Of a stretch of 64,000 nt of DNA, positions 1 to 64,000 are shown one piece after another. A program made the position numbers and the translations under genes. Position 1 is the first letter of the stretch. Every line of letters starts with the position of its first letter. Under the pieces are notes generated by a model. The model was not told where the DNA came from. It saw only the letters and a list, made by a program, of their open reading frames with translations, and did no database searches. The DNA is taken from positions 1 through 64,000 of the forward strand of contig KE384176.1 in NCBI GenBank assembly GCA_000424365.1, read 5' to 3'. Source of the stretch: Lachnospiraceae bacterium NK4A144 (GTDB lineage: Bacteria; Bacillota; Clostridia; Lachnospirales; Lachnospiraceae).

Positions 1-325
1 CAGGCGTTGGCTCTGGTGGGCCAGCCACAGCAGGATTGATGCTTTCAAGGAGCTATACCTCAAGATCAAGCGTCACAGAGAGCACATACTGAATGCAATA
101 CGGCTCGGTATGAGCAACGCACGAATTGAGGCTACAAATAACAAAATCAAGCTGATCATTCGCAAGGCATATGGTTTTCGAAACATCCAAAACATGCTCG
201 ATATGGTCTATCTGGTATGCTCGGATTTGCAAGTTCCACTTCCTAACAGAAAGCCAAGGGACGCATAATCAGCATACACACTGGGGATGATGGTATTTTT
301 TACCCACCATTACCCCTGAAGAGCC
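1..325 (+). mobile_element. ISL3-family insertion sequence, right end
   Basis: The window opens inside an insertion sequence. It carries the end of an ISL3-type transposase, a short non-coding tail, and a candidate terminal inverted repeat at about 299-325 which, read inward from the outer tip, begins GGCTCTTCAGGGGTAATG. ISL3 elements typically carry repeats starting GGCTCTT or similar and make 8-bp target duplications. The left end is outside the window, so the matching repeat and the duplication cannot be checked. The right tip lies inside the coding region of the next gene. Confidence 0.75.
2..268 (+). CDS. ISL3-family transposase, C-terminal 88 residues
   Basis: The frame is open from base 2 to TAA with no start codon, so this is the end of a gene cut by the window edge. 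The motif ARIEATNNKIK followed by RKAYGFRN is the conserved C-terminal block of the ISL3 (DDE_Tnp_ISL3) transposases; the Glu of IEATNN is expected to be the last residue of the DDE catalytic triad. The protein would cut and rejoin the ends of its own element. The visible part looks intact, so the element may still be active. Confidence 0.85.
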   Translation, partial: RRWLWWASHSRIDAFKELYLKIKRHREHILNAIRLGMSNARIEATNNKIKLIIRKAYGFRNIQNMLDMVYLVCSDLQVPLPNRKPRDA

Positions 326-494
326 CTTTATGTCTCCATTTATTTACAGCCTGTGGAGTAATCCCCAGTTTATCGGCTATGATCTTATCCTTTAATCCCT
401 TTTCTTTTATCAAATCACATACTCTTTTCTTTGTAGCTTCCAAATCCAGCCCTTTTTCCCTGTCAGGCTCTTCCCAGATTGCAACATAATCCAT
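300..494 (-). pseudogene. Small HTH protein truncated by the ISL3 element
   Basis: The best start is the ATG at 494, because AGAGG lies 7-8 bases upstream; an earlier in-frame start at 524 has no ribosome site. The protein begins MDYVAIWEEP and has a helix-turn-helix-like stretch near residues 35-55 (KIIADKLGITPQAVNKWR), as in small Xre or terminase-type DNA-binding proteins. After HKG the last codons and the TAA stop lie inside the IS inverted repeat, so the natural C-terminus is lost. A second copy of the first bases of this gene sits at about 4283-4332. Confidence 0.6.
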
Positions 495-521
495 CAGAAA
501 TATACCTCTTTTGCTTGTGCT

Positions 522-590
522 CAATAATATTGTAATCTCAAAATAGTTCTCTGGCTATTAACTCGTGGTTGATAAAATTGGATAGATAGG
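522..590. repeat. 170-bp repeat family, copy A (partial)
   Basis: This stretch, from CTCAATAATATTGTAATC through TTAACTCGTGGTTGAT to GGATAGATAGG, is nearly identical to 2125-2210 and 4334-4410, with a shorter piece at 14606-14655. It lies directly upstream of the truncated HTH gene. Its first part, including the gene 5' end, is also shared with 4283-4332. Confidence 0.75.
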
Positions 591-599
591 TTTAAAACA

Positions 600-1241
600 T
601 CAATCCCATAGATGCCAGAACCATTTGGCAAACAACACAAAAGCTTTATCCTTACACTCATCGCGATATTTCTCTATATTCTTTTGCTCATCAAAATATA
701 AATCTGATATTTCTTTATACTCCGGGGCATCCCCCAGCATATATACGATGTGCGATCTTGTATCCTTTTCTCTTTCTTTATCTTCCTCAGTTTTCAACTT
801 TTCGCCAAACAATCCATACTTGGCCTCAAACCCAGCTTGTGCTTTATTGTACTTTTCCTCAAATTTATTCTTTCTGCTGCATGTATCTTCATTTGCTTCT
901 TTGAAAAGAAAAATCATCTCTGACAGAATATCATGCCAGTTCTGCATTCCCTCGGTATCAATATCCTTCTGCGACTTCGTTCCAAAAACTGCATGGGCAG
1001 GAAAATCTGCTGTACACGGATAGCTGTCTGTATTCTCCTTTAGCTGCTGCAGCATTCCCGGCATTACTTCTAAAAACCAATAATCAATGGACCATATATC
1101 CCTATCACAATATCCGTACTTTGCCCGCTGATAGATATACTTAATATTCATTCTCCAACGATACAGCTTGTCGTTTATGTTTTCTCTTTTAAGATCCTTT
1201 TTATACCAACATGAAACACCCGTCTTCTTAATCTTTTCCAT
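600..1241 (-). CDS. Conserved hypothetical protein (RWRMNIKYIYQRAKYGY type)
   Basis: About 213 residues, starting at the ATG at 1241, which has GGAG six bases upstream; in-frame starts at 1253 and 1259 are alternatives. The N-terminal half has the signature RWRMNIKYIYQRAKYGYCDRD, seen in uncharacterised Clostridia and phage-associated proteins whose function I do not know. The C-terminal half is rich in Lys and Glu and ends in an aromatic tail (KWFWHLWD). No membrane segment or catalytic motif is visible. It lies 41 bases downstream of the gene at 1283-2086 on the same strand, so the two are probably co-transcribed. Confidence 0.65.
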   Translation of the reverse strand: MEKIKKTGVSCWYKKDLKRENINDKLYRWRMNIKYIYQRAKYGYCDRDIWSIDYWFLEVMPGMLQQLKENTDSYPCTADFPAHAVFGTKSQKDIDTEGMQNWHDILSEMIFLFKEANEDTCSRKNKFEEKYNKAQAGFEAKYGLFGEKLKTEEDKEREKDTRSHIVYMLGDAPEYKEISDLYFDEQKNIEKYRDECKDKAFVLFAKWFWHLWD

Positions 1242-1282
1242 ATTTTTCTCCATAACCAATGCCCCGCGGCGGACTCATACTT

Positions 1283-2086
1283 TCACCTCAACAAATCGAC
1301 CATGTTTTCCAACTCCTTTGTGATCTTTACAAGATCCACACAGCTGTGTAAAAAATCATCTGCCCGTCTATTACTAATAATCGCTAATCCCGGTATTCCA
1401 GTTTTGATCGAGTCAAGCTTTTCAATGATCTGCTGCACAGTCGCTATTGCCTGGTACTTCTGCTTATCGAAATCTGATGCTATCCCCTCACACTGCTTAA
1501 AGCTCTCCGCACTATAAATAAACGCTTCTTTATTGTCATTCCGTACAGCCTTGTTCATTAGATCAACAATATGGTCAATATCTGCCATTCTTATGTATTC
1601 TAAATCAAAAACTGCGGCCAACTTATTTGTAAAACATCGATTATACTTTTCTATATCATCCTCAGCTACTTTTTTACAATTATTGTCATCTGAGCAATAT
1701 GTTTTTATAAATACAGACCTATAGAGAAACAACTTTCCTTTATCAAAATCAATTCTGTATTCATATTCATCAAAAAAGCCTCTCTTATTGAAATTTGGGG
1801 CATTCCTCACTGTCCCGTATAGGAGGATTTTTTTCCTTACAGCCTGTTTGCATTTTTCAAAGGAAAATGCCTCCGGTCCATCTGGAAAATCAGGCTTATC
1901 GAATATCGTTTCATCAAACGATGCCTCCTCATAATCCTCGATATTATCATAAAGAACCTTTATATCCACAGTTTTTATAAGCTCTACAATATCAAGGCCT
2001 GCTCCATCCGGATAAGCATCATGTCTTATTTTCAGTTCTTTATCAGTACACTTTTTGCGTAATATAAAATTACCTCTTGTGCTCAT
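1283..2086 (-). CDS. Conserved hypothetical protein (MSTRGNF family)
   Basis: 267 residues with a strong site (GGAGAGGAAG) just before the ATG at 2086. It begins MSTRGNFILRK and continues with HDAYPDGAGLDIVEL, a layout shared by widespread small proteins with the theme STRG...H(Y/A)DSYP...G; their role is unknown. No signal peptide, membrane segment or enzyme motif is obvious. It is first in a probable two-gene unit with 600-1241. Confidence 0.65.
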   Translation of the reverse strand: MSTRGNFILRKKCTDKELKIRHDAYPDGAGLDIVELIKTVDIKVLYDNIEDYEEASFDETIFDKPDFPDGPEAFSFEKCKQAVRKKILLYGTVRNAPNFNKRGFFDEYEYRIDFDKGKLFLYRSVFIKTYCSDDNNCKKVAEDDIEKYNRCFTNKLAAVFDLEYIRMADIDHIVDLMNKAVRNDNKEAFIYSAESFKQCEGIASDFDKQKYQAIATVQQIIEKLDSIKTGIPGLAIISNRRADDFLHSCVDLVKITKELENMVDLLR

Positions 2087-2124
2087 TCTTCCTCTCCAGA
2101 ATCATCTCCCGTATCTGTCACAAT

Positions 2125-2300
2125 ATACTCAATAATATTGTAATCTCAAAATAGTTCTCTAGCTATTAACTCGTGGTTGATAGATTTGATAGGTAAGCTT
2201 CAACAGCTTACTCAACTGCGATCATTCTTTCGATAGAAACTTCAAGATATACAGAAAGAGCAGGAAATGTAAGCTAATCCCTACATCTCCTGCTCCCATG
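2125..2300. repeat. 170-bp repeat family, copy B
   Basis: A full-length copy, matched by 4334-4505. It starts CTCAATAATATTGTAATC, carries TTAACTCGTGGTTGAT and GGTAAGCTTCAACAGC, and ends in an imperfect hairpin around GCAGGAAATG and the opposing CTCCTGC (about 2259-2294). In copy C the same hairpin is perfect. No open frame spans it. Confidence 0.75.
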
Positions 2301-2398
2301 ACCGTTGTCTTGTATTTCTTTCCATCAGCAACAGTTGTAAAGAAATCCTTTACAACTGAATTCTTATCCAATTAGTATTAAACATATAAGCACTTTCT

Positions 2399-3094
2399 CT
2401 ACGTTTCCAAAAATATCTCCTCTGCTGTCTTTCCAGGAAAGTATTTACGTTCTTCCTCTTTATCAGAATCACGCAGTTTAACAAAATGCTCATTCATAGA
2501 ATTAAGAACCACTTTAACAAGTTTATCCTTACCATGCTTCATGAGTCCTTTGATCAATTCTTCATATTCAGAAAAGACAGTTACTATTTCTCCATCTGTA
2601 TACGCTAGATCAATACTCGTATCTTTGAATAAGTGATTTTCAACTATATACTTATACTTGATATCCACCACATCAGCAGTGTCTATCCAATGGTTGACAC
2701 ATCGTTGCTTTATTCTCGTATACATGTCTTCCGGCGGTTGATTATCATAAGCATCGTATTCAGAAGAAACACAATAAGAGTCTTCGTCATAATTGTAGTA
2801 ATATAAGCTACCCTCATAATCAGGTGCTCCAGCATATGCATGTACCCCCTTTGTTCCTACCCATGTAAGTCCAAAGAAATCTGTCCATTCCACATGCTCA
2901 AGTTCAAACTGTTGAGCATCTCGCTCTATTGAATAAAAATCCGGAAGAAGATCACAATTCTTGCCACTATAGCCCTTACTTTTTCTAGCTCTTGTACGCA
3001 TATATATTTCATGTTGCTCATGTGAATTCTTCAAATCCCATCTCCATTTATCCGGAAAGTATTTTACATAATCTTCAACATACTCTCGTATCAT
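2399..3094 (-). CDS. Hypothetical acidic and aromatic-rich protein
   Basis: The start at ATG 3094 is chosen because GAGG stands five bases ahead; an in-frame GTG at 3127 has no site. The product is about 231 residues, very rich in Tyr, Asp and Glu (for example YYYNYDEDSYCVSSEYDAYD near the middle). I do not recognise the family. There is no signal peptide or membrane helix, so a cytoplasmic protein is likely. Acidic proteins of this size next to toxin-like genes can be immunity proteins, but nothing here proves that. Confidence 0.55.
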   Translation of the reverse strand: MIREYVEDYVKYFPDKWRWDLKNSHEQHEIYMRTRARKSKGYSGKNCDLLPDFYSIERDAQQFELEHVEWTDFFGLTWVGTKGVHAYAGAPDYEGSLYYYNYDEDSYCVSSEYDAYDNQPPEDMYTRIKQRCVNHWIDTADVVDIKYKYIVENHLFKDTSIDLAYTDGEIVTVFSEYEELIKGLMKHGKDKLVKVVLNSMNEHFVKLRDSDKEEERKYFPGKTAEEIFLET

Positions 3095-3202
3095 TTTTAC
3101 CTCGTATTTCTTTCTTAACTCAATCACTTAAATAACTGATATTTCCTGCTTATTGTATGCGCAACGCCATCAGGCAATGTTCTAAAGCCTATACATATTC
3201 TA

Positions 3203-3788
3203 TCACTCATCATTCTTCATTAGATACTTGTTATTAATTACTTTCATTGATAAAGGGCCGCTAAGTATATAAGAATGTACGGGTGTGACAGGACGAATTA
3301 CTATTCCTTCTCTTGTTGTTCCGTTATATCCGACTCCTTCTGCTCTTTCTAAAAGAGCTGATTCATCAGGATACCTTGCCAGAAGGTCATCACCTTCCTC
3401 TTCTACGGGAACCATCTGGCACCCAACATACTCACATATTTTCCTAAGTGTTGTCAGGTCAGTTCTCTTGTCATCAATTCTGGCCGTAAATACAAACCAC
3501 TCTGGCTTCTTTAACTTAAGCCTGTTCTTCTGTATTCCTTCACCGCACCACTCACCCTGAAGTACTATAGTGCTAAGTCCATGCTCATCAGCATATGCCT
3601 TCATCTTCTCAGGAATACCAGATGCTTTTACATACTCCACAAATGTTGACTTTCCATCATCCTTATACATGAAACTCACCTTTTCCGCCAACGCACTTCC
3701 ATCCAAGAACCTGGACCAGTTCCAGTCTGTCCGCATCCGGTATCGGCATTACAGCCTTTATCTTCTGTATTGAAGCTAATTTTCTCAT
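3203..3788 (-). pseudogene. RNA ligase (DRB0094/Rnl type) with internal deletion
   Basis: A frame from ATG 3788 gives 41 residues (MRKLASIQKIKAV..., then VLGWKCV..KGEF) and stops at 3663; this matches the usual N-terminus of these ligases. A second frame overlapping it and running to 3203 gives the ligase core end: QGEWCGEGIQKNRLKL (motif III region), EGIVIRP (motif IV) and SMKVINNKYL (motif V). About 100-130 residues between them are missing, including the KxDG adenylation motif that carries the covalent AMP. The family normally has about 330 residues. The gene is therefore dead by deletion plus frameshift. In life it would seal RNA ends using ATP. Confidence 0.8.
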
Positions 3789-4282
3789 CTGATTTCCACA
3801 CCACCTCCGGATTAATGTGGCGGCGCACAATCCATGTATCAAAAAAGGACCTACCCTTTTTCCGGATAGATCCTAAAACCCTGATTATTATTCCAATGTA
3901 CTTATTATCAGTCTAACATCGGACTTTATAATCTATCCTTTTATTGCTTTCCAATATCCTTTGCTCGCTAATATCACCAAATCAAGCTCACAGATACTAA
4001 GCATATTGATCGTGCGATCATATGCCTTTGTTTCAACTGTGAAATTTGTATGCATCATGTTTCTCATTAACAGCTCTAATCCTACTCAAAATCTTTTATC
4101 GTAACTATCCATTTCAAATTCTTTTAATTCTTCTATTTTTCTCATGCTATCTATCTTCTGTTAAAAAAGTTGTCTGCATTCACTTAAATATTTATGTCAT
4201 TAAAAACAACTATATCGTATACAGATACCCCTAACACATTTGCCCAAAAGAAAAATGTGTCAGTCGAAGGCATCCCCTTATA

Positions 4283-4332
4283 CTTCCCACATTGCAACAT
4301 AATCCATCAGAAATATACCTCTTTTGCTCCTG
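4283..4332 (-). pseudogene. Duplicated 5' end of the HTH gene
   Basis: The sequence from GCAACATAATCCATCAG to the 170-bp repeat matches 475-522. Read on the minus strand it gives a ribosome site, ATG and about nine codons (MDYVAMWE) before a stop. It is a fragment of the gene truncated at 300-494, attached to the same repeat unit, so gene end and repeat were copied together. Confidence 0.7.
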
Positions 4333-4333
4333 T

Positions 4334-4505
4334 ACTCAATAATATAGTAATCTCAAAATGGTTCTCTGACAATTAACTCGTGGTTGATAAATTGGCTAGG
4401 TAAGCTACAACAGCTCACTCGACTGCGATGCTTCTTTCGATAGGAACTTCAAGATATACAGAAAAAAGCAGGAAATGTAAGATAATCCTTACATTTCCTG
4501 CTCCA
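4334..4505. repeat. 170-bp repeat family, copy C
   Basis: Full-length copy parallel to 2125-2300 with about 90% identity by eye. It ends in a perfect 15-bp hairpin (4467-4502). Copies A, B and C all sit at the borders of small accessory genes. Confidence 0.75.
4467..4502 (-). terminator. Perfect 15-bp hairpin at the end of repeat copy C
   Basis: AGCAGGAAATGTAAG at 4467-4481 pairs perfectly with 4488-4502 across the loop ATAATC. For minus-strand transcription the stem is followed by a run of T (the A-run at 4462-4467), as in an intrinsic terminator. Copy B has the same hairpin with mismatches. Confidence 0.55.
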
Positions 4506-4596
4506 GACCTCAAGTTGATTAAAATGTAACACATCGGAAAAACATTTACAATAAAGAGCATTTCAATCATCGCTCATACAAAAATCAAAAAAAACA

Positions 4597-4628
4597 TTGA
4601 ATTTCCGCCAAATCTATTATATTATAAT
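4597..4628 (+). promoter_or_regulatory. Candidate promoter of the abiF RNA and gene
   Basis: A consensus -10 TATAAT stands at 4623-4628, about ten bases before the structured RNA. TTGAAT at 4597-4602 is a possible -35, but the 20-base gap is long; an overlapping weaker hexamer with normal spacing is also possible. Transcription would start near 4635. Confidence 0.5.
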
Positions 4629-4630
4629 AG

Positions 4631-4690
4631 CAACAGTACCCGACACGCCTCTTAACAATGCGGACCACGTCGGGTCATTTTAATTTAGGG
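4631..4690 (+). ncRNA. abiF-associated structured RNA
   Basis: Immediately upstream of the AbiF gene, ACCCGAC (4638-4644) pairs perfectly with GTCGGGT (4669-4675), enclosing a 24-base loop region with CGCCTC and GCGG segments that could pair further. A TATAAT box lies just upstream. A conserved RNA motif next to Abi_2/AbiF genes has been described by comparative genomics and acts as the RNA partner of these HEPN toxins. Assigning this element to that motif is my inference from position and the closing ACCCGAC/GTCGGGT stem. Confidence 0.65.
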
Positions 4691-4722
4691 AGTTTTTTAC
4701 GTTAAAGCAGCTTCAACCATCT

Positions 4723-5574
4723 ATGTCTATAGATGATCAAATCAAAAATTTAAAATCCATTGGTCTATCAATCCCTGATGAAGAATATGCTCGCCGTTTT
4801 CTAAATGATGTTTCCTATTATCGACTAATTAAGGGATTCAGCATTGGCTTAAAAGAAAAGAACGGCAATTATCATGATGGAGTTTCTTTTGAGCAGATTG
4901 TATCGTTATATCTTTTTAATGCAAAACTACGTCAGTTATTGTTTTCAAAAATCGAAATAATTGAAATCAATCTCAGAACACGACTATCTAATCATATATG
5001 TGAAAACTATGGCGTCCTAGGATATAAAAATCCATCTATTATGCCAAATGAAGATTATCATGCTTCTCTGCTGAATGATGTTAACAGAGAAATAAAGCGA
5101 AATTCCCGTTCTCCTTTTATAAGAAATTTCAAAGATAACTATGAAAATGGCGATATTCCATTTTATGCTTTGGCTGAAACTTTAAGCTTTGGCACGCTAT
5201 CTCGACTTTACAAAAACCTAAATACAGACGATAAAGCAACCATAGCCGATTTATATAATCTCAAATACTCTTATTTAGAGAGTTGGATTGAAACAATTGC
5301 TTATGTTCGAAATCTCTGTGCACACTATGGCAGATTATATAATGTTAAACTTACCAAAACACCGAAGCTTTATAAATCTGACCGTCTTGCAAATATTGGT
5401 AATCAACGTATATTTGGCGTTATTTGTTGCATGAAGTATCTAATTTCTGATAAAAGAGAGTGGAATGAATTTGTTGAGAATTTAGATACTCTCGTTTCCA
5501 AATATCCATATGTGAACATTCATCTTATGGGATTTACAGAGGATTGGATGTCCCATTTACTTTATGAAATATAG
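4723..5574 (+). CDS. abiF: AbiF/Abi_2 family HEPN abortive-infection protein
   Basis: 283 residues from ATG 4723. The family motif DVSYYRLIKGFS lies near the N-terminus, and the HEPN nuclease motif RNLCAH (Arg196 and His201, an RX4H pattern) is intact. AbiF-like proteins are RNases held in check by a neighbouring RNA and kill or stall the cell on phage infection; they have been proposed as the source of Cas13. The start is uncertain: homology-like residues (LKQLQPS) continue upstream of ATG 4723, and GGGAG at 4688-4692 is 30 bases away but ideally spaced for an ACG codon at 4699. A hairpin terminator follows directly, so RNA and gene form a self-contained unit. Confidence 0.85.
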   Translation: MSIDDQIKNLKSIGLSIPDEEYARRFLNDVSYYRLIKGFSIGLKEKNGNYHDGVSFEQIVSLYLFNAKLRQLLFSKIEIIEINLRTRLSNHICENYGVLGYKNPSIMPNEDYHASLLNDVNREIKRNSRSPFIRNFKDNYENGDIPFYALAETLSFGTLSRLYKNLNTDDKATIADLYNLKYSYLESWIETIAYVRNLCAHYGRLYNVKLTKTPKLYKSDRLANIGNQRIFGVICCMKYLISDKREWNEFVENLDTLVSKYPYVNIHLMGFTEDWMSHLLYEI

Positions 5575-5676
5575 GAAGATGTCGAGAACTAACTCTCGCA
5601 TCTTCTTTTTCGTTGCTACTTCCTTAGCTATTTCTTGAGTAGTTGTCTTCGTTACGTTCATTACTTCATTTGTCAT
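5557..5676 (-). CDS. Possible 39-residue peptide antisense to the abiF end
   Basis: On the minus strand GGGAGG precedes ATG 5676 at a good distance, opening a 39-codon frame (MTNEVMNVTKTTTQEIAK...) that ends inside the last codons of abiF, reading through the abiF terminator in reverse. The peptide is Thr- and Lys-rich with a short hydrophobic end (LVLDIFLYFI). No family is recognised. It could be chance, the remnant of a longer gene, or a small regulator. Confidence 0.3.
   Translation of the reverse strand: MTNEVMNVTKTTTQEIAKEVATKKKMRELVLDIFLYFIK
5575..5610 (+). terminator. Intrinsic terminator of abiF
   Basis: GAAGATG (5575-5581) pairs with CATCTTC (5599-5605), with an inner CGAGA/TCTCG stem, and is followed by TTTTT (5606-5610). 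It begins one base after the abiF stop codon. Confidence 0.8.
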
Positions 5677-5926
5677 AATATAACCTCCCTATTTCTATAA
5701 ATCTCCTCAAGTACCCTTCCTCTCCTGATTCTCTCCTTACTATCCATTTCTTCTCTCCTAATCCGGTACGGATTGCTTTGATACATCAAGTATAAGTTCG
5801 ATTCTCCGCAAAATATATACACATAAGTATGAGTTATATTCGTATAATTCTCTCCTATCGCTGTAGAAAAACATAAGTCATTTCTCTATATTGAATACCA
5901 AGACTAGTTTTAAAAGGCCAACTTAT

Positions 5927-6407
5927 ATGGGTAAAAAATCGACAAAAGAAAACAAAAATATGTACCAGCAGGCTCGTGATGAACTAAATATATCCAGAGC
6001 AGCCGCTTCAGATGCCACTAACGGTCTCCTCTCAGAGAGCAGAATCGAAAAGATCGAAAGCGAAACACTCAATGCTCATCCGGAAGATGTGATTCTAATG
6101 GCTGAAGCATACAACAAACCTGAACTGTGCAATTACTTTTGCACAAAAGAATGCCCGATCGGCAAGAAATATGTTCCGGCTGTAGACACCATTCATGACC
6201 TACCGCAGGTCACAATGGAATTATTATCACGTCTCAACACTCTAAATCACGATAAAGAAAGAATGAATGATAGATATCGCTGCTGACGGAATGATCACCG
6301 AAGACGAAAAAGAAGACTTTGAAAGATTCAGAGAACACCTCTCTGATATGTCGCTGGCAATAGAATCACTCAAATTGTGGGCTGATAAGGAACTCTCATC
6401 GAAGTAA
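5927..6407 (+). pseudogene. Xre-type regulator broken by a 4-bp duplication
   Basis: The start at ATG 5927 follows AAAGG. The first frame gives MGKKSTKENKNMYQQARDEL, an HTH-like region with ISRAAASDATNGL and SESRIEKIES, and a Cys motif (LCNYFCTKECPIGKKY) typical of Clostridia Xre-like proteins with a Cys-containing middle. It shifts at 6262-6269, where AATG is repeated in tandem. One copy removed, the frame continues IDIAADGMITEDEKEDF to TAA at 6405-6407. The downstream part matches the usual family ending, so this is a recent frameshift in an otherwise complete gene of about 157 codons. Confidence 0.75.
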
Positions 6408-6532
6408 ATCTAAAATGACAACAATTGTTTATTCTGCCCCGCCTTTGCTCCATAAAAATAAATGCAGCTCCGAAGAGTTGCACTTATTTGCTAAATCTAA
6501 TATTTTTCATCTACAAGGAATAATTTGATTCT

Positions 6533-7795
6533 CTATTTAGTCTGTTGGAACAGCCAGTCCATCACGGCTACGCTGCTGTATGCATAGTCAAACGATGCCA
6601 TGTGGTACGTTGCTCCTCCACCAGCGCCTCCGCCGTTGCCACCATTTCTGCTCGTCATCCCTTCTGGTTTTTCACCAGACATTTCAGATGATGCTATTTC
6701 CCCTTCGAGCATTTCCGGCTTTTCAGAATTACCTTCGTCCGATTCAGGTCTTGCCATCTCTTCTCCTTCGCCGTTTTCTCCAAATCCGGTATTTCCACCC
6801 ATAGGAGAATTACCCGAGTCTGCATCTATGGTTCCTGTTGCCCAAGAAATAAAGTAAGCGCCTGAGTTCTCCTCACTGAAAAGTTTTTCTGCTGCAGCTG
6901 TGCGCTCATCTGATGACCATGTTCCATCCCATTGTGCATAGGTATATGTTACTGAGTCTTCATCAAATCTTTCCATTAGTTCCTGCATTCCAGACCAGGC
7001 ACTGGCATCATCCTCTGCTGCAAAATATACAAAAGTCTGTCCTTCAAGATTGGATAATAGTTCTGTATCCCACTGTCCGTCAACAAACATGCATGCTGCA
7101 TAGAGATCCGGATATTCTGATGCAAGGATAAGCGTTGTCATGCATCCCATTGATTGCCCTGTACCATAAATTCTGTTTGTATCTACTGCATATTCTTCTG
7201 TCATATAATCTATAAATCTCTTTGTGAGTTCTACATACTCAGTTGTGCTGTAACCATCATGGTCATCAAGAATAGTCTCGGGATATGTTGGAACTGCAAC
7301 GATTGTCTCATATACAGACTGCCATTCAGATGTAGCCCATACAAGGCCGCCAAGTCCTTGTGTAAGTGAGTATTCAGCATCTGTTCCTGCTGTTGTAGAA
7401 TCTCCTATGAAAACAACCATAGGATATTCCTTGCTCTCATCGTAGTTTTCCGGAAGATACAGATTATATGTTATTGAAAGACCGGTTTCTTCGTCGGTAT
7501 ACTCGAGCTGTTCAAACTTATCTGTATACGTATTGACAAGAGCCTCTTCATCTTCTGCCAGAGTATTATTTACTGTGAATGAAATCTCATCATTTCCTGT
7601 TACAGTTCCTTCCTCACTGGCAGCATTACTATCCGACTCGTTACCTTCAGCAAGAGTATTTGCTTCGCGGTCTTCTGTGGTATCTGATTCTGCTACATCC
7701 TTTTCTGTGGTAGTTGTAGCCACATTATTACCACATGCAACAAAAGTACAGGCTAAAGCTGCTGACAAAAGTGTTATCGCAATTTTCTTAAACAT
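6533..7795 (-). CDS. Lipoprotein alpha/beta hydrolase (esterase/peptidase-like)
   Basis: The start is ATG 7795, with GGAGG eight bases ahead (a TTG further up overlaps the ribosome site). The product has about 420 residues with a lipoprotein signal ending FVACGNN, so it is exported and anchored by its Cys. An acidic linker follows, then an alpha/beta-hydrolase core: VVFIGDSTT, then nucleophile elbow GQSMG near residue 215. It resembles PHB-depolymerase-like or COG4099 predicted peptidases. An unusual low-complexity insert (Glu, Gly, Met, Pro and Ser) occupies roughly residues 330-390 before the conserved end. It is divergent from the TetR gene at 8038, with paired dyads in between, so TetR control is plausible. 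Confidence 0.8.
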   Translation of the reverse strand: MFKKIAITLLSAALACTFVACGNNVATTTTEKDVAESDTTEDREANTLAEGNESDSNAASEEGTVTGNDEISFTVNNTLAEDEEALVNTYTDKFEQLEYTDEETGLSITYNLYLPENYDESKEYPMVVFIGDSTTAGTDAEYSLTQGLGGLVWATSEWQSVYETIVAVPTYPETILDDHDGYSTTEYVELTKRFIDYMTEEYAVDTNRIYGTGQSMGCMTTLILASEYPDLYAACMFVDGQWDTELLSNLEGQTFVYFAAEDDASAWSGMQELMERFDEDSVTYTYAQWDGTWSSDERTAAAEKLFSEENSGAYFISWATGTIDADSGNSPMGGNTGFGENGEGEEMARPESDEGNSEKPEMLEGEIASSEMSGEKPEGMTSRNGGNGGGAGGGATYHMASFDYAYSSVAVMDWLFQQTK

Positions 7796-7860
7796 TTTGA
7801 GTACCTCCAATTTTTAGTTGTTTGTGGAATATTTATAATGCGGAATACCATCCGCAGATG

Positions 7861-7878
7861 ATTATCAAAAATGATAAT
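7861..7878. promoter_or_regulatory. TetR-type operator candidate 1
   Basis: ATTATCA, AAAA, TGATAAT forms a perfect 7-bp inverted repeat upstream of the hydrolase gene. Its core ATCAAAAATGAT recurs, on the other strand, at 7979-7990. Confidence 0.55.
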
Positions 7879-7978
7879 AAATACGTTACCTAAACCAAGC
7901 CTAAAAGAATTATTTCCTTTCTGTTTACCAAAGTTTTATTATTTGTATACTTGTTTACGTTTTGTGATTTAAAATATA

Positions 7979-7990
7979 ATCATTTTTGAT
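7979..7990. promoter_or_regulatory. TetR-type operator candidate 2
   Basis: ATCATTTTTGAT is the reverse complement of the core of the dyad at 7861-7878. It lies 47 bases before the TetR start codon, next to a TATAAT at 7975-7980, so binding there would block the promoter. Confidence 0.5.
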
Positions 7991-8037
7991 AGAACTCTTC
8001 AATCAACAATTTTTAAACATTTGTTGGGATAATAAAA

Positions 8038-8559
8038 ATGAATGTAAAGAATAACAAGAGAAGGCGTGAATCCATAGAGAAGATTACGAAAGTCTTTATT
8101 GAACTTATTCAAACACATGAACTGTCAGAAATCAGTATCACAGATATATGCAAAAGAGCAGGCTTAAACAGGGCGACTTTCTATGCCAATTACCTGGATG
8201 TTTATGATCTTGCAGACAAGGTGCTTTTAATGCTTCAGGAAGAAGTACAAAACCTGTACAGCGACGAGATTGCAAACTGTTATAACAGCAATGATTACTT
8301 AAAGCTTTTAAAACACATCGCTGAAAACCAGCTCTTTTACAAGACCTGTTTCAAACTTGGAATTGGAGAAACTCCTCTTGTCAAATACAACACAGAAGAT
8401 GCTGAAAAGTATTTCCATGGCGAAGACATTATGTATCATATGGAGTTCTTCAGAGGCGGTTTTAACCGCATAGTGAAGATATGGCTTGATCATGGATGCG
8501 ACAAGTCTCCGGAAGAAATAGCGCAGATTATCAGTTCAGAGTATCAGGGCAGAAATTAA
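8038..8559 (+). CDS. TetR/AcrR family transcriptional regulator
   Basis: 173 residues. The N-terminal DNA-binding helix-turn-helix is clear (residues about 10-55: RESIEKITKVFIELI, then ITDICKRAGLNRATFYANY), and the rest is a helical ligand domain of the short Firmicutes type. It is followed after nine bases by AAAGGAG and the membrane gene at 8569, with which it forms an operon. The two ATCAAAAATGAT dyads in the divergent promoter region are its likely operators. Confidence 0.88.
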   Translation: MNVKNNKRRRESIEKITKVFIELIQTHELSEISITDICKRAGLNRATFYANYLDVYDLADKVLLMLQEEVQNLYSDEIANCYNSNDYLKLLKHIAENQLFYKTCFKLGIGETPLVKYNTEDAEKYFHGEDIMYHMEFFRGGFNRIVKIWLDHGCDKSPEEIAQIISSEYQGRN

Positions 8560-8568
8560 AGGAGTTTT

Positions 8569-8965
8569 ATGAAAAAAATATTGCAGAGGCTTTTTATTCC
8601 TAAGCCATCCACCGCCATACTTATTTCCATCCCACTGTATGTATTAGTCGGAGCTGTGCTTGCAAAAGAAATCACAGGCCCGGTGGCATATCTGGCATAC
8701 TTTCTTTCCAGCTACGCTCTTGTAATAACATGTATTGCTATTGCAAAGCTTATTCCGTCATGGAAAAAAACTTTCCTTCACGGCAGCTCTTGTCTCCATG
8801 CTTTCTCTTGAGATTGCAATGACAGCCCGCTTTGGTGCAGAAGAGATCAGTTTCAGGAAGCAGATGACCGCACTTACAGGCTTAGGAGTTTGCTCTATCG
8901 TATTGATAGTGGCAGTCTCTACGATCATTAAGTCAAGAACCTGGCTTAAACAAAACCACAACTGA
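8569..8965 (+). pseudogene. Multi-pass membrane protein with internal deletion
   Basis: The N-terminal piece (MKKILQRLFIPKPSTAIL, then two hydrophobic helices up to AKLIPSWKKT) shifts frame near 8765. The second frame then gives LSFTAALVSMLSLEIAM and a last membrane helix ending at 8965. Lachnospiraceae proteins with this start and end normally have about 300 residues, with several further helices between. Roughly 150 residues are gone, so the product is non-functional. The pairing of a TetR regulator with such a membrane protein is a common arrangement. Confidence 0.75.
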
Positions 8966-9070
8966 TCTGCCTACGCTTCTGTACCCCAACCATTAAAAAT
9001 ACGCCCCTACTACAACATTCCTCAGCTTAATCCGAAAAATCAAATTCTTACCAAAACATCTTCCGTTTTT

Positions 9071-9379
9071 TCATTCCGCCAACTTAATTACATTAATCAG
9101 TGGTTCTTCATAAGGATGGACTTTTCTAATGGCTTCCACAGTCTTGTCCTTGTTGGAATCTTCTACGTTTACTTCAACCTTCAGCTCAGGTTCTTCACTC
9201 CATTCACCTTGCTTGCCAATTGTCGGGTTAGATCCTTCTTCCGAAAACCAAACACCCGTGACAGGGTAATAGGACAGACATCCCCGATAGTTTCCAACAT
9301 GACCGGCATCGACTTCAAGTAACGCTCTACGAAGGTCTTGCAGCGATTCTTTTGGAATAAAGGTTTCTATTTTATACAT
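9071..9379 (-). CDS. NIF3/CutA-like (YqfO insert domain) protein
   Basis: 102 residues with the typical sequence of stand-alone NIF3-like proteins: FIPKESLQDLRRAL, DAGHVGNYRGCLSY, then HPYEEPLINVI at the end. The fold is the ferredoxin-like CutA type found as an insert in YqfO. Its function is unknown; metal or nucleotide binding has been suggested for the family. It is full-length. The ribosome site (GAAGG) is close to the ATG. It stands alone between a broken membrane gene and 9418-9951. Confidence 0.85.
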   Translation of the reverse strand: MYKIETFIPKESLQDLRRALLEVDAGHVGNYRGCLSYYPVTGVWFSEEGSNPTIGKQGEWSEEPELKVEVNVEDSNKDKTVEAIRKVHPYEEPLINVIKLAE

Positions 9380-9417
9380 AGCCTTCTATTTCTCCACAAA
9401 CCAAATTCTTGTCACTC

Positions 9418-9951
9418 TCATCTAAACAACTTCTTTAGCTCCTGAACGCTCAGCTCCGGTAGCGGTTCCATATTGATCATACTATCATCAACAAAAGGTT
9501 CATTCATTTCTGCCCTAGACCTAGAATCATATAGTTTGACTTTCCTCGATTGACGCAACTTTTCCTGCCAACTCCGTCCCCCGGAGATCAGTTCCTCCAG
9601 ACTCTCTGCAACCCGATAAACCTTCTTCCTTCCTGGAATATAATAGATTGGTTCTTCAAACTCAACATCCGATATATGTTTGCACGCAAAAAATCCATTT
9701 CCTCCATCAGTCGCAAAGAGACACAGATAAGGCACCGAATAGAATGGATTCTTAGGAATGTTATCCTCAAAAATAAAGTAAATACCGTTTTTCTTGGAAA
9801 CACGGTCATATTCATCCGATTTATCTTCAACAGGCATCGCATAAATCTCTGTTCCCGCAGGCATAGCTTCAGCATCATTTATAAAAAAACTTGTTGGGCC
9901 ATCTTCCCTACGGAACTGCTCATAATCATAGTATATTCTTTTCAACAGCAT
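9418..9951 (-). CDS. Hypothetical protein, SMI1/KNR4-like features
   Basis: 177 residues, started by AAGGAG and ATG 9951. The middle contains YLCLFATDGGNGFFAC, which resembles the G-G-N core of SMI1/KNR4-like immunity proteins, although the full fold cannot be confirmed by eye. The C-terminal third is basic and then acidic (ELSVQELKKLF). Its start codon overlaps the end of the DUF488 remnant upstream. If it is SMI1-like it could be an immunity protein for a contact-dependent or type VII toxin; this is inference only. Confidence 0.55.
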   Translation of the reverse strand: MLLKRIYYDYEQFRREDGPTSFFINDAEAMPAGTEIYAMPVEDKSDEYDRVSKKNGIYFIFEDNIPKNPFYSVPYLCLFATDGGNGFFACKHISDVEFEEPIYYIPGRKKVYRVAESLEELISGGRSWQEKLRQSRKVKLYDSRSRAEMNEPFVDDSMINMEPLPELSVQELKKLFR

Positions 9952-10216
9952 TCACTCCTTATGTTGTCTTCTACCCACATTTTAAGAGCAACCGCATTGT
10001 TGCAATCAAGATTCTTTGCAGCAAAAACAAATGTTACATTTCGGTCTTTCAGCCACTCTTTGCACTTTGCGCAGAAGGAGCTAGCTCTTTTATCCATTCC
10101 TCTGTTTTTAATCTATCCTTACTTATTCCACGAGGCCACATCCGGTCAACCAGCACTCTAATCCCATCTGAGTCTTCTGCCGCCTCATACGGTCTTTTAA
10201 TCTTTATTTCATTCAT
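9942..10216 (-). pseudogene. DUF488 (YeaO-like) gene with internal deletion
   Basis: From ATG 10216 the frame reads [16 protein letters not shown], then [15 protein letters not shown], the hallmark of DUF488/YeaO proteins, and stops after [10 protein letters not shown]. In another frame [16 protein letters not shown] and NNAVALKMWVED, the normal family end, run on to TGA at 9942. About 30 residues and the frame are lost from a protein that is normally about 115 residues long. The function of the family is unknown. Confidence 0.8.
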
Positions 10217-10286
10217 CTTCCCTTATATCAGTTCCTCACTAAAATGCTGGATTTCATGCTGTATTGGCTCCTCTTCAAACAGGCAT

Positions 10287-10622
10287 TTAAATACCGAAAT
10301 GAATAACAAACTTTTTCTCAGCTTTTGCTTTCATCAAAAGACCTTTTAGCTCATCAGTTCCATCTATTCCTGCAAGACATTCTACAAATTGCTGTAACGA
10401 ACCCGGCGGAATAAGAGTTACACCCCAATATGCAAGATTCTTTTTTGGATTATCTAACGTATGCCAAAAGCAATCCATACATGATAAACGTTCTAATAAT
10501 GGCAGAACATAATCATCGTGAACCGAAATACAGCCATATTTTTCCGGTTCATAATCGTCATATCTTACATTACCTTTCGGATCCATATTCATAATACCAA
10601 ATTCATGTTTCGCCACTTCCAA
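10287..10622 (-). CDS. Conserved hypothetical protein (MEVxKHEFGIM family)
   Basis: 111 residues starting at TTG 10622, supported by AAAGGTGG just upstream and by the family's usual beginning MEVxKHEFGIM. Contains YGCISVHDDYVLPLLERL and LAYWGVTLIPPGSL. Similar small soluble proteins occur widely in Lachnospiraceae; I know no function. It appears intact, unlike its neighbours on both sides. Confidence 0.7.
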   Translation of the reverse strand: MEVAKHEFGIMNMDPKGNVRYDDYEPEKYGCISVHDDYVLPLLERLSCMDCFWHTLDNPKKNLAYWGVTLIPPGSLQQFVECLAGIDGTDELKGLLMKAKAEKKFVIHFGI

Positions 10623-10657
10623 GCCACCTTTTCAAACAAGAACCATAGCTATTTAGC

Positions 10658-10902
10658 TTATTTTAAGACGCTTAATGCAACTTCTTTCTGTGCTTCGATA
10701 TCAAGCATCTTTTCCGCAATCTTCTTTGCCTCATCCTCAGATATCACGTTTTCAGGACTGTTGTAGATAAAAAGCATCTTTCCCATGGAAAACTTTACAA
10801 AGCCCACACATATCGCAGTCTGCAATGCAGGGAAATCTCTCTTTTATGTATGCTCTTCGTTCTTCAACTGTAGAATCATTTATCTCCGGTGCACTTAGCA
10901 TA
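10658..10902 (-). pseudogene. Small Cys-rich protein fused out of frame to another fragment
   Basis: From ATG 10902 the frame reads MLSAPEINDSTVEERRAYI, then CIADCDMCGLCKVFHGKDA, a Cys-cluster protein common in Clostridia. It runs out of frame at about 10780 and stops. In the next frame LFIYNSPENVISEDEAKKI continues to TAA at 10658. The two halves seem to come from different genes, or from one gene with a deletion. The Cys-rich part resembles the intact neighbour at 10915-11142, so two related genes stood in tandem. Confidence 0.65.
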
Positions 10903-10914
10903 AAAAAAATCCTC

Positions 10915-11142
10915 TCAATAAATCTTCCTATCCTGGCGATACTTTTCCATGTACTCCATATTTATCTCACGAATTTCTTTCTTACCGTCAATGTAATCTT
11001 GATAAATATCCCAGGGACTTCCACCGCCAAGCCAACAGGATGAGCAGTTTTCACATCCTCCACCACAATCAAGGGAATTCTTAATTATTTGCTCACGTTC
11101 CTCTCTTGTCGTGTCCTTAATAAGAATTGATTTTCCTTCCAT
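10915..11142 (-). CDS. Small Cys-rich conserved protein
   Basis: 75 residues from ATG 11142 (the GTG at 11148 is too near the GGGGG site). It has KDTTREEREQIIKNSLDCGGGCENCSSCWLGGGS: four closely spaced Cys residues that could bind iron-sulfur or zinc, followed by IYQDYIDGKKEI and a Tyr-rich end. The family is frequent in Lachnospiraceae, often two related genes side by side, with no known role. The 5' end of this gene and its leader are duplicated at about 14397-14470. Confidence 0.7.
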   Translation of the reverse strand: MEGKSILIKDTTREEREQIIKNSLDCGGGCENCSSCWLGGGSPWDIYQDYIDGKKEIREINMEYMEKYRQDRKIY

Positions 11143-11202
11143 TCGCACCGCCCCCTTAGGCTTAAGATGCCATTTATGTCCCTAATTAGCTCTAAATCAA
11201 AC

Positions 11203-12255
11203 TTAAAGCTCATACGTATCATTCTTTTGTCTATTCCCCTTCAGGTATACCACGCTGTTTATGTTTCTGCTACCGATATATCCAAATGGAATATTCCTTT
11301 CTCTGACGATAGCTATGAATTTCTTGTAGCTTATGTGATTGATGTAATCTGTAAAGAAATAAACCTTTTCCTTGCCTTCGAGCATCCCGGCATTAACGGT
11401 TTTGTATGCATCAGGATGAACAAAGAACCATTCCGGGAATATCTGCTTAAATTTATTCTGCCAGTTTACGTGACCGCCTATGATAACTATTTTCTTATCA
11501 GCAATAGCTTTTTCCATATCAGGAAGCTTATCTTCCTCAACAACATCATCCTCATGTTCTGAGTTATACGCATACTCACGAAGCGCGATCAGTTCATCGC
11601 GCTCAGCCTCATACTTTTTAACAAGACCCTCTGTCACCTCTGCAGAATTTCTGGCATTTCTATACTGCTCACGAAGATATTTGTTCTCCTGCTCTTTCTC
11701 ATTGAGTTTTTTACGTAGCTCAGCTATCTCTGCCAGATAATCCTCTCTCTTATTATTCAGAAGCTTATACATGAAGGAGCAATTCTCATGAAGCTCAATT
11801 CCCATGAACTGACACATGCCCATGATTCTTCCAATAGAACAATGATCGCTGTCCTCGTACTCATCTTCTGATAAAGAAAAGATTTCATCCGGATTGATCT
11901 TGCTAAATCGCTTAAGCTGCTTGTACTCCTTTTTGTGATAAACCTTATACAGATTCTTGATCAGTTCAAGACAGTAATCATCTCCGATTTTTGCACCATT
12001 ATAGATAAGCCTGAGCACGTTGTTCTGCATAGCATAACGCGGTCTGCTCGTTCTAAATGACCTTTCTCCATACCAGCCCACGTTCTGAAATTCATCGAGC
12101 CTGCCTCTGCAGTTTTTGAGAAAATCCTGCTCTATAAAGGCAAAATCACTGGACATATCATCTGTGATAAAGTCCATGAGAAAGAAAAAGTCCACGCCCG
12201 TGGTATCCGGTGCAACCACATTTTCTCTTTCCTTGTTGAGCATATCATCAAACAC
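11203..12255 (-). CDS. DUF2325 protein with coiled coil
   Basis: About 350 residues from GTG 12255, the first usual start after the upstream gene's stop (an in-frame TGA at 12295-12297). Residues about 175-235 form a Glu/Lys/Arg-rich coiled coil. The last ~95 residues are a DUF2325 domain: KIVIIGGHVNWQNKFKQIFP, then FFVHPDAYK, ending FGYIGSRNINSVV. DUF2325 domains look like Rossmann-type sensors and often sit near phage or defence genes; activity unknown. It follows the AAA ATPase gene by about 40 bases and the two are probably co-expressed. Confidence 0.75.
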   Translation of the reverse strand: MFDDMLNKERENVVAPDTTGVDFFFLMDFITDDMSSDFAFIEQDFLKNCRGRLDEFQNVGWYGERSFRTSRPRYAMQNNVLRLIYNGAKIGDDYCLELIKNLYKVYHKKEYKQLKRFSKINPDEIFSLSEDEYEDSDHCSIGRIMGMCQFMGIELHENCSFMYKLLNNKREDYLAEIAELRKKLNEKEQENKYLREQYRNARNSAEVTEGLVKKYEAERDELIALREYAYNSEHEDDVVEEDKLPDMEKAIADKKIVIIGGHVNWQNKFKQIFPEWFFVHPDAYKTVNAGMLEGKEKVYFFTDYINHISYKKFIAIVRERNIPFGYIGSRNINSVVYLKGNRQKNDTYEL

Positions 12256-12294
12256 AAGGGCAGCAATCTCTTTTTTCTCTTGGATACGCTCATA

Positions 12295-13029
12295 TCACTC
12301 TTCCAAAAGCCGCTTAAGCAGCTGCTCCTTATTCTCGATAAACATTTTTGTTATCTGGTAGCTGTCAGTATCCTCATAATCAATCGGATGAATCTGTCCA
12401 TTGTCAAAGCTCAGAATCTCAGCTCCCGGAATCCCCAGGAGAATCGGCGAATGAGTGACCATGATGAACTGTGCATCTTCTTTTGCACAGTTAACAATCT
12501 CCAGCAAAAGAGTCAGCTGTCTCTGCGGAGACAATGCGGCCTCCGGCTCATCCAAAAGATACAGGCCATTGCCTCGGAAGTTGGACTGAACCATCTGTAG
12601 AAAACTCTCCCCATGAGAACGTTCATGAAACTGTTCCCTTATGCCTCTTGGATCTTCTCTGCTATACATTTCTTCAGCGGTAGCCACATTATAAAAGCTC
12701 TCTGCTCTTAAGAAATATCCCCATCCAGGCTTCTTGAAACCTCTCGAGAGCCTTATAGCATCACAGAGCTCTGAGTGAGAGTCATATGTAGAGAAGTTGT
12801 AATTCTTTGTACCACCTTCCGGATTAAAGCCATAGCTGACTGCAATAGCTTCAAGCATTGTAGACTTGCCGCTGCCATTTTCACCAACAAATATGGTTAT
12901 GTTCTTGTTAAAGGCGAGGTAATCCAAGTCCTTTATGGCCTCAATCCCGCGCAGATAACTACGACTATCTATTTTATCCCATTTAATGCTCACCCCCTGA
13001 ATGGGTAAGCTGTTTACTTCATCTAACAC
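12295..13029 (-). CDS. AAA-type predicted ATPase (COG3910, RecF/ABC-like)
   Basis: 244 residues from GTG 13029 with GAGG nine bases ahead. Walker A is GENGSGKST near residue 50. An ABC-like signature SHGES lies near residue 140. GLYLLDEPEAALS is the Walker B and D-loop region, and MVTHSP is the switch His. This is the compact COG3910 ATPase of the SMC/RecF/OLD type. Such proteins accompany nucleases in several defence systems. Its only partner here is the DUF2325 gene just downstream. Confidence 0.85.
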   Translation of the reverse strand: MLDEVNSLPIQGVSIKWDKIDSRSYLRGIEAIKDLDYLAFNKNITIFVGENGSGKSTMLEAIAVSYGFNPEGGTKNYNFSTYDSHSELCDAIRLSRGFKKPGWGYFLRAESFYNVATAEEMYSREDPRGIREQFHERSHGESFLQMVQSNFRGNGLYLLDEPEAALSPQRQLTLLLEIVNCAKEDAQFIMVTHSPILLGIPGAEILSFDNGQIHPIDYEDTDSYQITKMFIENKEQLLKRLLEE

Positions 13030-13045
13030 TTACAAAAACCTCATC

Positions 13046-13180
13046 TTAATAATTCACCCTCACAACCCTTGCACCAAATGGTAAAAGAGCTACTCTCGCA
13101 ATCTTAAAGAACTGCTGATCAATATTCCTCTCAGTTTATCTACTATGAAGAACATAATAAGCGGTATCAAATTCAGCCAT
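13046..13180 (-). pseudogene. Remnant of a small unknown gene
   Basis: From ATG 13180 fourteen codons (MAEFDTAYYVLHSR) reach a stop. A second frame then reads QQFFKIARVALLPFGARVVRVNY to TAA at 13046. It looks like both ends of one small gene with the centre missing, but I cannot name the family. Confidence 0.4.
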
Positions 13181-13190
13181 TTTAGATATC

Positions 13191-13634
13191 TCATAATCCC
13201 ATCCTCATGCTGACAACTCCGTCTTTCTCGCCAACCTCTTCGAACCCCATACGCTTATAAAGCTCGTATCCAACCTTCATCACTTCAGGCTTGGTAGTAA
13301 AAGTAACTTCCTTAAATCCAAGCTCTTTTGCCTTATCAAGCATGGTATTGAGCATTACTCTTGCATAGCCTTTACCGCGAAACTCAGGCTTGATGAATAA
13401 TCTCTTAGCTTCACAGATAGCATCATCTATCTTCCTAATAGCAATGCTTCCAACAGGAGTCCCGTCCTCACTTCCAAGAAGTAGCGCTCCCCCCTTATAA
13501 TACCCGTCCAGATTAGCAAGCTCCTTGTCAAAAGAGACAAAGCAGCTCTCCGCACCTTTTATCTGGGAATATTCTTTAAAAATCTCTTTTATTACTTCGT
13601 TGTCTTTACAGACCCCAACATTAAACTCTGACAT
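13191..13634 (-). CDS. GNAT family N-acetyltransferase
   Basis: 147 residues. The acetyl-CoA binding motif A is clear: RLFIKPEFRGKGYARVMLNTML near residues 88-108, followed by motif B, with ELYKRMGFEEVGE at the end. It would move an acetyl group to an amine; the substrate cannot be read from sequence. AGGAG stands 11 bases before the ATG. It seems full-length and stands alone. Confidence 0.85.
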   Translation of the reverse strand: MSEFNVGVCKDNEVIKEIFKEYSQIKGAESCFVSFDKELANLDGYYKGGALLLGSEDGTPVGSIAIRKIDDAICEAKRLFIKPEFRGKGYARVMLNTMLDKAKELGFKEVTFTTKPEVMKVGYELYKRMGFEEVGEKDGVVSMRMGL

Positions 13635-13639
13635 TTTTC

Positions 13640-13908
13640 ATACACTCCTCTCGCTCGTTATATTGGATAAAATGGGCACTTCTCCCTGATTTCAGTTATA
13701 CGCTTTATAGCATTCTCAACCTTATCCATCATGAGTCACCTAAGCATCTTCCTTATAGGCTGATGTCACATAGTCATACCCCCACAAATGTTCCGGTGTG
13801 GCATAGACTGCTATCGGCCATCCGTAACTCTCACCTTTTTTGTTCTTCCGCTGACGAAAATCCCTGACACACAGGTACATCTCCATCTGAAGCGAAGTTA
13901 TGATTCCA
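13640..13908 (-). other. Gap with gene scraps
   Basis: No intact gene. On the minus strand around 13740-13835 a piece reads SYGWPIAVYATPEHLWG then YDYVTSAYKED, and further on (13660-13730) MDKVENAIKRITEIREKCPF, which recalls a MazG-like beginning. Both end at stops within a few codons. They appear to be left-over ends of two lost genes. Confidence 0.35.
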
Positions 13909-14385
13909 TCAAAGCTCTTTCACAAAGAACCTGTTCATCGTACTGTGAACAACTTCCTTCGGTCGCTCTATCTCACAATATCCTGACTTCTCGTAGATAT
14001 GAATTGCCGCCTGGAGATTATCATGCGTTTCCAGGTATGATTGCTTAAACCCGGCAGATATCATCTTTTCTTCGATAAAATCTATCAGCCTATATCCGAT
14101 TCCTTTTCCCTTTGCAGCATCCGTCAGATATAGTTTTTGAAGTTCAGCAGTATCAGTTTTCCATGCAAGGGGAGCAAAACCAATTCCTCCGATAACTTTT
14201 CCGTCATATTCTGCAACATAATACTGACAATCTTCACTATTATAGAAGTCACTGAGATGATCCAGCCCTTCATCGAAATACACCGTTCCCGGTATATCAA
14301 GGCCAAACTGTTTCAGATTGTCACGCACAATCGCCGCAACAGCAGTATTATCTGCCTCTGTCATTTTTCGTAGTTTATAATCCAT
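13909..14385 (-). CDS. GNAT family N-acetyltransferase
   Basis: 158 residues starting MDYKLRKMTEADN, preceded by GAGAGGGA. Motif A reads LQKLYLTDAAKGKGIGYRLIDFI near residues 83-105, and HIYEKSGYCEIERP closes the fold. The likely role is acetylation of a small amine or a protein N-terminus. Upstream bases (14386 onward) are duplicated material from the Cys-rich gene, so its native promoter may be lost. Confidence 0.85.
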   Translation of the reverse strand: MDYKLRKMTEADNTAVAAIVRDNLKQFGLDIPGTVYFDEGLDHLSDFYNSEDCQYYVAEYDGKVIGGIGFAPLAWKTDTAELQKLYLTDAAKGKGIGYRLIDFIEEKMISAGFKQSYLETHDNLQAAIHIYEKSGYCEIERPKEVVHSTMNRFFVKEL

Positions 14386-14390
14386 TTATT

Positions 14391-14470
14391 CACGTCCCTC
14401 TCTTGTCGTGTCCTTAATAAGAATTGATTTTCCTTCCATTCGCACCGCCCCCTTAGGCTACAGATGCCAT
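14391..14470 (-). pseudogene. Duplicated 5' end of the Cys-rich gene
   Basis: The sequence from CCTCTCTTGTCGTGTCC to GCCATTTATG is almost identical to 11098-11178. It includes the ribosome site and first codons (MEGKSILIKDTTRE) of the gene at 10915-11142, then breaks into the start region of the acetyltransferase at 14385. Confidence 0.75.
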
Positions 14471-14484
14471 TTATGCTCATCAAG

Positions 14485-14660
14485 AGTAATCCAATGTCCT
14501 ATCCATCTTCACATGAGGAATAACATCCTCCATAAACGGATCGGATACTACCTCAAACTTTTCTACGCTAATAATAACACTCTGATTTTCTTGTGAAAAT
14601 GGAATACAATTGGATAGGTAAGCTTCAACAGCTTACTCAACTGCGATCATTCTTTCTAGT
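14485..14660. repeat. Fragment mosaic: acetyltransferase tail plus repeat copy D
   Basis: 14492-14560 repeats the end of the acetyltransferase gene at 36039-36120 (TCCATCTTCACATGAGGAAT, then ACGGATCGGATACTACC). 14606-14655 is a short piece of the 170-bp repeat (GGTAAGCTTCAACAGC, then TGCGATCATTCTTTC). The remaining bases to 14909 hold nothing recognised. Confidence 0.65.
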
Positions 14661-14909
14661 CCTTTTTATGATAAGCGAAACAAGTAATTAAGGACCTTTT
14701 AAGATACGAAAACTGAATACAATATTCTGTATATTGCACCATGAAACACCTGTTATTTGGACTATCTTTCGGAAATCTTATGGATTATAAGCAAAAAAGT
14801 GGCTAAAATTCCTTTTTTCCTGCTTATGACTTCACTATACTTTTATGTGGAAGCAAAAATAGGTTCTATAGATATTACAGATAAGTTTTAATGCGGAGAA
14901 TATGAAGAA

Positions 14910-15405
14910 ATGAGAGTTTACTTTAAGGATAAAAAATGGACAATATATAAATTTTTGTGTATCACAATGATCCTTTCAATGGGCATATTATTAAGTGGAT
15001 GTGATAAAGAAATACATAATAATGTAGAATCGATCTCAGCGGAGAATGATTTTGATAATGATAGAGAAAAAGTATCCGAAAACTCTTATTCTGATGAATT
15101 TATTCTCGGTGATTCAATAAAAGCGGCGATAGAACAGGTAGCATTAGAAGATAAATATGATGGTGATTTCCTGAAGTCCGAGCAGTGGAGATGATGTTGT
15201 CGATAATGTTATTACCGGAGAGTTCTATGAGGCGGATGATTCATTATCCTATGCCGATCATGTTTCAGTGATTGTATCGGATGAACAGAAGAAATACGTG
15301 TTGGATAATGCCCCGGGTGAATTTAGGGTTACATATGATTTTACGAATGATATGTCTTATCCGATTTCTTCGATAAAAGCAAGTACGTTGCATCACCTGT
15401 CATGA
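14910..15405 (+). pseudogene. Lipoprotein gene with frameshift
   Basis: From ATG 14910 a lipoprotein signal is plain (MGILLSGCDKEI), with Cys as the acylation site, then an acidic region. The frame stops after LKSEQWR at 15194. The neighbouring frame continues from SGDDVVDNVITGEFYE to VTYDFTNDMSYPI and stops at 15403-15405. A shift near 15180 therefore splits one gene of about 165 codons. The family is not recognised. Its end overlaps by 13 bases the end of the converging remnant at 15393. Confidence 0.6.
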
Positions 15406-15759
15406 TCCTCATATCCTGCCTCTTCCAGTTTTCTATTTATTCTTTTCTTTGCTTCGTCTGAACAATATGCATACGCACCTTCGCATTGAGGATATGCTAT
15501 AACGACATCTTCATCCAAAAAATTCGCCTGATAACACATAGCCACATGCCGGAATCCGATTTTGTCCTTTTCCCAGCCTGCCTGATACAGGCTCAATATC
15601 CCCTGAATACCCACGTCCAGGTCATCAGAACTCTTCTGCAGATCTTTTGCAAATAATGACTTAATACGATCTGCATCTCCGCTTTCAATTGCGGTAATCA
15701 TGCTGTTAAAATACTCATTATCATATTTTGAAGAATGCGTATAAACTTGAATTGATCGG
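15393..15759 (-). pseudogene. DUF5104-like fragment without N-terminus
   Basis: The frame is open through NEYFNSMITAIESGDADRI, then LFAKDLQKSSDDLDV and GIQGILSLYQ, the usual core of DUF5104-type exported proteins. It has no proper start: upstream it runs into the next gene's end, and the signal peptide is absent. The rest (DEDVVIAYPQCEGAYAYC) looks like unrelated sequence. Probably a 3' gene fragment. Confidence 0.5.
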
Positions 15760-16458
15760 CTAACGTACCGCTGTCATATACCTGTTATAAAGATCTGAGC
15801 ACTGTTCTGCTAACTGCAAGTATAAGCCTTTAATTTGCTCATTCTTAGAGCAAAGTAAGTAGTCTTCATCCTTCATAATCTTAATCCATGGAGCTGCAGC
15901 AATATAATCCCCTACCGGATCATCAGTCCTCTGTAATAAATGTTCCAGAATACTCTGCATGACGCTTAAATAATTACCACCATCTTCTCTTGCTTCACAC
16001 AGTTTATCTATTTCGGTTTTATATCCAACTAGAGATTGAGCTATAAATAATCCTGTATTATCATCATCACCAATGTACGCTCCAAAGGGAGTCTGCCATA
16101 TTGCACTTACACGATCACTCTCCCTAAAGATAGATTTTTTAAATAAACTATGTAATTCTTGATAATATTTGCTTATAGAATAATACACATCAAATGAATC
16201 ATGTAAAATATGTTTGCATATCCGGGCGTTTATCGAAGTATCTGTAATATCTGTCTTTGACAACCAAAATGTACAGTTATTATCAGCCAGCCCTTCTATA
16301 TAAACTTTGTCTTCCTCGTAGTAAAAATCTATTCTTCTATGACACGGATCCGGCTTATAATTAACCGTAACAATAGGTTCAGAAATTAACATGTTTAAAT
16401 CGCCAATATCATTAGCATCTGTATTATTGTTAAGTTTCTTGCTTTTAAAAAACCTCAT
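15760..16458 (-). CDS. Hypothetical protein
   Basis: 232 residues with an excellent site (GAGGGAGGAAA) before ATG 16458. Starts MRFFKSKKLNNNTDAND and contains paired aromatic stretches (DVYYSISKYYQELHSLF) and an acidic linker (YIGDDDNTGLF). There is no signal peptide or membrane helix. I do not recognise a family. The same bases that end this gene form the open 5' side of the DUF5104-like fragment, showing where two pieces were joined. Confidence 0.55.
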   Translation of the reverse strand: MRFFKSKKLNNNTDANDIGDLNMLISEPIVTVNYKPDPCHRRIDFYYEEDKVYIEGLADNNCTFWLSKTDITDTSINARICKHILHDSFDVYYSISKYYQELHSLFKKSIFRESDRVSAIWQTPFGAYIGDDDNTGLFIAQSLVGYKTEIDKLCEAREDGGNYLSVMQSILEHLLQRTDDPVGDYIAAAPWIKIMKDEDYLLCSKNEQIKGLYLQLAEQCSDLYNRYMTAVR

Positions 16459-16547
16459 TTTCCTCCCTCTTCAGGTAAATAATATGGAATTACCGAGGAA
16501 TCTCCAATTCCCAGCCTCTATTCTTCGGAGCTCGATTTTTCCATTGG

Positions 16548-17002
16548 TCACGACATAATTCTTTTCATGCAGCCCTCGATCATTCGCTCATTCAATGGTA
16601 AAAAAATACCTGCTACCGGTCCTACAAGTGCGACACAAACAATGGTTCCGACACCTACAACACCATTTGGAATAACCATGTGAAAACGTCTATAATCGGG
16701 CCTCCACAGATCATGCACAGTACCGTCCCGATTTTAATGTATGTTTTATCAATAATCAGCAGTAACACAATGATAAGTAACGATATCATCATGTGCGTTC
16801 TTCCATGTGTAAGTAGTCCATGACCGATTACCGTATCGAGATTTCGATAGATGCCTTGTACAAAAACATTGAACGGATCAGCGCCTAGATCCGACAGCAA
16901 AAACAAGGTCACGCCCAAGTGTGCTATTGTTAAGCCTATCATAAGAATAATAGATCGTATCACCCATTCTTTTCGACTACGCTTTGTCAAGTTTAACCCC
17001 AT
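16548..17002 (-). pseudogene. YczE-type membrane protein with internal deletion
   Basis: From ATG 17002: two membrane helices and FLLSDLGADPFNVFVQGI, a strong YczE/YitT-like signature, then HGRTHMMISLLIIVLLLI. After CMICGGPIIDVFTWLFQMVL it stops. The next frame gives VGVGTIVCVALVGPVAGIF, the normal last helix, to TGA at 16548. About 60 residues and the frame are missing from a protein of about 215. Near 16510-16545 there is also a scrap of the 5' end of the acetyltransferase seen at 52697. Confidence 0.75.
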
Positions 17003-17011
17003 TCATTTCAG

Positions 17012-17325
17012 TTATTCATTCTTCTCCATATGCATCAGAAGCTCTTCATCAGGCTCTGATATACCATTTTTGAATTTATATGATGTCAGGGTCAAAAGGT
17101 CAAAATCCGATTGTGCTTGCACAAAGAGGATTGAGACCTTGGGACCCGCAAAACACGAGCAAGTAGCGTTATTACGCGGAATGCGAGTGTTTTAGGATTG
17201 CGAGAATTGCGTAGCAATGAAGCAATCCGTGACATCAGTAAGGGGCAAAATTTACTTTTGACCCTTACATCATTTATATCCCATCTTAAGATAAAATCGT
17301 ACTCCCGTGATCGACGCGGGTTACA
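17012..17325 (-). pseudogene. Acetyltransferase tail interrupted by the MITE
   Basis: 17012-17081 and 17272-17320 together match 52230-52342, the 3' end of the intact acetyltransferase at 52230-52697 (FYLKMGYKFKNGISEPDEE). They are separated by the MITE at 17082-17271. The piece then joins the end of the flavoprotein gene at 17327. The rest of the acetyltransferase is absent, apart from a non-colinear scrap at 16510-16545. Confidence 0.75.
17082..17271 (+). mobile_element. 190-bp MITE, copy 1, with target duplication
   Basis: Ends are GATGTCAGGGTCAAAAG and, reversed, GATGTAAGGGTCAAAAG: 17-bp terminal inverted repeats with one mismatch. ATTTATAT stands on both sides (17074-17081 and 17272-17279). 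The uninterrupted relative at 52290 has it only once, which proves an 8-bp target duplication. There is no coding capacity, so a transposase would have to act in trans. A same-length inverted copy lies at 22733-22922. Confidence 0.9.
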
Positions 17326-17326
17326 C

Positions 17327-17956
17327 TCACTTCCCATCCGGAAAACTTGTAAATGCCTCTCGCTCCTGTATTGGAAGACCGTATTTCTCCTTTGCGTCAG
17401 CGAATGCTTTCATCATAAAGGACATATTCCTGGCAAGATTTCTCATAGACTGTAATCCTTCTAGATCTTTCCTTACATCTTCTGCTGTAAAACCATGCAC
17501 CTGATTCCAATAGGTACTCGACGCAACCGGCATGGAACTGATCGTGAAGTATTTATTCAGAACATCAAAAGATGCAGTATTTCCACCTCTTCTACAACTC
17601 ACAACAGCTGCACCGACCTTCATTTGTTTTGAAAATGATGTGCTGTAAAACAGACGATCCAAAAATGATAAAATCGTTCCATTTGGAGATCCATAATAAA
17701 CAGGACTTCCCACAACAAGACCGTCAGCTGATTCAAATTTAGCCGCAACCTCATTTACAAGATCATCGTTAAAAACGCACTTTCCATTCTTCCCACAATA
17801 TCCGCAAGAAATACAGCCTCTTACAGCTTTATTTCCAACATGAAAAAGCTCCGTATCAACACCTTCTTCATGAAATATACTTATCATCTCAGCAAGCGCA
17901 GTTGCTGTGCAGCCATCAGCCTTCGGACTGCCATTTAATAAAATTACTTTAGCCAT
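17327..17956 (-). CDS. Flavodoxin-like NADPH-dependent FMN reductase / iron-sulfur flavoprotein
   Basis: 209 residues, preceded by AGGAGA. It begins VILLNGSPKADGCTATAL, the FMN phosphate loop, then has CISCGYCGKNGKC, a CxxCxxC cluster typical of iron-sulfur flavoproteins. VVGSPVYYGSPNGT and VVSCRRGGNT follow as flavin-binding loops. It would pass electrons from NAD(P)H to quinones or other acceptors in the cytoplasm. The 3' end abuts the acetyltransferase remnant but the reading frame looks complete. The upstream region carries a 13-bp inverted repeat. Confidence 0.88.
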   Translation of the reverse strand: MAKVILLNGSPKADGCTATALAEMISIFHEEGVDTELFHVGNKAVRGCISCGYCGKNGKCVFNDDLVNEVAAKFESADGLVVGSPVYYGSPNGTILSFLDRLFYSTSFSKQMKVGAAVVSCRRGGNTASFDVLNKYFTISSMPVASSTYWNQVHGFTAEDVRKDLEGLQSMRNLARNMSFMMKAFADAKEKYGLPIQEREAFTSFPDGK

Positions 17957-17994
17957 TCAGAAATCTCCTATTCAGCTCAACCATATAAACTTGA

Positions 17995-18053
17995 ATTGAA
18001 CAAAATCGCTGCGCGATGGCCTGCCTAGGCTGTGTGCAGTGATTTTGTTCAAT
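17995..18053. repeat. Large inverted repeat between genes
   Basis: ATTGAACAAAATC at 17995-18007 pairs perfectly with 18041-18053, and GCTGC/GCAGT extends the arm with one mismatch. There is no T-run, so it is not a classic terminator. It may be a decayed small mobile element; TATAAACTTGAATTGA just before it also appears near 15740. Confidence 0.5.
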
Positions 18054-18095
18054 CCCGATTTGTCGGTCTACATTGTATTCCGGTTAATACGAATA

Positions 18096-18842
18096 TCACT
18101 TTCCTGCAAGTTTTAAGAATTTCTTATCGTTCATTTGCTCGTTTGCAACATACTCTCCATCATGGAATAACGCATAATTCGTGATCGGTGTCGGTGCATT
18201 CTGTGCTTCTTCTTTGCTTTCAAGATGTATTGCCTTGAATGCAATACCATTTTCTTTTGCCGTCTGCTCCAAAACCGGGACATATTTTGCATTGAACGGA
18301 CACTGATTCGTATAGTACAGAACATATCCCTTCTCTTCTATATGCGGATGTTTTGCACATTCCTTAAACACCGGAGCTTTTGCATTTTTATCGAACGGCA
18401 TATACCAAAGCTGAATACCATTATCAGCTTCATCGCTCACGACAAATCCTTTGTACTTCAGAAACTTCGGATCAGCCAGAAACGGTTTCTTCTTTGAAGC
18501 GCAAAGAATACAAAGCCCTTTTTTCCCCTTTTCCTTACTATCCTCGATGCAGGCAGTAAGTAGATCAGTAGAATATCCATGTCCTTTGAAAGCCCCGGAC
18601 ACCCAGAGACAGTCAATGTACATATATCCATCTGCCTCTATCGGAATCCATGCGTTTTCCGCCGGAATATATTCGATAAAGCACTTTCCGCGCTCTACGC
18701 TCTTTAGGAAAACAAGTCCTTCATCAAACCTCTCCGAAAGCCATGCCTTCTTAGAAGAAACCTGAACATCCTTATTATTTGATATCGCGCAGCAAATATG
18801 CTCCTCTTCGAGGTTATCTTTTGTTACATGAACATATTCCAT
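18096..18842 (-). CDS. yoaP: YoaP-type GNAT acetyltransferase
   Basis: The start is ATG 18842, with AAAGGAG just upstream; an in-frame ATG at 18875 has none. 248 residues, matching the ~250 of B. subtilis YoaP. The N-terminal half is a GNAT domain (CLWVSGAFKGHGYSTDLL near residue 80). The C-terminal half is the YoaP domain with LYYTNQCPFNAKYVP and a Lys-rich end. A role in small-molecule acetylation is assumed; no substrate is known. It follows the MerR gene, separated by a hairpin. Confidence 0.85.
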   Translation of the reverse strand: MEYVHVTKDNLEEEHICCAISNNKDVQVSSKKAWLSERFDEGLVFLKSVERGKCFIEYIPAENAWIPIEADGYMYIDCLWVSGAFKGHGYSTDLLTACIEDSKEKGKKGLCILCASKKKPFLADPKFLKYKGFVVSDEADNGIQLWYMPFDKNAKAPVFKECAKHPHIEEKGYVLYYTNQCPFNAKYVPVLEQTAKENGIAFKAIHLESKEEAQNAPTPITNYALFHDGEYVANEQMNDKKFLKLAGK

Positions 18843-18862
18843 GACCGCTCCTTTCAATAATA

Positions 18863-18890
18863 TGCCAAGGAACACTTAAGCTCCTTGGCA
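18863..18890 (-). terminator. Hairpin after the MerR gene
   Basis: TGCCAAGGA (18863-18871) pairs perfectly with TCCTTGGCA (18882-18890). It lies 11 bases beyond the MerR stop codon. Only a weak T-rich tail follows, so termination may be partial and allow read-through to yoaP. Confidence 0.5.
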
Positions 18891-18900
18891 TAGATAGTAT

Positions 18901-19704
18901 TTACTCAATAGGGAAACAAGCTTCCGTTACATACTCATCAGGATTCTGTGTCTGTGCAGGACTCACATAATAGATATTAAACATAGGTCCATTCATTTTA
19001 TATCCATTAGCTTTGATCCATGACGCCACAGTTGCATATGCCTCACCCATCTGATCGTAGCTGCCTTTAATAATACAACTTGCAACGTTTACTTCAGGAA
19101 GAGTTTTAAACTTCACATGTTCCGTATCGTTATAAGAACCACTCACGGTCATCCACGCAATGATCTCAACATTTTCTTCCTTGTACTCGGGATCAAGAAA
19201 CTCAGCCGCCGCAAGACACGGGTCTGCCGGCACAAGATCCTTGCATTCGCTCATCATTGTATTCCAGAGCATTCCTTCATCTTCATAGTGAGGAACCACC
19301 ATCTGAACCGTGGCAGCATATCTCTCCGGTATTGTTTTTACAGTTACATCAAAACTCATATTCTGCTCCTTCCTCAGCCTCTTTCTGGCTGTTTCCAGAA
19401 GCATCAGTTTGTACTCCGTTTCTTTGGAAAGCTTTGAGAGCTCCTTCTGCCTCTCTGACAGAAAGGCATCCATCTTTTCTTTATCATCATAGCTGTCAAG
19501 GATCTTGATAATATCCGCAAGGGTAAAGCCCATATCCTTGAGTGACGTTATCCTCCCGATAGTAAAAAGCTGTTCCTCACGATAATAACGGTACCCGGTG
19601 AAATCATCTATTTCTGCCGGTTTCAAAAGTCCGATATCATCATAGTGGCGTAACATCCTGATGCTTACTCTGGATAGTTTTGAAAATTCGCCTATTTTAA
19701 GCAT
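18901..19704 (-). CDS. MerR family regulator with GyrI-like effector domain
   Basis: 267 residues. The N-terminal winged helix begins MLKIGEFSKLSRVSIRMLRH, then GLLKPAEIDDFTGYRYY. A coiled-coil linker (about 75-115) follows, and the C-terminal ~155 residues are a GyrI/AraC_E_bind type effector pocket. This is the BmrR/Mta layout: ligand binding twists the promoter DNA to start transcription. The promoter at 19747-19777 has the MerR-type 19-bp spacer, so it probably controls itself and possibly yoaP. Confidence 0.88.
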   Translation of the reverse strand: MLKIGEFSKLSRVSIRMLRHYDDIGLLKPAEIDDFTGYRYYREEQLFTIGRITSLKDMGFTLADIIKILDSYDDKEKMDAFLSERQKELSKLSKETEYKLMLLETARKRLRKEQNMSFDVTVKTIPERYAATVQMVVPHYEDEGMLWNTMMSECKDLVPADPCLAAAEFLDPEYKEENVEIIAWMTVSGSYNDTEHVKFKTLPEVNVASCIIKGSYDQMGEAYATVASWIKANGYKMNGPMFNIYYVSPAQTQNPDEYVTEACFPIE

Positions 19705-19746
19705 TTGTTTCTACCTCCATGGATGTATTTTCTTGAGCTCACTACA

Positions 19747-19777
19747 ACGATAATCCCTCACATAATGTGAGAGTCAA
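19747..19777 (-). promoter_or_regulatory. MerR-type promoter with 19-bp spacer and operator dyad
   Basis: On the minus strand TTGACT (19772-19777) and TATCGT (19747-19752) are separated by 19 bases, the lengthened spacer typical of MerR targets. Within the spacer CTCACAT, one base, ATGTGAG forms a perfect dyad. It is placed 43 bases upstream of the MerR start codon. Confidence 0.75.
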
Positions 19778-19817
19778 TATACATTTTTTAAGTTTTCATA
19801 AAACGTAAAACTGAAAG

Positions 19818-20203
19818 TTATTTTCTGTTACATTCTATCCACGATACAGCAAAATCTACTAATTCACGTTGGTTCATCAGCTTTATGTCAGCATTGCCCA
19901 CTTTTACCTTACATGTAGTATAGGCTACTTCAAATGCCCTTCCTATATCTTTGAAGTCCTCTCCATCAACATACAATGTTTCATAAGCTTTCCAGACACG
20001 AACACCATTCTCCATGACTGTGTAGGCATCATAATAGTTCCATTCTGCCCCACAACATCAATCAAAGCTTCAATAATAGTCTGTGCACCACCACATACAT
20101 ATCCAATCTGTCCAAGTGATGTATGTACCATTACTGAATCACCATTCTGGAGCCCAACACTTTTTAATGCACTTACTATATCTGATTTAATGATAGTCTT
20201 CAT
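19818..20203 (-). pseudogene. Aminoglycoside N(3)-acetyltransferase with internal deletion
   Basis: From ATG 20203, preceded by GGGGAGAG, the frame reads MVHTSLGQIGYVCGGAQTI, then GQNGTIMMPTQSW, the exact N-terminal pattern of AAC(3)/YokD enzymes. It then loses frame. The second frame gives YETLYVDGEDFKDIG and KVGNADIKLMNQRELVDF, the normal C-terminus, and ends at 19818. About 130 of about 265 residues are missing, including the catalytic His region, so no resistance activity is expected. Confidence 0.85.
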
Positions 20204-20243
20204 ACTCTCCCCTGTTAGACATTTTAAACTGGATTCAACTACC

Positions 20244-20378
20244 TTATACTATCTTATACTCCCACTCACGGAAACCCGCTGACTTCGCAGATTGGTATAC
20301 CGGAAGCACGATTTCCGAAAGTCTTTCACCGAATTCCTTTTCGGAAAGCCCCGACCTATAAAGCCGGTCCTCCACCAT
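20244..20378 (-). pseudogene. 44-residue unidentified gene end
   Basis: From ATG 20378: MVEDRLYRSGLSEKEFGERL, then IVLPVYQSAKSAGFREWEY to TAA at 20244. It reads like real protein with good codon flow, but it has no ribosome site and I do not know the family. It is probably the tail of a lost gene. Confidence 0.35.
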
Positions 20379-20461
20379 TGTGGAATTTAGATGCTATTGC
20401 TCTTTGCGGAGTTGATGCTCTTTGTAGTGGGGTGAAGGTTCCATATCTCATCATTTGCAAC

Positions 20462-20552
20462 AAATCCGTTACGTGAGCGAGCTGGAAGCGAGTGAACAGT
20501 AACCAATCCGTGACATCAGTAAGGGGCAAAATTTACTTTTGACCCTTACATC
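20462..20552 (+). mobile_element. MITE copy 2, partial, with a different core
   Basis: 20504-20552 (CAATCCGTGACATCAG to CCCTTACATC) equals the right end of MITE copy 1, again followed by ATTTATATC. Its left part (20462-20503) is not MITE copy 1 sequence but an exact 42-base match, in reverse orientation, to 55772-55813. It seems to be a second MITE type that shares only the end, or a junction between two elements. Confidence 0.75.
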
Positions 20553-20554
20553 AT

Positions 20555-20920
20555 TTATATCACTGTGTACCCAGACTTCTCCAGCACTGATAATGCTCTG
20601 ATAAAATTATCAGCCTTAACCAGAATATAATCTGTATTATATGTAGATACCGCAAATATCCCTATCTTATTATCAGCTAATATGCCGGAAATCTTTGACA
20701 AAATTCCAATAAGAGAAAAATCCAGTACTCCCTGTATCCGAAACGCTCTCCAGCCATCGTCTCTTTCCAACGTATCGGCAGGAGTATCCTCTGTTTTACA
20801 AACAAGAGAGATTTCCTCGTCTGTTTTTCCCACAAAATAAAAAATCTTTGTAACATCAATATCTGAGTCAGTTTTTAATTTACATACTGTAAAATCATAT
20901 GGTATTACCTTTAATTCCAT
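20555..20920 (-). CDS. ACT domain protein (COG3603 type)
   Basis: 121 residues with two ACT-like halves: MELKVIPYDFTVCKL..., then LDFSLIGILSKISGILADN and IFAVSTYNTDYILVK. These small double-ACT proteins (ACT_7) are thought to bind amino acids and have been compared with CASTOR-type sensors; partner unknown. It starts after CGGAGAATG. Its TAA stop lies in the ATTTATAT beside the MITE end, so the element landed exactly at the gene's 3' end. Confidence 0.85.
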   Translation of the reverse strand: MELKVIPYDFTVCKLKTDSDIDVTKIFYFVGKTDEEISLVCKTEDTPADTLERDDGWRAFRIQGVLDFSLIGILSKISGILADNKIGIFAVSTYNTDYILVKADNFIRALSVLEKSGYTVI

Positions 20921-20992
20921 AAAATCATTCTCCGGATGTACGTTTTCTCATATCAACTCGTTATGCTTCCTTCATCATAACCGTCTGATCTT

Positions 20993-22573
20993 TTATTCTG
21001 TCAAACTGCTATACATTATCTTTTCTACACATGCAAGCTTTGGATCTCCGTTTTCGATCATGGACTTTTCTAAAAAATCAGCCGAAGGATCAATATCAAA
21101 AGTTTTGGAAACATCTTTTGTTTTTATTGTTAAAGGTCTCGCCATATCTACAAGGTCAGGATGGATCAGTATCGCAAAATCGCCATTCACATCCTCATCC
21201 GGTTCGACTGTAATAGTGTTTGTATCTGAATCAAATGAAGCTATGATAACTCCACTATTTACAGATGGATCTGCTTCGAGCCAGTAAAATGTATCTTTTT
21301 CTCTTTTGGAAGCTCTTGTGGAAAGATCCCATACTATATGATCAGGTGCCGGATTTCTGGTAAATTGTGAAACATATGCTACTGCATTGGTGTTTTCAAT
21401 AGCTGTTTCCAGACCTAAGTTTTCCGTAATGTATCCCGCCATCAAGCCGTCAAATTCTTCATTCGCGCCATCCGAATAGTATGAAAGTGATGTCACATCG
21501 CTGTCTAAGCTGCAGCTCTCAGCTATTGCCATGAACTGTCCTAAAAAATCCTCAGTAACTGCACGATCTGCAAATTCTTTCGGATTACTTAAAACCATAG
21601 AATCGCTATCTTCGTAATCGACATAATTATGTCCTGCCGGAACATGGATCCAAACTTCATGCTCATATCCAGGCCCATATTTATCCTGATAATCACTTAA
21701 TGTCTGCTCAAACTCTGCAGCACGGACTGATCGCATTGCGTCTGCAGAATAGTAATCACGGATTCCGGCCTGTATGCTAATAGGACAATTTGCCAGATTT
21801 ATAAGTTTAACTCCGTTTGGATGACCCGAAGACATATTTACTGCAGCAAAGCGGTCTGCGAGTCTTGGTGCGATCTGATATACACCATCTCCCCCGGCAG
21901 AAAATCCAAGAAGGTATACACGATCAGGATCCACATTATAGTTTACGATCATTGCTTCTATCAGACGGTCATACAACACATATGAATCCTCTTGAAAGTG
22001 CAGATCCCATGTGTCCGTGATTCCTCTGCAGGCAATATAGATTCCATTTTCTACAGCATCGTTGTAGTATTGGAACATTTCGAGCCACTGATCATTGTTG
22101 TCTTTCGAATCGCTTTCGCCGCCGCCATGTAAAGTGATATACAATGGAGTCAATCCATTTTCATCACGTTCGCCTTTTTCTTCCATGAGAAATTTCATAG
22201 TTTTACCATTATGAGTTATCTCATAATAATCCATGTCCTCATCAACATATGACGAAGGTATAGGACCATTTTTTGCATTAATTTCAGACGCGAGCTCTGC
22301 CTGCAGTTCCTCGTTCTGGGCAAATTTCAGATAAGCGTTTTCAACTATTCCAAATGACTCATCATCGCTGTAATCTCCTGCTTCATAATCTTCAGGCAAT
22401 TCTTCATAATCTTCAGGTAAATCTTCATAATCCCCATCATAATCGCTGTATTCCGTTTCCTCATAGTATGCCTCAACATTCTCCTCCTCAGAACATCCAG
22501 ATAGTGGAAACACCAGCAGCCCCATTAACGCAATTGCCATTACCTTCTTCATAAGCAATGTGTTTAATTTCAT
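20993..22573 (-). CDS. Large lipoprotein alpha/beta hydrolase
   Basis: 526 residues; GGGGGAAA precedes the ATG. Signal and lipobox FPLSGCSEE give a Cys-anchored extracellular protein. Residues about 30-75 form a very acidic linker with near-tandem EDLPEDYEE and EELPEDYEA units. The catalytic core has ITLHGGGESDS (oxyanion region), the nucleophile elbow GFSAGGDG near residue 224, and PAGHNYVDY near 313 as the candidate catalytic His. About 190 further residues form an extra C-terminal domain (VEPDEDVNGDFAILIHPD). Related in plan to 6533-7795. Substrate unknown, possibly plant cell-wall or peptide esters. Confidence 0.8.
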   Translation of the reverse strand: MKLNTLLMKKVMAIALMGLLVFPLSGCSEEENVEAYYEETEYSDYDGDYEDLPEDYEELPEDYEAGDYSDDESFGIVENAYLKFAQNEELQAELASEINAKNGPIPSSYVDEDMDYYEITHNGKTMKFLMEEKGERDENGLTPLYITLHGGGESDSKDNNDQWLEMFQYYNDAVENGIYIACRGITDTWDLHFQEDSYVLYDRLIEAMIVNYNVDPDRVYLLGFSAGGDGVYQIAPRLADRFAAVNMSSGHPNGVKLINLANCPISIQAGIRDYYSADAMRSVRAAEFEQTLSDYQDKYGPGYEHEVWIHVPAGHNYVDYEDSDSMVLSNPKEFADRAVTEDFLGQFMAIAESCSLDSDVTSLSYYSDGANEEFDGLMAGYITENLGLETAIENTNAVAYVSQFTRNPAPDHIVWDLSTRASKREKDTFYWLEADPSVNSGVIIASFDSDTNTITVEPDEDVNGDFAILIHPDLVDMARPLTIKTKDVSKTFDIDPSADFLEKSMIENGDPKLACVEKIMYSSLTE

Positions 22574-22732
22574 TATTCAATTTCCCCCTCATTTGTTTAA
22601 GATGTGATTTTTTTACCCAAAAGATCTGACGCTTAAAATTAGCAGCTATTATGCTCATTTAATGTTAAAATATAATAAATGCCCCGTAAATGCAACGTGT
22701 TTTTGTGTTGCATTTCCAAAGTGTCAAAAAAT

Positions 22733-22922
22733 GATGTAAGGGTCAAAAGTAAATTTTGCCCCTTACTGATGTCACGGATTGCTTCATTGCTACGCAATTC
22801 CCGCAATCCTAAAACACTCGCATTCCGCGTAATAACGCTACTTGCTCGTGTTTTGCGGGTCCCAAGGTCTCAATCCTCTTTGTGCAAGCACAATCGGATT
22901 TTGACCTTTTGACCCTGACATC
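22733..22922 (-). mobile_element. 190-bp MITE, copy 3, inverted
   Basis: It is the reverse complement of 17082-17271 with the same 190-base length, terminal repeats GATGTAAGGG and CCCTGACATC, and near-identical interior. Its flanks (CAAAAAAT and TTACATAT) do not match, so no target duplication is visible. It stands 45 bases before the dehydrogenase gene start. Confidence 0.9.
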
Positions 22923-22967
22923 TTACATATTCTAGATTTGTAAATCAAAAAATGCAGGAGAAAGTGT

Positions 22968-23930
22968 ATGAAAATTGTTGCAGCAGATATCGACAGTGTA
23001 GGATCAGACCTTGATTTCAGGATATATGATGATCTTGGAGAGGTTATTTATTATGATGACTGTATAAATGAAGACAATTCCGGTGAAAGGATGCCCGGAG
23101 CCCAGGTTCTTCTCATAAACAAGAGTAAGATCACTGAAAAAGTTCTGGCTCAGTCTCCTGATCTTAAACTGATCTGTGTTTTTGCCACAGGATATGACAA
23201 TGTAGATCTGGATGCATGCAGGAAATACGGAGTTAAACTTGCTAACGTAGTAAATTACTCTACCGACTCTGTAGCACAGCACACCTTCGCACTTTTATTC
23301 TATCTTATGGAAAATCTCCGTCACTACGATGAATTTGTAAAAGATGGAAGCTATGCCGATCAGCCACACTTCTGCTGCATTGATATTCCGTTTTCGGAAC
23401 TCGCAGGTAAGACTTATGGAATTGTTGGAATGGGTAATATTGGAAAAAAAGTTGCCTCTATTGCCAAAGCCTTTGGTGCCGAAGTTATTTTTTATCCTTC
23501 CAGCGGTCACAGTGATTACCACGAATACAGGCAGGTTTCTTTCGACGAGCTCCTTGAAAAGTCCGATATAATTTCTCTGCATTGTCCGCTTAGTGATCTG
23601 ACACGTGATCTCTTTGACATAGAAGCTTTTAAGAAAATGAAAAAATCCGCTTATCTCATCAATGTTGCACGAGGTGCCGTAGTCGTAGAAAACGATCTTT
23701 ACGAGGCACTGAAAAACGACGAGATAAGAGGAGCTGGCATAGATGTTCTTAACCCTGAACCTATGCGTAAGGACTCAAAACTTTTGGAAATCCAGAACAG
23801 CGGTAAACTGATAGTGACACCTCATATGGCCTGGGGAAGCACTGAGGCAAGAACCAGATGTCTCGAAGAAGTAAAGAAAAATGTACTTGCATGGCAGCGC
23901 GGAGAAGATAGAAATATTGTTTGTTCTTGA
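22968..23930 (+). CDS. D-2-hydroxyacid dehydrogenase
   Basis: 320 residues; AGGAG stands before ATG 22968. The NAD-binding loop GIVGMGNIGKKV is near residue 153, and the catalytic residues are in NVARGAVV (Arg), GIDVLNPEP (Glu) and VTPHMAW (His), as in glycerate or D-lactate dehydrogenases. It reduces a 2-keto acid with NADH or works in reverse. It is monocistronic: a MITE lies upstream and a strong hairpin downstream. The full family length and all catalytic residues are present. Confidence 0.92.
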   Translation: MKIVAADIDSVGSDLDFRIYDDLGEVIYYDDCINEDNSGERMPGAQVLLINKSKITEKVLAQSPDLKLICVFATGYDNVDLDACRKYGVKLANVVNYSTDSVAQHTFALLFYLMENLRHYDEFVKDGSYADQPHFCCIDIPFSELAGKTYGIVGMGNIGKKVASIAKAFGAEVIFYPSSGHSDYHEYRQVSFDELLEKSDIISLHCPLSDLTRDLFDIEAFKKMKKSAYLINVARGAVVVENDLYEALKNDEIRGAGIDVLNPEPMRKDSKLLEIQNSGKLIVTPHMAWGSTEARTRCLEEVKKNVLAWQRGEDRNIVCS

Positions 23931-23960
23931 CATACTCCCACAGCTTAATTGAAAAATGAA

Positions 23961-23987
23961 AACCGGAAGCGGTTCATGCTTCCGGTT
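23961..23987 (+). terminator. Hairpin after the dehydrogenase gene
   Basis: AACCGGAAGC (23961-23970) pairs perfectly with GCTTCCGGTT (23978-23987), 31 bases after the stop codon. No T-run follows, so it could also end transcripts only weakly. 23988-24170 contains no recognised gene. Confidence 0.6.
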
Positions 23988-24170
23988 CGATATCCCAATA
24001 TATCTAAAGTCACGAGAATGCGCCGTCGCAGTTATTCAAACCCTATTTTTCGAAGTTCCTCATGAACATAATTCCTCATATTTACTAAGCAACTGCGAAT
24101 TTGGATTTTCAATAGAAAACATATGCAGCAAATTATGTCCGGCTCTTAGCTCTTCCTATCCGTGCTCAAC

Positions 24171-26399
24171 TCAATCTTCACCTATAAAATGTGCCTGCAT
24201 GCTTGGATAAATATTCTCGAAATATCCATTTCTGATAAAATAATTCGAAAACGCAAATCCGCCATTCATCAGAGCCTGTCCTGAAAACTTTTCTCCTGTC
24301 TCCTCCAGGCGATACTCTTTATCTGCATCCAGCCCTATCAGTTTTACAAATGGTATCTTCTGATTAGCTTCCTTATTTTTTACCACCAGATTTACCAGAG
24401 CCTCCGATCTGTCCTTCGCTACAAAAGACCACGCAGTAAAGAAATCTTTATTACATTCATTTTTCAATCTATAGTAATTTCCATGATGCATGAGTTTGTC
24501 ATACTTATGGAAAGCCTCGATCTGAGCTCTGATTTCATCATCATTGTCTATCTTAGTGACATCAAGCTCATATCCAAAAGTCCCTGACTGTGCCACTATT
24601 CCCCTTGTCTTAAATGATGTGATCCTTCCTGTCTGATGGTTAGGTGATGCAGAAACGTGAGCTCCCATAGCGCAGGCCGGGTAACCATAAGATGTACCCT
24701 CTTGAATTGATAATCGTGCTATCGGATCTGTGTTATCCGAAGTCCATATCTGCGGGCAATAGAATAACATGCCTGCATCAAATCTTCCGCCACCGCCTGC
24801 ACATCCTTCTATCATAAGATCCGGAAATCTGTCTAACAGACGACTTAACAAACTATATGTACCAAGAATAAATTTGTGAGAAATCTTTCCCTGATCCTCA
24901 TAACCCGTTACAGAAGAATATACATTTGCAACAGAACGATTAAAATCCCATTTTACGTACTGGATATTTGCACTGTCTAAAATCTTGCTTATGGACTCAA
25001 ACAGATAATCCTGCACATCAGTCCGCGACATATCAAGCACTAGCTGATTCCGTGAAATCATCGGATTTCTGCCCGGATCCTTTAATGCCCAGTCAGGATG
25101 CTCTCTAAACAAATCTGAGTTTTCATTTATCATTTCAGGCTCAAACCAAAGCCCAAATCTCATACCTTTGCTGTTTGCAAAATCAGCAATTTCTTTTATT
25201 CCACCTTTCAGCTTATTCTCATTAACAAACCAGTCTCCGAGACCTGCATCATCATTGTTTCGTTCTCCAAACCATCCATCATCAAGAACAAACATGTCAA
25301 TTTTTAACTGACTGGACTTATCTATGAGTTTCTTGATCTTATCATCATCAAAATCAAAATATGTAGCTTCCCAGTTATTGATAAGAACCGGTCGCTTCAC
25401 ATCATAATATTTAGCATCGATAACATTTTCTCTGATAATGTCATGATAAATATTGCTAAGACCATTAAGTCCTGCATCAGAAAACGCCAGTATCATTTCC
25501 GGTGCTGTAAATTCTTCACCAGCTCCCAGATTCCAATTGAAATTAGTGTCATTAATACCTGCTACCAAGCGAATACTGTCGAGGGAATCTTTTTCGATTT
25601 CAAATTTATGATTACCTGAATACATCATCATAAAACCAAAAACTTCCCCTGTATTTTCTGTAGCAGTCCTATCAGCAAGAATGACAAACGGGTTATTATG
25701 ATGACTGGACATTCCTCGCTTTGATGAAACAGTGATTATGTCATGATTAATTGCCTCACGTTCAAACTGTCTTTCATTACAGTGCTTACCCTGGAAATGA
25801 ATAAGATCAAAGTCTGCATACGGAAAATCAATCGCCATGCTTGATGCTTTATTAAGACATATACTCATTTCACCTGCGTTCTTAATAATAGCAGTTCGTG
25901 TAATTACATCTTTACTTTCAAATACACCGTAACAGAGTTTTACTTCCAGTTTTATAACAGGATCTTCTAAAACAATCTCCAGTGTATCAACATCTTCATC
26001 CTTTGCCAGATTTCCATTCTTTCCTCTTACATAAGGAAGTTTCTGCAAAGTATATTTTCCTTTTTTGATACTGTGCCTACTGTATCTAAGGTCACAGCTA
26101 AAACTACCGTTTTCACTTTGCAGCTGAATAGAGCCGATCCTATAATCTCCAACATTATTAGTTGTATATTCCTGCGGCAAAGTATCATGAGACATATCTC
26201 TTTTCACTCTGTTGTCATACGGATTCCCAGAAAGGGCTCTATCAGAAGAACTATCCAGATAATTCATATTACTCTGCCCTACCGGAGCTCCATAATAAAG
26301 ATGCTTCAAAATCCCGATCTCGTTTATACCAATCTGGTATTCACTATTATTCGTAGTTAAGCAAAAAACTCTTTGCTCTTTATCAAATCTTATGCTCAT
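24171..26399 (-). CDS. GH36 alpha-galactosidase
   Basis: 742 residues. The N-terminal beta-sandwich (1-300) leads into a (beta/alpha)8 barrel with LDDGWFGERN, LWFEPEMIN, KWDFNRS (nucleophile Asp near residue 483) and TSDNTD (acid/base near 552), the standard GH36 catalytic set. There is no signal peptide, so it acts in the cytoplasm and cleaves terminal alpha-galactose from raffinose-family sugars or melibiose. Its start overlaps the previous gene's stop by four bases (ATGA), so translation is coupled. It is last in the transporter operon. Confidence 0.95.
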   Translation of the reverse strand: MSIRFDKEQRVFCLTTNNSEYQIGINEIGILKHLYYGAPVGQSNMNYLDSSSDRALSGNPYDNRVKRDMSHDTLPQEYTTNNVGDYRIGSIQLQSENGSFSCDLRYSRHSIKKGKYTLQKLPYVRGKNGNLAKDEDVDTLEIVLEDPVIKLEVKLCYGVFESKDVITRTAIIKNAGEMSICLNKASSMAIDFPYADFDLIHFQGKHCNERQFEREAINHDIITVSSKRGMSSHHNNPFVILADRTATENTGEVFGFMMMYSGNHKFEIEKDSLDSIRLVAGINDTNFNWNLGAGEEFTAPEMILAFSDAGLNGLSNIYHDIIRENVIDAKYYDVKRPVLINNWEATYFDFDDDKIKKLIDKSSQLKIDMFVLDDGWFGERNNDDAGLGDWFVNENKLKGGIKEIADFANSKGMRFGLWFEPEMINENSDLFREHPDWALKDPGRNPMISRNQLVLDMSRTDVQDYLFESISKILDSANIQYVKWDFNRSVANVYSSVTGYEDQGKISHKFILGTYSLLSRLLDRFPDLMIEGCAGGGGRFDAGMLFYCPQIWTSDNTDPIARLSIQEGTSYGYPACAMGAHVSASPNHQTGRITSFKTRGIVAQSGTFGYELDVTKIDNDDEIRAQIEAFHKYDKLMHHGNYYRLKNECNKDFFTAWSFVAKDRSEALVNLVVKNKEANQKIPFVKLIGLDADKEYRLEETGEKFSGQALMNGGFAFSNYFIRNGYFENIYPSMQAHFIGED

Positions 26400-28447
26400 T
26401 CTTCCATTCTCCTTTTTATAGCCACTTCAAGCATACATTCTTCTGGTGATCCATTTATATCCACAAGGTAATATGAACCCCTGTCAATCAATCTGTTTGT
26501 GATATCTTCACCGTTTAAGCTCACTTTCTCAACAGTTGATCTACATACAAATCCTATCTTTCCTTTTTCTCGGAGCTTAAATCTGTAAATTCCGTTTTCT
26601 GATACTTCACTTGATAACAACGCCTTGAATCCAACATATTTTTCAATCAGACCAAGTAATACACATTCATCCTTTGGAAAGAAAATATAGTATCCATATT
26701 CTTCTCTGTTCAAAGAAACCGAAATCGTATCATCCTTATTAAGTTCTACGACTGTATCGGCCTTGTAGTCATATACATAGCAACTTTCCACATCCTTAAG
26801 CTCAGGAATATCTCCGATAGATATCTCTCCCGTTTGCCTGCTATCTACGAGATTAAATACAGCAATTATGCCTACTGTATCTCCATTGCAGATTTGTCCT
26901 GCATTATTTATCTTTAACAAGCCTCTTTTTGTGACATCTTCAAATACAACATCCTCGCATGGCTTTGCGGAACGGTCTAACCTCAAGATCTTTCCGTCGC
27001 TTAGACACAGTTTCCTGATTACAGATGCATCTGACCTTCCTATTTCATCGCTGACATAAACCGGTCCGCCACTGATCGCTCTTAACAAACTGTGCTTCAA
27101 TGCATCTTTGTGTTCTGTCCAAAACATATCCCAGTCACAATAATAAATTTCATTGTGATAAAGAGAGTTATATGCATTTTGAAGTATATGCTCCTCAAAT
27201 CCCTTTTCTCTATTTGGGACAAAATCATCACTGTTTCTGGAAATGCCTGTTTCATTCCGTGACAAAATATTTTCCATTGCCATTCCCATGCAGTTGATCA
27301 CATTTTTATCAAAGATCCCGGCAGCATCTTCCAACTCGTTAGATAAAAGCCTGGCTCCCTTCACATAGGACATATCATTTCTGAAATAAACAGGCATTGA
27401 GCTTTGTCCGTCCACCTTCACAAAATCCACCTGTCCTGCTTTCAGCTCTTTATACCAGCTTCCATAAAAGTCTCTGCCATTGTACGGGCTTGGTACGATT
27501 CTGCCATTCACAGTTTTATACAGACATTGCGCCTTTTCTTTTGCCAGTCTGCTCTTTGGATTGATCCCTGCCCAATAACCGCCAAAGGCATGCCAGACTC
27601 CGACCCAGTTCACAGGTGTTTCACTCTTTACCTTAGTGATCAGCTGATCAAAACCACCTGGGAATTTTTTTCCATCAGGAGCTATATCATTCAGCATATC
27701 GTTTTCATCCTGAAGCCATCCGTCATCAAAGATCATCCATCTGATAGGCAGCTTTTTTTCAGCTATTTCCTTTGCCTTATCCAGCACCTTTTCCTCAGAT
27801 ATATCCTTGTAAAAGGCATCCCAGCTGCACCATCCGACATACTTAAACATTTCCGGATATTTGCGTTTTTCTCTGGGTTTGATATCATATTTTTTCTCCA
27901 ATGTCTTAGTAATATTTTCTATTGCGAGAGACAATGTCTCTGCCGTAGACGAAATATACATTGTTTCGTCCACATGTCTCACACCCGCTATTCCGGCATC
28001 CATCACAAATTGTATTCTATCCTTTGATCCGCTGCCGTTTATGACTGTCTTATAATCATCGCCAACCATTGGCAAAATACAGGTAAAATCATTCTTATTT
28101 TTGCAAAAAAGCACCTGTGTCTTATCCGGAATATCCTCAAAGCTTTGAACAAAAGCAGGTCTTGTCCACCATGGGCCATATAAATACATACAGGTCATTT
28201 TTTCCGGAAGTTCATCAAAATAAGCCTCTGCCACGATCGGCTCATCTATATTAAGACCATTGGTATCCCATGTCTCACGTCTTAATATATCTACCTTGAT
28301 CCTTCCAATATTGCACTTTCCTTCTGCGATTTCTTCAAACGAAACCTTTATATTATCCTTTTCTTCAGTTTTACCTGAAATCAATGAACCCACGAGCACT
28401 TTTTTTTCATTGCAATTCACGCTTACTTCAATATCTAAAAGTCTCAT
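26396..28447 (-). CDS. Raffinose-synthase-like GH36 (Sip1-type) glycosidase
   Basis: ATG 28447 is preferred because TTTGGAGA precedes it; an upstream TTG lies on the ribosome site. 683 residues. The barrel shows VGWCSWDAFY and MIFDDGWLQDE; FVKVDGQSS (nucleophile Asp near 344) and SRNSDDF (acid/base near 404) complete the active site. This is the raffinose synthase/stachyose synthase/Sip1 branch of GH36, which in bacteria acts as alpha-galactosidase or transglycosylase. No signal peptide. Sits between the permease genes and the classical GH36, overlapping the latter by four bases. Confidence 0.9.
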   Translation of the reverse strand: MRLLDIEVSVNCNEKKVLVGSLISGKTEEKDNIKVSFEEIAEGKCNIGRIKVDILRRETWDTNGLNIDEPIVAEAYFDELPEKMTCMYLYGPWWTRPAFVQSFEDIPDKTQVLFCKNKNDFTCILPMVGDDYKTVINGSGSKDRIQFVMDAGIAGVRHVDETMYISSTAETLSLAIENITKTLEKKYDIKPREKRKYPEMFKYVGWCSWDAFYKDISEEKVLDKAKEIAEKKLPIRWMIFDDGWLQDENDMLNDIAPDGKKFPGGFDQLITKVKSETPVNWVGVWHAFGGYWAGINPKSRLAKEKAQCLYKTVNGRIVPSPYNGRDFYGSWYKELKAGQVDFVKVDGQSSMPVYFRNDMSYVKGARLLSNELEDAAGIFDKNVINCMGMAMENILSRNETGISRNSDDFVPNREKGFEEHILQNAYNSLYHNEIYYCDWDMFWTEHKDALKHSLLRAISGGPVYVSDEIGRSDASVIRKLCLSDGKILRLDRSAKPCEDVVFEDVTKRGLLKINNAGQICNGDTVGIIAVFNLVDSRQTGEISIGDIPELKDVESCYVYDYKADTVVELNKDDTISVSLNREEYGYYIFFPKDECVLLGLIEKYVGFKALLSSEVSENGIYRFKLREKGKIGFVCRSTVEKVSLNGEDITNRLIDRGSYYLVDINGSPEECMLEVAIKRRMEE

Positions 28448-28464
28448 CCGTTTATTTCTCCAAA

Positions 28465-29298
28465 TCAAAGCTTTACTCCAGATGTAGCTATACCCTCAAC
28501 AAACTGTTTTTGGAAAATAAAGTACAAAATCAGCATTGGAATAACTGCCATTGCCGCTCCTGCCATTACCTGAGGATAGTTATTTGTATACTGCCCCTGG
28601 ATTTTAGACAGCGCTGCTGTTAAAGTGGTTGCATTCGGCTTAGGACATACGATCATCGGCCACATCAGATCCTTGTAAGCAAATAGCGCTGTAAACACCC
28701 CAAGGGATACCAACGATGATTTTGTAAGCGGCAGCATTACATGTAAAAACTGTTTTGGAATATCACACCCGTCAAGTTCTGCTGCTTCTGCCAGACTTAC
28801 CGGCAAACTTTGATAACTCTGCTTGCAGAGATAAGTTCCAAAGGCTGTAACGATTCCCGGGAAGACCAAAGCAATCTGACTATTTAACACATGCATTTTG
28901 GACACCATAAGGTACTGCGGGATAATAAATATCTGCCCCGGAACCATCATCTGAATAAGGATCAGTGAAAAAAAGAATTTTTTAAATGGAAATTCCAATC
29001 TGGCAAATGCATATCCTGCTAAAGTAGCTGTTAAACATGCAAAAACAACCCGAAGAAAAATCATGATCAACGTATTTCTGTATAAGACAATAAAATTATA
29101 TGAATGCCAGACTTCAATGAAATTCTCAAACTGCAATCCTAACTGAGGAAATATATAAAACGGATTAACAGAAATAGCCTCGCTCTTAGTCTTAAGCGCC
29201 GTGAGGATCATCCATGCAAATGGCAGGATCATTATCAATGAGCCTATGATCAACACTAAATGTATCAGCCAATGCTTCCTAAACTTTGAAATTACCAT
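28465..29298 (-). CDS. Sugar ABC transporter permease (MalG type)
   Basis: 277 residues with six membrane helices and the permease signature EAAELDGCDIPKQF near residue 165, which contacts the ATPase. The type is that of CUT1 importers. It partners with 29310-30197. No ATPase gene is present here, so a shared MsmK/UgpC-type ATPase elsewhere must power it, as is usual in Firmicutes. Its stop codon lies in the leader of the next gene. Confidence 0.92.
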   Translation of the reverse strand: MVISKFRKHWLIHLVLIIGSLIMILPFAWMILTALKTKSEAISVNPFYIFPQLGLQFENFIEVWHSYNFIVLYRNTLIMIFLRVVFACLTATLAGYAFARLEFPFKKFFFSLILIQMMVPGQIFIIPQYLMVSKMHVLNSQIALVFPGIVTAFGTYLCKQSYQSLPVSLAEAAELDGCDIPKQFLHVMLPLTKSSLVSLGVFTALFAYKDLMWPMIVCPKPNATTLTAALSKIQGQYTNNYPQVMAGAAMAVIPMLILYFIFQKQFVEGIATSGVKL

Positions 29299-29309
29299 CT
29301 TTTTTGCCC

Positions 29310-30197
29310 CTATTCATAATGAACCCATTTCTTTTCACTCTTTTGGAGAAGAATGGTCAAAATACCGATCACAAACATCGTAAATATAACGATTGCTGCA
29401 CCATAGCCTCTATCTGACTTTTCAAAGGCATATTCATAAAAAAGATATGTGATCGTCTTTACTGACGGCCATGCCCTGCTGGATTGATCCATTATCATAA
29501 AGGGAAGATCAAAAAGCTGCAGTGCTCCTATCAGATTTGTCTGCAGCACAAAGAAGATCATTGGTGATAACAACGGCACTGTTATGTTCCAAAATGCCTT
29601 TACTCCAGTGCAGCCATCCATTTCAGCAGCTTCATAATAATCCTTTGGAATGTCCTGGAGTCCTCCTAAAAATAAGATCATGTTGCTGCCGAGTGCGCTC
29701 CATACACCCACTATGACAACAGAGATCATAGCAAGCTTCGGATCAGTAACCCAGCTGATTTTAGAATGAAGCATGTGGTTTAAGAGACCATAGTCCGGGT
29801 TGTACATCCATTTCCATACCATAGCTACAGCTGCGGGTGCGCAAACCATAGGCAGAAAGAAGATTGTTCTGTACCCACCACGGAATTTGATCTTTTGATT
29901 TAAGAGAACCGCCAAAATAAGAGGTATGAGTATTACAAGCGGTATTGAAAAAAGTGCGTATCTGGCAGAATTCCATAAGCACCTGTACATCTCTTTATCT
30001 GATATAAGTCTTGCGTAATTCTCAAACCCGATAAATATATTTCCCAGACCAAAATCACCTGTCTTACAGAAAGACTGATATACTATCTGCACTATTGGAT
30101 AATAATTAAGCACGAGCAGTCCAAGTATTGTCGGAAGGATAAAAATTATTCCCCAAAATGCCTGTGACTTCTGCCTGGATGTCATTTTTCGTTTCAT
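29310..30197 (-). CDS. Sugar ABC transporter permease (MalF type)
   Basis: 295 residues with six membrane helices and the EAA loop YYEAAEMDGCTGVKAFW. It begins MKRKMTSRQKSQAFWG, preceded by GGGGA. It forms the heterodimeric channel of a CUT1 importer with the MalG-type protein 11 bases downstream; the binding-protein gene is 14 bases upstream. The operon context makes an alpha-galactoside the probable cargo. Confidence 0.92.
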   Translation of the reverse strand: MKRKMTSRQKSQAFWGIIFILPTILGLLVLNYYPIVQIVYQSFCKTGDFGLGNIFIGFENYARLISDKEMYRCLWNSARYALFSIPLVILIPLILAVLLNQKIKFRGGYRTIFFLPMVCAPAAVAMVWKWMYNPDYGLLNHMLHSKISWVTDPKLAMISVVIVGVWSALGSNMILFLGGLQDIPKDYYEAAEMDGCTGVKAFWNITVPLLSPMIFFVLQTNLIGALQLFDLPFMIMDQSSRAWPSVKTITYLFYEYAFEKSDRGYGAAIVIFTMFVIGILTILLQKSEKKWVHYE

Positions 30198-30211
30198 TTT
30201 GAATCCCCTGC

Positions 30212-31489
30212 CTATTCCTCAGAAATTGTTGCATTCATATCAGCTGCGCATTTCTTAAGCACTTCTTCCATTTTATCCGGATTATTCCATGCTTCTACCA
30301 ATGTGTCACTTACATCACTTTCCCATGTTCCGGTGCTCTTTGAGTATGGTCTGAATACCAGTGTTCCCTCATCTTCAATATCAACAAAAGGAGAAATATC
30401 CATTCCACTGTATGCTTTAACAAATGGCTCGGACATCCCCTTATAGGCAGCCATTGTCACGCCCAGCTCCGACTGTTTTTCCTGACCCTCCTTTGAAGAA
30501 AAAGCTGAGATCAATGACCATGCTGCATCCTTTTTGTCAGTCTTTGAATAAATGGACCAGCCTAAGCCATTGTAGATAGAACAACGTTCTTCCTTTTCAC
30601 ACTTCCCGTTTCCATTTCTATCTGTATACGGCAGCTTTGCCCAGGCATAATCAGATGAATTATCAGCATTATAGAAATTATTTACGCACCATGAACCCTG
30701 GCAGATCATACCAACAAGTCCTGATAAAAACATTGTGTCTCCTCCGGTCGATGCCATAGCATCCAGAGTCGGGCACGCCGGCAAAATTTTGTCTGCAACA
30801 AACTTCATTGCTTCAATAGTTTTTTCATTGTCATATCCTGATGCTGTTTTCTCATCATTTATAATCTCACCACCGTAAGAATAAACAATGTTGTACCAGG
30901 TATCCTGGTTATTGCCTACATTACAGTATGTTCCAAAAACACCATCAGCTTTTCCTTTATCCGTGATTTCCTGTGCAGCATCCGCGAAATCCTCCCAGGT
31001 CCATGAATCATTCGGATAATCAACATCGTATTTATCAAAGATAGCTTTGTTGTACACAACTGCGATCGTGTCATGGTCCTTCGGCATTCCATAATGAACA
31101 CCATCCAGTGTGTAGAGCTCAGTTATCCCGTCAAAATAATTGCTCATATCCAATCCTGCTTCATCTATATAATCATTTAGCGGAAGCAGTATTCCGGACG
31201 ATTCATACTTTAATGCGTTGTTTGAATGCATCCAGAAGACATCAGGCATTTCTCCACCGGATACTCCTGCTTCAAGCATTGTCCAATAACTATCCCAACC
31301 CAAAACATCAAACTCAACCTGATAACCATTTTCTTTACCCCACTCATTTGCAATGTCTTCTAATCCGGCGAGCTGATTATTATCCCAGATCGCAACTCTG
31401 ATAGTATTATCAGCTTCTTTTTTACCGCATCCCGCTGCCGAAACGACCATAGCAGCAGCTAATAAACATGCCAAAACTTTTTTCTTCAT
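30212..31489 (-). CDS. Extracellular sugar-binding lipoprotein
   Basis: 425 residues; AGGAGGAG precedes the ATG. Lipoprotein signal with VVSAAGCGKKE. The SBP_bac_1 fold is indicated by IRVAIWDNNQ, WTWEDFADAAQEI and WSLISAFSSKEGQEKQ. It captures oligosaccharides, here presumably raffinose-type galactosides, and hands them to the two permeases encoded next. First gene of the operon; its promoter faces the AraC gene. Confidence 0.93.
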   Translation of the reverse strand: MKKKVLACLLAAAMVVSAAGCGKKEADNTIRVAIWDNNQLAGLEDIANEWGKENGYQVEFDVLGWDSYWTMLEAGVSGGEMPDVFWMHSNNALKYESSGILLPLNDYIDEAGLDMSNYFDGITELYTLDGVHYGMPKDHDTIAVVYNKAIFDKYDVDYPNDSWTWEDFADAAQEITDKGKADGVFGTYCNVGNNQDTWYNIVYSYGGEIINDEKTASGYDNEKTIEAMKFVADKILPACPTLDAMASTGGDTMFLSGLVGMICQGSWCVNNFYNADNSSDYAWAKLPYTDRNGNGKCEKEERCSIYNGLGWSIYSKTDKKDAAWSLISAFSSKEGQEKQSELGVTMAAYKGMSEPFVKAYSGMDISPFVDIEDEGTLVFRPYSKSTGTWESDVSDTLVEAWNNPDKMEEVLKKCAADMNATISEE

Positions 31490-31572
31490 TCTTCTCCTCC
31501 TGCTAACTTTTTTGACACAAATATTGTTTTCTCTGTATCTTTTGGCTATGCTTAGTTATACAAAAAGGCAGG

Positions 31573-31601
31573 ATTTTATACTATAACCGCAGAAATGTAA
31601 A
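31573..31601 (-). promoter_or_regulatory. Candidate promoter of the alpha-galactoside operon
   Basis: On the minus strand TTTACA (31596-31601) and TAAAAT (31573-31578) are 17 bases apart, about 85 bases before the binding-protein start. A TATGTCAT element directly upstream (31603-31610) resembles the repeats near the AraC gene. Confidence 0.5.
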
Positions 31602-31684
31602 TTATGTCATTTATTAAATGGAATAATTAAAGTTAAGATTTCATTTTTTATATGTTATAATTATAGAGTTTATGGATTATCTTA

Positions 31685-31742
31685 TATGTCGTGATCAGAT
31701 ATTTTACGACATATATACATGTTTTATGTCATAATCAGATAT
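31685..31742. promoter_or_regulatory. Direct-repeat operator candidate for the AraC regulator
   Basis: Two 18-base direct repeats, TATGTCGTGATCAGATAT (31685-31702) and TATGTCATAATCAGATAT (31725-31742), are 40 bases apart, almost four helical turns. ACGACATA (31707-31714) makes an inverted arm to the first. Direct repeats on one face of the helix suit AraC-type dimers. A third TATGTCAT stands beside the operon promoter. Confidence 0.6.
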
Positions 31743-31754
31743 ACAGGGAATATT

Positions 31755-32645
31755 ATGGTAAATGTAAAATACACTAACAGTCAGGATTTTAGATGTTTAG
31801 AAGATATGAGTCTCGTTTCCATGGAACTTGACTTATTACATATGGGAAAAGAACAGTGTAAGCCTTATCATGCTATTTCCGGAACCCGTGATGAATATAT
31901 CATCCACTTTGTTGTGAGCGGCACCGGATTTTACTCTATAAACGGCGCAAACTACCCTATTAATGCCGGGCAGATGTTTTTAATCTACCCGAATACGCCT
32001 ATTGTCTACTGCGCAGATACCAATAATCCCTGGAGTTATATGTGGATAGGTTTTAAAGGCCTAAGAGCCGAAGCTATCCTAAAGCAATGCGGCTTTTCAA
32101 AAAATAAGCCTGTCCTCCCCTCTCCGGACGAGAATGAGTTAAATTCATGCTTTGACGAATTATTTAATCATATTGTCCAGGATTATGCAGGAAGCTTATA
32201 CAGGGAAAGTATCCTGATGAAATTAATGGCACTGCTGGTGTCTACCCATAAACAGAACATAAAAGAAGATGGCAGCGAAAACTCTATCCTAAATAAGAAC
32301 AGACATCTTGACGCTGCCATCGATTATATTAATACTCATTATATGCAGGAAATCTCTGTAACCGATATAGCTGCACATGCAGGCATTTCACAAGGCTACC
32401 TGAATCAGCTATTTACAAAGCATGCAAATATTTCTATACAGAATTATTTAATAGATTTCCGTATGTATAAAGCTGCAAATCTTTTGGTCGCTACAGATTA
32501 CAGCATAAAAGAAATATCCAACATGGTAGGCTACCGGGACTCTCTGGTTTTTTCCAAGGCATTTAAAAGAAAATTTGATATGAGTCCAAAAGCTTACAGG
32601 AATTATAAACTGGATATGCGATCATTATTAAAATCAAGATCATAG
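31755..32645 (+). CDS. AraC family transcriptional regulator
   Basis: ATG 31755 (MVNVKYTNSQ) has AGGG nearby; an earlier in-frame ATG at 31719 lies within the repeats. 296 residues: a cupin-like sugar pocket with IIHFVVSGTGFYSING and GQMFLIYPNTP, then two HTH motifs in the last 100 residues (ISVTDIAAHAGISQGYL and IKEISNMVGYRDSLVFSKAF). Divergent from the alpha-galactoside operon, which it probably activates in response to the sugar. Confidence 0.9.
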   Translation: MVNVKYTNSQDFRCLEDMSLVSMELDLLHMGKEQCKPYHAISGTRDEYIIHFVVSGTGFYSINGANYPINAGQMFLIYPNTPIVYCADTNNPWSYMWIGFKGLRAEAILKQCGFSKNKPVLPSPDENELNSCFDELFNHIVQDYAGSLYRESILMKLMALLVSTHKQNIKEDGSENSILNKNRHLDAAIDYINTHYMQEISVTDIAAHAGISQGYLNQLFTKHANISIQNYLIDFRMYKAANLLVATDYSIKEISNMVGYRDSLVFSKAFKRKFDMSPKAYRNYKLDMRSLLKSRS

Positions 32646-32873
32646 TGCGTTCATCGGACATACGCGCTTGCCGCTGCCTCATCATGATCTTTCCAAAATA
32701 CTCGGAGACATGCCGCAACTCTGCCTGAATCATTCCAGCAAAAAACATGGTATGCATCCGGATCATCTGTCATTATTGTGACAATATCCAATCGCAACCT
32801 TGCTCTAGAAGCACCAACATAAAAACGTTGAACGGCATCACATTCTGTTCATAGGGTCAGCCCCTGTTCATGG
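32646..32873 (-). pseudogene. Remnants: acetyltransferase piece and helicase end
   Basis: 32680-32770 repeats part of the acetyltransferase gene at 36295-36370 (GAGACATGCCGCAACTCTGC) with drift. 32785-32850 on the minus strand reads AVQRFYVGASRARLRLDI, which is the motif near the end of UvrD/RecD-like helicases. Neither is part of an intact gene. Confidence 0.55.
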
Positions 32874-33530
32874 TTATAATAATTTACTCAGACGTATTAA
32901 CTTGTCTTTTATCCTAATGTCATGTTTCTTTTCAAGCTCTCGAATCCAAATAGTATCCTCTTTCCTATATGGTTCTTTAAGAAAACGTCTTATAAATTTT
33001 GATATCTGACTTCGGAACGACCAACCAAGTTCCGATGCTGTATTTACTGCATCAAAATCTGTTACAGTTTGTAATGCATCTGTTTTTCCCATCAAATATC
33101 GTAATATCAATACATCGGCAAAAGTAAATGGCATAACATTATCTTCAAACTGAAGAAGCGACATATATGGTCCACCCTGTTTTGTGTCATCCGTCACTAA
33201 CGAATATGCTCCTAATGTCTGCGCAAGAGAAATAGCATATACTTCTCCTAAATCACCACTTCCATATAAAAGCCTGTTTTCTTTGAAATTATTCTCAAAA
33301 ATTTTATAAACTGCCAACTCTTTTAACTTTTGATCGGTGTATATCTCAATTTTTCCTGAAGCGATATCTTCATCAACTATTTCAAGTATATTTCTTCCGT
33401 GGTTTTCAAGCTCTATATTCCGAATTTGCTCATATATAAAAACGCCCTCATCAAAAACATCGAACAATACACGTTGAAGCCCCGCTTTATATAGATGTAT
33501 GATTACATTTGTATCCAAAGATGCTCTCAA
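32874..33530 (-). CDS. PIN-like nuclease domain protein
   Basis: 218 residues from TTG 33530, with GGAGG nine bases upstream; TTGA overlaps the stop of the previous gene. The start LDTNVIIHLYKAG supplies the first acidic residue of a PIN active site, GDLGEVYAISLA supplies further acidic residues, and LVTDDTK is the last. PIN proteins cut RNA and serve as toxins. Here it is the third gene of Xre / ImmA-IrrE / PIN, matching predicted toxin-antitoxin units of the Xre-COG2856 type. Confidence 0.75.
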   Translation of the reverse strand: MRASLDTNVIIHLYKAGLQRVLFDVFDEGVFIYEQIRNIELENHGRNILEIVDEDIASGKIEIYTDQKLKELAVYKIFENNFKENRLLYGSGDLGEVYAISLAQTLGAYSLVTDDTKQGGPYMSLLQFEDNVMPFTFADVLILRYLMGKTDALQTVTDFDAVNTASELGWSFRSQISKFIRRFLKEPYRKEDTIWIRELEKKHDIRIKDKLIRLSKLL

Positions 33531-34345
33531 TCTTCCAGTCCTCCAATAAGATCATCCAGATCATCATCTTCCGAAGGAAAATCAACAAGCCTATCGCTTA
33601 TATCTTCTATAGTGAGCTGATAATAATCCAACACTTTTTCCAGTGTTTCTCTTGGAACCGCGTTATGATTGTAATTATATATAACGTAATCTATATACTC
33701 GTAAGGAATAACTATTTCATTTCCCGCAGCATTTAATCGCGCATTTCCTCCAATGCTTCTAAGAAGATTTCCAACCCTTTTTTCAGTCCGCTCGGTTTGA
33801 AGTCGTGTTTTTTGATTTATATCAATTTTTCCCAAAGACTCAAGCCTATTTAATGCCACATCATAGCTGACATTAAACTCAGACATCATTCTGGCTATAT
33901 CCATGCCGGACAATCCATTCTCCTCAAAATCCGGAAGTTCCAGATCAATAAAGCGCTCAACCACTTCTGACGGCATTAATAAACAAGCTGCAAAATAATT
34001 TGCTTCCTGTTCTTTTTCATCAACGTTGCTTCCGGCAATCGTTGAATTATTATCAATAAAAGATTTCTCACCATTTATGTGAAGAATAACGTGTCCAATT
34101 TCATGAGCCAGCGTAAAAATCTCTCTTGAAAGTCTAATACTAGTATTTATGAAGATGATAACATCGTCATCCTTTAACAAGGCAAAACCCAGGTCTGCAG
34201 CCTCTCCCAGAGGATATCTAAGTAGTTTATAGCCTAAACGATCACATTCCTTAAAAAGATCTATGATCCCATATCGACTGATCTTACATTTTTCTCTGAA
34301 GGAATCAGCTTGTATCCGGATTTCCCTTTTCCTTCTGCTATGCAT
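33527..34345 (-). CDS. ImmA/IrrE family metallopeptidase
   Basis: The start at ATG 34345 has GGAG within the preceding gene's end; about 272 residues. The zinc site HEIGHVIL stands near residue 90, with a following Glu in EQEANYFAACLLMP, the COG2856 signature. The C-terminal half is helical and acidic at its end. ImmA-type proteases cleave Xre-type repressors after a signal. The gene overlaps the Xre gene side (two bases apart) and the PIN gene (TTGA), so the three are translated together. Confidence 0.85.
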   Translation of the reverse strand: MHSRRKREIRIQADSFREKCKISRYGIIDLFKECDRLGYKLLRYPLGEAADLGFALLKDDDVIIFINTSIRLSREIFTLAHEIGHVILHINGEKSFIDNNSTIAGSNVDEKEQEANYFAACLLMPSEVVERFIDLELPDFEENGLSGMDIARMMSEFNVSYDVALNRLESLGKIDINQKTRLQTERTEKRVGNLLRSIGGNARLNAAGNEIVIPYEYIDYVIYNYNHNAVPRETLEKVLDYYQLTIEDISDRLVDFPSEDDDLDDLIGGLED

Positions 34346-34346
34346 A

Positions 34347-34688
34347 TTAATGCTCCATTTCTCTATGCTGTAACTTCGTATACATATGCTTATTTGCATA
34401 GAAAAGATCCAGCATATCAAAAATCTTTTCAGAAGAATTTCCGTCAGATTCCGATCTATACGCTATTACAGGCTCTTCATCAAGGACCCTTGTAATATCA
34501 CCAACCGTCACATCCAACATTTCTGCAATCTTCGCAAGAATATCCAGTGTAATGCTATTAGTACCATTTTCAATTCGTGCATATTTTTGTCTGCTGATAC
34601 CGAGACGTTCTGCAACCTGTTCCTGTGTGTAATTCCTTGATGTTCTCAAAACCTTTATACGATCACCCAGTAATGCGTTCATATCCAT
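34347..34688 (-). CDS. Xre family HTH regulator
   Basis: About 113 residues from ATG 34688, with AGGAAGGA upstream. HTH_3 domain: RIKVLRTSRNYTQEQVAERL then ISRQKYARIENGTNSI. The remainder is an acidic tail ending near HREMEH. It would repress its own operon and be the substrate of the ImmA-type protease next to it. A perfect 9-bp dyad lies upstream of its promoter. Confidence 0.88.
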   Translation of the reverse strand: MDMNALLGDRIKVLRTSRNYTQEQVAERLGISRQKYARIENGTNSITLDILAKIAEMLDVTVGDITRVLDEEPVIAYRSESDGNSSEKIFDMLDLFYANKHMYTKLQHREMEH

Positions 34689-34706
34689 CACTTCCTTCCT
34701 GATTAC

Positions 34707-34761
34707 ATTTTATCACAAAGCGGATCACGGTCAACGGTGAATGTTATGTTTTCATAACATT
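34707..34761 (-). promoter_or_regulatory. Promoter and operator of the Xre-ImmA-PIN unit
   Basis: On the minus strand TTGACC (34729-34734) and TAAAAT (34707-34712) are 16 bases apart. AATGTTATG (34740-34748) and CATAACATT (34753-34761) form a perfect dyad just upstream of the -35. A further ATGTTAT lies at about 34773-34779. This is a likely binding site for the Xre protein. Confidence 0.65.
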
Positions 34762-34935
34762 AATTTCATTTCATGTTATTTTTTTGTTCCGCCTAGCATA
34801 TCTCATCCAAAAACACCTTCCTTTTAATAACCGAGTCTCCCCGTTTTGTGTATATCACTTTTCGTAAAAAACCAGGCATCTAATCAACATATGTATTTGT
34901 ATCCACCCGTTTACAGCAAGAGAGATTTTCTTTGA

Positions 34936-35202
34936 ATGCGACCTGTGCATTAAGCGAAATTGATCCAAAAGAGGTTGAACTCCTTCTGGTGCCCGGCGGC
35001 AATATTTCATCCATCGCTAATGAAGAAATATACTCATTCTGTTAAAAAAGACTTGGTCGCTGGAGACTACGTGATTACCGCAAGAGCAAATATGTATGTC
35101 GATATGGCTATTGCTATTGGAAAGAAGATGAATCTCTTTGTGGATGAAGCAGATTTACAGGAGACTATAGATTTCTGGAAATTGCATAAAACTTTTTATT
35201 AA
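34936..35202 (+). pseudogene. DJ-1/PfpI-like gene, 3' part with frameshift
   Basis: A frame without start reads LSEIDPKEVELLLVPGG and NISSIANEEIYSFC, then stops. The next frame continues VKKDLVAGDYVITARANMYVDM and NLFVDEADLQETIDFWK to TAA at 35202. VPGG and the terminal arrangement resemble DJ-1/PfpI family proteins. The N-terminal third is missing. About 350 bases before it (34762-34935) contain no gene. Confidence 0.5.
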
Positions 35203-35354
35203 AGATAACAATTACAAAACGCCTTTCGAGGCTCGCTACGGGGCTATATAGCCCTGTGGTAAATTATTAGGCTACGGCGTTACAAAAAAGCTTGACCACA
35301 ACAATCACAACATTTGCTCCTGGGGTTGACTATTTTTTGAACATTTTTTCTTCA

Positions 35355-35384
35355 AAGCATCAAGCAATGTGCTTGGTGCTTTTT
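35355..35384 (+). terminator. Hairpin with T-run beside the SGNH gene
   Basis: AAGCATCAAGCA (35355-35366) pairs with TGCTTGGTGCTT (35370-35381) apart from one mismatch, followed by TTTTT. It is present in the duplicate at 43924-43953 and, degraded, at about 41180-41210. Confidence 0.6.
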
Positions 35385-35400
35385 ATATTTTGCTACACTG

Positions 35401-36042
35401 CTAAAAATCCAACATTCTGTTGATTCTTTCCTCAATAAAAGGCGACCACCACTCACGATATCCTTCTAATGTAGGATGAATAGGATCTGCCATAAATCTC
35501 TTATAATCTTCGGCACTTACAGCATTGAGCTCAGGATCATCCCAAAGATTTACAATCTCAATTCCCCATTTCTTGGCAATACTCTTTAGTAACAAAACCA
35601 TATTCGAATACTTCTCAGAATCGTATCTTGTGCCTGTATAAAATGCTATGGGACATTTCCATTTTTCTCTAGCATAGGCAATAATATACTCTATTGCTCC
35701 TGCAACAGTGCTTAAATCAAATGAATCTAATGTTTTCCCCTCAGCGATATTTCCCAATGGGCTGTCAAGCGAAGCATCATTAGTCGAAAGCTGGCAGACA
35801 AACAAATCCGCTGAATCCGCCTTTATCCCCCTTATTCTCCTAACGTATGATTCATCATTCTCATCGACCAGCGTTGTTCCGGAAACAGCCTCTTTTATCA
35901 TTTCATAGCCATACTTTTCGCAGATTATATCAGCGAAAGATATTCCTCCCGCTGCCGATCCGTAAGTTACTGAAGAACCTAAAAATATAATCTTTTTACA
36001 GTTATTAACCATACTCCTCTTATCTGACATTTTCGCCATCAT
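35401..36042 (-). CDS. SGNH/GDSL-type hydrolase
   Basis: 213 residues. FLGSSVTYGSAA gives the nucleophile Ser (block I in the GSSVT variant), QLSTNDAS is block III and DPIHPTLEGY supplies the catalytic Asp and His of block V. It has no signal peptide, so it is a cytoplasmic esterase or lipase-like enzyme. ATGA overlaps the stop of the acetyltransferase before it, so the two are coupled. A nearly identical but broken copy lies at 43952-44611. Confidence 0.88.
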   Translation of the reverse strand: MMAKMSDKRSMVNNCKKIIFLGSSVTYGSAAGGISFADIICEKYGYEMIKEAVSGTTLVDENDESYVRRIRGIKADSADLFVCQLSTNDASLDSPLGNIAEGKTLDSFDLSTVAGAIEYIIAYAREKWKCPIAFYTGTRYDSEKYSNMVLLLKSIAKKWGIEIVNLWDDPELNAVSAEDYKRFMADPIHPTLEGYREWWSPFIEERINRMLDF

Positions 36043-36488
36043 CTCGACACCAATGCCCTCTCCATCTTCACATGAGGAATACCGTCCTCCATAAACGGAT
36101 CGGATACTACCTCAAATCCTTCCTTTGCGTAGTATCCGATAGCATATTCCTGTGCTTCAAGGTATATCTTATTTGCTTTTAATATATCTTCGGCAATTCT
36201 GACACCCTCATGAAGCATCTTTCCGCCAAGACCTTTACCATGCTCCAACGTTACTACTCTGCCAATCTGAGCAATCCCTTCTGCCTCATTATTCCAAAAT
36301 ACCCTGAGACATGCCGCAACTCTGCCGGCATCATTCCAACAAAATAAATGAATAGCATCCTGATCCTTATCATCAAGCTCCTGATAAATGCACTCCTGCT
36401 CAGTAACAAAGATTTCAAATCTTGTTTTTAATATCTCGTAAAGCTCGGTGGCGCTTAATTCCTTAAAATGCTTAACTATAAAACTCAT
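36039..36488 (-). CDS. GNAT family N-acetyltransferase (ElaA-like)
   Basis: 149 residues. LYEILKTRFEIFVTEQECIYQELDD near the N-terminus is the ElaA pattern; AQIGRVVTLEHGKGLGGKML is motif A, and YAIGYYAKEGFEVVSDPFMEDGIPH the usual ElaA end. Substrate unknown. Pieces of this gene are scattered in the window at 14492-14560, 32680-32770 and 44620-44690, which makes it a frequent recombination partner. Confidence 0.88.
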   Translation of the reverse strand: MSFIVKHFKELSATELYEILKTRFEIFVTEQECIYQELDDKDQDAIHLFCWNDAGRVAACLRVFWNNEAEGIAQIGRVVTLEHGKGLGGKMLHEGVRIAEDILKANKIYLEAQEYAIGYYAKEGFEVVSDPFMEDGIPHVKMERALVSR

Positions 36489-36529
36489 TTATCCAATCCA
36501 TCATTTCCTTATATGATCATCTATTACGT

Positions 36530-37186
36530 TTATGATATCCAATAAGTTCCATCCGGTGCCTGATGTATCGAACCGATTTCTTCAGAGATAATATTACCGT
36601 CAAAGTCTCTTATGATTACCTTGTTATAAAACTTATATTCACCTGTAGCACAGTCATTAACAAAATCCCAGCCTTCTTCAACCCATTTTTCTGAAATAAT
36701 GTTACCCTCTGTCATAAATGTTACTGATTCATGATCATCAATCGTTAATGAAATCTTCTCCGGATAATAACATCTAAAATCACTACCATCATGACTTGTA
36801 ACGTGAACTTTTTCACCGATACTCATGAGGTTATAAAGATTTACCTCATCCATGTCAAACTCCGTTACAGCTTCAAGAACAGTCTCAGGGAAGTACTTAT
36901 ACAGAGTTACCTTCTTCAGACCATAATCAGCTCGAAGAAAATAATAGAATCCATTTGTATATACTGGTTTTCCACAAATTACATCTCTTTTCTTCTCAAA
37001 CGGCGTATAAACATTTCCATTTTCAAAATCATAGAACTTTACAACAGATCCTTGATAACCGTCCCGATCTGCAAATTCTACAAGATCATAGAAATCCTCC
37101 GTATCAGACATGGCATAAGCAAGCCTGTCCTGACCGATTATTTTCTCGATGTAAAGTCCGTTGACTTCGTTGAAATGCTTAATCAC
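36530..37186 (-). CDS. Hypothetical protein coupled to the DUF262 gene
   Basis: 218 residues from GTG 37186, with AAGGAG upstream; GTGA overlaps the DUF262 stop. Rich in short beta-strand-like segments with repeated Tyr-Phe (VVKFYDFENGNVYTPF, EYKFYNKVIIRDFDG), like a beta-propeller or WG-repeat fold, but unassigned. No signal peptide. Translation coupling to the DUF262 gene suggests a shared function, perhaps target recognition or control. Confidence 0.6.
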   Translation of the reverse strand: MIKHFNEVNGLYIEKIIGQDRLAYAMSDTEDFYDLVEFADRDGYQGSVVKFYDFENGNVYTPFEKKRDVICGKPVYTNGFYYFLRADYGLKKVTLYKYFPETVLEAVTEFDMDEVNLYNLMSIGEKVHVTSHDGSDFRCYYPEKISLTIDDHESVTFMTEGNIISEKWVEEGWDFVNDCATGEYKFYNKVIIRDFDGNIISEEIGSIHQAPDGTYWIS

Positions 37187-38994
37187 GCCATAAACTCCTT
37201 AAATTCATATTCAAGAATTTTTCTATAAAGATCCGTTCTCTCATCTATCGAAGCTTTCTTAAATACATCATATGATCTGAACGGCAATCCCGATTTACTC
37301 ACATATGCTAAAAATCCCGGATTGTTCTCATATTTTTGAGCGTTTAATGTTTGTGCCAAGATATTCTGCGAAAAATACTGCCTTACTTTCACATCATATG
37401 GTGCATCTCCATATGACGCATTAAAACTCTTCGGAAGTACTAAAAGATCTCCAATATTATTTCTTGCTGTCGAAAAATCACTTTCATTATCAAACTCATC
37501 TGTATGCTGCTCGAAGTGATTTGCCCATATATGCTCTACTTCAATTTCCTTTTTATTAAGCATATAGTCAGATGTTCCGGACTCTTTCGCAACTATCTCG
37601 GTAATCAGTGCTAACAGTACCCTTAACTTAGCTCTGTTTTGCTGATTCAGATGTGGAGAATTCTTTTCCAGGCTATTTTCATCCATAGAATATGCCTCAA
37701 GAAATGATTTCAAATTATCCAAAGACATATTTCTAATTTGCTTACAAAGCTCATAAATCTTTGTCTCCATCTGATTCTGTGAAATCAACCAATGGTTCCA
37801 TACTCTCCATGACAAAATCTTTGTCAGATACTTTGTAACGACTTTTATTTTCTCATTCACAGTTTCCAAACTATCATTATATGCTATGGCTGCCATGATC
37901 AAAGCCGGCTGAAGTGTAAAACCATAATCAGAATTTACTATTAAATAAAAATAATCTGATACATTTCGGCTTTCAATCAACTCCATGATGTATATATATT
38001 TCTTCGCAAAATATAATATCCTGTCCATGAAATCTATATAATCAGAAGATGCTATAAGCCCAAGCTTCTCACTTTCATCGCGTAACCATCTATGGAATTC
38101 TTTGCCAATTCTCACAAAATCAGAGGTGCTGTTCTTCGCCTGCGATAAATTAACAGCATAATGTGATCTGAAATATACCTTAAAAAATTCAAACTCGGCT
38201 TTAGATTTTGATGATAAACTGATTGCTGCAAGCCGTTTTACTGTTCCATCAAACTCCTTCATAATCTGATCACGCTTATCAACGTCAATATTGGCAAGCA
38301 TATAGCTTCGAAGCATCTCGACCTGTGTAAGCGATAATCCTCTATCATTCATAGTTTCAAAAATAACATATGCAAAATCATCACTATTTGTCCATACCTT
38401 CGAAAACATGACTTTTTCTTTTAGCCAATACATGAAATAAACTATATTATTTTCATTTATTTCCGCGTGCCAGCATTCATCTATATCCTGATATCTTCCG
38501 ACCAGATTATGCACGGATACAGAATCAGTATCTTTTACTATATATGTTCCATTTTCATACAGAGAAAGCATACATGGTTTTCTCTCTTCAATATCAAGGT
38601 TAAATAGTTGCTCTCCAAAATAATCATCATAAATAAGCTTGCTTATATCTGATGGAAACCCCTGTACCGAACCAAATCTGCGTTGTAAATAAATCAGCAG
38701 CAAAGTTATTGTCGTAATACGCTGCTGACCATCAATAATCGCACTACGCGTGCCGCCTTTTTCAGAAAGAACTATCTCGCCCATATAATACGGTGAGTAT
38801 TCGCTTACTTTCTGAAGCTTATCCCCTTCTTTCCAGTTCTTAAGAAATTCAATTGTGAGATCTTCTATCAAATCCTCAATCTGTTTTTTCTCCCAAACAT
38901 ATTCTCTCTGATAAAAATCCACATCGAATTTCTCAAGAAATAACACCTTTATCGGATATACATCGCTTTTAACAAAAACATTTGCATTATCCAT
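37183..38994 (-). CDS. DUF262/DUF1524 protein (GmrSD-like)
   Basis: Start ATG 38994, supported by AAGGGG seven bases upstream; about 603 residues. The DUF262 half begins NVFVKSDVYPIKVLFL, followed by VDFYQREYVWEKKQIEDLI and IDGQQRITTITLLLIYL, the ParB-like DGQQR nucleotide motif. The C-terminal third is DUF1524: EVEHIWANHFEQH provides the HNH-type nuclease His, followed by NNIGDLLVLPKSFN. This fused layout is that of type IV restriction enzymes such as GmrSD, which cut modified phage DNA. It heads a unit with 36530-37186. Confidence 0.85.
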   Translation of the reverse strand: MDNANVFVKSDVYPIKVLFLEKFDVDFYQREYVWEKKQIEDLIEDLTIEFLKNWKEGDKLQKVSEYSPYYMGEIVLSEKGGTRSAIIDGQQRITTITLLLIYLQRRFGSVQGFPSDISKLIYDDYFGEQLFNLDIEERKPCMLSLYENGTYIVKDTDSVSVHNLVGRYQDIDECWHAEINENNIVYFMYWLKEKVMFSKVWTNSDDFAYVIFETMNDRGLSLTQVEMLRSYMLANIDVDKRDQIMKEFDGTVKRLAAISLSSKSKAEFEFFKVYFRSHYAVNLSQAKNSTSDFVRIGKEFHRWLRDESEKLGLIASSDYIDFMDRILYFAKKYIYIMELIESRNVSDYFYLIVNSDYGFTLQPALIMAAIAYNDSLETVNEKIKVVTKYLTKILSWRVWNHWLISQNQMETKIYELCKQIRNMSLDNLKSFLEAYSMDENSLEKNSPHLNQQNRAKLRVLLALITEIVAKESGTSDYMLNKKEIEVEHIWANHFEQHTDEFDNESDFSTARNNIGDLLVLPKSFNASYGDAPYDVKVRQYFSQNILAQTLNAQKYENNPGFLAYVSKSGLPFRSYDVFKKASIDERTDLYRKILEYEFKEFMA

Positions 38995-39050
38995 ATTCAA
39001 CCCCTTACTATTACATTTCAAATCCTTTATCACATTTGATGTGTAACATT

Positions 39051-39569
39051 TCAAATGCAAAATCTCTGCTTTATCAATTTTAGTCCAAATCCAGACATAC
39101 CACCAGAATATTTATAAATTGTAGTATATTCATATTCGCGATATTCATGTCTAAATGTTTTACATCTAACCACAAACGCTGGTACATCCGAACCAATTAA
39201 TAGCTTACAATTCACATAAATTGATTCACCTGCCGGCAAATGTTTAATATTATCCGTTGGATAAATAAGTTGATCATTTGTATAAATTTCTATTTCTTTT
39301 ATGTCAAACGGGAACTGTAATTTAACAATATCAACTTTTTCATAAAATTCTTCATTCTCGCACTCTTCACTTCCTTCGGGCATCGCATATTCCGTTTCTC
39401 TTGGATATTCTGGTGGTGCACATGCATCCCTCGCTCCAATATATTTCAAATTATATAATTTACATTTTTCAGTTCTCATTCGAAAAATATATTTCGAGAT
39501 GGATGTCATAAATAATACTATAATCGATGATATTACTCCTGAGACAACTCCAATGAACAATTCAGACAT
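39051..39569 (-). CDS. Membrane-anchored hypothetical protein
   Basis: 172 residues; GGGAGGAAG precedes ATG 39569. Residues about 5-30 form one N-terminal membrane helix (VVSGVISSIIVLFMTSISKYIF), followed by a soluble domain with strand-like segments (VDIVKLQFPFDIKEIEIYT). No family recognised. It lies 56 bases upstream of the DUF262 start and may belong to the same unit. Its start overlaps the end of the truncated gene at 39562. Confidence 0.6.
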   Translation of the reverse strand: MSELFIGVVSGVISSIIVLFMTSISKYIFRMRTEKCKLYNLKYIGARDACAPPEYPRETEYAMPEGSEECENEEFYEKVDIVKLQFPFDIKEIEIYTNDQLIYPTDNIKHLPAGESIYVNCKLLIGSDVPAFVVRCKTFRHEYREYEYTTIYKYSGGMSGFGLKLIKQRFCI

Positions 39570-39813
39570 TATAACTTCCTCCCAAATTCTTTTGGATCTG
39601 TGTACCTGATATCTTTTTCAACTCTTCAAATACTTCAGGTGCATACCAACGAAGATCATCTTTCTGAAGATAATCCGTAAACTTCCCATCATTTGAAGCA
39701 TTGTCCGCCATCAAATCCCAATTGATACCGACTTTAATCCTTGCCTCTGCAAAGGCACGAAGCAGGGCATATTTTCCAAAATCACCTATATCTCCAACAT
39801 ACCGATTTTTCAT
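39562..39813 (-). pseudogene. Truncated hypothetical protein (MKNRYVGDIGDFGKY family)
   Basis: About 83 residues from ATG 39813, which follows AGGA. The opening MKNRYVGDIGDFGKYALLR, then VGINWDLMADNASNDGK, belongs to conserved proteins of about 200-250 residues found near restriction genes. The frame ends at GGSYNV because it runs into the next gene's ribosome site, so the C-terminal two thirds are lost. Confidence 0.65.
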
Positions 39814-39869
39814 ATCGTTCATCCTATTAAGAATTTTATGATATCCAACAGAATAATCTGCAACCTATA

Positions 39870-40343
39870 TCAATAATTATCTTCCCAATACTCGTAAGCA
39901 TCATCCCAGTCATCGAAATCATCTCCCCATGCGTCATCCGCATAGTCCTCTGGGGTATCATAATCATCAGGATCATTATTTAAGGAATCAACGTTATTCG
40001 TTGCCGAATATCCAGATGACCATTCTGTCTGATCACTATATGACTTATATTCCTTGCTCTCCGTCAGGTCATCATCCTCAGAATATGTGCTTCTGTAGCT
40101 CCTGTTTTTCTCAAATGATGTATCAGGTTGGTCATCAGAATTCTCTGAAAATGTATCAGTAGAACCATCATCAATATCTACAGATTCAGAAGAATATTCG
40201 CTGCTCTCAAGACTGTATTCAGTTGATTCCGTTGATTCGCTGTCTCCAGTAACATTCTTCTTTGAGACGCAACCGTCAAAAACAAATATAACCAAAACTG
40301 TTAAAATCGTAATAGCTGCTCTAACATACACGTTATCTCGCAT
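39870..40343 (-). CDS. Low-complexity Ser/Asp/Glu lipoprotein-like protein
   Basis: 157 residues with a signal-like N-terminus (AAITILTVLVIFVFDGC) and a long repetitive region of Ser, Asp, Glu and Tyr ending DDWDDAYEYWEDNY. The lipobox is FDGC, with an unusual Asp before Gly. The paralogue at 43145-43618 has a normal FVGC. Both are probably anchored in the outer face of the membrane if processed. Function unknown; such acidic tails can bind cations. Confidence 0.65.
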   Translation of the reverse strand: MRDNVYVRAAITILTVLVIFVFDGCVSKKNVTGDSESTESTEYSLESSEYSSESVDIDDGSTDTFSENSDDQPDTSFEKNRSYRSTYSEDDDLTESKEYKSYSDQTEWSSGYSATNNVDSLNNDPDDYDTPEDYADDAWGDDFDDWDDAYEYWEDNY

Positions 40344-40354
40344 AGGTTCCCTCT

Positions 40355-41014
40355 CTACCTCGTCATATAAACAGTTTCTTCATCCTGATCCCTAAATCCC
40401 AAATGATGGTATACATCATATGCCTTAAATCTTCTCTCCGTCGCGAGTTTTATACAAAAAATCCTTTCTTCAAGAGCCTGTTCCCACAAATGATCAATCA
40501 ATTTTCTTCCAATTCCTCTACCTTGTACCGATGCCTTAACTGCAAAACAATTTACGTACATGTAGTATGAACCATAATCCATAATTTTTTGCGCCAGTAT
40601 GGCTCCGACAATAACTCCATCCTTTTTCGCTACAAAAGAATAGCCCGTCTTCATAAAATCACTAATCGTACCACGGTCTCCGTAACCTTCTAAATGCATC
40701 ATCAAATCCAGCTCATCCGATAACAATCTTGCCGTTTCTAATTCCTCTCCCGGCTGGATCTCACAAATCTCACATTCACAGCATTTGTATTTTTTCCTGT
40801 CACTTTCGTACCGCTGCCACTCATCAATCGTCTCATCCGATGCCCCTGCTTCTACAAAAGCATTACCAACAACCTGCTCAGCGTCTTTAATATCCGCTAA
40901 AAACGTATCCACAAATTCATCATATAATGACTTTCTATCATCACTATCCGCGCTGATGAAATTCTTTACAAACATGCTCGCTAAGAGATTTTGCTTTCTC
41001 TCCGATAACTCCAT
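40355..41014 (-). CDS. GNAT family N-acetyltransferase with N-terminal extension
   Basis: 219 residues; GGAGAGG precedes ATG 41014. The first ~85 residues are an extra helical region of unknown role with CCECEICE at its end. The GNAT domain has FAVKASVQGRGIGRKLIDHL (motif A) and YDVYHHLGFRD. It starts 12 bases before the lipoprotein gene, and this pair is copied at 43145-43726 where most of the acetyltransferase is deleted. Confidence 0.82.
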   Translation of the reverse strand: MELSERKQNLLASMFVKNFISADSDDRKSLYDEFVDTFLADIKDAEQVVGNAFVEAGASDETIDEWQRYESDRKKYKCCECEICEIQPGEELETARLLSDELDLMMHLEGYGDRGTISDFMKTGYSFVAKKDGVIVGAILAQKIMDYGSYYMYVNCFAVKASVQGRGIGRKLIDHLWEQALEERIFCIKLATERRFKAYDVYHHLGFRDQDEETVYMTR

Positions 41015-41045
41015 GGTTCTGCCTCTCCTTATACTCTTATCGGTT

Positions 41046-41538
41046 CCTGATTTTGCTCCTATTTATTCTATTCTTTATCTATACCAGTATCTTCATTCGT
41101 CACTGCTGAAACAAAGAACTCTTAACTAATGTATTTTGCATCAGTTCTATTCTATTAACTTCAGATATTGAACTTTTTTCTTCAAGTCTTCCATCAATGT
41201 GCTTGGTTCTTTTTTATTTCATCATATATAAAATGTGAACTTCCTATCTTTTTACCTCTCGGCACAAAATTCAATCTGTTTCCTCAAAATATCCTTTTTT
41301 CTAAGTCATTGACGTTTTTATCCTTCCACATCAGTTTTCCCACTCATAGTTCATGAGGTCAGACCCTCAAATGCTTTGATAAAATAAACATTTACATCCA
41401 TCAAATATGAATGTATAATTAACAAGAACTAGAAGTTATAGCGTTTTTGATTTCGGTGTTTATTTATAAATGCTTAATTCAAAGGCGTTGATCTTGAATT
41501 TACAAGGGCTTCACGATCGGTGTTTGTTTACAAATGCT
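41046..41538. other. Non-coding stretch with 23-bp direct repeats
   Basis: No gene is seen. 41167-41215 is a worn copy of the hairpin region found at 35340-35390. TCGGTGTTTATTTATAAATGCTT (41453-41475) is repeated with two changes at 41517-41539, a 64-base period, the second copy touching the SIR2 stop codon. No other structure was found. Confidence 0.6.
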
Positions 41539-43113
41539 TTAGTCGTGGAGTTCTTTTTCTTTTCCCCATTTTAAGTAATCATAGACCATTATAAGCCTTC
41601 TGATATGACTTCTTGTTCCGACTTGGGCTGTTTCCAGAACATTTACATCCTTATCAAATATTTCCTGAAGCACTTTCTCTAATTCATCAACGTTCATTTC
41701 GTCCTGCGGAAGGTGCGATATTAATCTCGTTGCTTTTTCCAAAGACGACTTCTCCTGATTCCAAATCTGTGTAACTGATGTATAATCTCCAAGACATTTT
41801 CTGTTTTTCTTAATAGTATTGGAAATAATATGGTCAAAATCCAATGAAACGGCTATTTTTTTACACTCTTCAAATTCTTTCGTCGCTTTACTCAAATATT
41901 TATTTATTGGTAATCTACCCGAATTCTGCTTTATCAGAGGAGGAAAGGCATACTCTAAAAGATCATCCGCTGTAAAATCCAAGTCATCAAGTATTATACT
42001 TCTATACCATTCATTAGGTTTTAAACCGCTAAGACCTTTTAAGCCATAATCAGACATTTTACCAATTGAAAGTACAAGTTCTTCATCACCAACCCTATTA
42101 TCATCAAGTGCTGCTACCCGTAAGTGACCTGTTGGAACGCTAGAAATAGTGTAATCATAAATTTCTTGCTTAAATCTTCTAAGAATCCTAACTGGTAGTT
42201 TTGCCCTTTTATTTTCCAATGCTTTATATAGTGGCATAAAGTCTGACAGGATTATTCTCTTCATAGTAAGTGGTTTGTCTCCTGCCATAATAACATAAGG
42301 TGTAATTTCTGCCCCAACAAAATCAGCCCTATATTCCACAAATATAAATCTATCTTCAAGTATCCTAAGTTGATCAGTGTTTAAGCATTGAACAATAGAT
42401 TTAATGATATTGATAATATTAGTATCGCTTATAGAATAACCCATAAAAATTATAGGATACTCCATAAAAATGGTCAGGAGTTTAGCGGCAAGGTAAGCGC
42501 TTTTCGAATCAAATTCAAGATAGTCTTCTTCGTTTATAACAATACTTTCTGGTTTATCTATATCACCATGAATTTTATATATTTCTGCCACACCCTGTAA
42601 CGCAGAAAAAATAAGTTCACTTTGTCCAATATAAGTTGAATAACCACTGAATACATTTTCAAGAAGTTTATCGTAATTAGTTGTTATGACACCTGAAATA
42701 CTTTTTTCAGCCAAAAATCGAAGTTCATCTAACTCATCAGCATATGTATCTTGAATTAAACAATTATTTCGGATAAACTCTGCAATTTCTACCTTAAATG
42801 GCGATACACCATTTTGAATTTCTTTCAAACCTGCTTCTCCAACAGTTCTTATGTTTGAATCTGCAAACCATTTTTCATCGTAATCGTGTTGAATTAATTC
42901 TGCAATCTTCGGCATAATACCAGCCTTGCATTCACTGGACTTTGCCTTATTTTCAAATGAATTATATGCAAATTCATCCTTGCCAATAACATCAACAAAA
43001 TGTTTTAAAAGACCTTTCCAATCCGGTAAGTTCAAATAACGCCTAGACATACCAGATCCAACAAATAAAAAGGGAGTAGTAGTAAAATTCCCTATCAGTT
43101 CTTCTAACGTCAT
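41539..43113 (-). CDS. SIR2 family NADase-type defence protein
   Basis: The start is ATG 43113, eight bases after GTGGAGG; a longer open frame upstream lies in the next gene's repeats. About 524 residues. The SIR2 domain spans roughly 1-260: FLFVGSGMSRRYL (NAD loop), ISGVITTNYDKLLE, KIHGDIDKPESIV (catalytic His), and YPIIFMGYSISDTNI. The C-terminal half is helical and unassigned. Single-gene SIR2 proteins of this size deplete NAD during phage infection, by analogy with ThsA and DSR1/DSR2. No partner gene is adjacent. Confidence 0.82.
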   Translation of the reverse strand: MTLEELIGNFTTTPFLFVGSGMSRRYLNLPDWKGLLKHFVDVIGKDEFAYNSFENKAKSSECKAGIMPKIAELIQHDYDEKWFADSNIRTVGEAGLKEIQNGVSPFKVEIAEFIRNNCLIQDTYADELDELRFLAEKSISGVITTNYDKLLENVFSGYSTYIGQSELIFSALQGVAEIYKIHGDIDKPESIVINEEDYLEFDSKSAYLAAKLLTIFMEYPIIFMGYSISDTNIINIIKSIVQCLNTDQLRILEDRFIFVEYRADFVGAEITPYVIMAGDKPLTMKRIILSDFMPLYKALENKRAKLPVRILRRFKQEIYDYTISSVPTGHLRVAALDDNRVGDEELVLSIGKMSDYGLKGLSGLKPNEWYRSIILDDLDFTADDLLEYAFPPLIKQNSGRLPINKYLSKATKEFEECKKIAVSLDFDHIISNTIKKNRKCLGDYTSVTQIWNQEKSSLEKATRLISHLPQDEMNVDELEKVLQEIFDKDVNVLETAQVGTRSHIRRLIMVYDYLKWGKEKELHD

Positions 43114-43144
43114 TTTCATATCCTCCACTCTTCTATCACTCATT

Positions 43145-43618
43145 TCAATAATTATCTTCCCAATACTCGTAGGCATCATCCCAATCATCGAAATCATCTT
43201 CCCATGCGTCATCCGCATAATCCTCAGGGGTATCATAATCATCCGGATCATTATTTAAGGAATCAAAGTTATCCGTTGTCGAATATCCAGATGACCATTC
43301 TATCTGATCTCTATATGCCCCATAATCCTCGCTCTCTGTCGTATCTTCAGTTTCAGAATATGTGCTTCTGTAGCTCCTGCTTGTCTCAAATAATGTATCA
43401 GGTTGGTCATCAGAATTCTCTGAAAATGTATCAGTAGAACCATCATCAATATCTACAGATTCAGAAGAATATTCGCTGCTCTCAACACTGTAATCAGTCG
43501 ATTCCGTTGATACGCTGCCCCCAGTAACATTCTTCTTTGAGACGCAGCCGACAAAAACAATCATCACCAAAACTGTTAAAATCGTAATAGCAGCTCTAAC
43601 ATACGCATTATCTCGCAT
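43145..43618 (-). CDS. Low-complexity lipoprotein, duplicate copy
   Basis: 157 residues from ATG 43618, preceded by GAGGGA. It matches 39870-40343 over its full length with about 85% identity; the lipobox is FVGC. The same Ser/Asp/Glu repeats and WEDNY end are present. It lies directly upstream of the SIR2 gene on the same strand, with 31 bases between. Confidence 0.65.
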   Translation of the reverse strand: MRDNAYVRAAITILTVLVMIVFVGCVSKKNVTGGSVSTESTDYSVESSEYSSESVDIDDGSTDTFSENSDDQPDTLFETSRSYRSTYSETEDTTESEDYGAYRDQIEWSSGYSTTDNFDSLNNDPDDYDTPEDYADDAWEDDFDDWDDAYEYWEDNY

Positions 43619-43636
43619 AGGTTCCCTCTCCACCTA

Positions 43637-43726
43637 TAATGACTTTCTATCATCACTATCCGCACTGATGAAATTCTTTACAAACATACTCGCTAAAAGC
43701 TTTTGCTTTCTCTCCGATAACTCCAT
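43637..43726 (-). pseudogene. 5' scrap of the duplicated acetyltransferase
   Basis: From ATG 43726 the first ~30 codons of the gene at 40355-41014 are kept with two or three changes. It then jumps directly to the lipoprotein leader. The other ~190 codons are deleted compared with the parental locus. Confidence 0.8.
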
Positions 43727-43881
43727 GTTTCTGCCTCTCCTTATGCTCTTATCGGTTCTATGTAAAATCAACTATTGAACTTTTTTGTCTTCAAATCTAT
43801 GTTATACTTAACTTAGTCAACTTGTGACGGATAAAAGCTGGGTTCCCGAATGGGAGTAGGCACGTAAGTGCTCAGAATTCC

Positions 43882-44654
43882 TTTGCTCCTGGGGTTGACT
43901 ATTTTTTGAACATTTTTTCTTCAAATCATCAAGCAATGTGCTTGGTGCTTTTTATATTTTGCTACACTGCTGAAAATCCAACATTCTGTTGATTCTTTCC
44001 TCAATAAAAGGCGACCACCACTCACGATATCCTTCTAACGTAGGATGAATAGGATCTGCCATAAATCTCTTATAATCTTCGGCACTTACAGCATTGAGCT
44101 CAGGATCATCCCAAAGATTTACAATCTCAATTCCCCATTTCTGGGCAATACTCTTTAGTAACAAAACCATATTCGAATACTTCTCAGAATCGTATCTTGT
44201 GCCTGTATAAAATGCTATGGGACATTTCCATTTTTCTCTAGCATAGGCAATAATATACTATATTGCTCCTGCAACAGTGCTTAAATCAAATGAATCTAAT
44301 GTTTTCCCCTCAGCGATATTTCCCAACGGGCTGTCAAGCGAAGCATCATTAGTCGAAAGCTGGCAGACAAACAAATCCGCTGAATCCGCCTTTATCCCCC
44401 TTATTCTCCTAACGTATGATTCATCATTCTCATCGACCAGCGTTGTTCCGGAAACAGCCTCTTTTATCATTTCATAGCCATACTTTTCGCAGATTATATC
44501 AGCAAAAGATATTCCTCCCGCTGCCGATCCGTAAGTTACTGAAGAACCTAAAAATATAATCTTTTTACAGTTATTAACCATACTCCTCTTATCTGACATT
44601 TTCGCCATCATCTCGACACCAACGCCCTCTCCATCTTCACATGAGGAATACCGT
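43882..44654. repeat. 773-bp direct duplication, copy 2
   Basis: Same sequence as 35313-36085 with few substitutions. At 44654 identity stops within the acetyltransferase end and an internally deleted remainder follows (CCAACGTTACTACTCTGCC). Another ~100 bases before 43882 (43770-43881) show no gene. Confidence 0.95.
43952..44611 (-). pseudogene. SGNH hydrolase copy with nonsense mutation
   Basis: Equivalent to 35401-36042. One base change turns a Glu codon into TAG at 44258-44260, splitting the gene after AGAI, before the catalytic Asp-His block. The natural stop is also changed (TAG to CAG), extending the second half to 43952. The product is inactive while the first copy is intact. Confidence 0.92.
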
Positions 44655-44714
44655 GCGCCAACGTTACTACTCTGCCAATCTGAGCAATCCTTTCAATCCA
44701 TCTTCCGCCTATTT

Positions 44715-45116
44715 TCACATCTCTTCTCTGATTTTTTCTATCAAAGTAACATCTGCCGGCAGCCAATCAACGGAGTCAAGATTGTCTTTTGTCAGCCATT
44801 TAGCCGCTTCATGTTCTCTCAAAGTCAAATCACCGCTTTCAATCCGGCACCAAAAGCAATCCATGGAAAGATGAAATGTAGAGTAATCATATTCAATCGT
44901 ATCAATCAAGTCCCCCACCAATATTTCCGTATCCAGTTCTTCTTTGATTTCTCTTTTTAGTGCCTCTTGTGGGGTTTCGCCTTCTTCAATTTTTCCACCC
45001 GGAAATTCCCAGCCACCTTTGAATTCACCATAGCCTCGCTGTGTTGCGAAAATAATTGGTTCATTCTTGTCATTTTTGTCTTTCATTACTGCTGCCACTA
45101 CACGTATTTTCTTCAT
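44715..45116 (-). CDS. Nudix (MutT-type) pyrophosphohydrolase
   Basis: 133 residues. The Nudix box GGKIEEGETPQEALKREIKEEL is complete in its catalytic Glu residues. It starts MKKIRVVAAVMKD and has the GEFKGGWEFPGG lead typical of (deoxy)nucleoside triphosphate pyrophosphohydrolases. It hydrolyses oxidised or unusual NTPs. AGGAG overlaps the end of the helicase gene 12 bases upstream, so it is the last member of the operon. Confidence 0.88.
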   Translation of the reverse strand: MKKIRVVAAVMKDKNDKNEPIIFATQRGYGEFKGGWEFPGGKIEEGETPQEALKREIKEELDTEILVGDLIDTIEYDYSTFHLSMDCFWCRIESGDLTLREHEAAKWLTKDNLDSVDWLPADVTLIEKIREEM

Positions 45117-45128
45117 GCAAACTAACTC

Positions 45129-48122
45129 CTACGCTGTAAAATAATCAAATATATCTTTTCTCGCTTCGTTTTTAAGCTCTAACTTAAAATTCATAATTGG
45201 AAGTAATTTGCCTTTGTCATTTTGAATGGTTGTCTGCTCCCACTTTATCGGATTAACTTCTCCCATATAATAAAAGTCGCTTCCTTCACCATCACTCTTT
45301 TTTACAAAAAGCAAAATCTTTAACCCATTTTCTCTCGCGTGAATAATCGCTTGAGCTTCAGGACTATTCTCACTTACCTTACTACGAGTCATCCAACTAA
45401 AAATCTTATTGCTATAGCACGCCGGATTAGACGCAATTTTTTCAAATTCATCTGCGTATTTTGTACTACTCGCAATATCATCGGATTTCTCATACGTAAC
45501 AAATATCGGGCAAGTATTGTGTTTGATCCGATATCCATATACTGTTGAACTATCATCTTTAGCCCAGTTCAAAATACGGCATACATCTTTTCTGGAATAC
45601 TTCTGATACAAAACAAGATTATTTTCATCATGTTCACCATACATATCCTGATATCTCGTAATACCATATTCTACCAGTGTAGCTAATTCTTTTTCGAAAT
45701 ACATATTTTTCAGCTTTTCAGCAAAGCTTTTAGCACGTTGAGCCAAACCTTTTTCCACTGAATCCCGGTTTATGATATCAATAGTCTCATATCGTTTCTT
45801 TTCTGAAGGTGCGTTAATGAACTCTTTCGTCAACACTTTATAAGCCGACACGTAATCAGCCTCTCGATACTTCTCATTCATCTTCTCCAATCCATCTTTC
45901 ATCGAATCGATTGAGAACTCTCCATTTTCGAGAAGCATTCGACACATTAACAGCTCATGTATGCGCTTTCCATTCATGATAATATTAGATACAAACTCCA
46001 ATATCTTTTCTTCCTCATCAGAAAAGACTACTTTATATTCCTTGTCCACCAAACGTACAAACTTATCATACGTCTTGGAATAATCAACAAAAAGCATCGG
46101 ATCAATTTCACCGTTTTCATAAAAATCCATTATCGTCGGAATTCGTCCCAATTTATCCTTTAGATTCATATATTTCTCAGTAAGTAGCTTACGATTTGTT
46201 GACATCCGATCAATGGAATCATAAATTCTTCTTTTGGAAATCTCATCAAAATGTACCGTCGACGCTCCCGGAATAATCCGTCCGCCCTCCATTAGATAAC
46301 GACGAACATTATCCTTGTTATAGGATCTATCTCCGGACAAGGCAATCGGAATCATAAAGTTCGTCTCGTAATTTCCAATAAAATCCAAAATTACGACGTA
46401 TTCCTTGCCCTCGGCTTTTCTAAGTCCTCGACCTAATTGCTGAATAAAAACAATTGGAGACTGCGTCTTTCGAAGCATGATTACCTGATTAACTTCTACA
46501 ATATCAACGCCTTCATTTAGGATTTCTACAGAAAATATATAATCAAGCGGCTGCTTCTCATCAGTAGCATCTTCTTCATTCATCGCTAGTCGCTCAAACG
46601 CATTCTCTCTGGCTTCATCACTTGCATCGCCATTTAACGAAATTGTTCGGAAATTCTTTCCGGTATCCGGATTAATTGTTTCGTTAAAAATATTTGACAA
46701 TGCAATAGATTCCTTAATGCTGCTGCAGAAGATAATACCCTTAACTTTTTCTCCGCTATATCCAAAATAAGTTGCCTGATCAATGATATGCTTTACTCTG
46801 CTATCACTTGTAAGCATATTAAAGTCCACTTCATTTTGATCACCTATTATTTCAAGATCGCTAATTCCAAAATAATGAAATGGACAAAGAAGATTTTCTT
46901 CCATAGCCTGTTGCAAACGGATCTCATATGCAATTTGATGATTAAATTGCTCATAGACATTTCGTCCTTCAATATTATCGTCTCGCTTATCAGGTGTCGC
47001 CGTCATTCCGAGCCATAATTTGGGCTTAAAATATTTCATAACATCCTGATAAGAGTTTGCCGGACTATGATGCGCTTCATCCAATATTACGCAATCAAAT
47101 GCATCAGGTGTAAACTTTCTAAGATTTTCTTCCTTTCTGAGCGTCTGTACAGTTGCAAATATAATATCTTTATCCTTATTATCCTCAAGCGTAGGTGTTC
47201 CACAAATCACACCCATAGAAACAGAACTCGGAAATACATTCTGATAAGAACGCATAGATTGTCTCGCAAGCTGTTCACGATGCACAACGAACAGAACCCT
47301 TTTAAATCCCAATTCTCGCATAGCAAACGCCGAAGCATATGTTTTTCCTGTTCCTGTTGCTGATATCAATAATGCCTTATCGTTGTTTTTCTCCTGTTCG
47401 ATAATACGCTGCAGATTATTTATAAAGCGAACCTGCATACTATTCGGTTGAAGTTTCGCTTTTTCAATATGAACTAAAGGATCATTTTTTACTATTTCAC
47501 GTTGTTTCTTTGAAACTCTGTAAGCGGTTTTATACTGTTCTCTGATTTCATCATAATCAACTGTATATGGCGAATTCCATAGTTCATTAAATTCACTCAA
47601 AATCTCCTGAGCCATTTCACCACGATCTGTAGATACAAGTTTTGTATTCCACTCTCGATTAGAAGTAAGCGCAAACTCAGTCATATTTGAGCTTCCTATG
47701 ATAATTCTATACACTTCATCTTTTTGAAAAATGTATCCCTTTGTATGAAAACCAACGCCCGATGCATTCACATCATACATGCGAAGTGTGATATTCGACA
47801 GACTATTTAGCGTCTCCAATGCTCTTGGTTGGCTAAAATTAAGATAATTTGTTGTAAGTATCTCTCCCTTAATTCCTCGTCTTTCCAGTTCTTGAAAGAT
47901 TTGGAGCAAAGGCGTAATCCCACCCTGTGTTATAAATGCAACACTGATCTGAAATCTATCGCATGAGAGTAGTTCATCTTCAATTGATGCGACAACCTTC
48001 TTTCCCTGTTTGTAATTATTCGATACAAACGATGGCTTAAACGCCTCATTTGAATTGATATTAGAATCAATATATGCTGTTTCAAAACCGGACCGAAGAT
48101 CCGATAATATTTCTGCTTTCAT
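45129..48122 (-). CDS. PLD-nuclease / SF2 helicase / DUF3427 protein
   Basis: 997 residues. Residues about 30-190 are a phospholipase-D-like nuclease domain with FHTKGYIFQKDE and GSSNMTEFAL (HxK...GSxN). The helicase follows: ISATGTGKTYASA (Walker A, near 255), VILDEAHHS (DEAH), GMTATPDKRDD, and QLGRGLRKAEGK (motif VI, near 565). The C-terminal ~350 residues are DUF3427. Such nuclease-helicases are widespread and are thought to act on foreign DNA. The HNH and Nudix genes on either side are spaced by 2 and 12 bases. Confidence 0.9.
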   Translation of the reverse strand: MKAEILSDLRSGFETAYIDSNINSNEAFKPSFVSNNYKQGKKVVASIEDELLSCDRFQISVAFITQGGITPLLQIFQELERRGIKGEILTTNYLNFSQPRALETLNSLSNITLRMYDVNASGVGFHTKGYIFQKDEVYRIIIGSSNMTEFALTSNREWNTKLVSTDRGEMAQEILSEFNELWNSPYTVDYDEIREQYKTAYRVSKKQREIVKNDPLVHIEKAKLQPNSMQVRFINNLQRIIEQEKNNDKALLISATGTGKTYASAFAMRELGFKRVLFVVHREQLARQSMRSYQNVFPSSVSMGVICGTPTLEDNKDKDIIFATVQTLRKEENLRKFTPDAFDCVILDEAHHSPANSYQDVMKYFKPKLWLGMTATPDKRDDNIEGRNVYEQFNHQIAYEIRLQQAMEENLLCPFHYFGISDLEIIGDQNEVDFNMLTSDSRVKHIIDQATYFGYSGEKVKGIIFCSSIKESIALSNIFNETINPDTGKNFRTISLNGDASDEARENAFERLAMNEEDATDEKQPLDYIFSVEILNEGVDIVEVNQVIMLRKTQSPIVFIQQLGRGLRKAEGKEYVVILDFIGNYETNFMIPIALSGDRSYNKDNVRRYLMEGGRIIPGASTVHFDEISKRRIYDSIDRMSTNRKLLTEKYMNLKDKLGRIPTIMDFYENGEIDPMLFVDYSKTYDKFVRLVDKEYKVVFSDEEEKILEFVSNIIMNGKRIHELLMCRMLLENGEFSIDSMKDGLEKMNEKYREADYVSAYKVLTKEFINAPSEKKRYETIDIINRDSVEKGLAQRAKSFAEKLKNMYFEKELATLVEYGITRYQDMYGEHDENNLVLYQKYSRKDVCRILNWAKDDSSTVYGYRIKHNTCPIFVTYEKSDDIASSTKYADEFEKIASNPACYSNKIFSWMTRSKVSENSPEAQAIIHARENGLKILLFVKKSDGEGSDFYYMGEVNPIKWEQTTIQNDKGKLLPIMNFKLELKNEARKDIFDYFTA

Positions 48123-48124
48123 TA

Positions 48125-49303
48125 TTATCCTCTATTCCAAATCTCATACCCCTGTCTTCTGGCAGAGTCATACACCGGTTGCATATTCTTCTGAAGGATA
48201 TTATAAAATTCTTCCTGTGTATTCCCTTTTCGGTACAGTTCCTGCCCTGCCCAAATAGAATGTAGATTATCTCTGTAGCAGGCCTCATACCGTTTATGTA
48301 TCACTTCATTCTTATGGATATATCCGTACAATAAATACTGATTCTCAGCAAAACTCTTAAAATAGGGATCCCACTTAGGAAGTCGGTTGCTCTTTACCGA
48401 ATTCAGTGAAGAATCCATCGGCATGAGGTTCCACAGTTCATCATTCATCACAAATGACCATGGAATAAAATGATCCACATCATACTTCTTTGGTTCGACC
48501 ATTTCTCCGGTAAATACATCTTTTACTTCGCTAATATCAAAGATACATTCCCATAGCTTTCGCACATTATTCAGCTTCCGCATCTTCTCATCCATCGGTA
48601 CAAGCTTATACACAAGTCCCGGAACCTCAGGATTATTATTCTGAAGCCACTTTACTTTCTCGTACTGAATCCACCCAAGGATTGATACCGTATTATCCTG
48701 GATCATCTCCATCCATGCAGGATGAAAATAGATCTCCCTTTTCAATTTACTGGATTCTCCAAGTGTATACGGAAGCAATACCACATCACGATTTATCATC
48801 TGTATATATGCTACCATCCTGCGAATACTGTTCCAATCCACTGCAGACTTATCATTCACAAAGAAGCCTGCGAGAGCCCTGTATGGTACCATGTTGGTAA
48901 GCTGTTCTTTAGCACTTTTTAATTCCTTATCATGCTCCTTGATGGCATTCTTTATTTCTACTTTTGATGCATTTGCCGGCAGGTTACTAAGTTCTGATAA
49001 GGTAAGTACGGCCCGTTCAAGACCATCCCGTACATGACCATCTGCCATCATTCCCGATAGGTGTATATGAAACTCTCTGACCGAATACCAGGCATTACAG
49101 ATCATCTCATTGATCACTGTATCAAAGGTGGTCTCACTAATCCCCTCCGATATCAACTGCACAATAGCTTCCAGCCAATAGAATTTGTAACAGTAAGAAG
49201 GATCTTTCATCATATGTGAAAAACCCTCGATATCCAACGTATTATGATATTTTCCATCAATTTTCAGACTGTATCCAACTTTTTCAAAATCAAATTCAGC
49301 CAT
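48125..49303 (-). CDS. HNH endonuclease domain protein
   Basis: 392 residues; GGGGATGAGA precedes ATG 49303. The long N-terminal part has a HIHLSGMMADGHVRDGLERA helical region. The nuclease is at residues about 270-310: KKYDVDHFIPWSFVMNDE, then WNLMPMDSSLNSVKSNRLP, a typical HNH metal site. It begins inside the methyltransferase end (40-base overlap) and its stop almost touches the helicase start, so one mRNA encodes all. Probably the DNA-cutting partner of the helicase. Confidence 0.88.
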   Translation of the reverse strand: MAEFDFEKVGYSLKIDGKYHNTLDIEGFSHMMKDPSYCYKFYWLEAIVQLISEGISETTFDTVINEMICNAWYSVREFHIHLSGMMADGHVRDGLERAVLTLSELSNLPANASKVEIKNAIKEHDKELKSAKEQLTNMVPYRALAGFFVNDKSAVDWNSIRRMVAYIQMINRDVVLLPYTLGESSKLKREIYFHPAWMEMIQDNTVSILGWIQYEKVKWLQNNNPEVPGLVYKLVPMDEKMRKLNNVRKLWECIFDISEVKDVFTGEMVEPKKYDVDHFIPWSFVMNDELWNLMPMDSSLNSVKSNRLPKWDPYFKSFAENQYLLYGYIHKNEVIHKRYEACYRDNLHSIWAGQELYRKGNTQEEFYNILQKNMQPVYDSARRQGYEIWNRG

Positions 49304-49887
49304 TTCTCATCCCCTCTGCCCGGACGAACATCATCCGATATCCACGACTTTTTTATCTCAAGTTTCGGAAAGGCCTTCAAAAACTCCGCAAAACTTTCCC
49401 TTGTAAAATCCGTGAAATATCTTCCATTCCGATATCCTTCAAAATCACCATATTTGAAAGATGTATAAATGTATCCGTTCTTCTTCGTCGCCCGGATCAT
49501 CTTGCACATTACATCCTTAAGCTCTTCTTTTGATAGATGAAGTATAGACGAACATGCCCATATGGCATCATATTTTTCAACAGCATCCAGCTCTGAAAAC
49601 AGCATCTTTTTTATCGGAATACCTACGTTCTTCTCGGCAATCCTACATATTTCTTCTGAACCATCTGATGCCTCTACCTGAAATCCTTTACTTAGGAAAT
49701 ACTTTGCATCCCTTCCGGATCCGCAACCGAAATCGAGAATAAATGCACCGGTGGTAAGATTTTTCAAAAACATATCCTGTACTTCTGTAAACTCCACATT
49801 TACTGTACCGGATACAAAAGTATCAGCGTTTTGGTTGTAGTAATCTATTGTTCGATTCAATGATTTATTAATCACATTTCGCTCCAT
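49264..49887 (-). CDS. SAM-dependent methyltransferase (class I)
   Basis: 207 residues. The SAM loop is ILDFGCGSGRDAKYFL near residue 50, followed by VEASDGSEE (acidic residue for the ribose) and DAIWACSSILHL. This is the Methyltransf_11/25 small-molecule or protein type, without the DPPY/NPPY DNA-methylase motif. Start ATG 49887; a GTG at 49875 with GGAG ahead is an alternative. First in the four-gene operon with HNH, helicase and Nudix; the 40-base overlap points to co-translation. Confidence 0.82.
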   Translation of the reverse strand: MERNVINKSLNRTIDYYNQNADTFVSGTVNVEFTEVQDMFLKNLTTGAFILDFGCGSGRDAKYFLSKGFQVEASDGSEEICRIAEKNVGIPIKKMLFSELDAVEKYDAIWACSSILHLSKEELKDVMCKMIRATKKNGYIYTSFKYGDFEGYRNGRYFTDFTRESFAEFLKAFPKLEIKKSWISDDVRPGRGDEKWLNLILKKLDTV

Positions 49888-49896
49888 AAATGTCGC

Positions 49897-50075
49897 TTAC
49901 AGATCTGCCACATCCATTGTTTTGATATTGTTTTTTCGCAATAACTCTGCAAACACGCCCTGCCCTTGGATTGTTTTTCCAGAAAACGTTCCGTCATAGA
50001 TACTCTTTACACCGCAGGATGGGCTTCTTGACTGCAATATCACTAGATCAACTTGGTTCTTCAATACCATTTTTT
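49897..50075 (-). pseudogene. DUF523 gene tail fragment
   Basis: It matches the last ~58 codons of the intact DUF523 gene at 53525-53941 (SRSPSCGV, FSGKTIQGQGVFAELL, VADL) and the same spacer ATAAATGTCGC ahead of the next gene. Upstream it breaks off at a large hairpin. The methyltransferase operon therefore follows a copied gene end. Confidence 0.85.
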
Positions 50076-50082
50076 AAGCCAC

Positions 50083-50124
50083 GGGGACGGGGTTACAGGC
50101 TCATGGCCCTGTAACCCCGTCCCC
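50083..50124. repeat. GC-rich 17-bp perfect inverted repeat
   Basis: GGGGACGGGGTTACAGG (50083-50099) pairs perfectly with 50108-50124 across eight bases. It is strikingly GC-rich in an AT-rich region. It lies directly between the stop of the small protein gene at 50133 and the DUF523 fragment. It could be an extragenic palindrome or the footprint of a small element; no T-run follows. Confidence 0.75.
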
Positions 50125-50132
50125 CTATTGGC

Positions 50133-50363
50133 TCATACCTCTGCCTGTACGATATGTCCAAAGTTGAACTCATCCTGAAGCAATCCATATACATAGGACG
50201 GACTTTCTCTGTACAATCCGGTCTCAGTATCTATGATTTTCTCATAAACTTGCGAATCATATATTGTACGCATAGCGACATCATATTCTATGCCCTGTGT
50301 TTCAGTAAGCATCTCTACAAGATCCTGCACCATGTATTCAATCATCTGCTGTTCTTTACTCAT
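50133..50363 (-). CDS. Small protein, DUF3791-like
   Basis: 76 residues; AAAGGTGAG precedes ATG 50363. Helical, acidic; starts MSKEQQMIEYMVQDLVEM and ends ESPSYVYGLLQDEFNF. It resembles the small partner proteins found beside DUF3990 genes. It follows the DUF3990 gene by three bases, so it is part of the same operon and may act as antitoxin or accessory. Confidence 0.6.
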   Translation of the reverse strand: MSKEQQMIEYMVQDLVEMLTETQGIEYDVAMRTIYDSQVYEKIIDTETGLYRESPSYVYGLLQDEFNFGHIVQAEV

Positions 50364-50366
50364 AGC

Positions 50367-50870
50367 TTAATCGCTCACCTTTCTCAATAAACTAATTGCC
50401 TTCTGTGTATGGAAAGAATATTGATTGGTAGTCTTTTTATAAATCATACCACTAAGCATATTCTCAAAAGTAATAACACCATTCTCATACTGTCTGAATA
50501 AAAGAGCCATATCATCATCCGCTATTGGACCAATAACAATGTCATACTTATTATCAAAATTGCATTCCGGATCAGAAAAATCTGTAAACTTCTTGCTTCG
50601 ATTATTCCTTACAAAACGTGCCCATTCCTCAGATGTCTCTACTCCAAAATCCTTGATATTCAACCCTTCTGTCTCCATATAAGAATCATCTATCTCGTAA
50701 ACATTGAGAACCGGTGTGCCACCATAAATACGTGCTACACGGTTAGCCATCTTTTCAGCCTGTTCTTTCATAACCGTAAGATAGAATCCCTGTCCAAAAT
50801 CCTTATAGGGACGACACATAGCAAGATTTATCTCTTTTATATCTGTATTACTTCCGTGATATAAGAGCAT
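50367..50870 (-). CDS. DUF3990 protein (ADP-ribosyltransferase-like)
   Basis: 167 residues. MLLYHGSNTDIKEINL and KDFGQGFYLTVMKEQAE match the DUF3990 start, whose YHGS and G-FY-T elements resemble NAD-binding parts of ADP-ribosyltransferases. VIGPIADDDMALLF follows in the middle. Such genes are regularly flanked by DUF3791 genes, suggesting a toxin-antitoxin pair that modifies a cell component with NAD. ATGA overlaps the upstream gene's stop. Confidence 0.82.
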   Translation of the reverse strand: MLLYHGSNTDIKEINLAMCRPYKDFGQGFYLTVMKEQAEKMANRVARIYGGTPVLNVYEIDDSYMETEGLNIKDFGVETSEEWARFVRNNRSKKFTDFSDPECNFDNKYDIVIGPIADDDMALLFRQYENGVITFENMLSGMIYKKTTNQYSFHTQKAISLLRKVSD

Positions 50871-51088
50871 CAGTACTTACCCCCATTATTTCTACATATC
50901 ATCATCAAATCCTCAACAGCATCGTCTAAGCTAAGTGTATGTTCAATATCATAGTGTTCCTTGATAAACTCAATCCCTTTATGCTCATACAGATAGTTAA
51001 ATGCTTCTTTTGAGGCAATGTGAAACCTGTTTGCAAATTCATTTACACAAACAACAGTGTAATTTATTTTCTTTTTTAATTCGCTCAT
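50870..51088 (-). CDS. DUF3791 protein
   Basis: 72 residues, after TTAGGAGA. KKINYTVVCVNEFANRFHIASKEAF and FIKEHYDIEHTLSLDD are the common DUF3791 pattern. It is the first of three overlapping genes, with ATGA coupling to DUF3990. Likely the antitoxin or immunity partner. Confidence 0.82.
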   Translation of the reverse strand: MSELKKKINYTVVCVNEFANRFHIASKEAFNYLYEHKGIEFIKEHYDIEHTLSLDDAVEDLMMICRNNGGKY

Positions 51089-51432
51089 AGCGGTCTCCTA
51101 ACCCAATAAAAAACTTAGCACTAACCACATATCTTTTCTAAATCGTATAATTCAAATCCGCCATTCATAGGGTTCTTTACAACAAGTATACTTTTCAACG
51201 ATATCTTTTTTCAACTTTTTATCAGTACCGATTTCCAATATTCCATTCTCCCCTTCCCTTACTTATAGTCTTCGGCACTTACAACGCTTTTCCACTGGAA
51301 ACTTTTATTATTTGTCCCGTGATCAAAACAACTCTGTCTTTAAGACCGTAATCAACCATTGCGATCACCTCGTGCGTAACAAATTTCTACTCTCTCAATA
51401 AATCTTCCTGTCCTGCCCAAATGGAATGCAGA
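51089..51432. other. Gap made of small gene scraps
   Basis: No gene. 51264-51285 resembles a bit of the SGNH gene (TATAGTCTTCGGCACTTAC). 51391-51410 equals the end of the Cys-rich gene at 10911-10931, and 51411-51438 equals part of the HNH gene end at 48244-48271. The end of the next acetyltransferase follows. Confidence 0.5.
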
Positions 51433-51981
51433 TTATCTCAAATCTAAAGACATATAAACCAGTTCCTGAAATCCGCTTATTCTGGATCTGAACCCCTTCG
51501 GATTCCGACCAAACTCTTTGAACCCAAAGTCCTTATACATAGCTATTGCTCTTTCGTTTTCCGCTACTGCATTGAGTTCCAGTTGGATATATCCTGCATC
51601 TTTGGCGCATTTAATACATGCTTTTGTAAGAGCCTTGCCCAATCCGAGTCCCCAGTATTCTTCCAAAATGCTGATGCCAAAATCAGCCCTGTGCCGCACC
51701 TTGTATTTTGGTCCTACGGCTCCTATTCCTGCCATACCTACGACTTTATCATCCACTATAGCAACGATCTCTATTTCATTATCACTCTTTGCTTTTTCTT
51801 CCAAAAACTTTGCCTCCTGCTCCGGATCAAAGCTGTTTTCATCAGGATATGACAGCAGGTAATCTGTCTCTGCATGAGTCAGATTAAAAAGCTCGTAAAC
51901 AGTGCTTCCATCCGATGCATCACCATTTCTGAGCAATGCTTCCTTCCCATTTTTCAAAACGATTTTTTGACTGTATTGCAT
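51433..51981 (-). CDS. GNAT family N-acetyltransferase
   Basis: 182 residues; GGGAGAAA precedes ATG 51981. DFGISILEEYWGLGLGKALTKACI is motif A and IQLELNAVAENERAIAMYKDFGF the classic RimI-like second half. The N-terminal part LKNGKEALLRNGDASDG is the usual Firmicutes beginning. Intact, single gene. Upstream lies a 65-base block shared with 55922-55985. Confidence 0.88.
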   Translation of the reverse strand: MQYSQKIVLKNGKEALLRNGDASDGSTVYELFNLTHAETDYLLSYPDENSFDPEQEAKFLEEKAKSDNEIEIVAIVDDKVVGMAGIGAVGPKYKVRHRADFGISILEEYWGLGLGKALTKACIKCAKDAGYIQLELNAVAENERAIAMYKDFGFKEFGRNPKGFRSRISGFQELVYMSLDLR

Positions 51982-52004
51982 ATATTGTTTCTCCCTAAAC
52001 CGCG

Positions 52005-52070
52005 ATTTTTCACTTCATATCGTATTTTAATACATGAGCCATTTGCAAAGCACATTTTTTTGCACAAAAT
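52005..52070. repeat. 65-bp shared upstream block, copy 1
   Basis: From TTTTTCACTTCATATCG through TATTTTAATAC and GAGCCAT to GCACATTTTTTTGC it matches 55922-55985 with a few changes. Both copies lie upstream of a minus-strand gene (here the acetyltransferase at 51981), so they may carry a common promoter or be small mobile pieces. 52071-52229 shows no gene. Confidence 0.65.
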
Positions 52071-52229
52071 ATTTTTCAATGACCTAAAATAAAGAATCAT
52101 TTCCTTTCTCGTTCATGCAAAAACGGAATTGTGATCATTGATATCACAATTCCGTCTGTCTTTTGTCAGTGCCATTTATCTTTGCATCAGATTGTAAGGT
52201 CTAATATCGGACATATCAGCAATCTTCAG

Positions 52230-52697
52230 CTATTTATTCTTCTCCATACGTATCAGATGCTCTTCGTCAGGTTCTGATATACCATTTTTGAATTTATATC
52301 CCATCTTAAGATAAAATGGTACTCCCGTGATCGACGCGGGTATTTCTATTCTATTTGCTCGAAGTCCATATTCATCATTTTCCAAAGTTTCAACTATCCT
52401 GCGCCCAATACCTTTTCCTTGATAATCAGGCAAAACAAATATATTAAAAAAACAACTCTCGTCTTCTTTTTCCCAATAATGACCTATTGCACCACATCCA
52501 ATTATCTCGTCTTCATCAAAAACAACATAGAAATGCGTCCAACTCGCACGTTCAAGGATAAACTCAGGTGTCTCAGTTTCAATTAATGCATCCATAAGTT
52601 CCTTCGAATAGTCCTTGATATTTGAAATACTTATCGTTTTCCCTATCATATTCGATACTTGTTTCTCATCCCCAGCCTCTATTCTTCGGATCTGCAT
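52230..52697 (-). CDS. GNAT family N-acetyltransferase
   Basis: Start ATG 52697, preceded by GGGGAG; an ATG at 52721 with AGGTGAG is also possible. About 155 residues: FVLPDYQGKGIGRRIVETL is motif A, and ASITGVPFYLKMGYKFKNG the end. Acts on an unknown amine. Its 3' end is the uninterrupted version of the sequence hit by the MITE at 17082, and its 5' end is echoed at 16510-16545. Confidence 0.88.
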   Translation of the reverse strand: MQIRRIEAGDEKQVSNMIGKTISISNIKDYSKELMDALIETETPEFILERASWTHFYVVFDEDEIIGCGAIGHYWEKEDESCFFNIFVLPDYQGKGIGRRIVETLENDEYGLRANRIEIPASITGVPFYLKMGYKFKNGISEPDEEHLIRMEKNK

Positions 52698-52862
52698 TTT
52701 TCCATTCTCCCCTTTTTTCATAATTTCTCACCTAAAACAATTTTCTGGTTTAGGCGAGAGATTTTTAATATCTAAAGTACAAAAATACGCCAAAAATGTC
52801 CAAAGTAACACTTAGGTGCGAAATCTCACAACGCTTACAGATCTACCACATACCCATCGGCC

Positions 52863-53504
52863 TTAAAAACACTTCCATGCTGCTTTTGAAAGTTGGTGAT
52901 AGAGATTTCTTCCCTTGCCATATTTCGCCACATATTGAACAACATCCTGCTTTTTCCTTATTGTTTCAAGCAGTGATGAATCCAACTTACTCAAAAGTTC
53001 CTGCATAGAAATCTGACCGTCTCTTCTGATCTCTTTTAATTTCTTGGTATCCTCTAATTTTCTTGCTGCTTCACTTTTCGAATATCCTTGTCCAAACGGT
53101 TCTGAAAAAAGAGCTTCGATTGTTCTATCTAAATTTTCTTTACCTGTCCAAGTATAATCTTCTCCCAGTGGCAGCGATATTGCATTTCCGTTATTAATTT
53201 GAACAAAAAGATAAGCATCCTTTGGAGTGGGTGCATAACCACAGATAACTCCGGGCATACTATTACACGCAAGCATCATACCCTGTCCAGAGGAACATCC
53301 TGTAACTATGAAATCAACCGCTTCACTCGCAAGCAATATACCAACTAATATTGATATATCAATATAGGAATAGCTATACTTTTCATCCGGTGTGCATCCA
53401 AAATTGATTATCTCAGAATCCTTTGGTGCATATTTTTTTACCGCGCTATAGATCAACTGATTTTTATTTGCTTGTGAACTTGCTTGAATAATTCCGATTT
53501 TCAT
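52863..53504 (-). CDS. RpiB/LacA/LacB-type sugar-phosphate isomerase
   Basis: 213 residues; GAGGTC precedes ATG 53504. The start KIGIIQASSQANKNQLIYSAV and VDFIVTGCSSGQGMMLACN are the RpiB family features, with the catalytic Cys-like site in GCSSGQG; GVICGYAPTPKDA follows. The last ~80 residues are an unusual helical extension. It would interconvert aldose and ketose phosphates; the exact sugar is unknown. It follows the DUF523 gene by 20 bases. Confidence 0.85.
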   Translation of the reverse strand: MKIGIIQASSQANKNQLIYSAVKKYAPKDSEIINFGCTPDEKYSYSYIDISILVGILLASEAVDFIVTGCSSGQGMMLACNSMPGVICGYAPTPKDAYLFVQINNGNAISLPLGEDYTWTGKENLDRTIEALFSEPFGQGYSKSEAARKLEDTKKLKEIRRDGQISMQELLSKLDSSLLETIRKKQDVVQYVAKYGKGRNLYHQLSKAAWKCF

Positions 53505-53524
53505 AAGACCTCTATAAATGTCGC

Positions 53525-53941
53525 CTACAGATCTGCCACATCCATTGTTTTTATATTATTTATTCGCAATAACTCTGCAAATACGCCCCGCCCTTGAATT
53601 GTTTTTCCGGAAAACGTTCCGTCATAAATGCTATTCACACCGCATGATGGGCTTCTTGACTGCAATATCACTAGATCAACTTGGTTCTCCAATACCATTT
53701 TTAACGCGATTTCTGCTCCTCGGCGAAACTCTACATCGACCGATGATCCGTCCTTATGACTTACTACTCCATCTACGATTTCCGCTGATTCTCTTGGTAT
53801 CGGTAAACCGCCCAATACTTCAGGACAGACAGCGAGGACTTCATGCCCGCTAATGAAATCCATCACTTTCTCGCTATAATTATTGCCACCATTATATTTA
53901 CAATTTTCACCTAACAAACAAGCACTAACCGCAATTTTCAT
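53525..53941 (-). CDS. DUF523 family protein
   Basis: 138 residues; AGAGGATGA precedes ATG 53941. KIAVSACLLGENCKYNG, AVCPEVLGGLPIPR and LQSRSPSCGV are the conserved Cys-containing motifs of DUF523; four Cys may bind a metal. Function unknown. Likely one unit with the isomerase gene. Two further copies of its tail are found at 49897 and, very short, at 52834-52853. Confidence 0.9.
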   Translation of the reverse strand: MKIAVSACLLGENCKYNGGNNYSEKVMDFISGHEVLAVCPEVLGGLPIPRESAEIVDGVVSHKDGSSVDVEFRRGAEIALKMVLENQVDLVILQSRSPSCGVNSIYDGTFSGKTIQGRGVFAELLRINNIKTMDVADL

Positions 53942-53971
53942 TCTTCATCCTCTAAAGCCGGAGTTATTCAA

Positions 53972-54453
53972 TTATAAATTATGCACCTCTATCTCAAGTT
54001 TTTTCAAAAATTCAATTATTTGCTCAAATTCCGGATACACACCATAAATCATATTTTTCATCGCAACGTAATCTTTTTTTACATCATCCATAATATGCTC
54101 CGCCGGAACCAAAGAAATATCCTTTAATGTTGCAGTCTCGTAATGTGCACTCTTTGCATAATAAAATTTCTGCTTAAATACAACATCTTTTTCCAGTAAC
54201 TCTTTACGCGCAAACGCCTTCTCCTTGATTTGACTATTGGCCATAAAATAAACATCATACAAATGTCTCGCATATCTTGATGGTAATCTTTTGCCCTTAG
54301 GGAAATTTGCCATTTTATGCAATATCGTTAGTTTCTCCCAAAACAAACCCAGAAGTCTTTTTCTATAATATCCGATCTAAGACCCATAGATAAAGAAACC
54401 GCTTGAAACACTTCTCTCTTTTCTTCCGCTGACAAATTCAGAAATCTATTCAT
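53972..54453 (-). pseudogene. AbiEii-type toxin with deleted catalytic domain
   Basis: From ATG 54453: MNRFLNLSAEEKREVFQAV and IIEKDFWVCF, the usual AbiEii start, then a stop at once. A second frame gives FWEKLTILHKMANFPKGK, PSRYARHLYDVYFMANS and the normal C-terminus to 53972. The nucleotidyltransferase core in between, with the GGTSLSK-type motif, is missing (about 100 residues). It cannot transfer nucleotides, so the toxin is inactive. Confidence 0.88.
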
Positions 54454-54455
54454 CT

Positions 54456-55058
54456 TCAAGCACACACCTTTCTTACTATCTCAAATATCCATGCTGCAGA
54501 ATCAGCAGCCTCTTTTAATAAAATGCTCTTTTCTTCTCCATTTAATCTATTTCTCAAGATTGCTATTGTATTCTCATCAACATGGTCTTTACCAAGTGTT
54601 TTTATAGCTTCTATTACCATAATAGAAATGCGTGACATAAACGATATTTCGCGATTCGTTTTGTGTTTGAACGAAAGCGTAATATTCTCCCAGGTAAAAT
54701 TTCTATATGGTCCATCACTAACATACGACCATACTACCGGCACCTGCGTAGATAATCCAAGTTTATTCAAAGCAACATCTCCACAAGGTGAAATAGTCCA
54801 GTGATACTTCTTGGCAAGAGCATTTGCCACTCTTTCCGGATCTGTCGGTATGAACTCATCTAAAATCTTACTATACTTAGGCTTTTCATATATACCATCC
54901 ATAACACGTCTTATTGCACCTTCTTCTACTTGACGTCCCAAACATTTTCGTATGGTAGCTAACGATGCAATATCTATGAAATCCGTTGTAAAAAAGATAT
55001 CTCCATCCTCATACAAATCTATCCTGTTTTTGATTTCATCATATATTCTTCCTGCCAT
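54456..55058 (-). CDS. DUF6088 / AbiEi-type antitoxin
   Basis: 200 residues; AAGGAGG precedes ATG 55058. A winged-helix-like N-terminus (FIDIASLATIRKCLGRQVEE and IRRVMDGIYEKPKY) leads to a C-terminal domain with PCGDVALNKLGLSTQVP. It is the type IV antitoxin that represses the AbiE operon and counters the AbiEii nucleotidyltransferase. Two bases separate it from the toxin start. It is complete although its toxin is deleted. A perfect operator lies upstream. Confidence 0.88.
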   Translation of the reverse strand: MAGRIYDEIKNRIDLYEDGDIFFTTDFIDIASLATIRKCLGRQVEEGAIRRVMDGIYEKPKYSKILDEFIPTDPERVANALAKKYHWTISPCGDVALNKLGLSTQVPVVWSYVSDGPYRNFTWENITLSFKHKTNREISFMSRISIMVIEAIKTLGKDHVDENTIAILRNRLNGEEKSILLKEAADSAAWIFEIVRKVCA

Positions 55059-55070
55059 AACGGCCTCCTT

Positions 55071-55110
55071 TTGTCACGATTATTATACAACTATCGTGAC
55101 AACAATACAA
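55071..55110 (-). promoter_or_regulatory. AbiE promoter with overlapping operator
   Basis: TTGTCACGAT (55071-55080) and ATCGTGACAA (55093-55102) form a perfect 10-bp inverted repeat. On the minus strand TATAAT (55082-55087) lies exactly between the arms and TTGTAT (55105-55110) is 17 bases upstream. A bound antitoxin would cover the -10 box. AbiEi proteins are known to bind such inverted repeats. Confidence 0.8.
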
Positions 55111-55231
55111 ACCCAATGGCTCCTATTCCATTATCACTATTAAATATCCATCATAAACTGTAAAAAGCAATCAAGAATTCTTCTTCCTGATTGCTTTGAT
55201 TTTTCAATCTGTCTTTGACGGATCATATATT

Positions 55232-55747
55232 CTATTTTTCACAATGCTGTCTGCTGCTTAGATTTTCTTTCTTCAAATCGGAATCCAGATAATCAAACGA
55301 CTCCGGCACGACCCTTATAAGATTCATTGGATGCGGCAGTTTCTTCATAGCTTCCACAGGGATCTTTTTGTGTTCCATGAGTTTCAGATACTCATCACTG
55401 AATGGTTCCACGAGGTCAGCTGTACCTTCTATCTGAAGGCTTTTAAGATTAGAAAAACCATTATATGGCTCATAGATAGCGACTCCGACGTGCTTATTCT
55501 CCTTCAATCCTCTGAACTTCTGTCCTCCTTCTGAGAAAAAATACAGCTTCTCATCTACAAAATTATACTCGATAGGCGTACATCTGACCTGTCCCTCCGA
55601 TGCTGTACCCAGTGTACAGGTATTATGCTCATTCAAAAATTTGTAAATCCTGTCAATAAGCCGCTGCCTATCCATCTGCTTAGAATCAGCATCCTTCTGT
55701 ACCCAATAGTTTGCCGCTGCATCATAATCAAATACAAACTCACCCAT
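55232..55747 (-). CDS. Pyridoxamine 5'-phosphate oxidase-like flavoprotein
   Basis: ATG 55747 has GGAGAGG in front; an in-frame ATG at 55783 does not. About 171 residues. The split-barrel pattern is CTLGTASEGQVRCTPIEYNF and YFFSEGGQKFRGLKENKHVGV, typical of FMN- or F420-binding PPOX proteins, with SFDYLDSDL at the end. Role unknown, likely oxidoreductase or heme/flavin handling. Intact, single gene. Confidence 0.85.
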   Translation of the reverse strand: MGEFVFDYDAAANYWVQKDADSKQMDRQRLIDRIYKFLNEHNTCTLGTASEGQVRCTPIEYNFVDEKLYFFSEGGQKFRGLKENKHVGVAIYEPYNGFSNLKSLQIEGTADLVEPFSDEYLKLMEHKKIPVEAMKKLPHPMNLIRVVPESFDYLDSDLKKENLSSRQHCEK

Positions 55748-55771
55748 AATATCTACCTCTCCTTCACATTT

Positions 55772-55915
55772 GTTACTGTTCACTCGCTTCCAGCTCGCTC
55801 ACGTAACGGATTTTGCCAATTAAATCGCCTCCGGCGATGGGCAAAATCCAATGGCTTTTCATCTTTCTTGGTCGTAAACTCCGCAGCGTAGTGCTCCGTT
55901 TACGTTTGAACTGTT
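55772..55915. mobile_element. MITE-like repeat with internal hairpins
   Basis: 55772-55813 is an exact 42-base inverted match to 20462-20503. It continues with GGATTTTGCC and GGCAAAATCC arms around CGCCTCCGGCG, and CGTAAAC/GTTTACG arms. No open frame. It probably is a second small non-autonomous element, or its remains, beside the PPOX gene. Confidence 0.6.
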
Positions 55916-55921
55916 ACTCAC

Positions 55922-55985
55922 ATTTTTTCACTTCACATCGTATTTTAATACAAGAGCCATATGCAGAGTGCATTTTTTTGCGCAG
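55922..55985. repeat. 65-bp shared upstream block, copy 2
   Basis: Partner of 52005-52070: CACTTCACATCGTATTTTAATACAAG and GTGCATTTTTTTGC. Between it and the long hairpin at 56069 nothing else was found. Confidence 0.65.
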
Positions 55986-56068
55986 AAAGAAAGCTGGGGT
56001 TTTTATCGACCCCAGCTTTCTTTTACTCCTAAATATATTTCGAATACAATAACGTTTTACCTTATATC

Positions 56069-56119
56069 TTATAAGTTAAAAAACTGCCGCAAAATTTGCG
56101 GCAGTTTTTTAACTTATAA
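56069..56119. terminator. Perfect 25-bp stem, bidirectional terminator
   Basis: 56069-56093 pairs without mismatch with 56095-56119 around one central base. The GC part is CTGCCGCAAA/TTTGCGGCAG, bordered by A6 and T6 runs, so it can stop RNA polymerase in both directions. The stop codon of the YunG-like gene lies within the outer arm. Confidence 0.9.
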
Positions 56120-56551
56120 AAGTCCTAGTTTTTCCTGCAGTTTCTTCTTCAAGAATTCATACCGCTGCCGCTTCTCTTCCTTTGCGAAATGCACTTCACG
56201 GAATTGTTCCGGGTTATTTGTATAATCAAGCACTTCATCTCCAAACTGCTCACTGGTCAGATCAAATGCGCAATCACCGATCACGTTGTAGCAATGGTAA
56301 TTTCCACCGGCTCTTTCTATTCCGTAAACTTTTCCTCCAAAAATATCCTGAACGAGAAACGCTGTTATCGAACACTGCCCAAGCGTTTTATTATCTACCG
56401 ACCAGTTTTCTCTCATTCTCGGCGCACATGTTTCTGCACACCATATTTCTGAAAGCATGTCATAAAGATCCCGTGGATCATTTATTCCCTTATATCCATC
56501 TGTCACCGGTGCTACATCCGCGGTCTTCCAACCCCAAAACTTGTAATCCAT
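56114..56551 (-). CDS. YunG-like protein
   Basis: About 145 residues if started at ATG 56551; the GTG at 56575 and ATG at 56560 are alternatives with poor spacing to GAGG. LYDMLSEIWCAETCAPRMRENW and LGQCSITAFLVQDIFGGKVYGI are the YunG signature, with FDLTSEQFG near the end. Cytoplasmic, function unknown. It lies 30 bases after the type VII secretion genes on the same strand and ends in the long terminator, so it may be the last gene of that transcript. Confidence 0.82.
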   Translation of the reverse strand: MDYKFWGWKTADVAPVTDGYKGINDPRDLYDMLSEIWCAETCAPRMRENWSVDNKTLGQCSITAFLVQDIFGGKVYGIERAGGNYHCYNVIGDCAFDLTSEQFGDEVLDYTNNPEQFREVHFAKEEKRQRYEFLKKKLQEKLGLL

Positions 56552-56580
56552 AAAGCTCATAACCTCGTTTTTCACATGTA

Positions 56581-57270
56581 CTATTTCTTAGTTTCTTTAT
56601 CTTTCATTTTATCAGAAATAGTCTTTCCTGTGGCACTTCCTACTATGCCTCCGGCAGCTGCTGCCATTCCGGACACTATTCCTACTCCCGCCATAGCCGC
56701 TGCCGATACACCTGCAGACGCTGCTTCTGTACCTGCACTTACACCTACACCTGCAATATCAGCTGCCACATATGACGCAGCCTCCGGGATCGGTGTCTCT
56801 ATATCAGGAACTGCTGTGCCTGCGGCTCCTCCGCTTACATATATATTCGTGGTCTCCTGATATATATTCGTTCCACCGGAAGAATTGACCGTTGCGTGCG
56901 CCGTTGCTGTCGCCGTCGCTGTAGCTCCGGAAGCCGCACCTGCTGATGCAACTGCCACAGGTCTCTTATAGAAGTCCCTGTTGTGAGCCTTTACTCTATC
57001 AACCTTCTGTACAATTTTTTTCTCAGACGAAGTGTAGCTCTGGACTACATCCACAAGAACCTGCCCTGCAAAATTTAGTACAGTCTTTTCCTCTTCCATC
57101 TGCTTTTTGAACTTGTTTAGATCCGCTCTTACAGACTGCAGTAACTCATCATTTCCAAGCTTAGACACGATCTGATTTATCTGGTTTACGTAGTTATCCA
57201 TATCCTTTGCGATGTTTTTCAGCTGTTCGCCCTGCTCGGAAACTACCTTATACGATACTTTATATGCCAT
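56581..57270 (-). CDS. Ala/Gly-rich type VII-linked protein
   Basis: 229 residues; GGCGGTGAGA precedes ATG 57270. Residues 1-100 are helical like WXG100/LXG proteins (KNIAKDMDNYVNQINQIVSKL). Residues 105-215 are extremely rich in Ala, Gly, Thr and Val, including a glycine-zipper-like hydrophobic stretch (AAAMAGVGIVSGMAAAAGG), and the tail is Lys-rich. No named family. Its place right after five WXG100 genes suggests a secreted substrate or an inserted membrane protein of this system. Confidence 0.65.
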   Translation of the reverse strand: MAYKVSYKVVSEQGEQLKNIAKDMDNYVNQINQIVSKLGNDELLQSVRADLNKFKKQMEEEKTVLNFAGQVLVDVVQSYTSSEKKIVQKVDRVKAHNRDFYKRPVAVASAGAASGATATATATAHATVNSSGGTNIYQETTNIYVSGGAAGTAVPDIETPIPEAASYVAADIAGVGVSAGTEAASAGVSAAAMAGVGIVSGMAAAAGGIVGSATGKTISDKMKDKETKK

Positions 57271-57309
57271 CTTCTCACCGCCTTACCTGCTCCTGACATT
57301 CGTATTCAC

Positions 57310-57336
57310 GGGCAAACTGAGTAATCTCGTTTGCCC
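57310..57336 (-). promoter_or_regulatory. Intergenic mRNA hairpin in the type VII locus
   Basis: GGGCAAAC (57310-57317) pairs with GTTTGCCC (57329-57336) between the WXG100 gene at 57355 and the Ala/Gly-rich gene. There is no T-run, so it is more likely an attenuator or RNA-stability element than a terminator. Confidence 0.45.
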
Positions 57337-57354
57337 ATGAACCGTTTCTCCCTC

Positions 57355-57681
57355 TCACTTAAACAGATTGGTGGGCAGCTTGGGAATATTTTTAACATCA
57401 CTCTCTACGGCCTTTATGCTCTTCTCATATTTATCCGCAGAATCATAGAGCGAGTTCACCATCTTTCCCATAACTTCCAGCGCTTCGCTGCATTCATCCA
57501 TAAGTTTCTGAAAACTGCTCTGATACGTAGACGCAGCCTCGCCTGTCCAGATATTTTTTAATGAGTCTATCTGTCCTTTTGCTCCATAGCAGGATTCTCT
57601 TAAGCCAGTCTGTACTTTATCCAGTGACTCTGCAAGAGATCTGAGCTTTGCAGCATCAACATTGATATTTACTTCTGACAT
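57355..57681 (-). CDS. WXG100 protein 5
   Basis: 108 residues; CGGAGG precedes the ATG. Helix-turn-helix hairpin with the turn NIWTGEAAST near residue 45 (the W-x-G motif) and a C-terminal helix ending LYDSADKYEKSI. WXG100 proteins form dimers and are exported by EssC, or pair with larger substrates. Last in a series of five, 17 bases from its neighbour. Confidence 0.88.
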   Translation of the reverse strand: MSEVNINVDAAKLRSLAESLDKVQTGLRESCYGAKGQIDSLKNIWTGEAASTYQSSFQKLMDECSEALEVMGKMVNSLYDSADKYEKSIKAVESDVKNIPKLPTNLFK

Positions 57682-57698
57682 AATGACCTCCGATCTCC

Positions 57699-58007
57699 TC
57701 AGCCTCTTCTTCCCATCTTCTCTACAATATCCATGGCGCGGTTATCCGCCTGACCATAGGTATTGCAGGATTCTCCCAGTGCCTGAGATGCCGACCGGAT
57801 CGCAGCAGCCATCTTTCGGAAAGAATCATGATTTTTATCATACTGTTTCAAATATGTCGCTGCTGCGTCACCTGACCAGACCCGCTTAACAGAGTTCATG
57901 GTTTCTTCCAGAGTCTTGATATTTTTCTGCATGGAAGCATAGATATTGTCCAGTTCTGACTCCGCAGACCTCATCTTTTGGATATTTACCGTATTCTTTG
58001 CTGCCAT
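57699..58007 (-). CDS. WXG100 protein 4
   Basis: 102 residues; AGAGGGGA precedes the ATG. The turn motif is RVWSGDAAATY near residue 44, flanked by two amphipathic helices. The second helix holds SCNTYGQADNRAMD, near the Y-xxx-D/E secretion signal of type VII substrates. Part of the co-directional series. Confidence 0.88.
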   Translation of the reverse strand: MAAKNTVNIQKMRSAESELDNIYASMQKNIKTLEETMNSVKRVWSGDAAATYLKQYDKNHDSFRKMAAAIRSASQALGESCNTYGQADNRAMDIVEKMGRRG

Positions 58008-58021
58008 TGTTCCCCTCTTTT

Positions 58022-58318
58022 CTATGAGATGGATGAAGCCGATGCCTTTGCTGCCTCATCTGCTTCCTTCATCTTCTTCGCTGCTTTCTTCAGATAATCA
58101 GAAACACCGCGCAGATACTTTGCTTTTGCATCGAGGTCACTTTCCGCTGTATTCAGGAATTTCAGAAATGCCTTTCCGGAATCTCCTGTCCACGCCGCGC
58201 TCAGATTATCACGAACCCCCGCAAGCTTTGATTTCGTTTTCCCGGAAAGATCGGACGCCATATTTTCCAAAGCCTGCGCCTGCTGTATCGTCTTTTGATA
58301 ATCAAATTTAACCGCCAT
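58022..58318 (-). CDS. WXG100 protein 3
   Basis: ATG 58318 follows GTGAGG; an in-frame start at 58348 lies in the previous gene. 98 residues, turn AAWTGDSGKAF near 43. The second helix is Lys/Ala-rich (YLKKAAKKMKEADEAAK), more basic than its siblings. Its frame starts inside the end of protein 2, an 11-base distance. Confidence 0.85.
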   Translation of the reverse strand: MAVKFDYQKTIQQAQALENMASDLSGKTKSKLAGVRDNLSAAWTGDSGKAFLKFLNTAESDLDAKAKYLRGVSDYLKKAAKKMKEADEAAKASASSIS

Positions 58319-58328
58319 ATTCAGTACC

Positions 58329-58652
58329 TCACTTGAATGTAGAATCAAACTTCAGAGATTTACCGGTATCCCGAACCTTGTTCTCTGCTTTATCATAGAT
58401 TCCGGCGAGTTCTCTTAAGCCGCTCACATAGCCATTAAGCACCTTCACGATTTCTGCCGAACTTGCTTTTAACTGTGCAGCCGTATTTCTGATATCATCC
58501 GAACTGTCACCCTGCCATTCTCCTCTTGCGCTCTTTATTTCCTGCTGAAACTGTTCGAATATTTTTTCAAGATTCTTTATCAGCGGTTTTAAGGTTTCCG
58601 CTGTATTTGCAAGGAGCGCAGTATCAACCTTTGTTTCGCTTTCTGATGCCAT
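58329..58652 (-). CDS. WXG100 protein 2
   Basis: 107 residues; AAAGGAGAA precedes the ATG. The turn is GEWQGDSSDDI near 46. The first helix is acidic (KNLEKIFEQFQQEIK). A member of the ESAT-6-like family by length and W-x-G turn, but poorly similar to the other four. Confidence 0.85.
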   Translation of the reverse strand: MASESETKVDTALLANTAETLKPLIKNLEKIFEQFQQEIKSARGEWQGDSSDDIRNTAAQLKASSAEIVKVLNGYVSGLRELAGIYDKAENKVRDTGKSLKFDSTFK

Positions 58653-58675
58653 ATATTCTCCTTTATCTGTCCGGG

Positions 58676-58978
58676 TTAGATCTTGAGCTTACCCACGAGT
58701 CCGCCTACTTCACTTTCCGAATTATCAAAATCCTGAGCGATCTCAAGCAGGATCTCCTGCACTTCGTTATACTGATCCACCATCTCATGCAGTGCATCCT
58801 GATCCGCCTGCCAGCTCTGCATAAATCTCGTCGCAGCTTCAGACTTCCAGCTCTTGGAAAGGCTGTTCATGGCATCATTGATCTTTGATACATTTCCGGA
58901 CAGATCTCCTGCCAGACTTCCGATCCTATGTGCTGTCTGCCTGAGTTTAGCGGCATCCACATTTGTCATATCTGCCAT
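58676..58978 (-). CDS. WXG100 protein 1
   Basis: 100 residues; GAGGAGA precedes the ATG. The turn reads KSWKSEAATRFM, so the usual Gly is replaced by Ser. The C-terminus DNSESEVGGLVGKLKI differs from the others. It is the WXG100 gene closest to esaB/essC, as expected for the founding EsxA-like member. Confidence 0.85.
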   Translation of the reverse strand: MADMTNVDAAKLRQTAHRIGSLAGDLSGNVSKINDAMNSLSKSWKSEAATRFMQSWQADQDALHEMVDQYNEVQEILLEIAQDFDNSESEVGGLVGKLKI

Positions 58979-59006
58979 AAGTATCTCCTCTACGCCAAAG
59001 GCTCCT

Positions 59007-59261
59007 CTAGATCAGCATGATCTTTCCGCCACTTTTTACACCTATGCTTCCGAGTATTTCATTGTCCTGCAGCAGTCCCTTCATATCTATGCTGCAAAAA
59101 AGAACTTTATCGGGATCCGGAAATACAGTCATATTTTCAACATTGCTGATCTGTTTGATCATCTCCTTTTTTACCTTTCCGACTGTCATCACAGAATCAG
59201 CAGAAAACTCATATGTCTTTGCTATCCCCGGCACCCTTGTTTCCAAAAAAATCCTGCTCAT
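59007..59261 (-). CDS. esaB: EsaB/YukD ubiquitin-like protein
   Basis: 84 residues; GAGGAA precedes the ATG. It begins IFLETRVPGIAKTYEF and includes MTVGKVKKEMIKQISNVE and LQDNEILGSIGVKSGGKIML, the beta-grasp pattern of YukD/EsaB. This cytoplasmic ubiquitin-fold protein is an essential part of type VIIb secretion. It follows essC by 15 bases. Confidence 0.88.
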   Translation of the reverse strand: MSRIFLETRVPGIAKTYEFSADSVMTVGKVKKEMIKQISNVENMTVFPDPDKVLFCSIDMKGLLQDNEILGSIGVKSGGKIMLI

Positions 59262-59276
59262 AGCTGTATTCCTCCT

Positions 59277-62200
59277 TTATACGAGTGGTGTGATCACCCT
59301 TACAGGAACTCCTGTGTCAGAAAGCGCATATCCAAATCCTGCGGGAAGCTGTCTGACTGCATCAGCAGATGACATCTCCCAGTGAAGTACGCTTTGCTGA
59401 TCATACATTCCACCCATATTTACTCCGCTGTCCATTGACGTAAACTGACGGGATACCTGATATCTTGCGAGATCCGATACATCATCTCCTGTCATCGCCG
59501 CAACAAACTGGATCTTATGATTCCTTCCCTTTTCCAGTGCTGTTTCAAAAAATGCGTTCATCCCGTAGTTTTCTGAGTAAACTGTTTCAATAAAGGATGC
59601 ATAATCATTGATAAGGAACAGGATCCGCTTATGTCCCTTGAGCATTTCCGCTGCCGACGTACCATTTTCTGCTGCTTCATGAACAAGCGCATTACGTTCT
59701 CCGAAGGCTCCTACTATCTGATCCTGCATAAGTCCAAACAGCCCTTCATCATCCGTCACGTAATTTCTGATCCCATTAGCATCCGCATACTCTTTCAACT
59801 CCTCATTTCTGCCGTCAAAAATGATGATCTCATTTCCTTTTTTCATACCTTCCAGTGCAAGTGCCTTTAACAGATTTGTTTTTCCTGTCTTTCCGATACC
59901 GATCACGCTGATACAGTATTCTTCATCCATATTCAGTGAAACGATATTCTCACCATCGATCGTCTTTCCGATTGGGAATATGTTTTCAGGGTAATCTGCG
60001 GTTTCAGACATCAGATCTTTTATACTTAAGGAATCAAGCACCTGTCCTGGGCGCTTTGCTCCTTTTGTCTTTGGCGCTACATTTACGGATTGCAGATTCT
60101 TCTTTATGCTCTGCGCCTGTGATAAACCTTCTGTTTCCCGTACAGGAAGCGCCACCTGGAATTCTACGCAGCCGGGAGCTTTTACAAGACCACGTCCCGG
60201 AGTTCTTCCCTCCGGCATGATCTCCGTATGATCACCGACAACAGCTTCATATTCAAATCTGTCAGGCATCTGAAGCGCGATTCCGGAGTTAAAGTTCTGC
60301 CTTATCCTGCTTCGGAGATCTCCTGATCCATTTGTAGTTACAACTGTGAAAATTCCATAGCTTACACCTTCTCTTGTAAGAACAGAAAGATCATCATCAA
60401 ATTTGTCATAGCTCTCATAGAACGCAGTAAAGTTATCGATCACAAGCATCAGAGCCGGGCAGTCATTATTATGCTGCACGTATTCCTTAAAGGAACCTAT
60501 GCCCATAGATGCGAACTTTTTCTTTCTGTCCGCAAGTTCTGATGCAAAGAATTCAAATATGTCATTCAGCTTGTCATCTTCTCCGTCAAAGCACACACCG
60601 CCGATATGCGGCATCGAAGCAAATACCGCCATCGTTCTGGACGAGAAATCGAGGATGTAGATATTTACATCTGAAGGCGTATACTTCGTTACAGCTCCGT
60701 AGATTATAGTCTGCAAAAGCGTTGTCTTTCCTGATCCTGAAGTTCCGCATATCAGTAGATTTCCATCTGCGACAAAGTCCGCATATGCTGTATACTGGCT
60801 CTGGATCTCCGGGTCATCAGCAAGACCGATCGGCATACGGAGAGAATATCCCTCCGTCTTTTCTGTATGAAGTTCTTCGAGGTAGATCCTCTTTTCCAGT
60901 GCCGGAAGCCAGATCTGACGCACTGATGCTACATCATGCTCCTTTGCGATCTCCGCAGCATATTTTACTATCGCATCGAGCTGAGTCACTTTCTGGATAT
61001 TGTCGGACTTCTTTTTCTTATTCTTCTTTTTAGGTACTCCGTTCTTACCGATGAGGTTGATAAGTTCTACCTTTGCATTCTTATCATCGCTAAAAGGTAT
61101 ATCTGGTTCATATGCCGCGCCTGACCATCCTGACTGGAATTCTTCAAAAATCTCATCACTTCCAACCTGAAAATATCCGCGACCGGTTCCGGTAATATAG
61201 GCTGCATCCGGTCTCTTGAGCATTTCATTGGAGTCAGACTTATCAGCAACTCTGAGGCATAGACGGAATCTCGTATTGGACCAGATCTCATCATCTACAA
61301 CACCGGACGGTTTCTGCGTCGCAAGGATCAGGTTTACACCAAGCGAACGTCCTACACGTGCCGCAGATACCAATGATCGAACGAATTCCGGCTGCTCCTT
61401 CTTAAGCTCTGCAAACTCATCTGCAATGATGAGAAGATGCGGCATAGGCTCTGTCGCTACACCGGAACGGTAAAGCTCGATATACGCATCGATGTGCTTT
61501 ACCTTAAAGTCATTAAATAGTTTCTGCCTGTGCTTTATCTCCGCATTGATAGAAAGAAGCGCTCTGTTTGTCGCATTTCCTCCGAGATTCGTGATCACAC
61601 CTGACAGATGCGGGAGACCCTCAAAGCTCTGCGCCATTCCGCCGCCCTTATAGTCGATCAGGATAAACGCTACTTCATCCGGATGATAATTTATTGCGAG
61701 TGAAAGGATATAGCTCTGAAGTGTTTCTGATTTACCGGAACCTGTAGTACCTGCTACGAGACCGTGAGGACCGTGATATTTCTCATGGATATCCAGGAAC
61801 AAAGGCTGATTTCCTGATTTATAACCGACCATTGCCCTCATGCTTTCATAAGTACGGTTTTCCAGCCAGCGGTGATAGATATCCAGATCCTCAACATTCG
61901 AGGTTTTATACATATCAAGGAACGTCAACAGATCCGGTATTCCTGCCGATACGCCCATTTCACGAAGCCGTACACCGGAAAGCGTTCTTGCAAACTTCTC
62001 TGCCTTCTTAAGTGAAAGCACGTCAAACTTGACATCTTCTCTTTCCGGAAACGCATTTACTGTGGACATAAAATTGTGCTTTTCCGAGCTGTCGGTTATT
62101 ATCGCTGTACAGCCGCTTGGCAGCTTATCCGGAGAGTCTGCGATCATTACAACAGATATTCCCATTTCATCTGTCGGATTCAGGAGATACTTAGCGATCG

Positions 62201-63869
62201 CTTCTTCCTCCAGCAGAGAATAGTCAGCGATGAGAAATACATAGTGTGGCAGGATTTTTTTATCATCTTCCTGTTTTGCTGCTTCCTTTCCAACTTTTTC
62301 TACCCGGTCACGTATCACACCGGAAAGGTAGTACATTACATCACCGATACTGTTTTTGTCACAGCACATCATACGGATCTTTCCGTCAGGAGACCATACA
62401 TGCGGCAGAAACCTCATATAATTCCACTGATCACGTTCTTTCTGTGGAAATACCACGCACATCCTGACATCTGTATACGGATGCGCGCTGGCGATCTGTA
62501 CGCTGATAACTCTTGCCAGATTCAGTGCCTTTTCTCTATCCGGAGAGATGATACCGGCAAAGCGGTTTCTGTAAAGTGAAAGCGATACCGGAACATCGCG
62601 AAGTACCGACATTGCAGCCTTTATTTCTTCTGTCTTGCTGTTCAGCGGATCAAATTCCTGCATAGCCTGTTCTTTAGGAATCTCGATCACATTAAATGAC
62701 GGTATGTCACCCTTACCCAGACGGACATCCAGGAAATCCTCGTGCACCCAGCTCTTTTCCCATAGTCTGGCAGTTCCGTTTATACCTATTTCTGCAGCTT
62801 CTTCTGCATTTGGATAGGTTCTGTCAAGGATACCGGCATTTTCCTCCATCTTTTCCCGGATCCTCTTCATCATTTTTACAGCATACTCTTCATAGGTGGT
62901 TACACGTTTTTTTTCTGCTTCCGCATAAACCTTGTCCTGATGATTTGAATTTATGACTGCCCATACAGCGCCGATCCCGGCTGCTCCGACACTCATCACG
63001 AGTCCTGCCGCTCCAAATCCTGACCCCATGGACAATACTGCTCCAAGTGCCATAGGAATGATCATTGTAAACGACGGACCTATGGTCAGTATAAGAGGCT
63101 GCTTTTCCTGTTTCTGCTTCGGCGGGCATTTTTCCAGAGTAAACACCTGCTTATCGATCAATTCCAGTTTTCTGGGTGTTCTTAGGAAATATTTTTCCTC
63201 CTCTGCCACAGCTGTTTCATCGCCTCCTGCAGAGGTGATGATGATCTCTTTCAGGTCTTTTATCTTGCAATTGTTTTTAGGATTATTGACCGCAATGGAA
63301 TTTCCAAGATAAACGATCTTTAATCCGATGATATAAACGATGTCACCAAACTCAAGCTCACGCTCTCCTTCGAGCATTTTTCCGTTTACAAAGGTTCCGT
63401 TCACACTTCCAAGATCTTTTATAACAGCGCGACCGGACGCGATGCTGATCCCTGCGTGCTTTGCAGAAACAAATTTATTTGCATAGCAGATAGTATTTCC
63501 GGAGTCATTACCGATACTGATATTTGTCTGTGCTTCCGCTTTCAGCAGGTATTTCTTAAACTGCGTATTTCCTTCTGTAACTTCTTCTGCCGTTAACGAA
63601 AAGACCTGACCATCCGGAAGCTCACAGTTCAGAAACAGCCCTTCATGCAATTGAACTTTTTCCACTGCCTTTTCTTTCTGCAGCAGGACAAACTGTCCAC
63701 CACCTGACAGAGTCCATACCCCATCCCAAACTTCAAAAGGCAGGACTATATCATCATCTCTTCCGCTTATATACGGTTTTATCTCCATCGGAACTTTTTT
63801 ATTGTCCACACTCGGAAGATATAATTCGCAAAATCCGTTTTCAAAAACGGCAGTCAATAGATAACTCAT
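59277..63869 (-). CDS. essC: EssC, type VII secretion ATPase
   Basis: 1530 residues. Residues ~110-190 are an FHA domain with VSAKHAGISI and DLGSVNGTFVNGK. Two membrane helices follow at ~256-306. Three FtsK/SpoIIIE domains follow: AGTTGSGKSETLQ (Walker A, near 706) with IIADEFAE (Walker B), CGTSGSGKTTLLQ (near 1045) with a degenerate VIDNF, and IGIGKTGKTNLLK (near 1325) with INDY. Only the first has a full Walker B, as in other EssC proteins. It forms the hexameric motor that exports WXG100 proteins. GGAGGGA precedes ATG 63869. Confidence 0.95.
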   Translation of the reverse strand: MSYLLTAVFENGFCELYLPSVDNKKVPMEIKPYISGRDDDIVLPFEVWDGVWTLSGGGQFVLLQKEKAVEKVQLHEGLFLNCELPDGQVFSLTAEEVTEGNTQFKKYLLKAEAQTNISIGNDSGNTICYANKFVSAKHAGISIASGRAVIKDLGSVNGTFVNGKMLEGERELEFGDIVYIIGLKIVYLGNSIAVNNPKNNCKIKDLKEIIITSAGGDETAVAEEEKYFLRTPRKLELIDKQVFTLEKCPPKQKQEKQPLILTIGPSFTMIIPMALGAVLSMGSGFGAAGLVMSVGAAGIGAVWAVINSNHQDKVYAEAEKKRVTTYEEYAVKMMKRIREKMEENAGILDRTYPNAEEAAEIGINGTARLWEKSWVHEDFLDVRLGKGDIPSFNVIEIPKEQAMQEFDPLNSKTEEIKAAMSVLRDVPVSLSLYRNRFAGIISPDREKALNLARVISVQIASAHPYTDVRMCVVFPQKERDQWNYMRFLPHVWSPDGKIRMMCCDKNSIGDVMYYLSGVIRDRVEKVGKEAAKQEDDKKILPHYVFLIADYSLLEEEAIAKYLLNPTDEMGISVVMIADSPDKLPSGCTAIITDSSEKHNFMSTVNAFPEREDVKFDVLSLKKAEKFARTLSGVRLREMGVSAGIPDLLTFLDMYKTSNVEDLDIYHRWLENRTYESMRAMVGYKSGNQPLFLDIHEKYHGPHGLVAGTTGSGKSETLQSYILSLAINYHPDEVAFILIDYKGGGMAQSFEGLPHLSGVITNLGGNATNRALLSINAEIKHRQKLFNDFKVKHIDAYIELYRSGVATEPMPHLLIIADEFAELKKEQPEFVRSLVSAARVGRSLGVNLILATQKPSGVVDDEIWSNTRFRLCLRVADKSDSNEMLKRPDAAYITGTGRGYFQVGSDEIFEEFQSGWSGAAYEPDIPFSDDKNAKVELINLIGKNGVPKKKNKKKKSDNIQKVTQLDAIVKYAAEIAKEHDVASVRQIWLPALEKRIYLEELHTEKTEGYSLRMPIGLADDPEIQSQYTAYADFVADGNLLICGTSGSGKTTLLQTIIYGAVTKYTPSDVNIYILDFSSRTMAVFASMPHIGGVCFDGEDDKLNDIFEFFASELADRKKKFASMGIGSFKEYVQHNNDCPALMLVIDNFTAFYESYDKFDDDLSVLTREGVSYGIFTVVTTNGSGDLRSRIRQNFNSGIALQMPDRFEYEAVVGDHTEIMPEGRTPGRGLVKAPGCVEFQVALPVRETEGLSQAQSIKKNLQSVNVAPKTKGAKRPGQVLDSLSIKDLMSETADYPENIFPIGKTIDGENIVSLNMDEEYCISVIGIGKTGKTNLLKALALEGMKKGNEIIIFDGRNEELKEYADANGIRNYVTDDEGLFGLMQDQIVGAFGERNALVHEAAENGTSAAEMLKGHKRILFLINDYASFIETVYSENYGMNAFFETALEKGRNHKIQFVAAMTGDDVSDLARYQVSRQFTSMDSGVNMGGMYDQQSVLHWEMSSADAVRQLPAGFGYALSDTGVPVRVITPLV

Positions 63870-63905
63870 ATATCAATCCCTCCTAAAGACAATTTCCTGA
63901 TGTGT

Positions 63906-64000
63906 TTACATATCCTCCATACCATCCAGCATCTTGTCAAAAATATTTTCATACACTTCTTTATTCCGATAAGGTGCCATCATATCAAATGTGAATAAGT
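63906..64000 (-). CDS. C-terminal end of the gene upstream of essC (partial)
   Basis: From the window edge a frame reads TFDMMAPYRNKEVYENIF and DKMLDGMEDM, ending TAA at 63906-63908. It lies 36 bases before the essC start on the same strand. It may be essB/yukC, a kinase or another type VII gene; the piece is too short to tell. Confidence 0.5.
   Translation of the reverse strand, partial: LFTFDMMAPYRNKEVYENIFDKMLDGMEDM

What the first reader, a model, noticed from the sequence alone, without database searches (positions are those of the whole stretch)
56581..57270. Ala/Gly/Thr-rich protein with glycine zipper at the end of the type VII operon
A WXG-like helical start is joined to a strongly biased, zipper-like hydrophobic tail. 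This resembles pore-forming or membrane-inserting segments and has no family known to me.
Basis: inference. Interest (0 to 1): 0.55.

Follow-up and report, generated by a model that had tools for sequence, protein, structure and literature searches.

The report
WXG100-like secretion protein with zipper tail
This gene, the last of a gut bacterium's type VII secretion operon, encodes a helical-hairpin protein that is probably exported and carries a fast-changing alanine/glycine-rich tail that may sit in a membrane; it varies a known theme, and the pore-forming idea is untested.

Summary
Window 56581-57270 (minus strand) encodes a 229-aa protein directly after five WXG100 genes of an EssC operon. 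Residues 1-101 model as a WXG100-type helical hairpin: the 19 best Foldseek hits are EsxA/EsxB, and its profile matches the operon's own WXG100 proteins (E=1.4e-5, probability 80%). The WxG turn is replaced by LGND; a type VII signal Y79xxxE83 remains. Residues 112-229 are 60% Ala/Gly/Ser/Thr. The zipper is not more than composition predicts in one protein (p about 0.2), but AxGxxxG recurs in all five lineages compared. Gene order is fixed in 8 of 8 loci. Intact copies occur in exactly the 7 of 48 genus genomes that show this EssC type; an eighth holds a broken remnant. No downstream gene is shared by all lineages. Most likely it is a standing substrate or partner of this secretion system: the hairpin targets EssC and the tail acts outside the cell at a membrane or surface. 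Export, membrane insertion and toxicity are untested. TelE and TspA share the style but are LXG toxins with immunity proteins. New variant of a known kind.

The parts
56581..57270 (-). Gene of the finding, 229 aa (P0001): WXG100-like hairpin plus Ala/Gly/Ser/Thr-rich tail
   Evidence: homologues
56959..57270 (-). Residues 1-104: helical hairpin (H2-37, turn, H42-101); LGND turn in place of WxG
   Evidence: AlphaFold2 (block-mean pLDDT 56-80); hhalign to WXG100 set E=1.4e-5; Foldseek
57001..57036 (-). Residues 79-90 YTSSEKKIVQKV: matches the extended T7SS signal HxxxD/ExxhxxxH
   Evidence: motif definition from PMC3935865 (passages)
56938..56991 (-). Residues 94-111, hinge KAHNRDFYKRPVAVASAG; 13 of its 18 positions invariant in 7 of 7 aligned homologues
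56584..56958 (-). Residues 105-229: variable Ala/Gly/Ser/Thr-rich tail (23-33% identity to the other lineages, against 45-85% in the hairpin)
56839..56853 (-). Residues 140-144 TTNIY: recurring TTN-aromatic motif inside the tail; function unknown
   Evidence: a similar, loosely defined motif in 7 of 7 aligned homologues
56638..56703 (-). Residues 190-211: hydrophobic stretch ending in AxGxxxG (A205, G207, G211), with the next Lys at 216
57355..57681 (-). WXG5: WXG100 protein directly upstream; proposed secretion partner (inferred)
   Evidence: PF06013; adjacency in 8 of 8 loci
57699..58007 (-). WXG4: WXG100 protein
   Evidence: PF06013
58022..58348 (-). WXG3: WXG100 protein (TTG ORF start as listed; an in-frame ATG at 58318 is the more likely start)
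   Evidence: PF06013; alignment
58329..58652 (-). WXG2: WXG100 protein
   Evidence: PF06013
58676..58978 (-). WXG1: WXG100 protein
   Evidence: PF06013
59007..59261 (-). 84-aa protein in the YukD/EsaB position (no Pfam match; name by position and recall only)
59277..63869 (-). EssC ATPase with FHA domain
   Evidence: TIGR03928 and PF00498

Best explanation
P0001 is a fixed, non-toxin-cassette member of this type VII system: a WXG100-like protein exported by the operon's EssC. Proposed mechanism: the hairpin (residues 1-101) folds like EsxA/EsxB and pairs with a neighbouring WXG100 protein, most likely WXG5. Its YxxxE-type signal is read by EssC, and the pair is exported. The tail is then left outside, where the A/G-rich arm acts as a flexible spacer. 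The terminal AxGxxxG helix, which has no K/R in the window protein between residue 105 and the zipper and Lys soon after it, packs against a membrane (own envelope or a contacted cell) as a small-residue oligomer. Supported by computation: hairpin fold, signal motif, fixed operon position, co-occurrence with this EssC type, AxGxxxG kept in an otherwise fast-changing tail. Inferred: partner identity, export, membrane insertion, oligomerisation.
For: Hairpin: AF2 helices 2-37 and 42-101; EsxA/EsxB are Foldseek ranks 1-19; hhalign E=1.4e-5, probability 79.9%; NCBIfam ESAT6_2 E=2e-5 (24.7 bits, far below its cut-off of 100). Signal YTSSEKKIVQKV, with YxxxE in 6 of 7 and FxxxE in 1 of 7 aligned homologues. 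Order EssC-84aa-WXG1-5-P0001 in 8 of 8 loci. Intact P0001 in 7 of 48 genus genomes, the same 7 that show an EssC of 58.9% identity or more (the next is 39%); Fisher p=1.4e-8, or 1.1e-7 if the remnant genome is counted as a carrier, uncorrected for relatedness. One genome without this EssC keeps only a P0001 remnant with a stop in the tail. Tail: all 8 family members score 1.68-2.05 on the Kyte-Doolittle 19-residue maximum, against 0.10-0.78 for WXG1-5; AxGxxxG in all five lineages, 0.12% of shuffles.
Against: The WxG motif is absent and Pfam WXG100 does not match P0001. The Foldseek E-values are weak (best 0.036) and long helical hairpins of other kinds align as well. Beyond YxxxE the extended signal is loose: its third position is hydrophobic (Ile) in 2 of 7 homologues and Cys, Ser or Asn in the others, and its last position fails in G010. 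The tail is only marginally hydrophobic: the summed Hessa score is unfavourable (+1.5 to +4.2) in 8 of 8. Zipper counts within single proteins do not exceed shuffles, except GxxxG in G010 at p=0.03, and GxxxG alone in all five lineages is matched by 8.5% of shuffled sets. The tail model is not confident (block-mean pLDDT 24-42 from residue 101 on). C-terminal charge beyond the first K/R varies. 26 of the 48 genus genomes are below 90% complete or above 5% contaminated, so some absences may be gaps. No export data exist.
Confidence: 0.5

Rival explanations
1. It is an antibacterial pore-forming or depolarising toxin, working like TelE or TspA: the hairpin replaces the LXG domain and the zipper tail permeabilises a rival's membrane.
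For: C-terminal zipper-like stretch after a type VII helical targeting domain, as in TelE (PMC10434224 passages); fast tail divergence with a conserved hairpin; a sister T7SS in G010 encodes a weakly hairpin-matching protein with a Gly-rich hydrophobic region beside DUF4176. In five of eight loci (G000, G030, G009, L007, G010) the next gene is on the same strand, so an unshared immunity gene is not excluded.
Against: No downstream gene is shared by all lineages: YunG-like in the three closest genomes, other genes elsewhere, and in G022, G025 and G028 the next gene is on the opposite strand. No second copy in the own genome (the other two matches have E 0.32 and 0.66), and the position is fixed. 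Tail style is kept rather than swapped for other activities.
Confidence: 0.18
2. It is a surface-display protein like PE_PGRS: the hairpin is the export ticket and the Ala/Gly/Thr-rich tail is a flexible, low-complexity coat or wall-spanning arm that does not insert into membranes.
For: Architecture of a type VII hairpin followed by a variable Gly/Ala-rich tail; tail indels and high replacement (pN 0.060 against 0.000 in the hairpin between window and G009; indels); marginal hydrophobicity; no confident structure in the tail.
Against: The C-terminal block keeps AxGxxxG in five of five lineages and a Kyte-Doolittle maximum above 1.6 in 8 of 8, which a pure coat would not need.
Confidence: 0.22
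3. It stays inside as a chaperone or docking subunit of the secretion system (Lap-like or membrane-tethered through its tail).
For: Fixed operon position; in the sister system of G038 the position after the YukD-like gene is held by a tail-less 118-aa protein that matches the hairpin profile best among that locus's ORFs (E 1.9e-6).
Against: It keeps the YxxxE-type export signal, and a tail evolving this fast would be unusual for an internal part (inference).
Confidence: 0.1

Closest known systems
TelE (Streptococcus gallolyticus T7SSb LXG effector)
   Same: Helical type VII targeting domain and a glycine-zipper stretch at the C terminus (PMC10434224, passages)
   Different: TelE is a much longer LXG protein (its key glycine is residue 470) with immunity protein TipE; P0001 has a hairpin of about 100 aa, no LXG match and no downstream gene shared by all lineages
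TspA (Staphylococcus aureus)
   Same: Type VII substrate with a membrane-active C-terminal domain (PMC7456083, passages)
   Different: LXG protein encoded away from the ess locus, with membrane immunity protein TsaI (DUF443 family); P0001 lies in the operon and has no LXG match
WXG100 / ESAT-6 proteins (EsxA, EsxB)
   Same: Helical hairpin and a C-terminal YxxxD/E-type signal
   Different: No WxG; second helix runs to residue 101 in the model; a 125-residue tail is added
PE_PGRS proteins of mycobacteria (architecture partly recalled; starts of abstracts seen in a search listing)
   Same: Type VII hairpin followed by a variable glycine/alanine-rich tail
   Different: P0001 has no PE motif near its start and comes from a different phylum; one copy in the own genome; PGRS repeat type is recalled, not tested

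Membership tests
WXG100 (ESAT-6) family, canonical | Helical hairpin of about 100 residues | tested here: met
   AF2; Foldseek ranks 1-19 are EsxA/EsxB, TM-score by target 0.73-0.85, (no E-value below 0.001; other helical hairpins score alike)
WXG100 (ESAT-6) family, canonical | W-x-G motif in the turn | tested here: not met
   LGND at the aligned place
WXG100 (ESAT-6) family, canonical | Pfam PF06013 above cut-off | tested here: not met
   No PF06013 match at E up to 1 for P0001
WXG100-like type VII substrates | YxxxD/E signal in the second helix | tested here: met
   YxxxE in 6 of 7 and FxxxE in 1 of 7 aligned homologues
WXG100-like type VII substrates | Full extended pattern HxxxD/ExxhxxxH | tested here: inconclusive
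   Y79-E83-I86-V90 fits in P0001 and its near copy L005; third position is Cys, Ser or Asn in the other five of seven, last position fails in G010
WXG100-like type VII substrates | EssC-dependent export | not testable with these tools
   needs a secretion assay
LXG polymorphic toxins | LXG domain (PF04740) | tested here: not met
   not among P0001 matches at E up to 1
LXG polymorphic toxins | Linked immunity gene | tested here: inconclusive
   no gene after P0001 shared by all lineages, and the next gene is on the opposite strand in 3 of 8 loci; lineage-specific or unlinked immunity genes are not excluded
Glycine-zipper pore formers (TelE-like) | C-terminal glycine zipper | tested here: inconclusive
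   AxGxxxG in 5 of 5 lineages (0.12% of shuffles), but counts within one protein do not exceed shuffles in most members
Glycine-zipper pore formers (TelE-like) | Membrane permeabilisation | not testable with these tools
   needs an expression assay
T7SSb (the secretion system) | EssC of the TIGR03928 family | tested here: met
   1140.7 bits against 778.4
T7SSb (the secretion system) | EssB/YukC present | tested here: not met
   PF10140 has no match at E up to 1 in the own genome, (of 14 control genomes 5 ring, B. subtilis among them, 1 over the cut-off)
T7SSb (the secretion system) | EsaA and EssA present | not tested
   no search run

The most novel reading that the evidence does not exclude
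P0001 is not a toxin but a dedicated exported translocator of an undescribed, EssB-less type VII subtype: EssC sends it out with its WXG100 partners and its zipper tails assemble a channel in the envelope or in a contacted cell, through which the system's other substrates pass.
Probability: 0.1. Interest if true: 0.75.

Novelty: new variant of a known kind. Interest (0 to 1): 0.4.

Why it matters
How type VII substrates cross the thick wall and reach a target is not settled; [quoted passage not shown] A small, operon-fixed hairpin with a zipper tail and no obvious immunity gene is a simple test case for whether type VII systems export membrane-inserting parts of their own rather than only toxins. 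If it is an ordinary surface coat or toxin, it still adds a compact architecture: the roughly 100-aa WXG100-like hairpin itself, not an LXG domain, carrying the tail.

Tried and rejected
Rejected: that the zipper alone is significant (shuffle p 0.18-0.65 for GxxxG in seven of eight members, 0.03 in G010; 0.06-0.70 for the three-site zipper). Rejected: an early reading that G010 keeps only WXG4 and WXG5 (my ORF filter hid the others); searches show all five. Led nowhere: PHROGs, viral contigs (7 stretches, none confirmed), plasmids and phages by tblastn (no match), PDB sequence search (best E 0.27), wider family and order scans (one match besides the window's own among 397 genomes and two among 392; E 4.8e-5 to 2.6e-4, partial matches, two of them inside frames of 787 and 878 aa, judged chance; these samples hold few genomes per genus and left out known carriers). 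Judged chance too: the G085 match (7.9e-4, inside a 482-aa frame) and a second G028 match (0.0017, inside a 666-aa frame). The weak G038 match was kept only as a tail-less sister-system hairpin. The model of the upstream membrane protein was too poor to use (mean pLDDT 39.9); the window genome's copy of that protein has no Pfam match at E up to 0.1. VIA-align gives Z about 10 to EsxB and equally to ESCRT-III, seryl-tRNA synthetase and designed bundles, so it does not single out EsxB. Literature: no title or start of abstract listed by the searches describes this protein; these cover only the open library. PMC12558993 was opened (outline and passages) as a possible precedent and is not one.

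The shuffle test used five hand-chosen blocks, one per lineage, and the lineages are related, so its figure is a guide only. The A4 alignment leaves out the near-identical G030 copy and the truncated G006 copy.

Full report
What is there. The ORF lies on the minus strand at 56581-57270 and encodes 229 aa. Reading along that strand the operon is EssC (63869-59277), an 84-aa protein in the YukD/EsaB position (no Pfam match, named by position), five WXG100 proteins (all above the Pfam cut-off), then this gene. The source is a Lachnospiraceae genome; the closest named match found is Lachnospiraceae bacterium MC2017, 97% identical over the whole protein.

The two halves. AlphaFold2 on five sequences gives helices 2-37 and 42-101 at moderate confidence (block-mean pLDDT 56-80) and no confident model for 103-229. 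Foldseek's ranks 1-19 are EsxA or EsxB structures, though no E-value is below 0.001 and long helical hairpins match many folds. A profile of residues 1-107 from seven homologues aligns to a profile of ten WXG100 proteins of these operons with E=1.4e-5 and probability 79.9%, and the LGND turn falls opposite WxG. Residues 79-90, YTSSEKKIVQKV, fit the pattern HxxxD/ExxhxxxH that PMC3935865 (passages) reports for WXG100 C termini and proposes as an extended type VII signal. Of seven aligned homologues, six keep YxxxE and one has FxxxE; the third position of the extended pattern is hydrophobic in only two of seven (Cys, Ser or Asn in the rest), and the last fails in G010. Pfam WXG100 itself does not match and the WxG is missing, so I call it WXG100-like, not a WXG100 protein.

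The tail. Residues 105-229 change fast: identity to the window protein is 23-33% in five homologues against 45-85% for the hairpin, and 88% against 100% in the near copy L005. Yet the style is constant: 55-65% Ala+Gly+Ser+Thr in 8 of 8 members, a loosely defined TTN-aromatic motif midway in 7 of 7 aligned, a hydrophobic stretch, then Lys/Arg. In the seven-row alignment the invariant tail positions after the hinge are A120, A205, G207 and G211. GxxxG counts do not exceed shuffles in single proteins except G010. AxGxxxG in all five lineages is matched by 0.12% of shuffled sets, plain GxxxG by 8.5%. Kyte-Doolittle maxima are 1.68-2.05 while a simple Hessa sum stays unfavourable in all eight: membrane insertion is possible, not predicted with force. 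Between residue 105 and the end of the zipper the window protein has no Lys or Arg; two of seven aligned members have one or two.

Linkage. A best-hit search of nine loci shows EssC-84aa-WXG1-2-3-4-5-P0001 in the same order in eight, two of which (G022, G025) hold only the end of EssC because the contig ends there; the ninth (G006) holds only a P0001 remnant whose frame stops in the tail. In the 48 held genomes of the genus the family is found in eight (seven intact, one remnant), and an EssC of 58.9% identity or more is found in exactly the seven with intact copies, the next best being 39%. Only 22 of the 48 are at least 90% complete and at most 5% contaminated. In wider samples only the window's own genome gives a credible match (397 genomes of the family, 392 of the order), but these samples hold few genomes per genus. 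So P0001 comes and goes with this secretion system. Replacement counts agree with a constrained hairpin and a freer tail: between the window and G009, pN is 0.000 in the hairpin and 0.060 in the tail; between the window and G030 0.008 and 0.018. Between the window and G030 the hairpin's synonymous divergence (0.373) is oddly higher than the tail's (0.078), which may be local recombination.

Is it a toxin? Known type VII toxins with membrane-active or zipper tails, TelE and TspA, are LXG proteins with immunity proteins (passages of PMC10434224 and PMC7456083). P0001 has no LXG match, and what follows it differs between lineages: a YunG-like gene in G000, G030 and G009, other same-strand genes in L007 and G010, and an opposite-strand gene in G022, G025 and G028. 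For contrast, the second T7SS of G010 encodes a 355-aa protein with a weak match to the hairpin profile and a Gly-rich hydrophobic region beside a DUF4176 gene, closer to a toxin cassette. I therefore place the toxin reading below the standing-component reading, without excluding it.

The system. No EssB/YukC is found in the held genome, so by that component this is not a complete T7SSb. The eight variants T7SSc-j of PMC11217815 (abstract, sections 9, 11, 12, 13 and 15, and passages of others) did not, in what I read, include one with five WXG100 genes, an FHA-bearing EssC and no kinase or phosphatase in the cluster; figures and supplementary data were not seen. That no kinase or phosphatase lies in this cluster rests on looking at the ORF list, not on a family search. 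A second T7SS with kinase- and phosphatase-like genes lies elsewhere in the same genome (names by recall from sequence).

Verdict. The most likely role is an exported, operon-fixed WXG100-like protein whose tail works at a membrane or surface outside the cell.

Noticed in passing
window 57271-57354: The gap between WXG5 and P0001 is 84 nt in the window but 16 nt in G030 and G009; the extra DNA holds a perfect 8-bp inverted repeat (57310-57336), a pattern chosen after seeing it, found once in the window and in none of 100 shuffles, without a T run.
   Followed up: partly
L035 (G000:C29:1-20000): A second, different type VII system in the same genome: EssC 34-35% identical, with kinase-, phosphatase- and FHA-like genes (names by recall from sequence).
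   Followed up: partly
L042 10643-11710 and 11729-12022: In G010's other T7SS, a 355-aa protein with a weak hairpin match and a Gly-rich hydrophobic region sits beside a DUF4176 gene; looks like a zipper-type effector.
   Followed up: no
L023 7995-8366: G006 lacks the operon genes but keeps the start of the P0001 gene up to a stop in the tail, next to the same genes as in G025 and G028.
   Followed up: partly
window 57355-58978 against 59277-63869: WXG1-5 have synonymous divergence 0.03-0.14 where EssC has 0.16-0.30 in the same three genome pairs, as if the WXG genes were very highly expressed or recently exchanged.
   Followed up: no
L025 5367-5723: In G038's sister T7SS a 118-aa tail-less protein, the best hairpin-profile match of that locus, sits before five small ORFs, four of which match the window's WXG100 proteins.
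   Followed up: partly
window 39870-40343 and 43145-43633: Two near-duplicate acidic, Ser-rich ORFs with a lipoprotein-like start (by eye).
   Followed up: no
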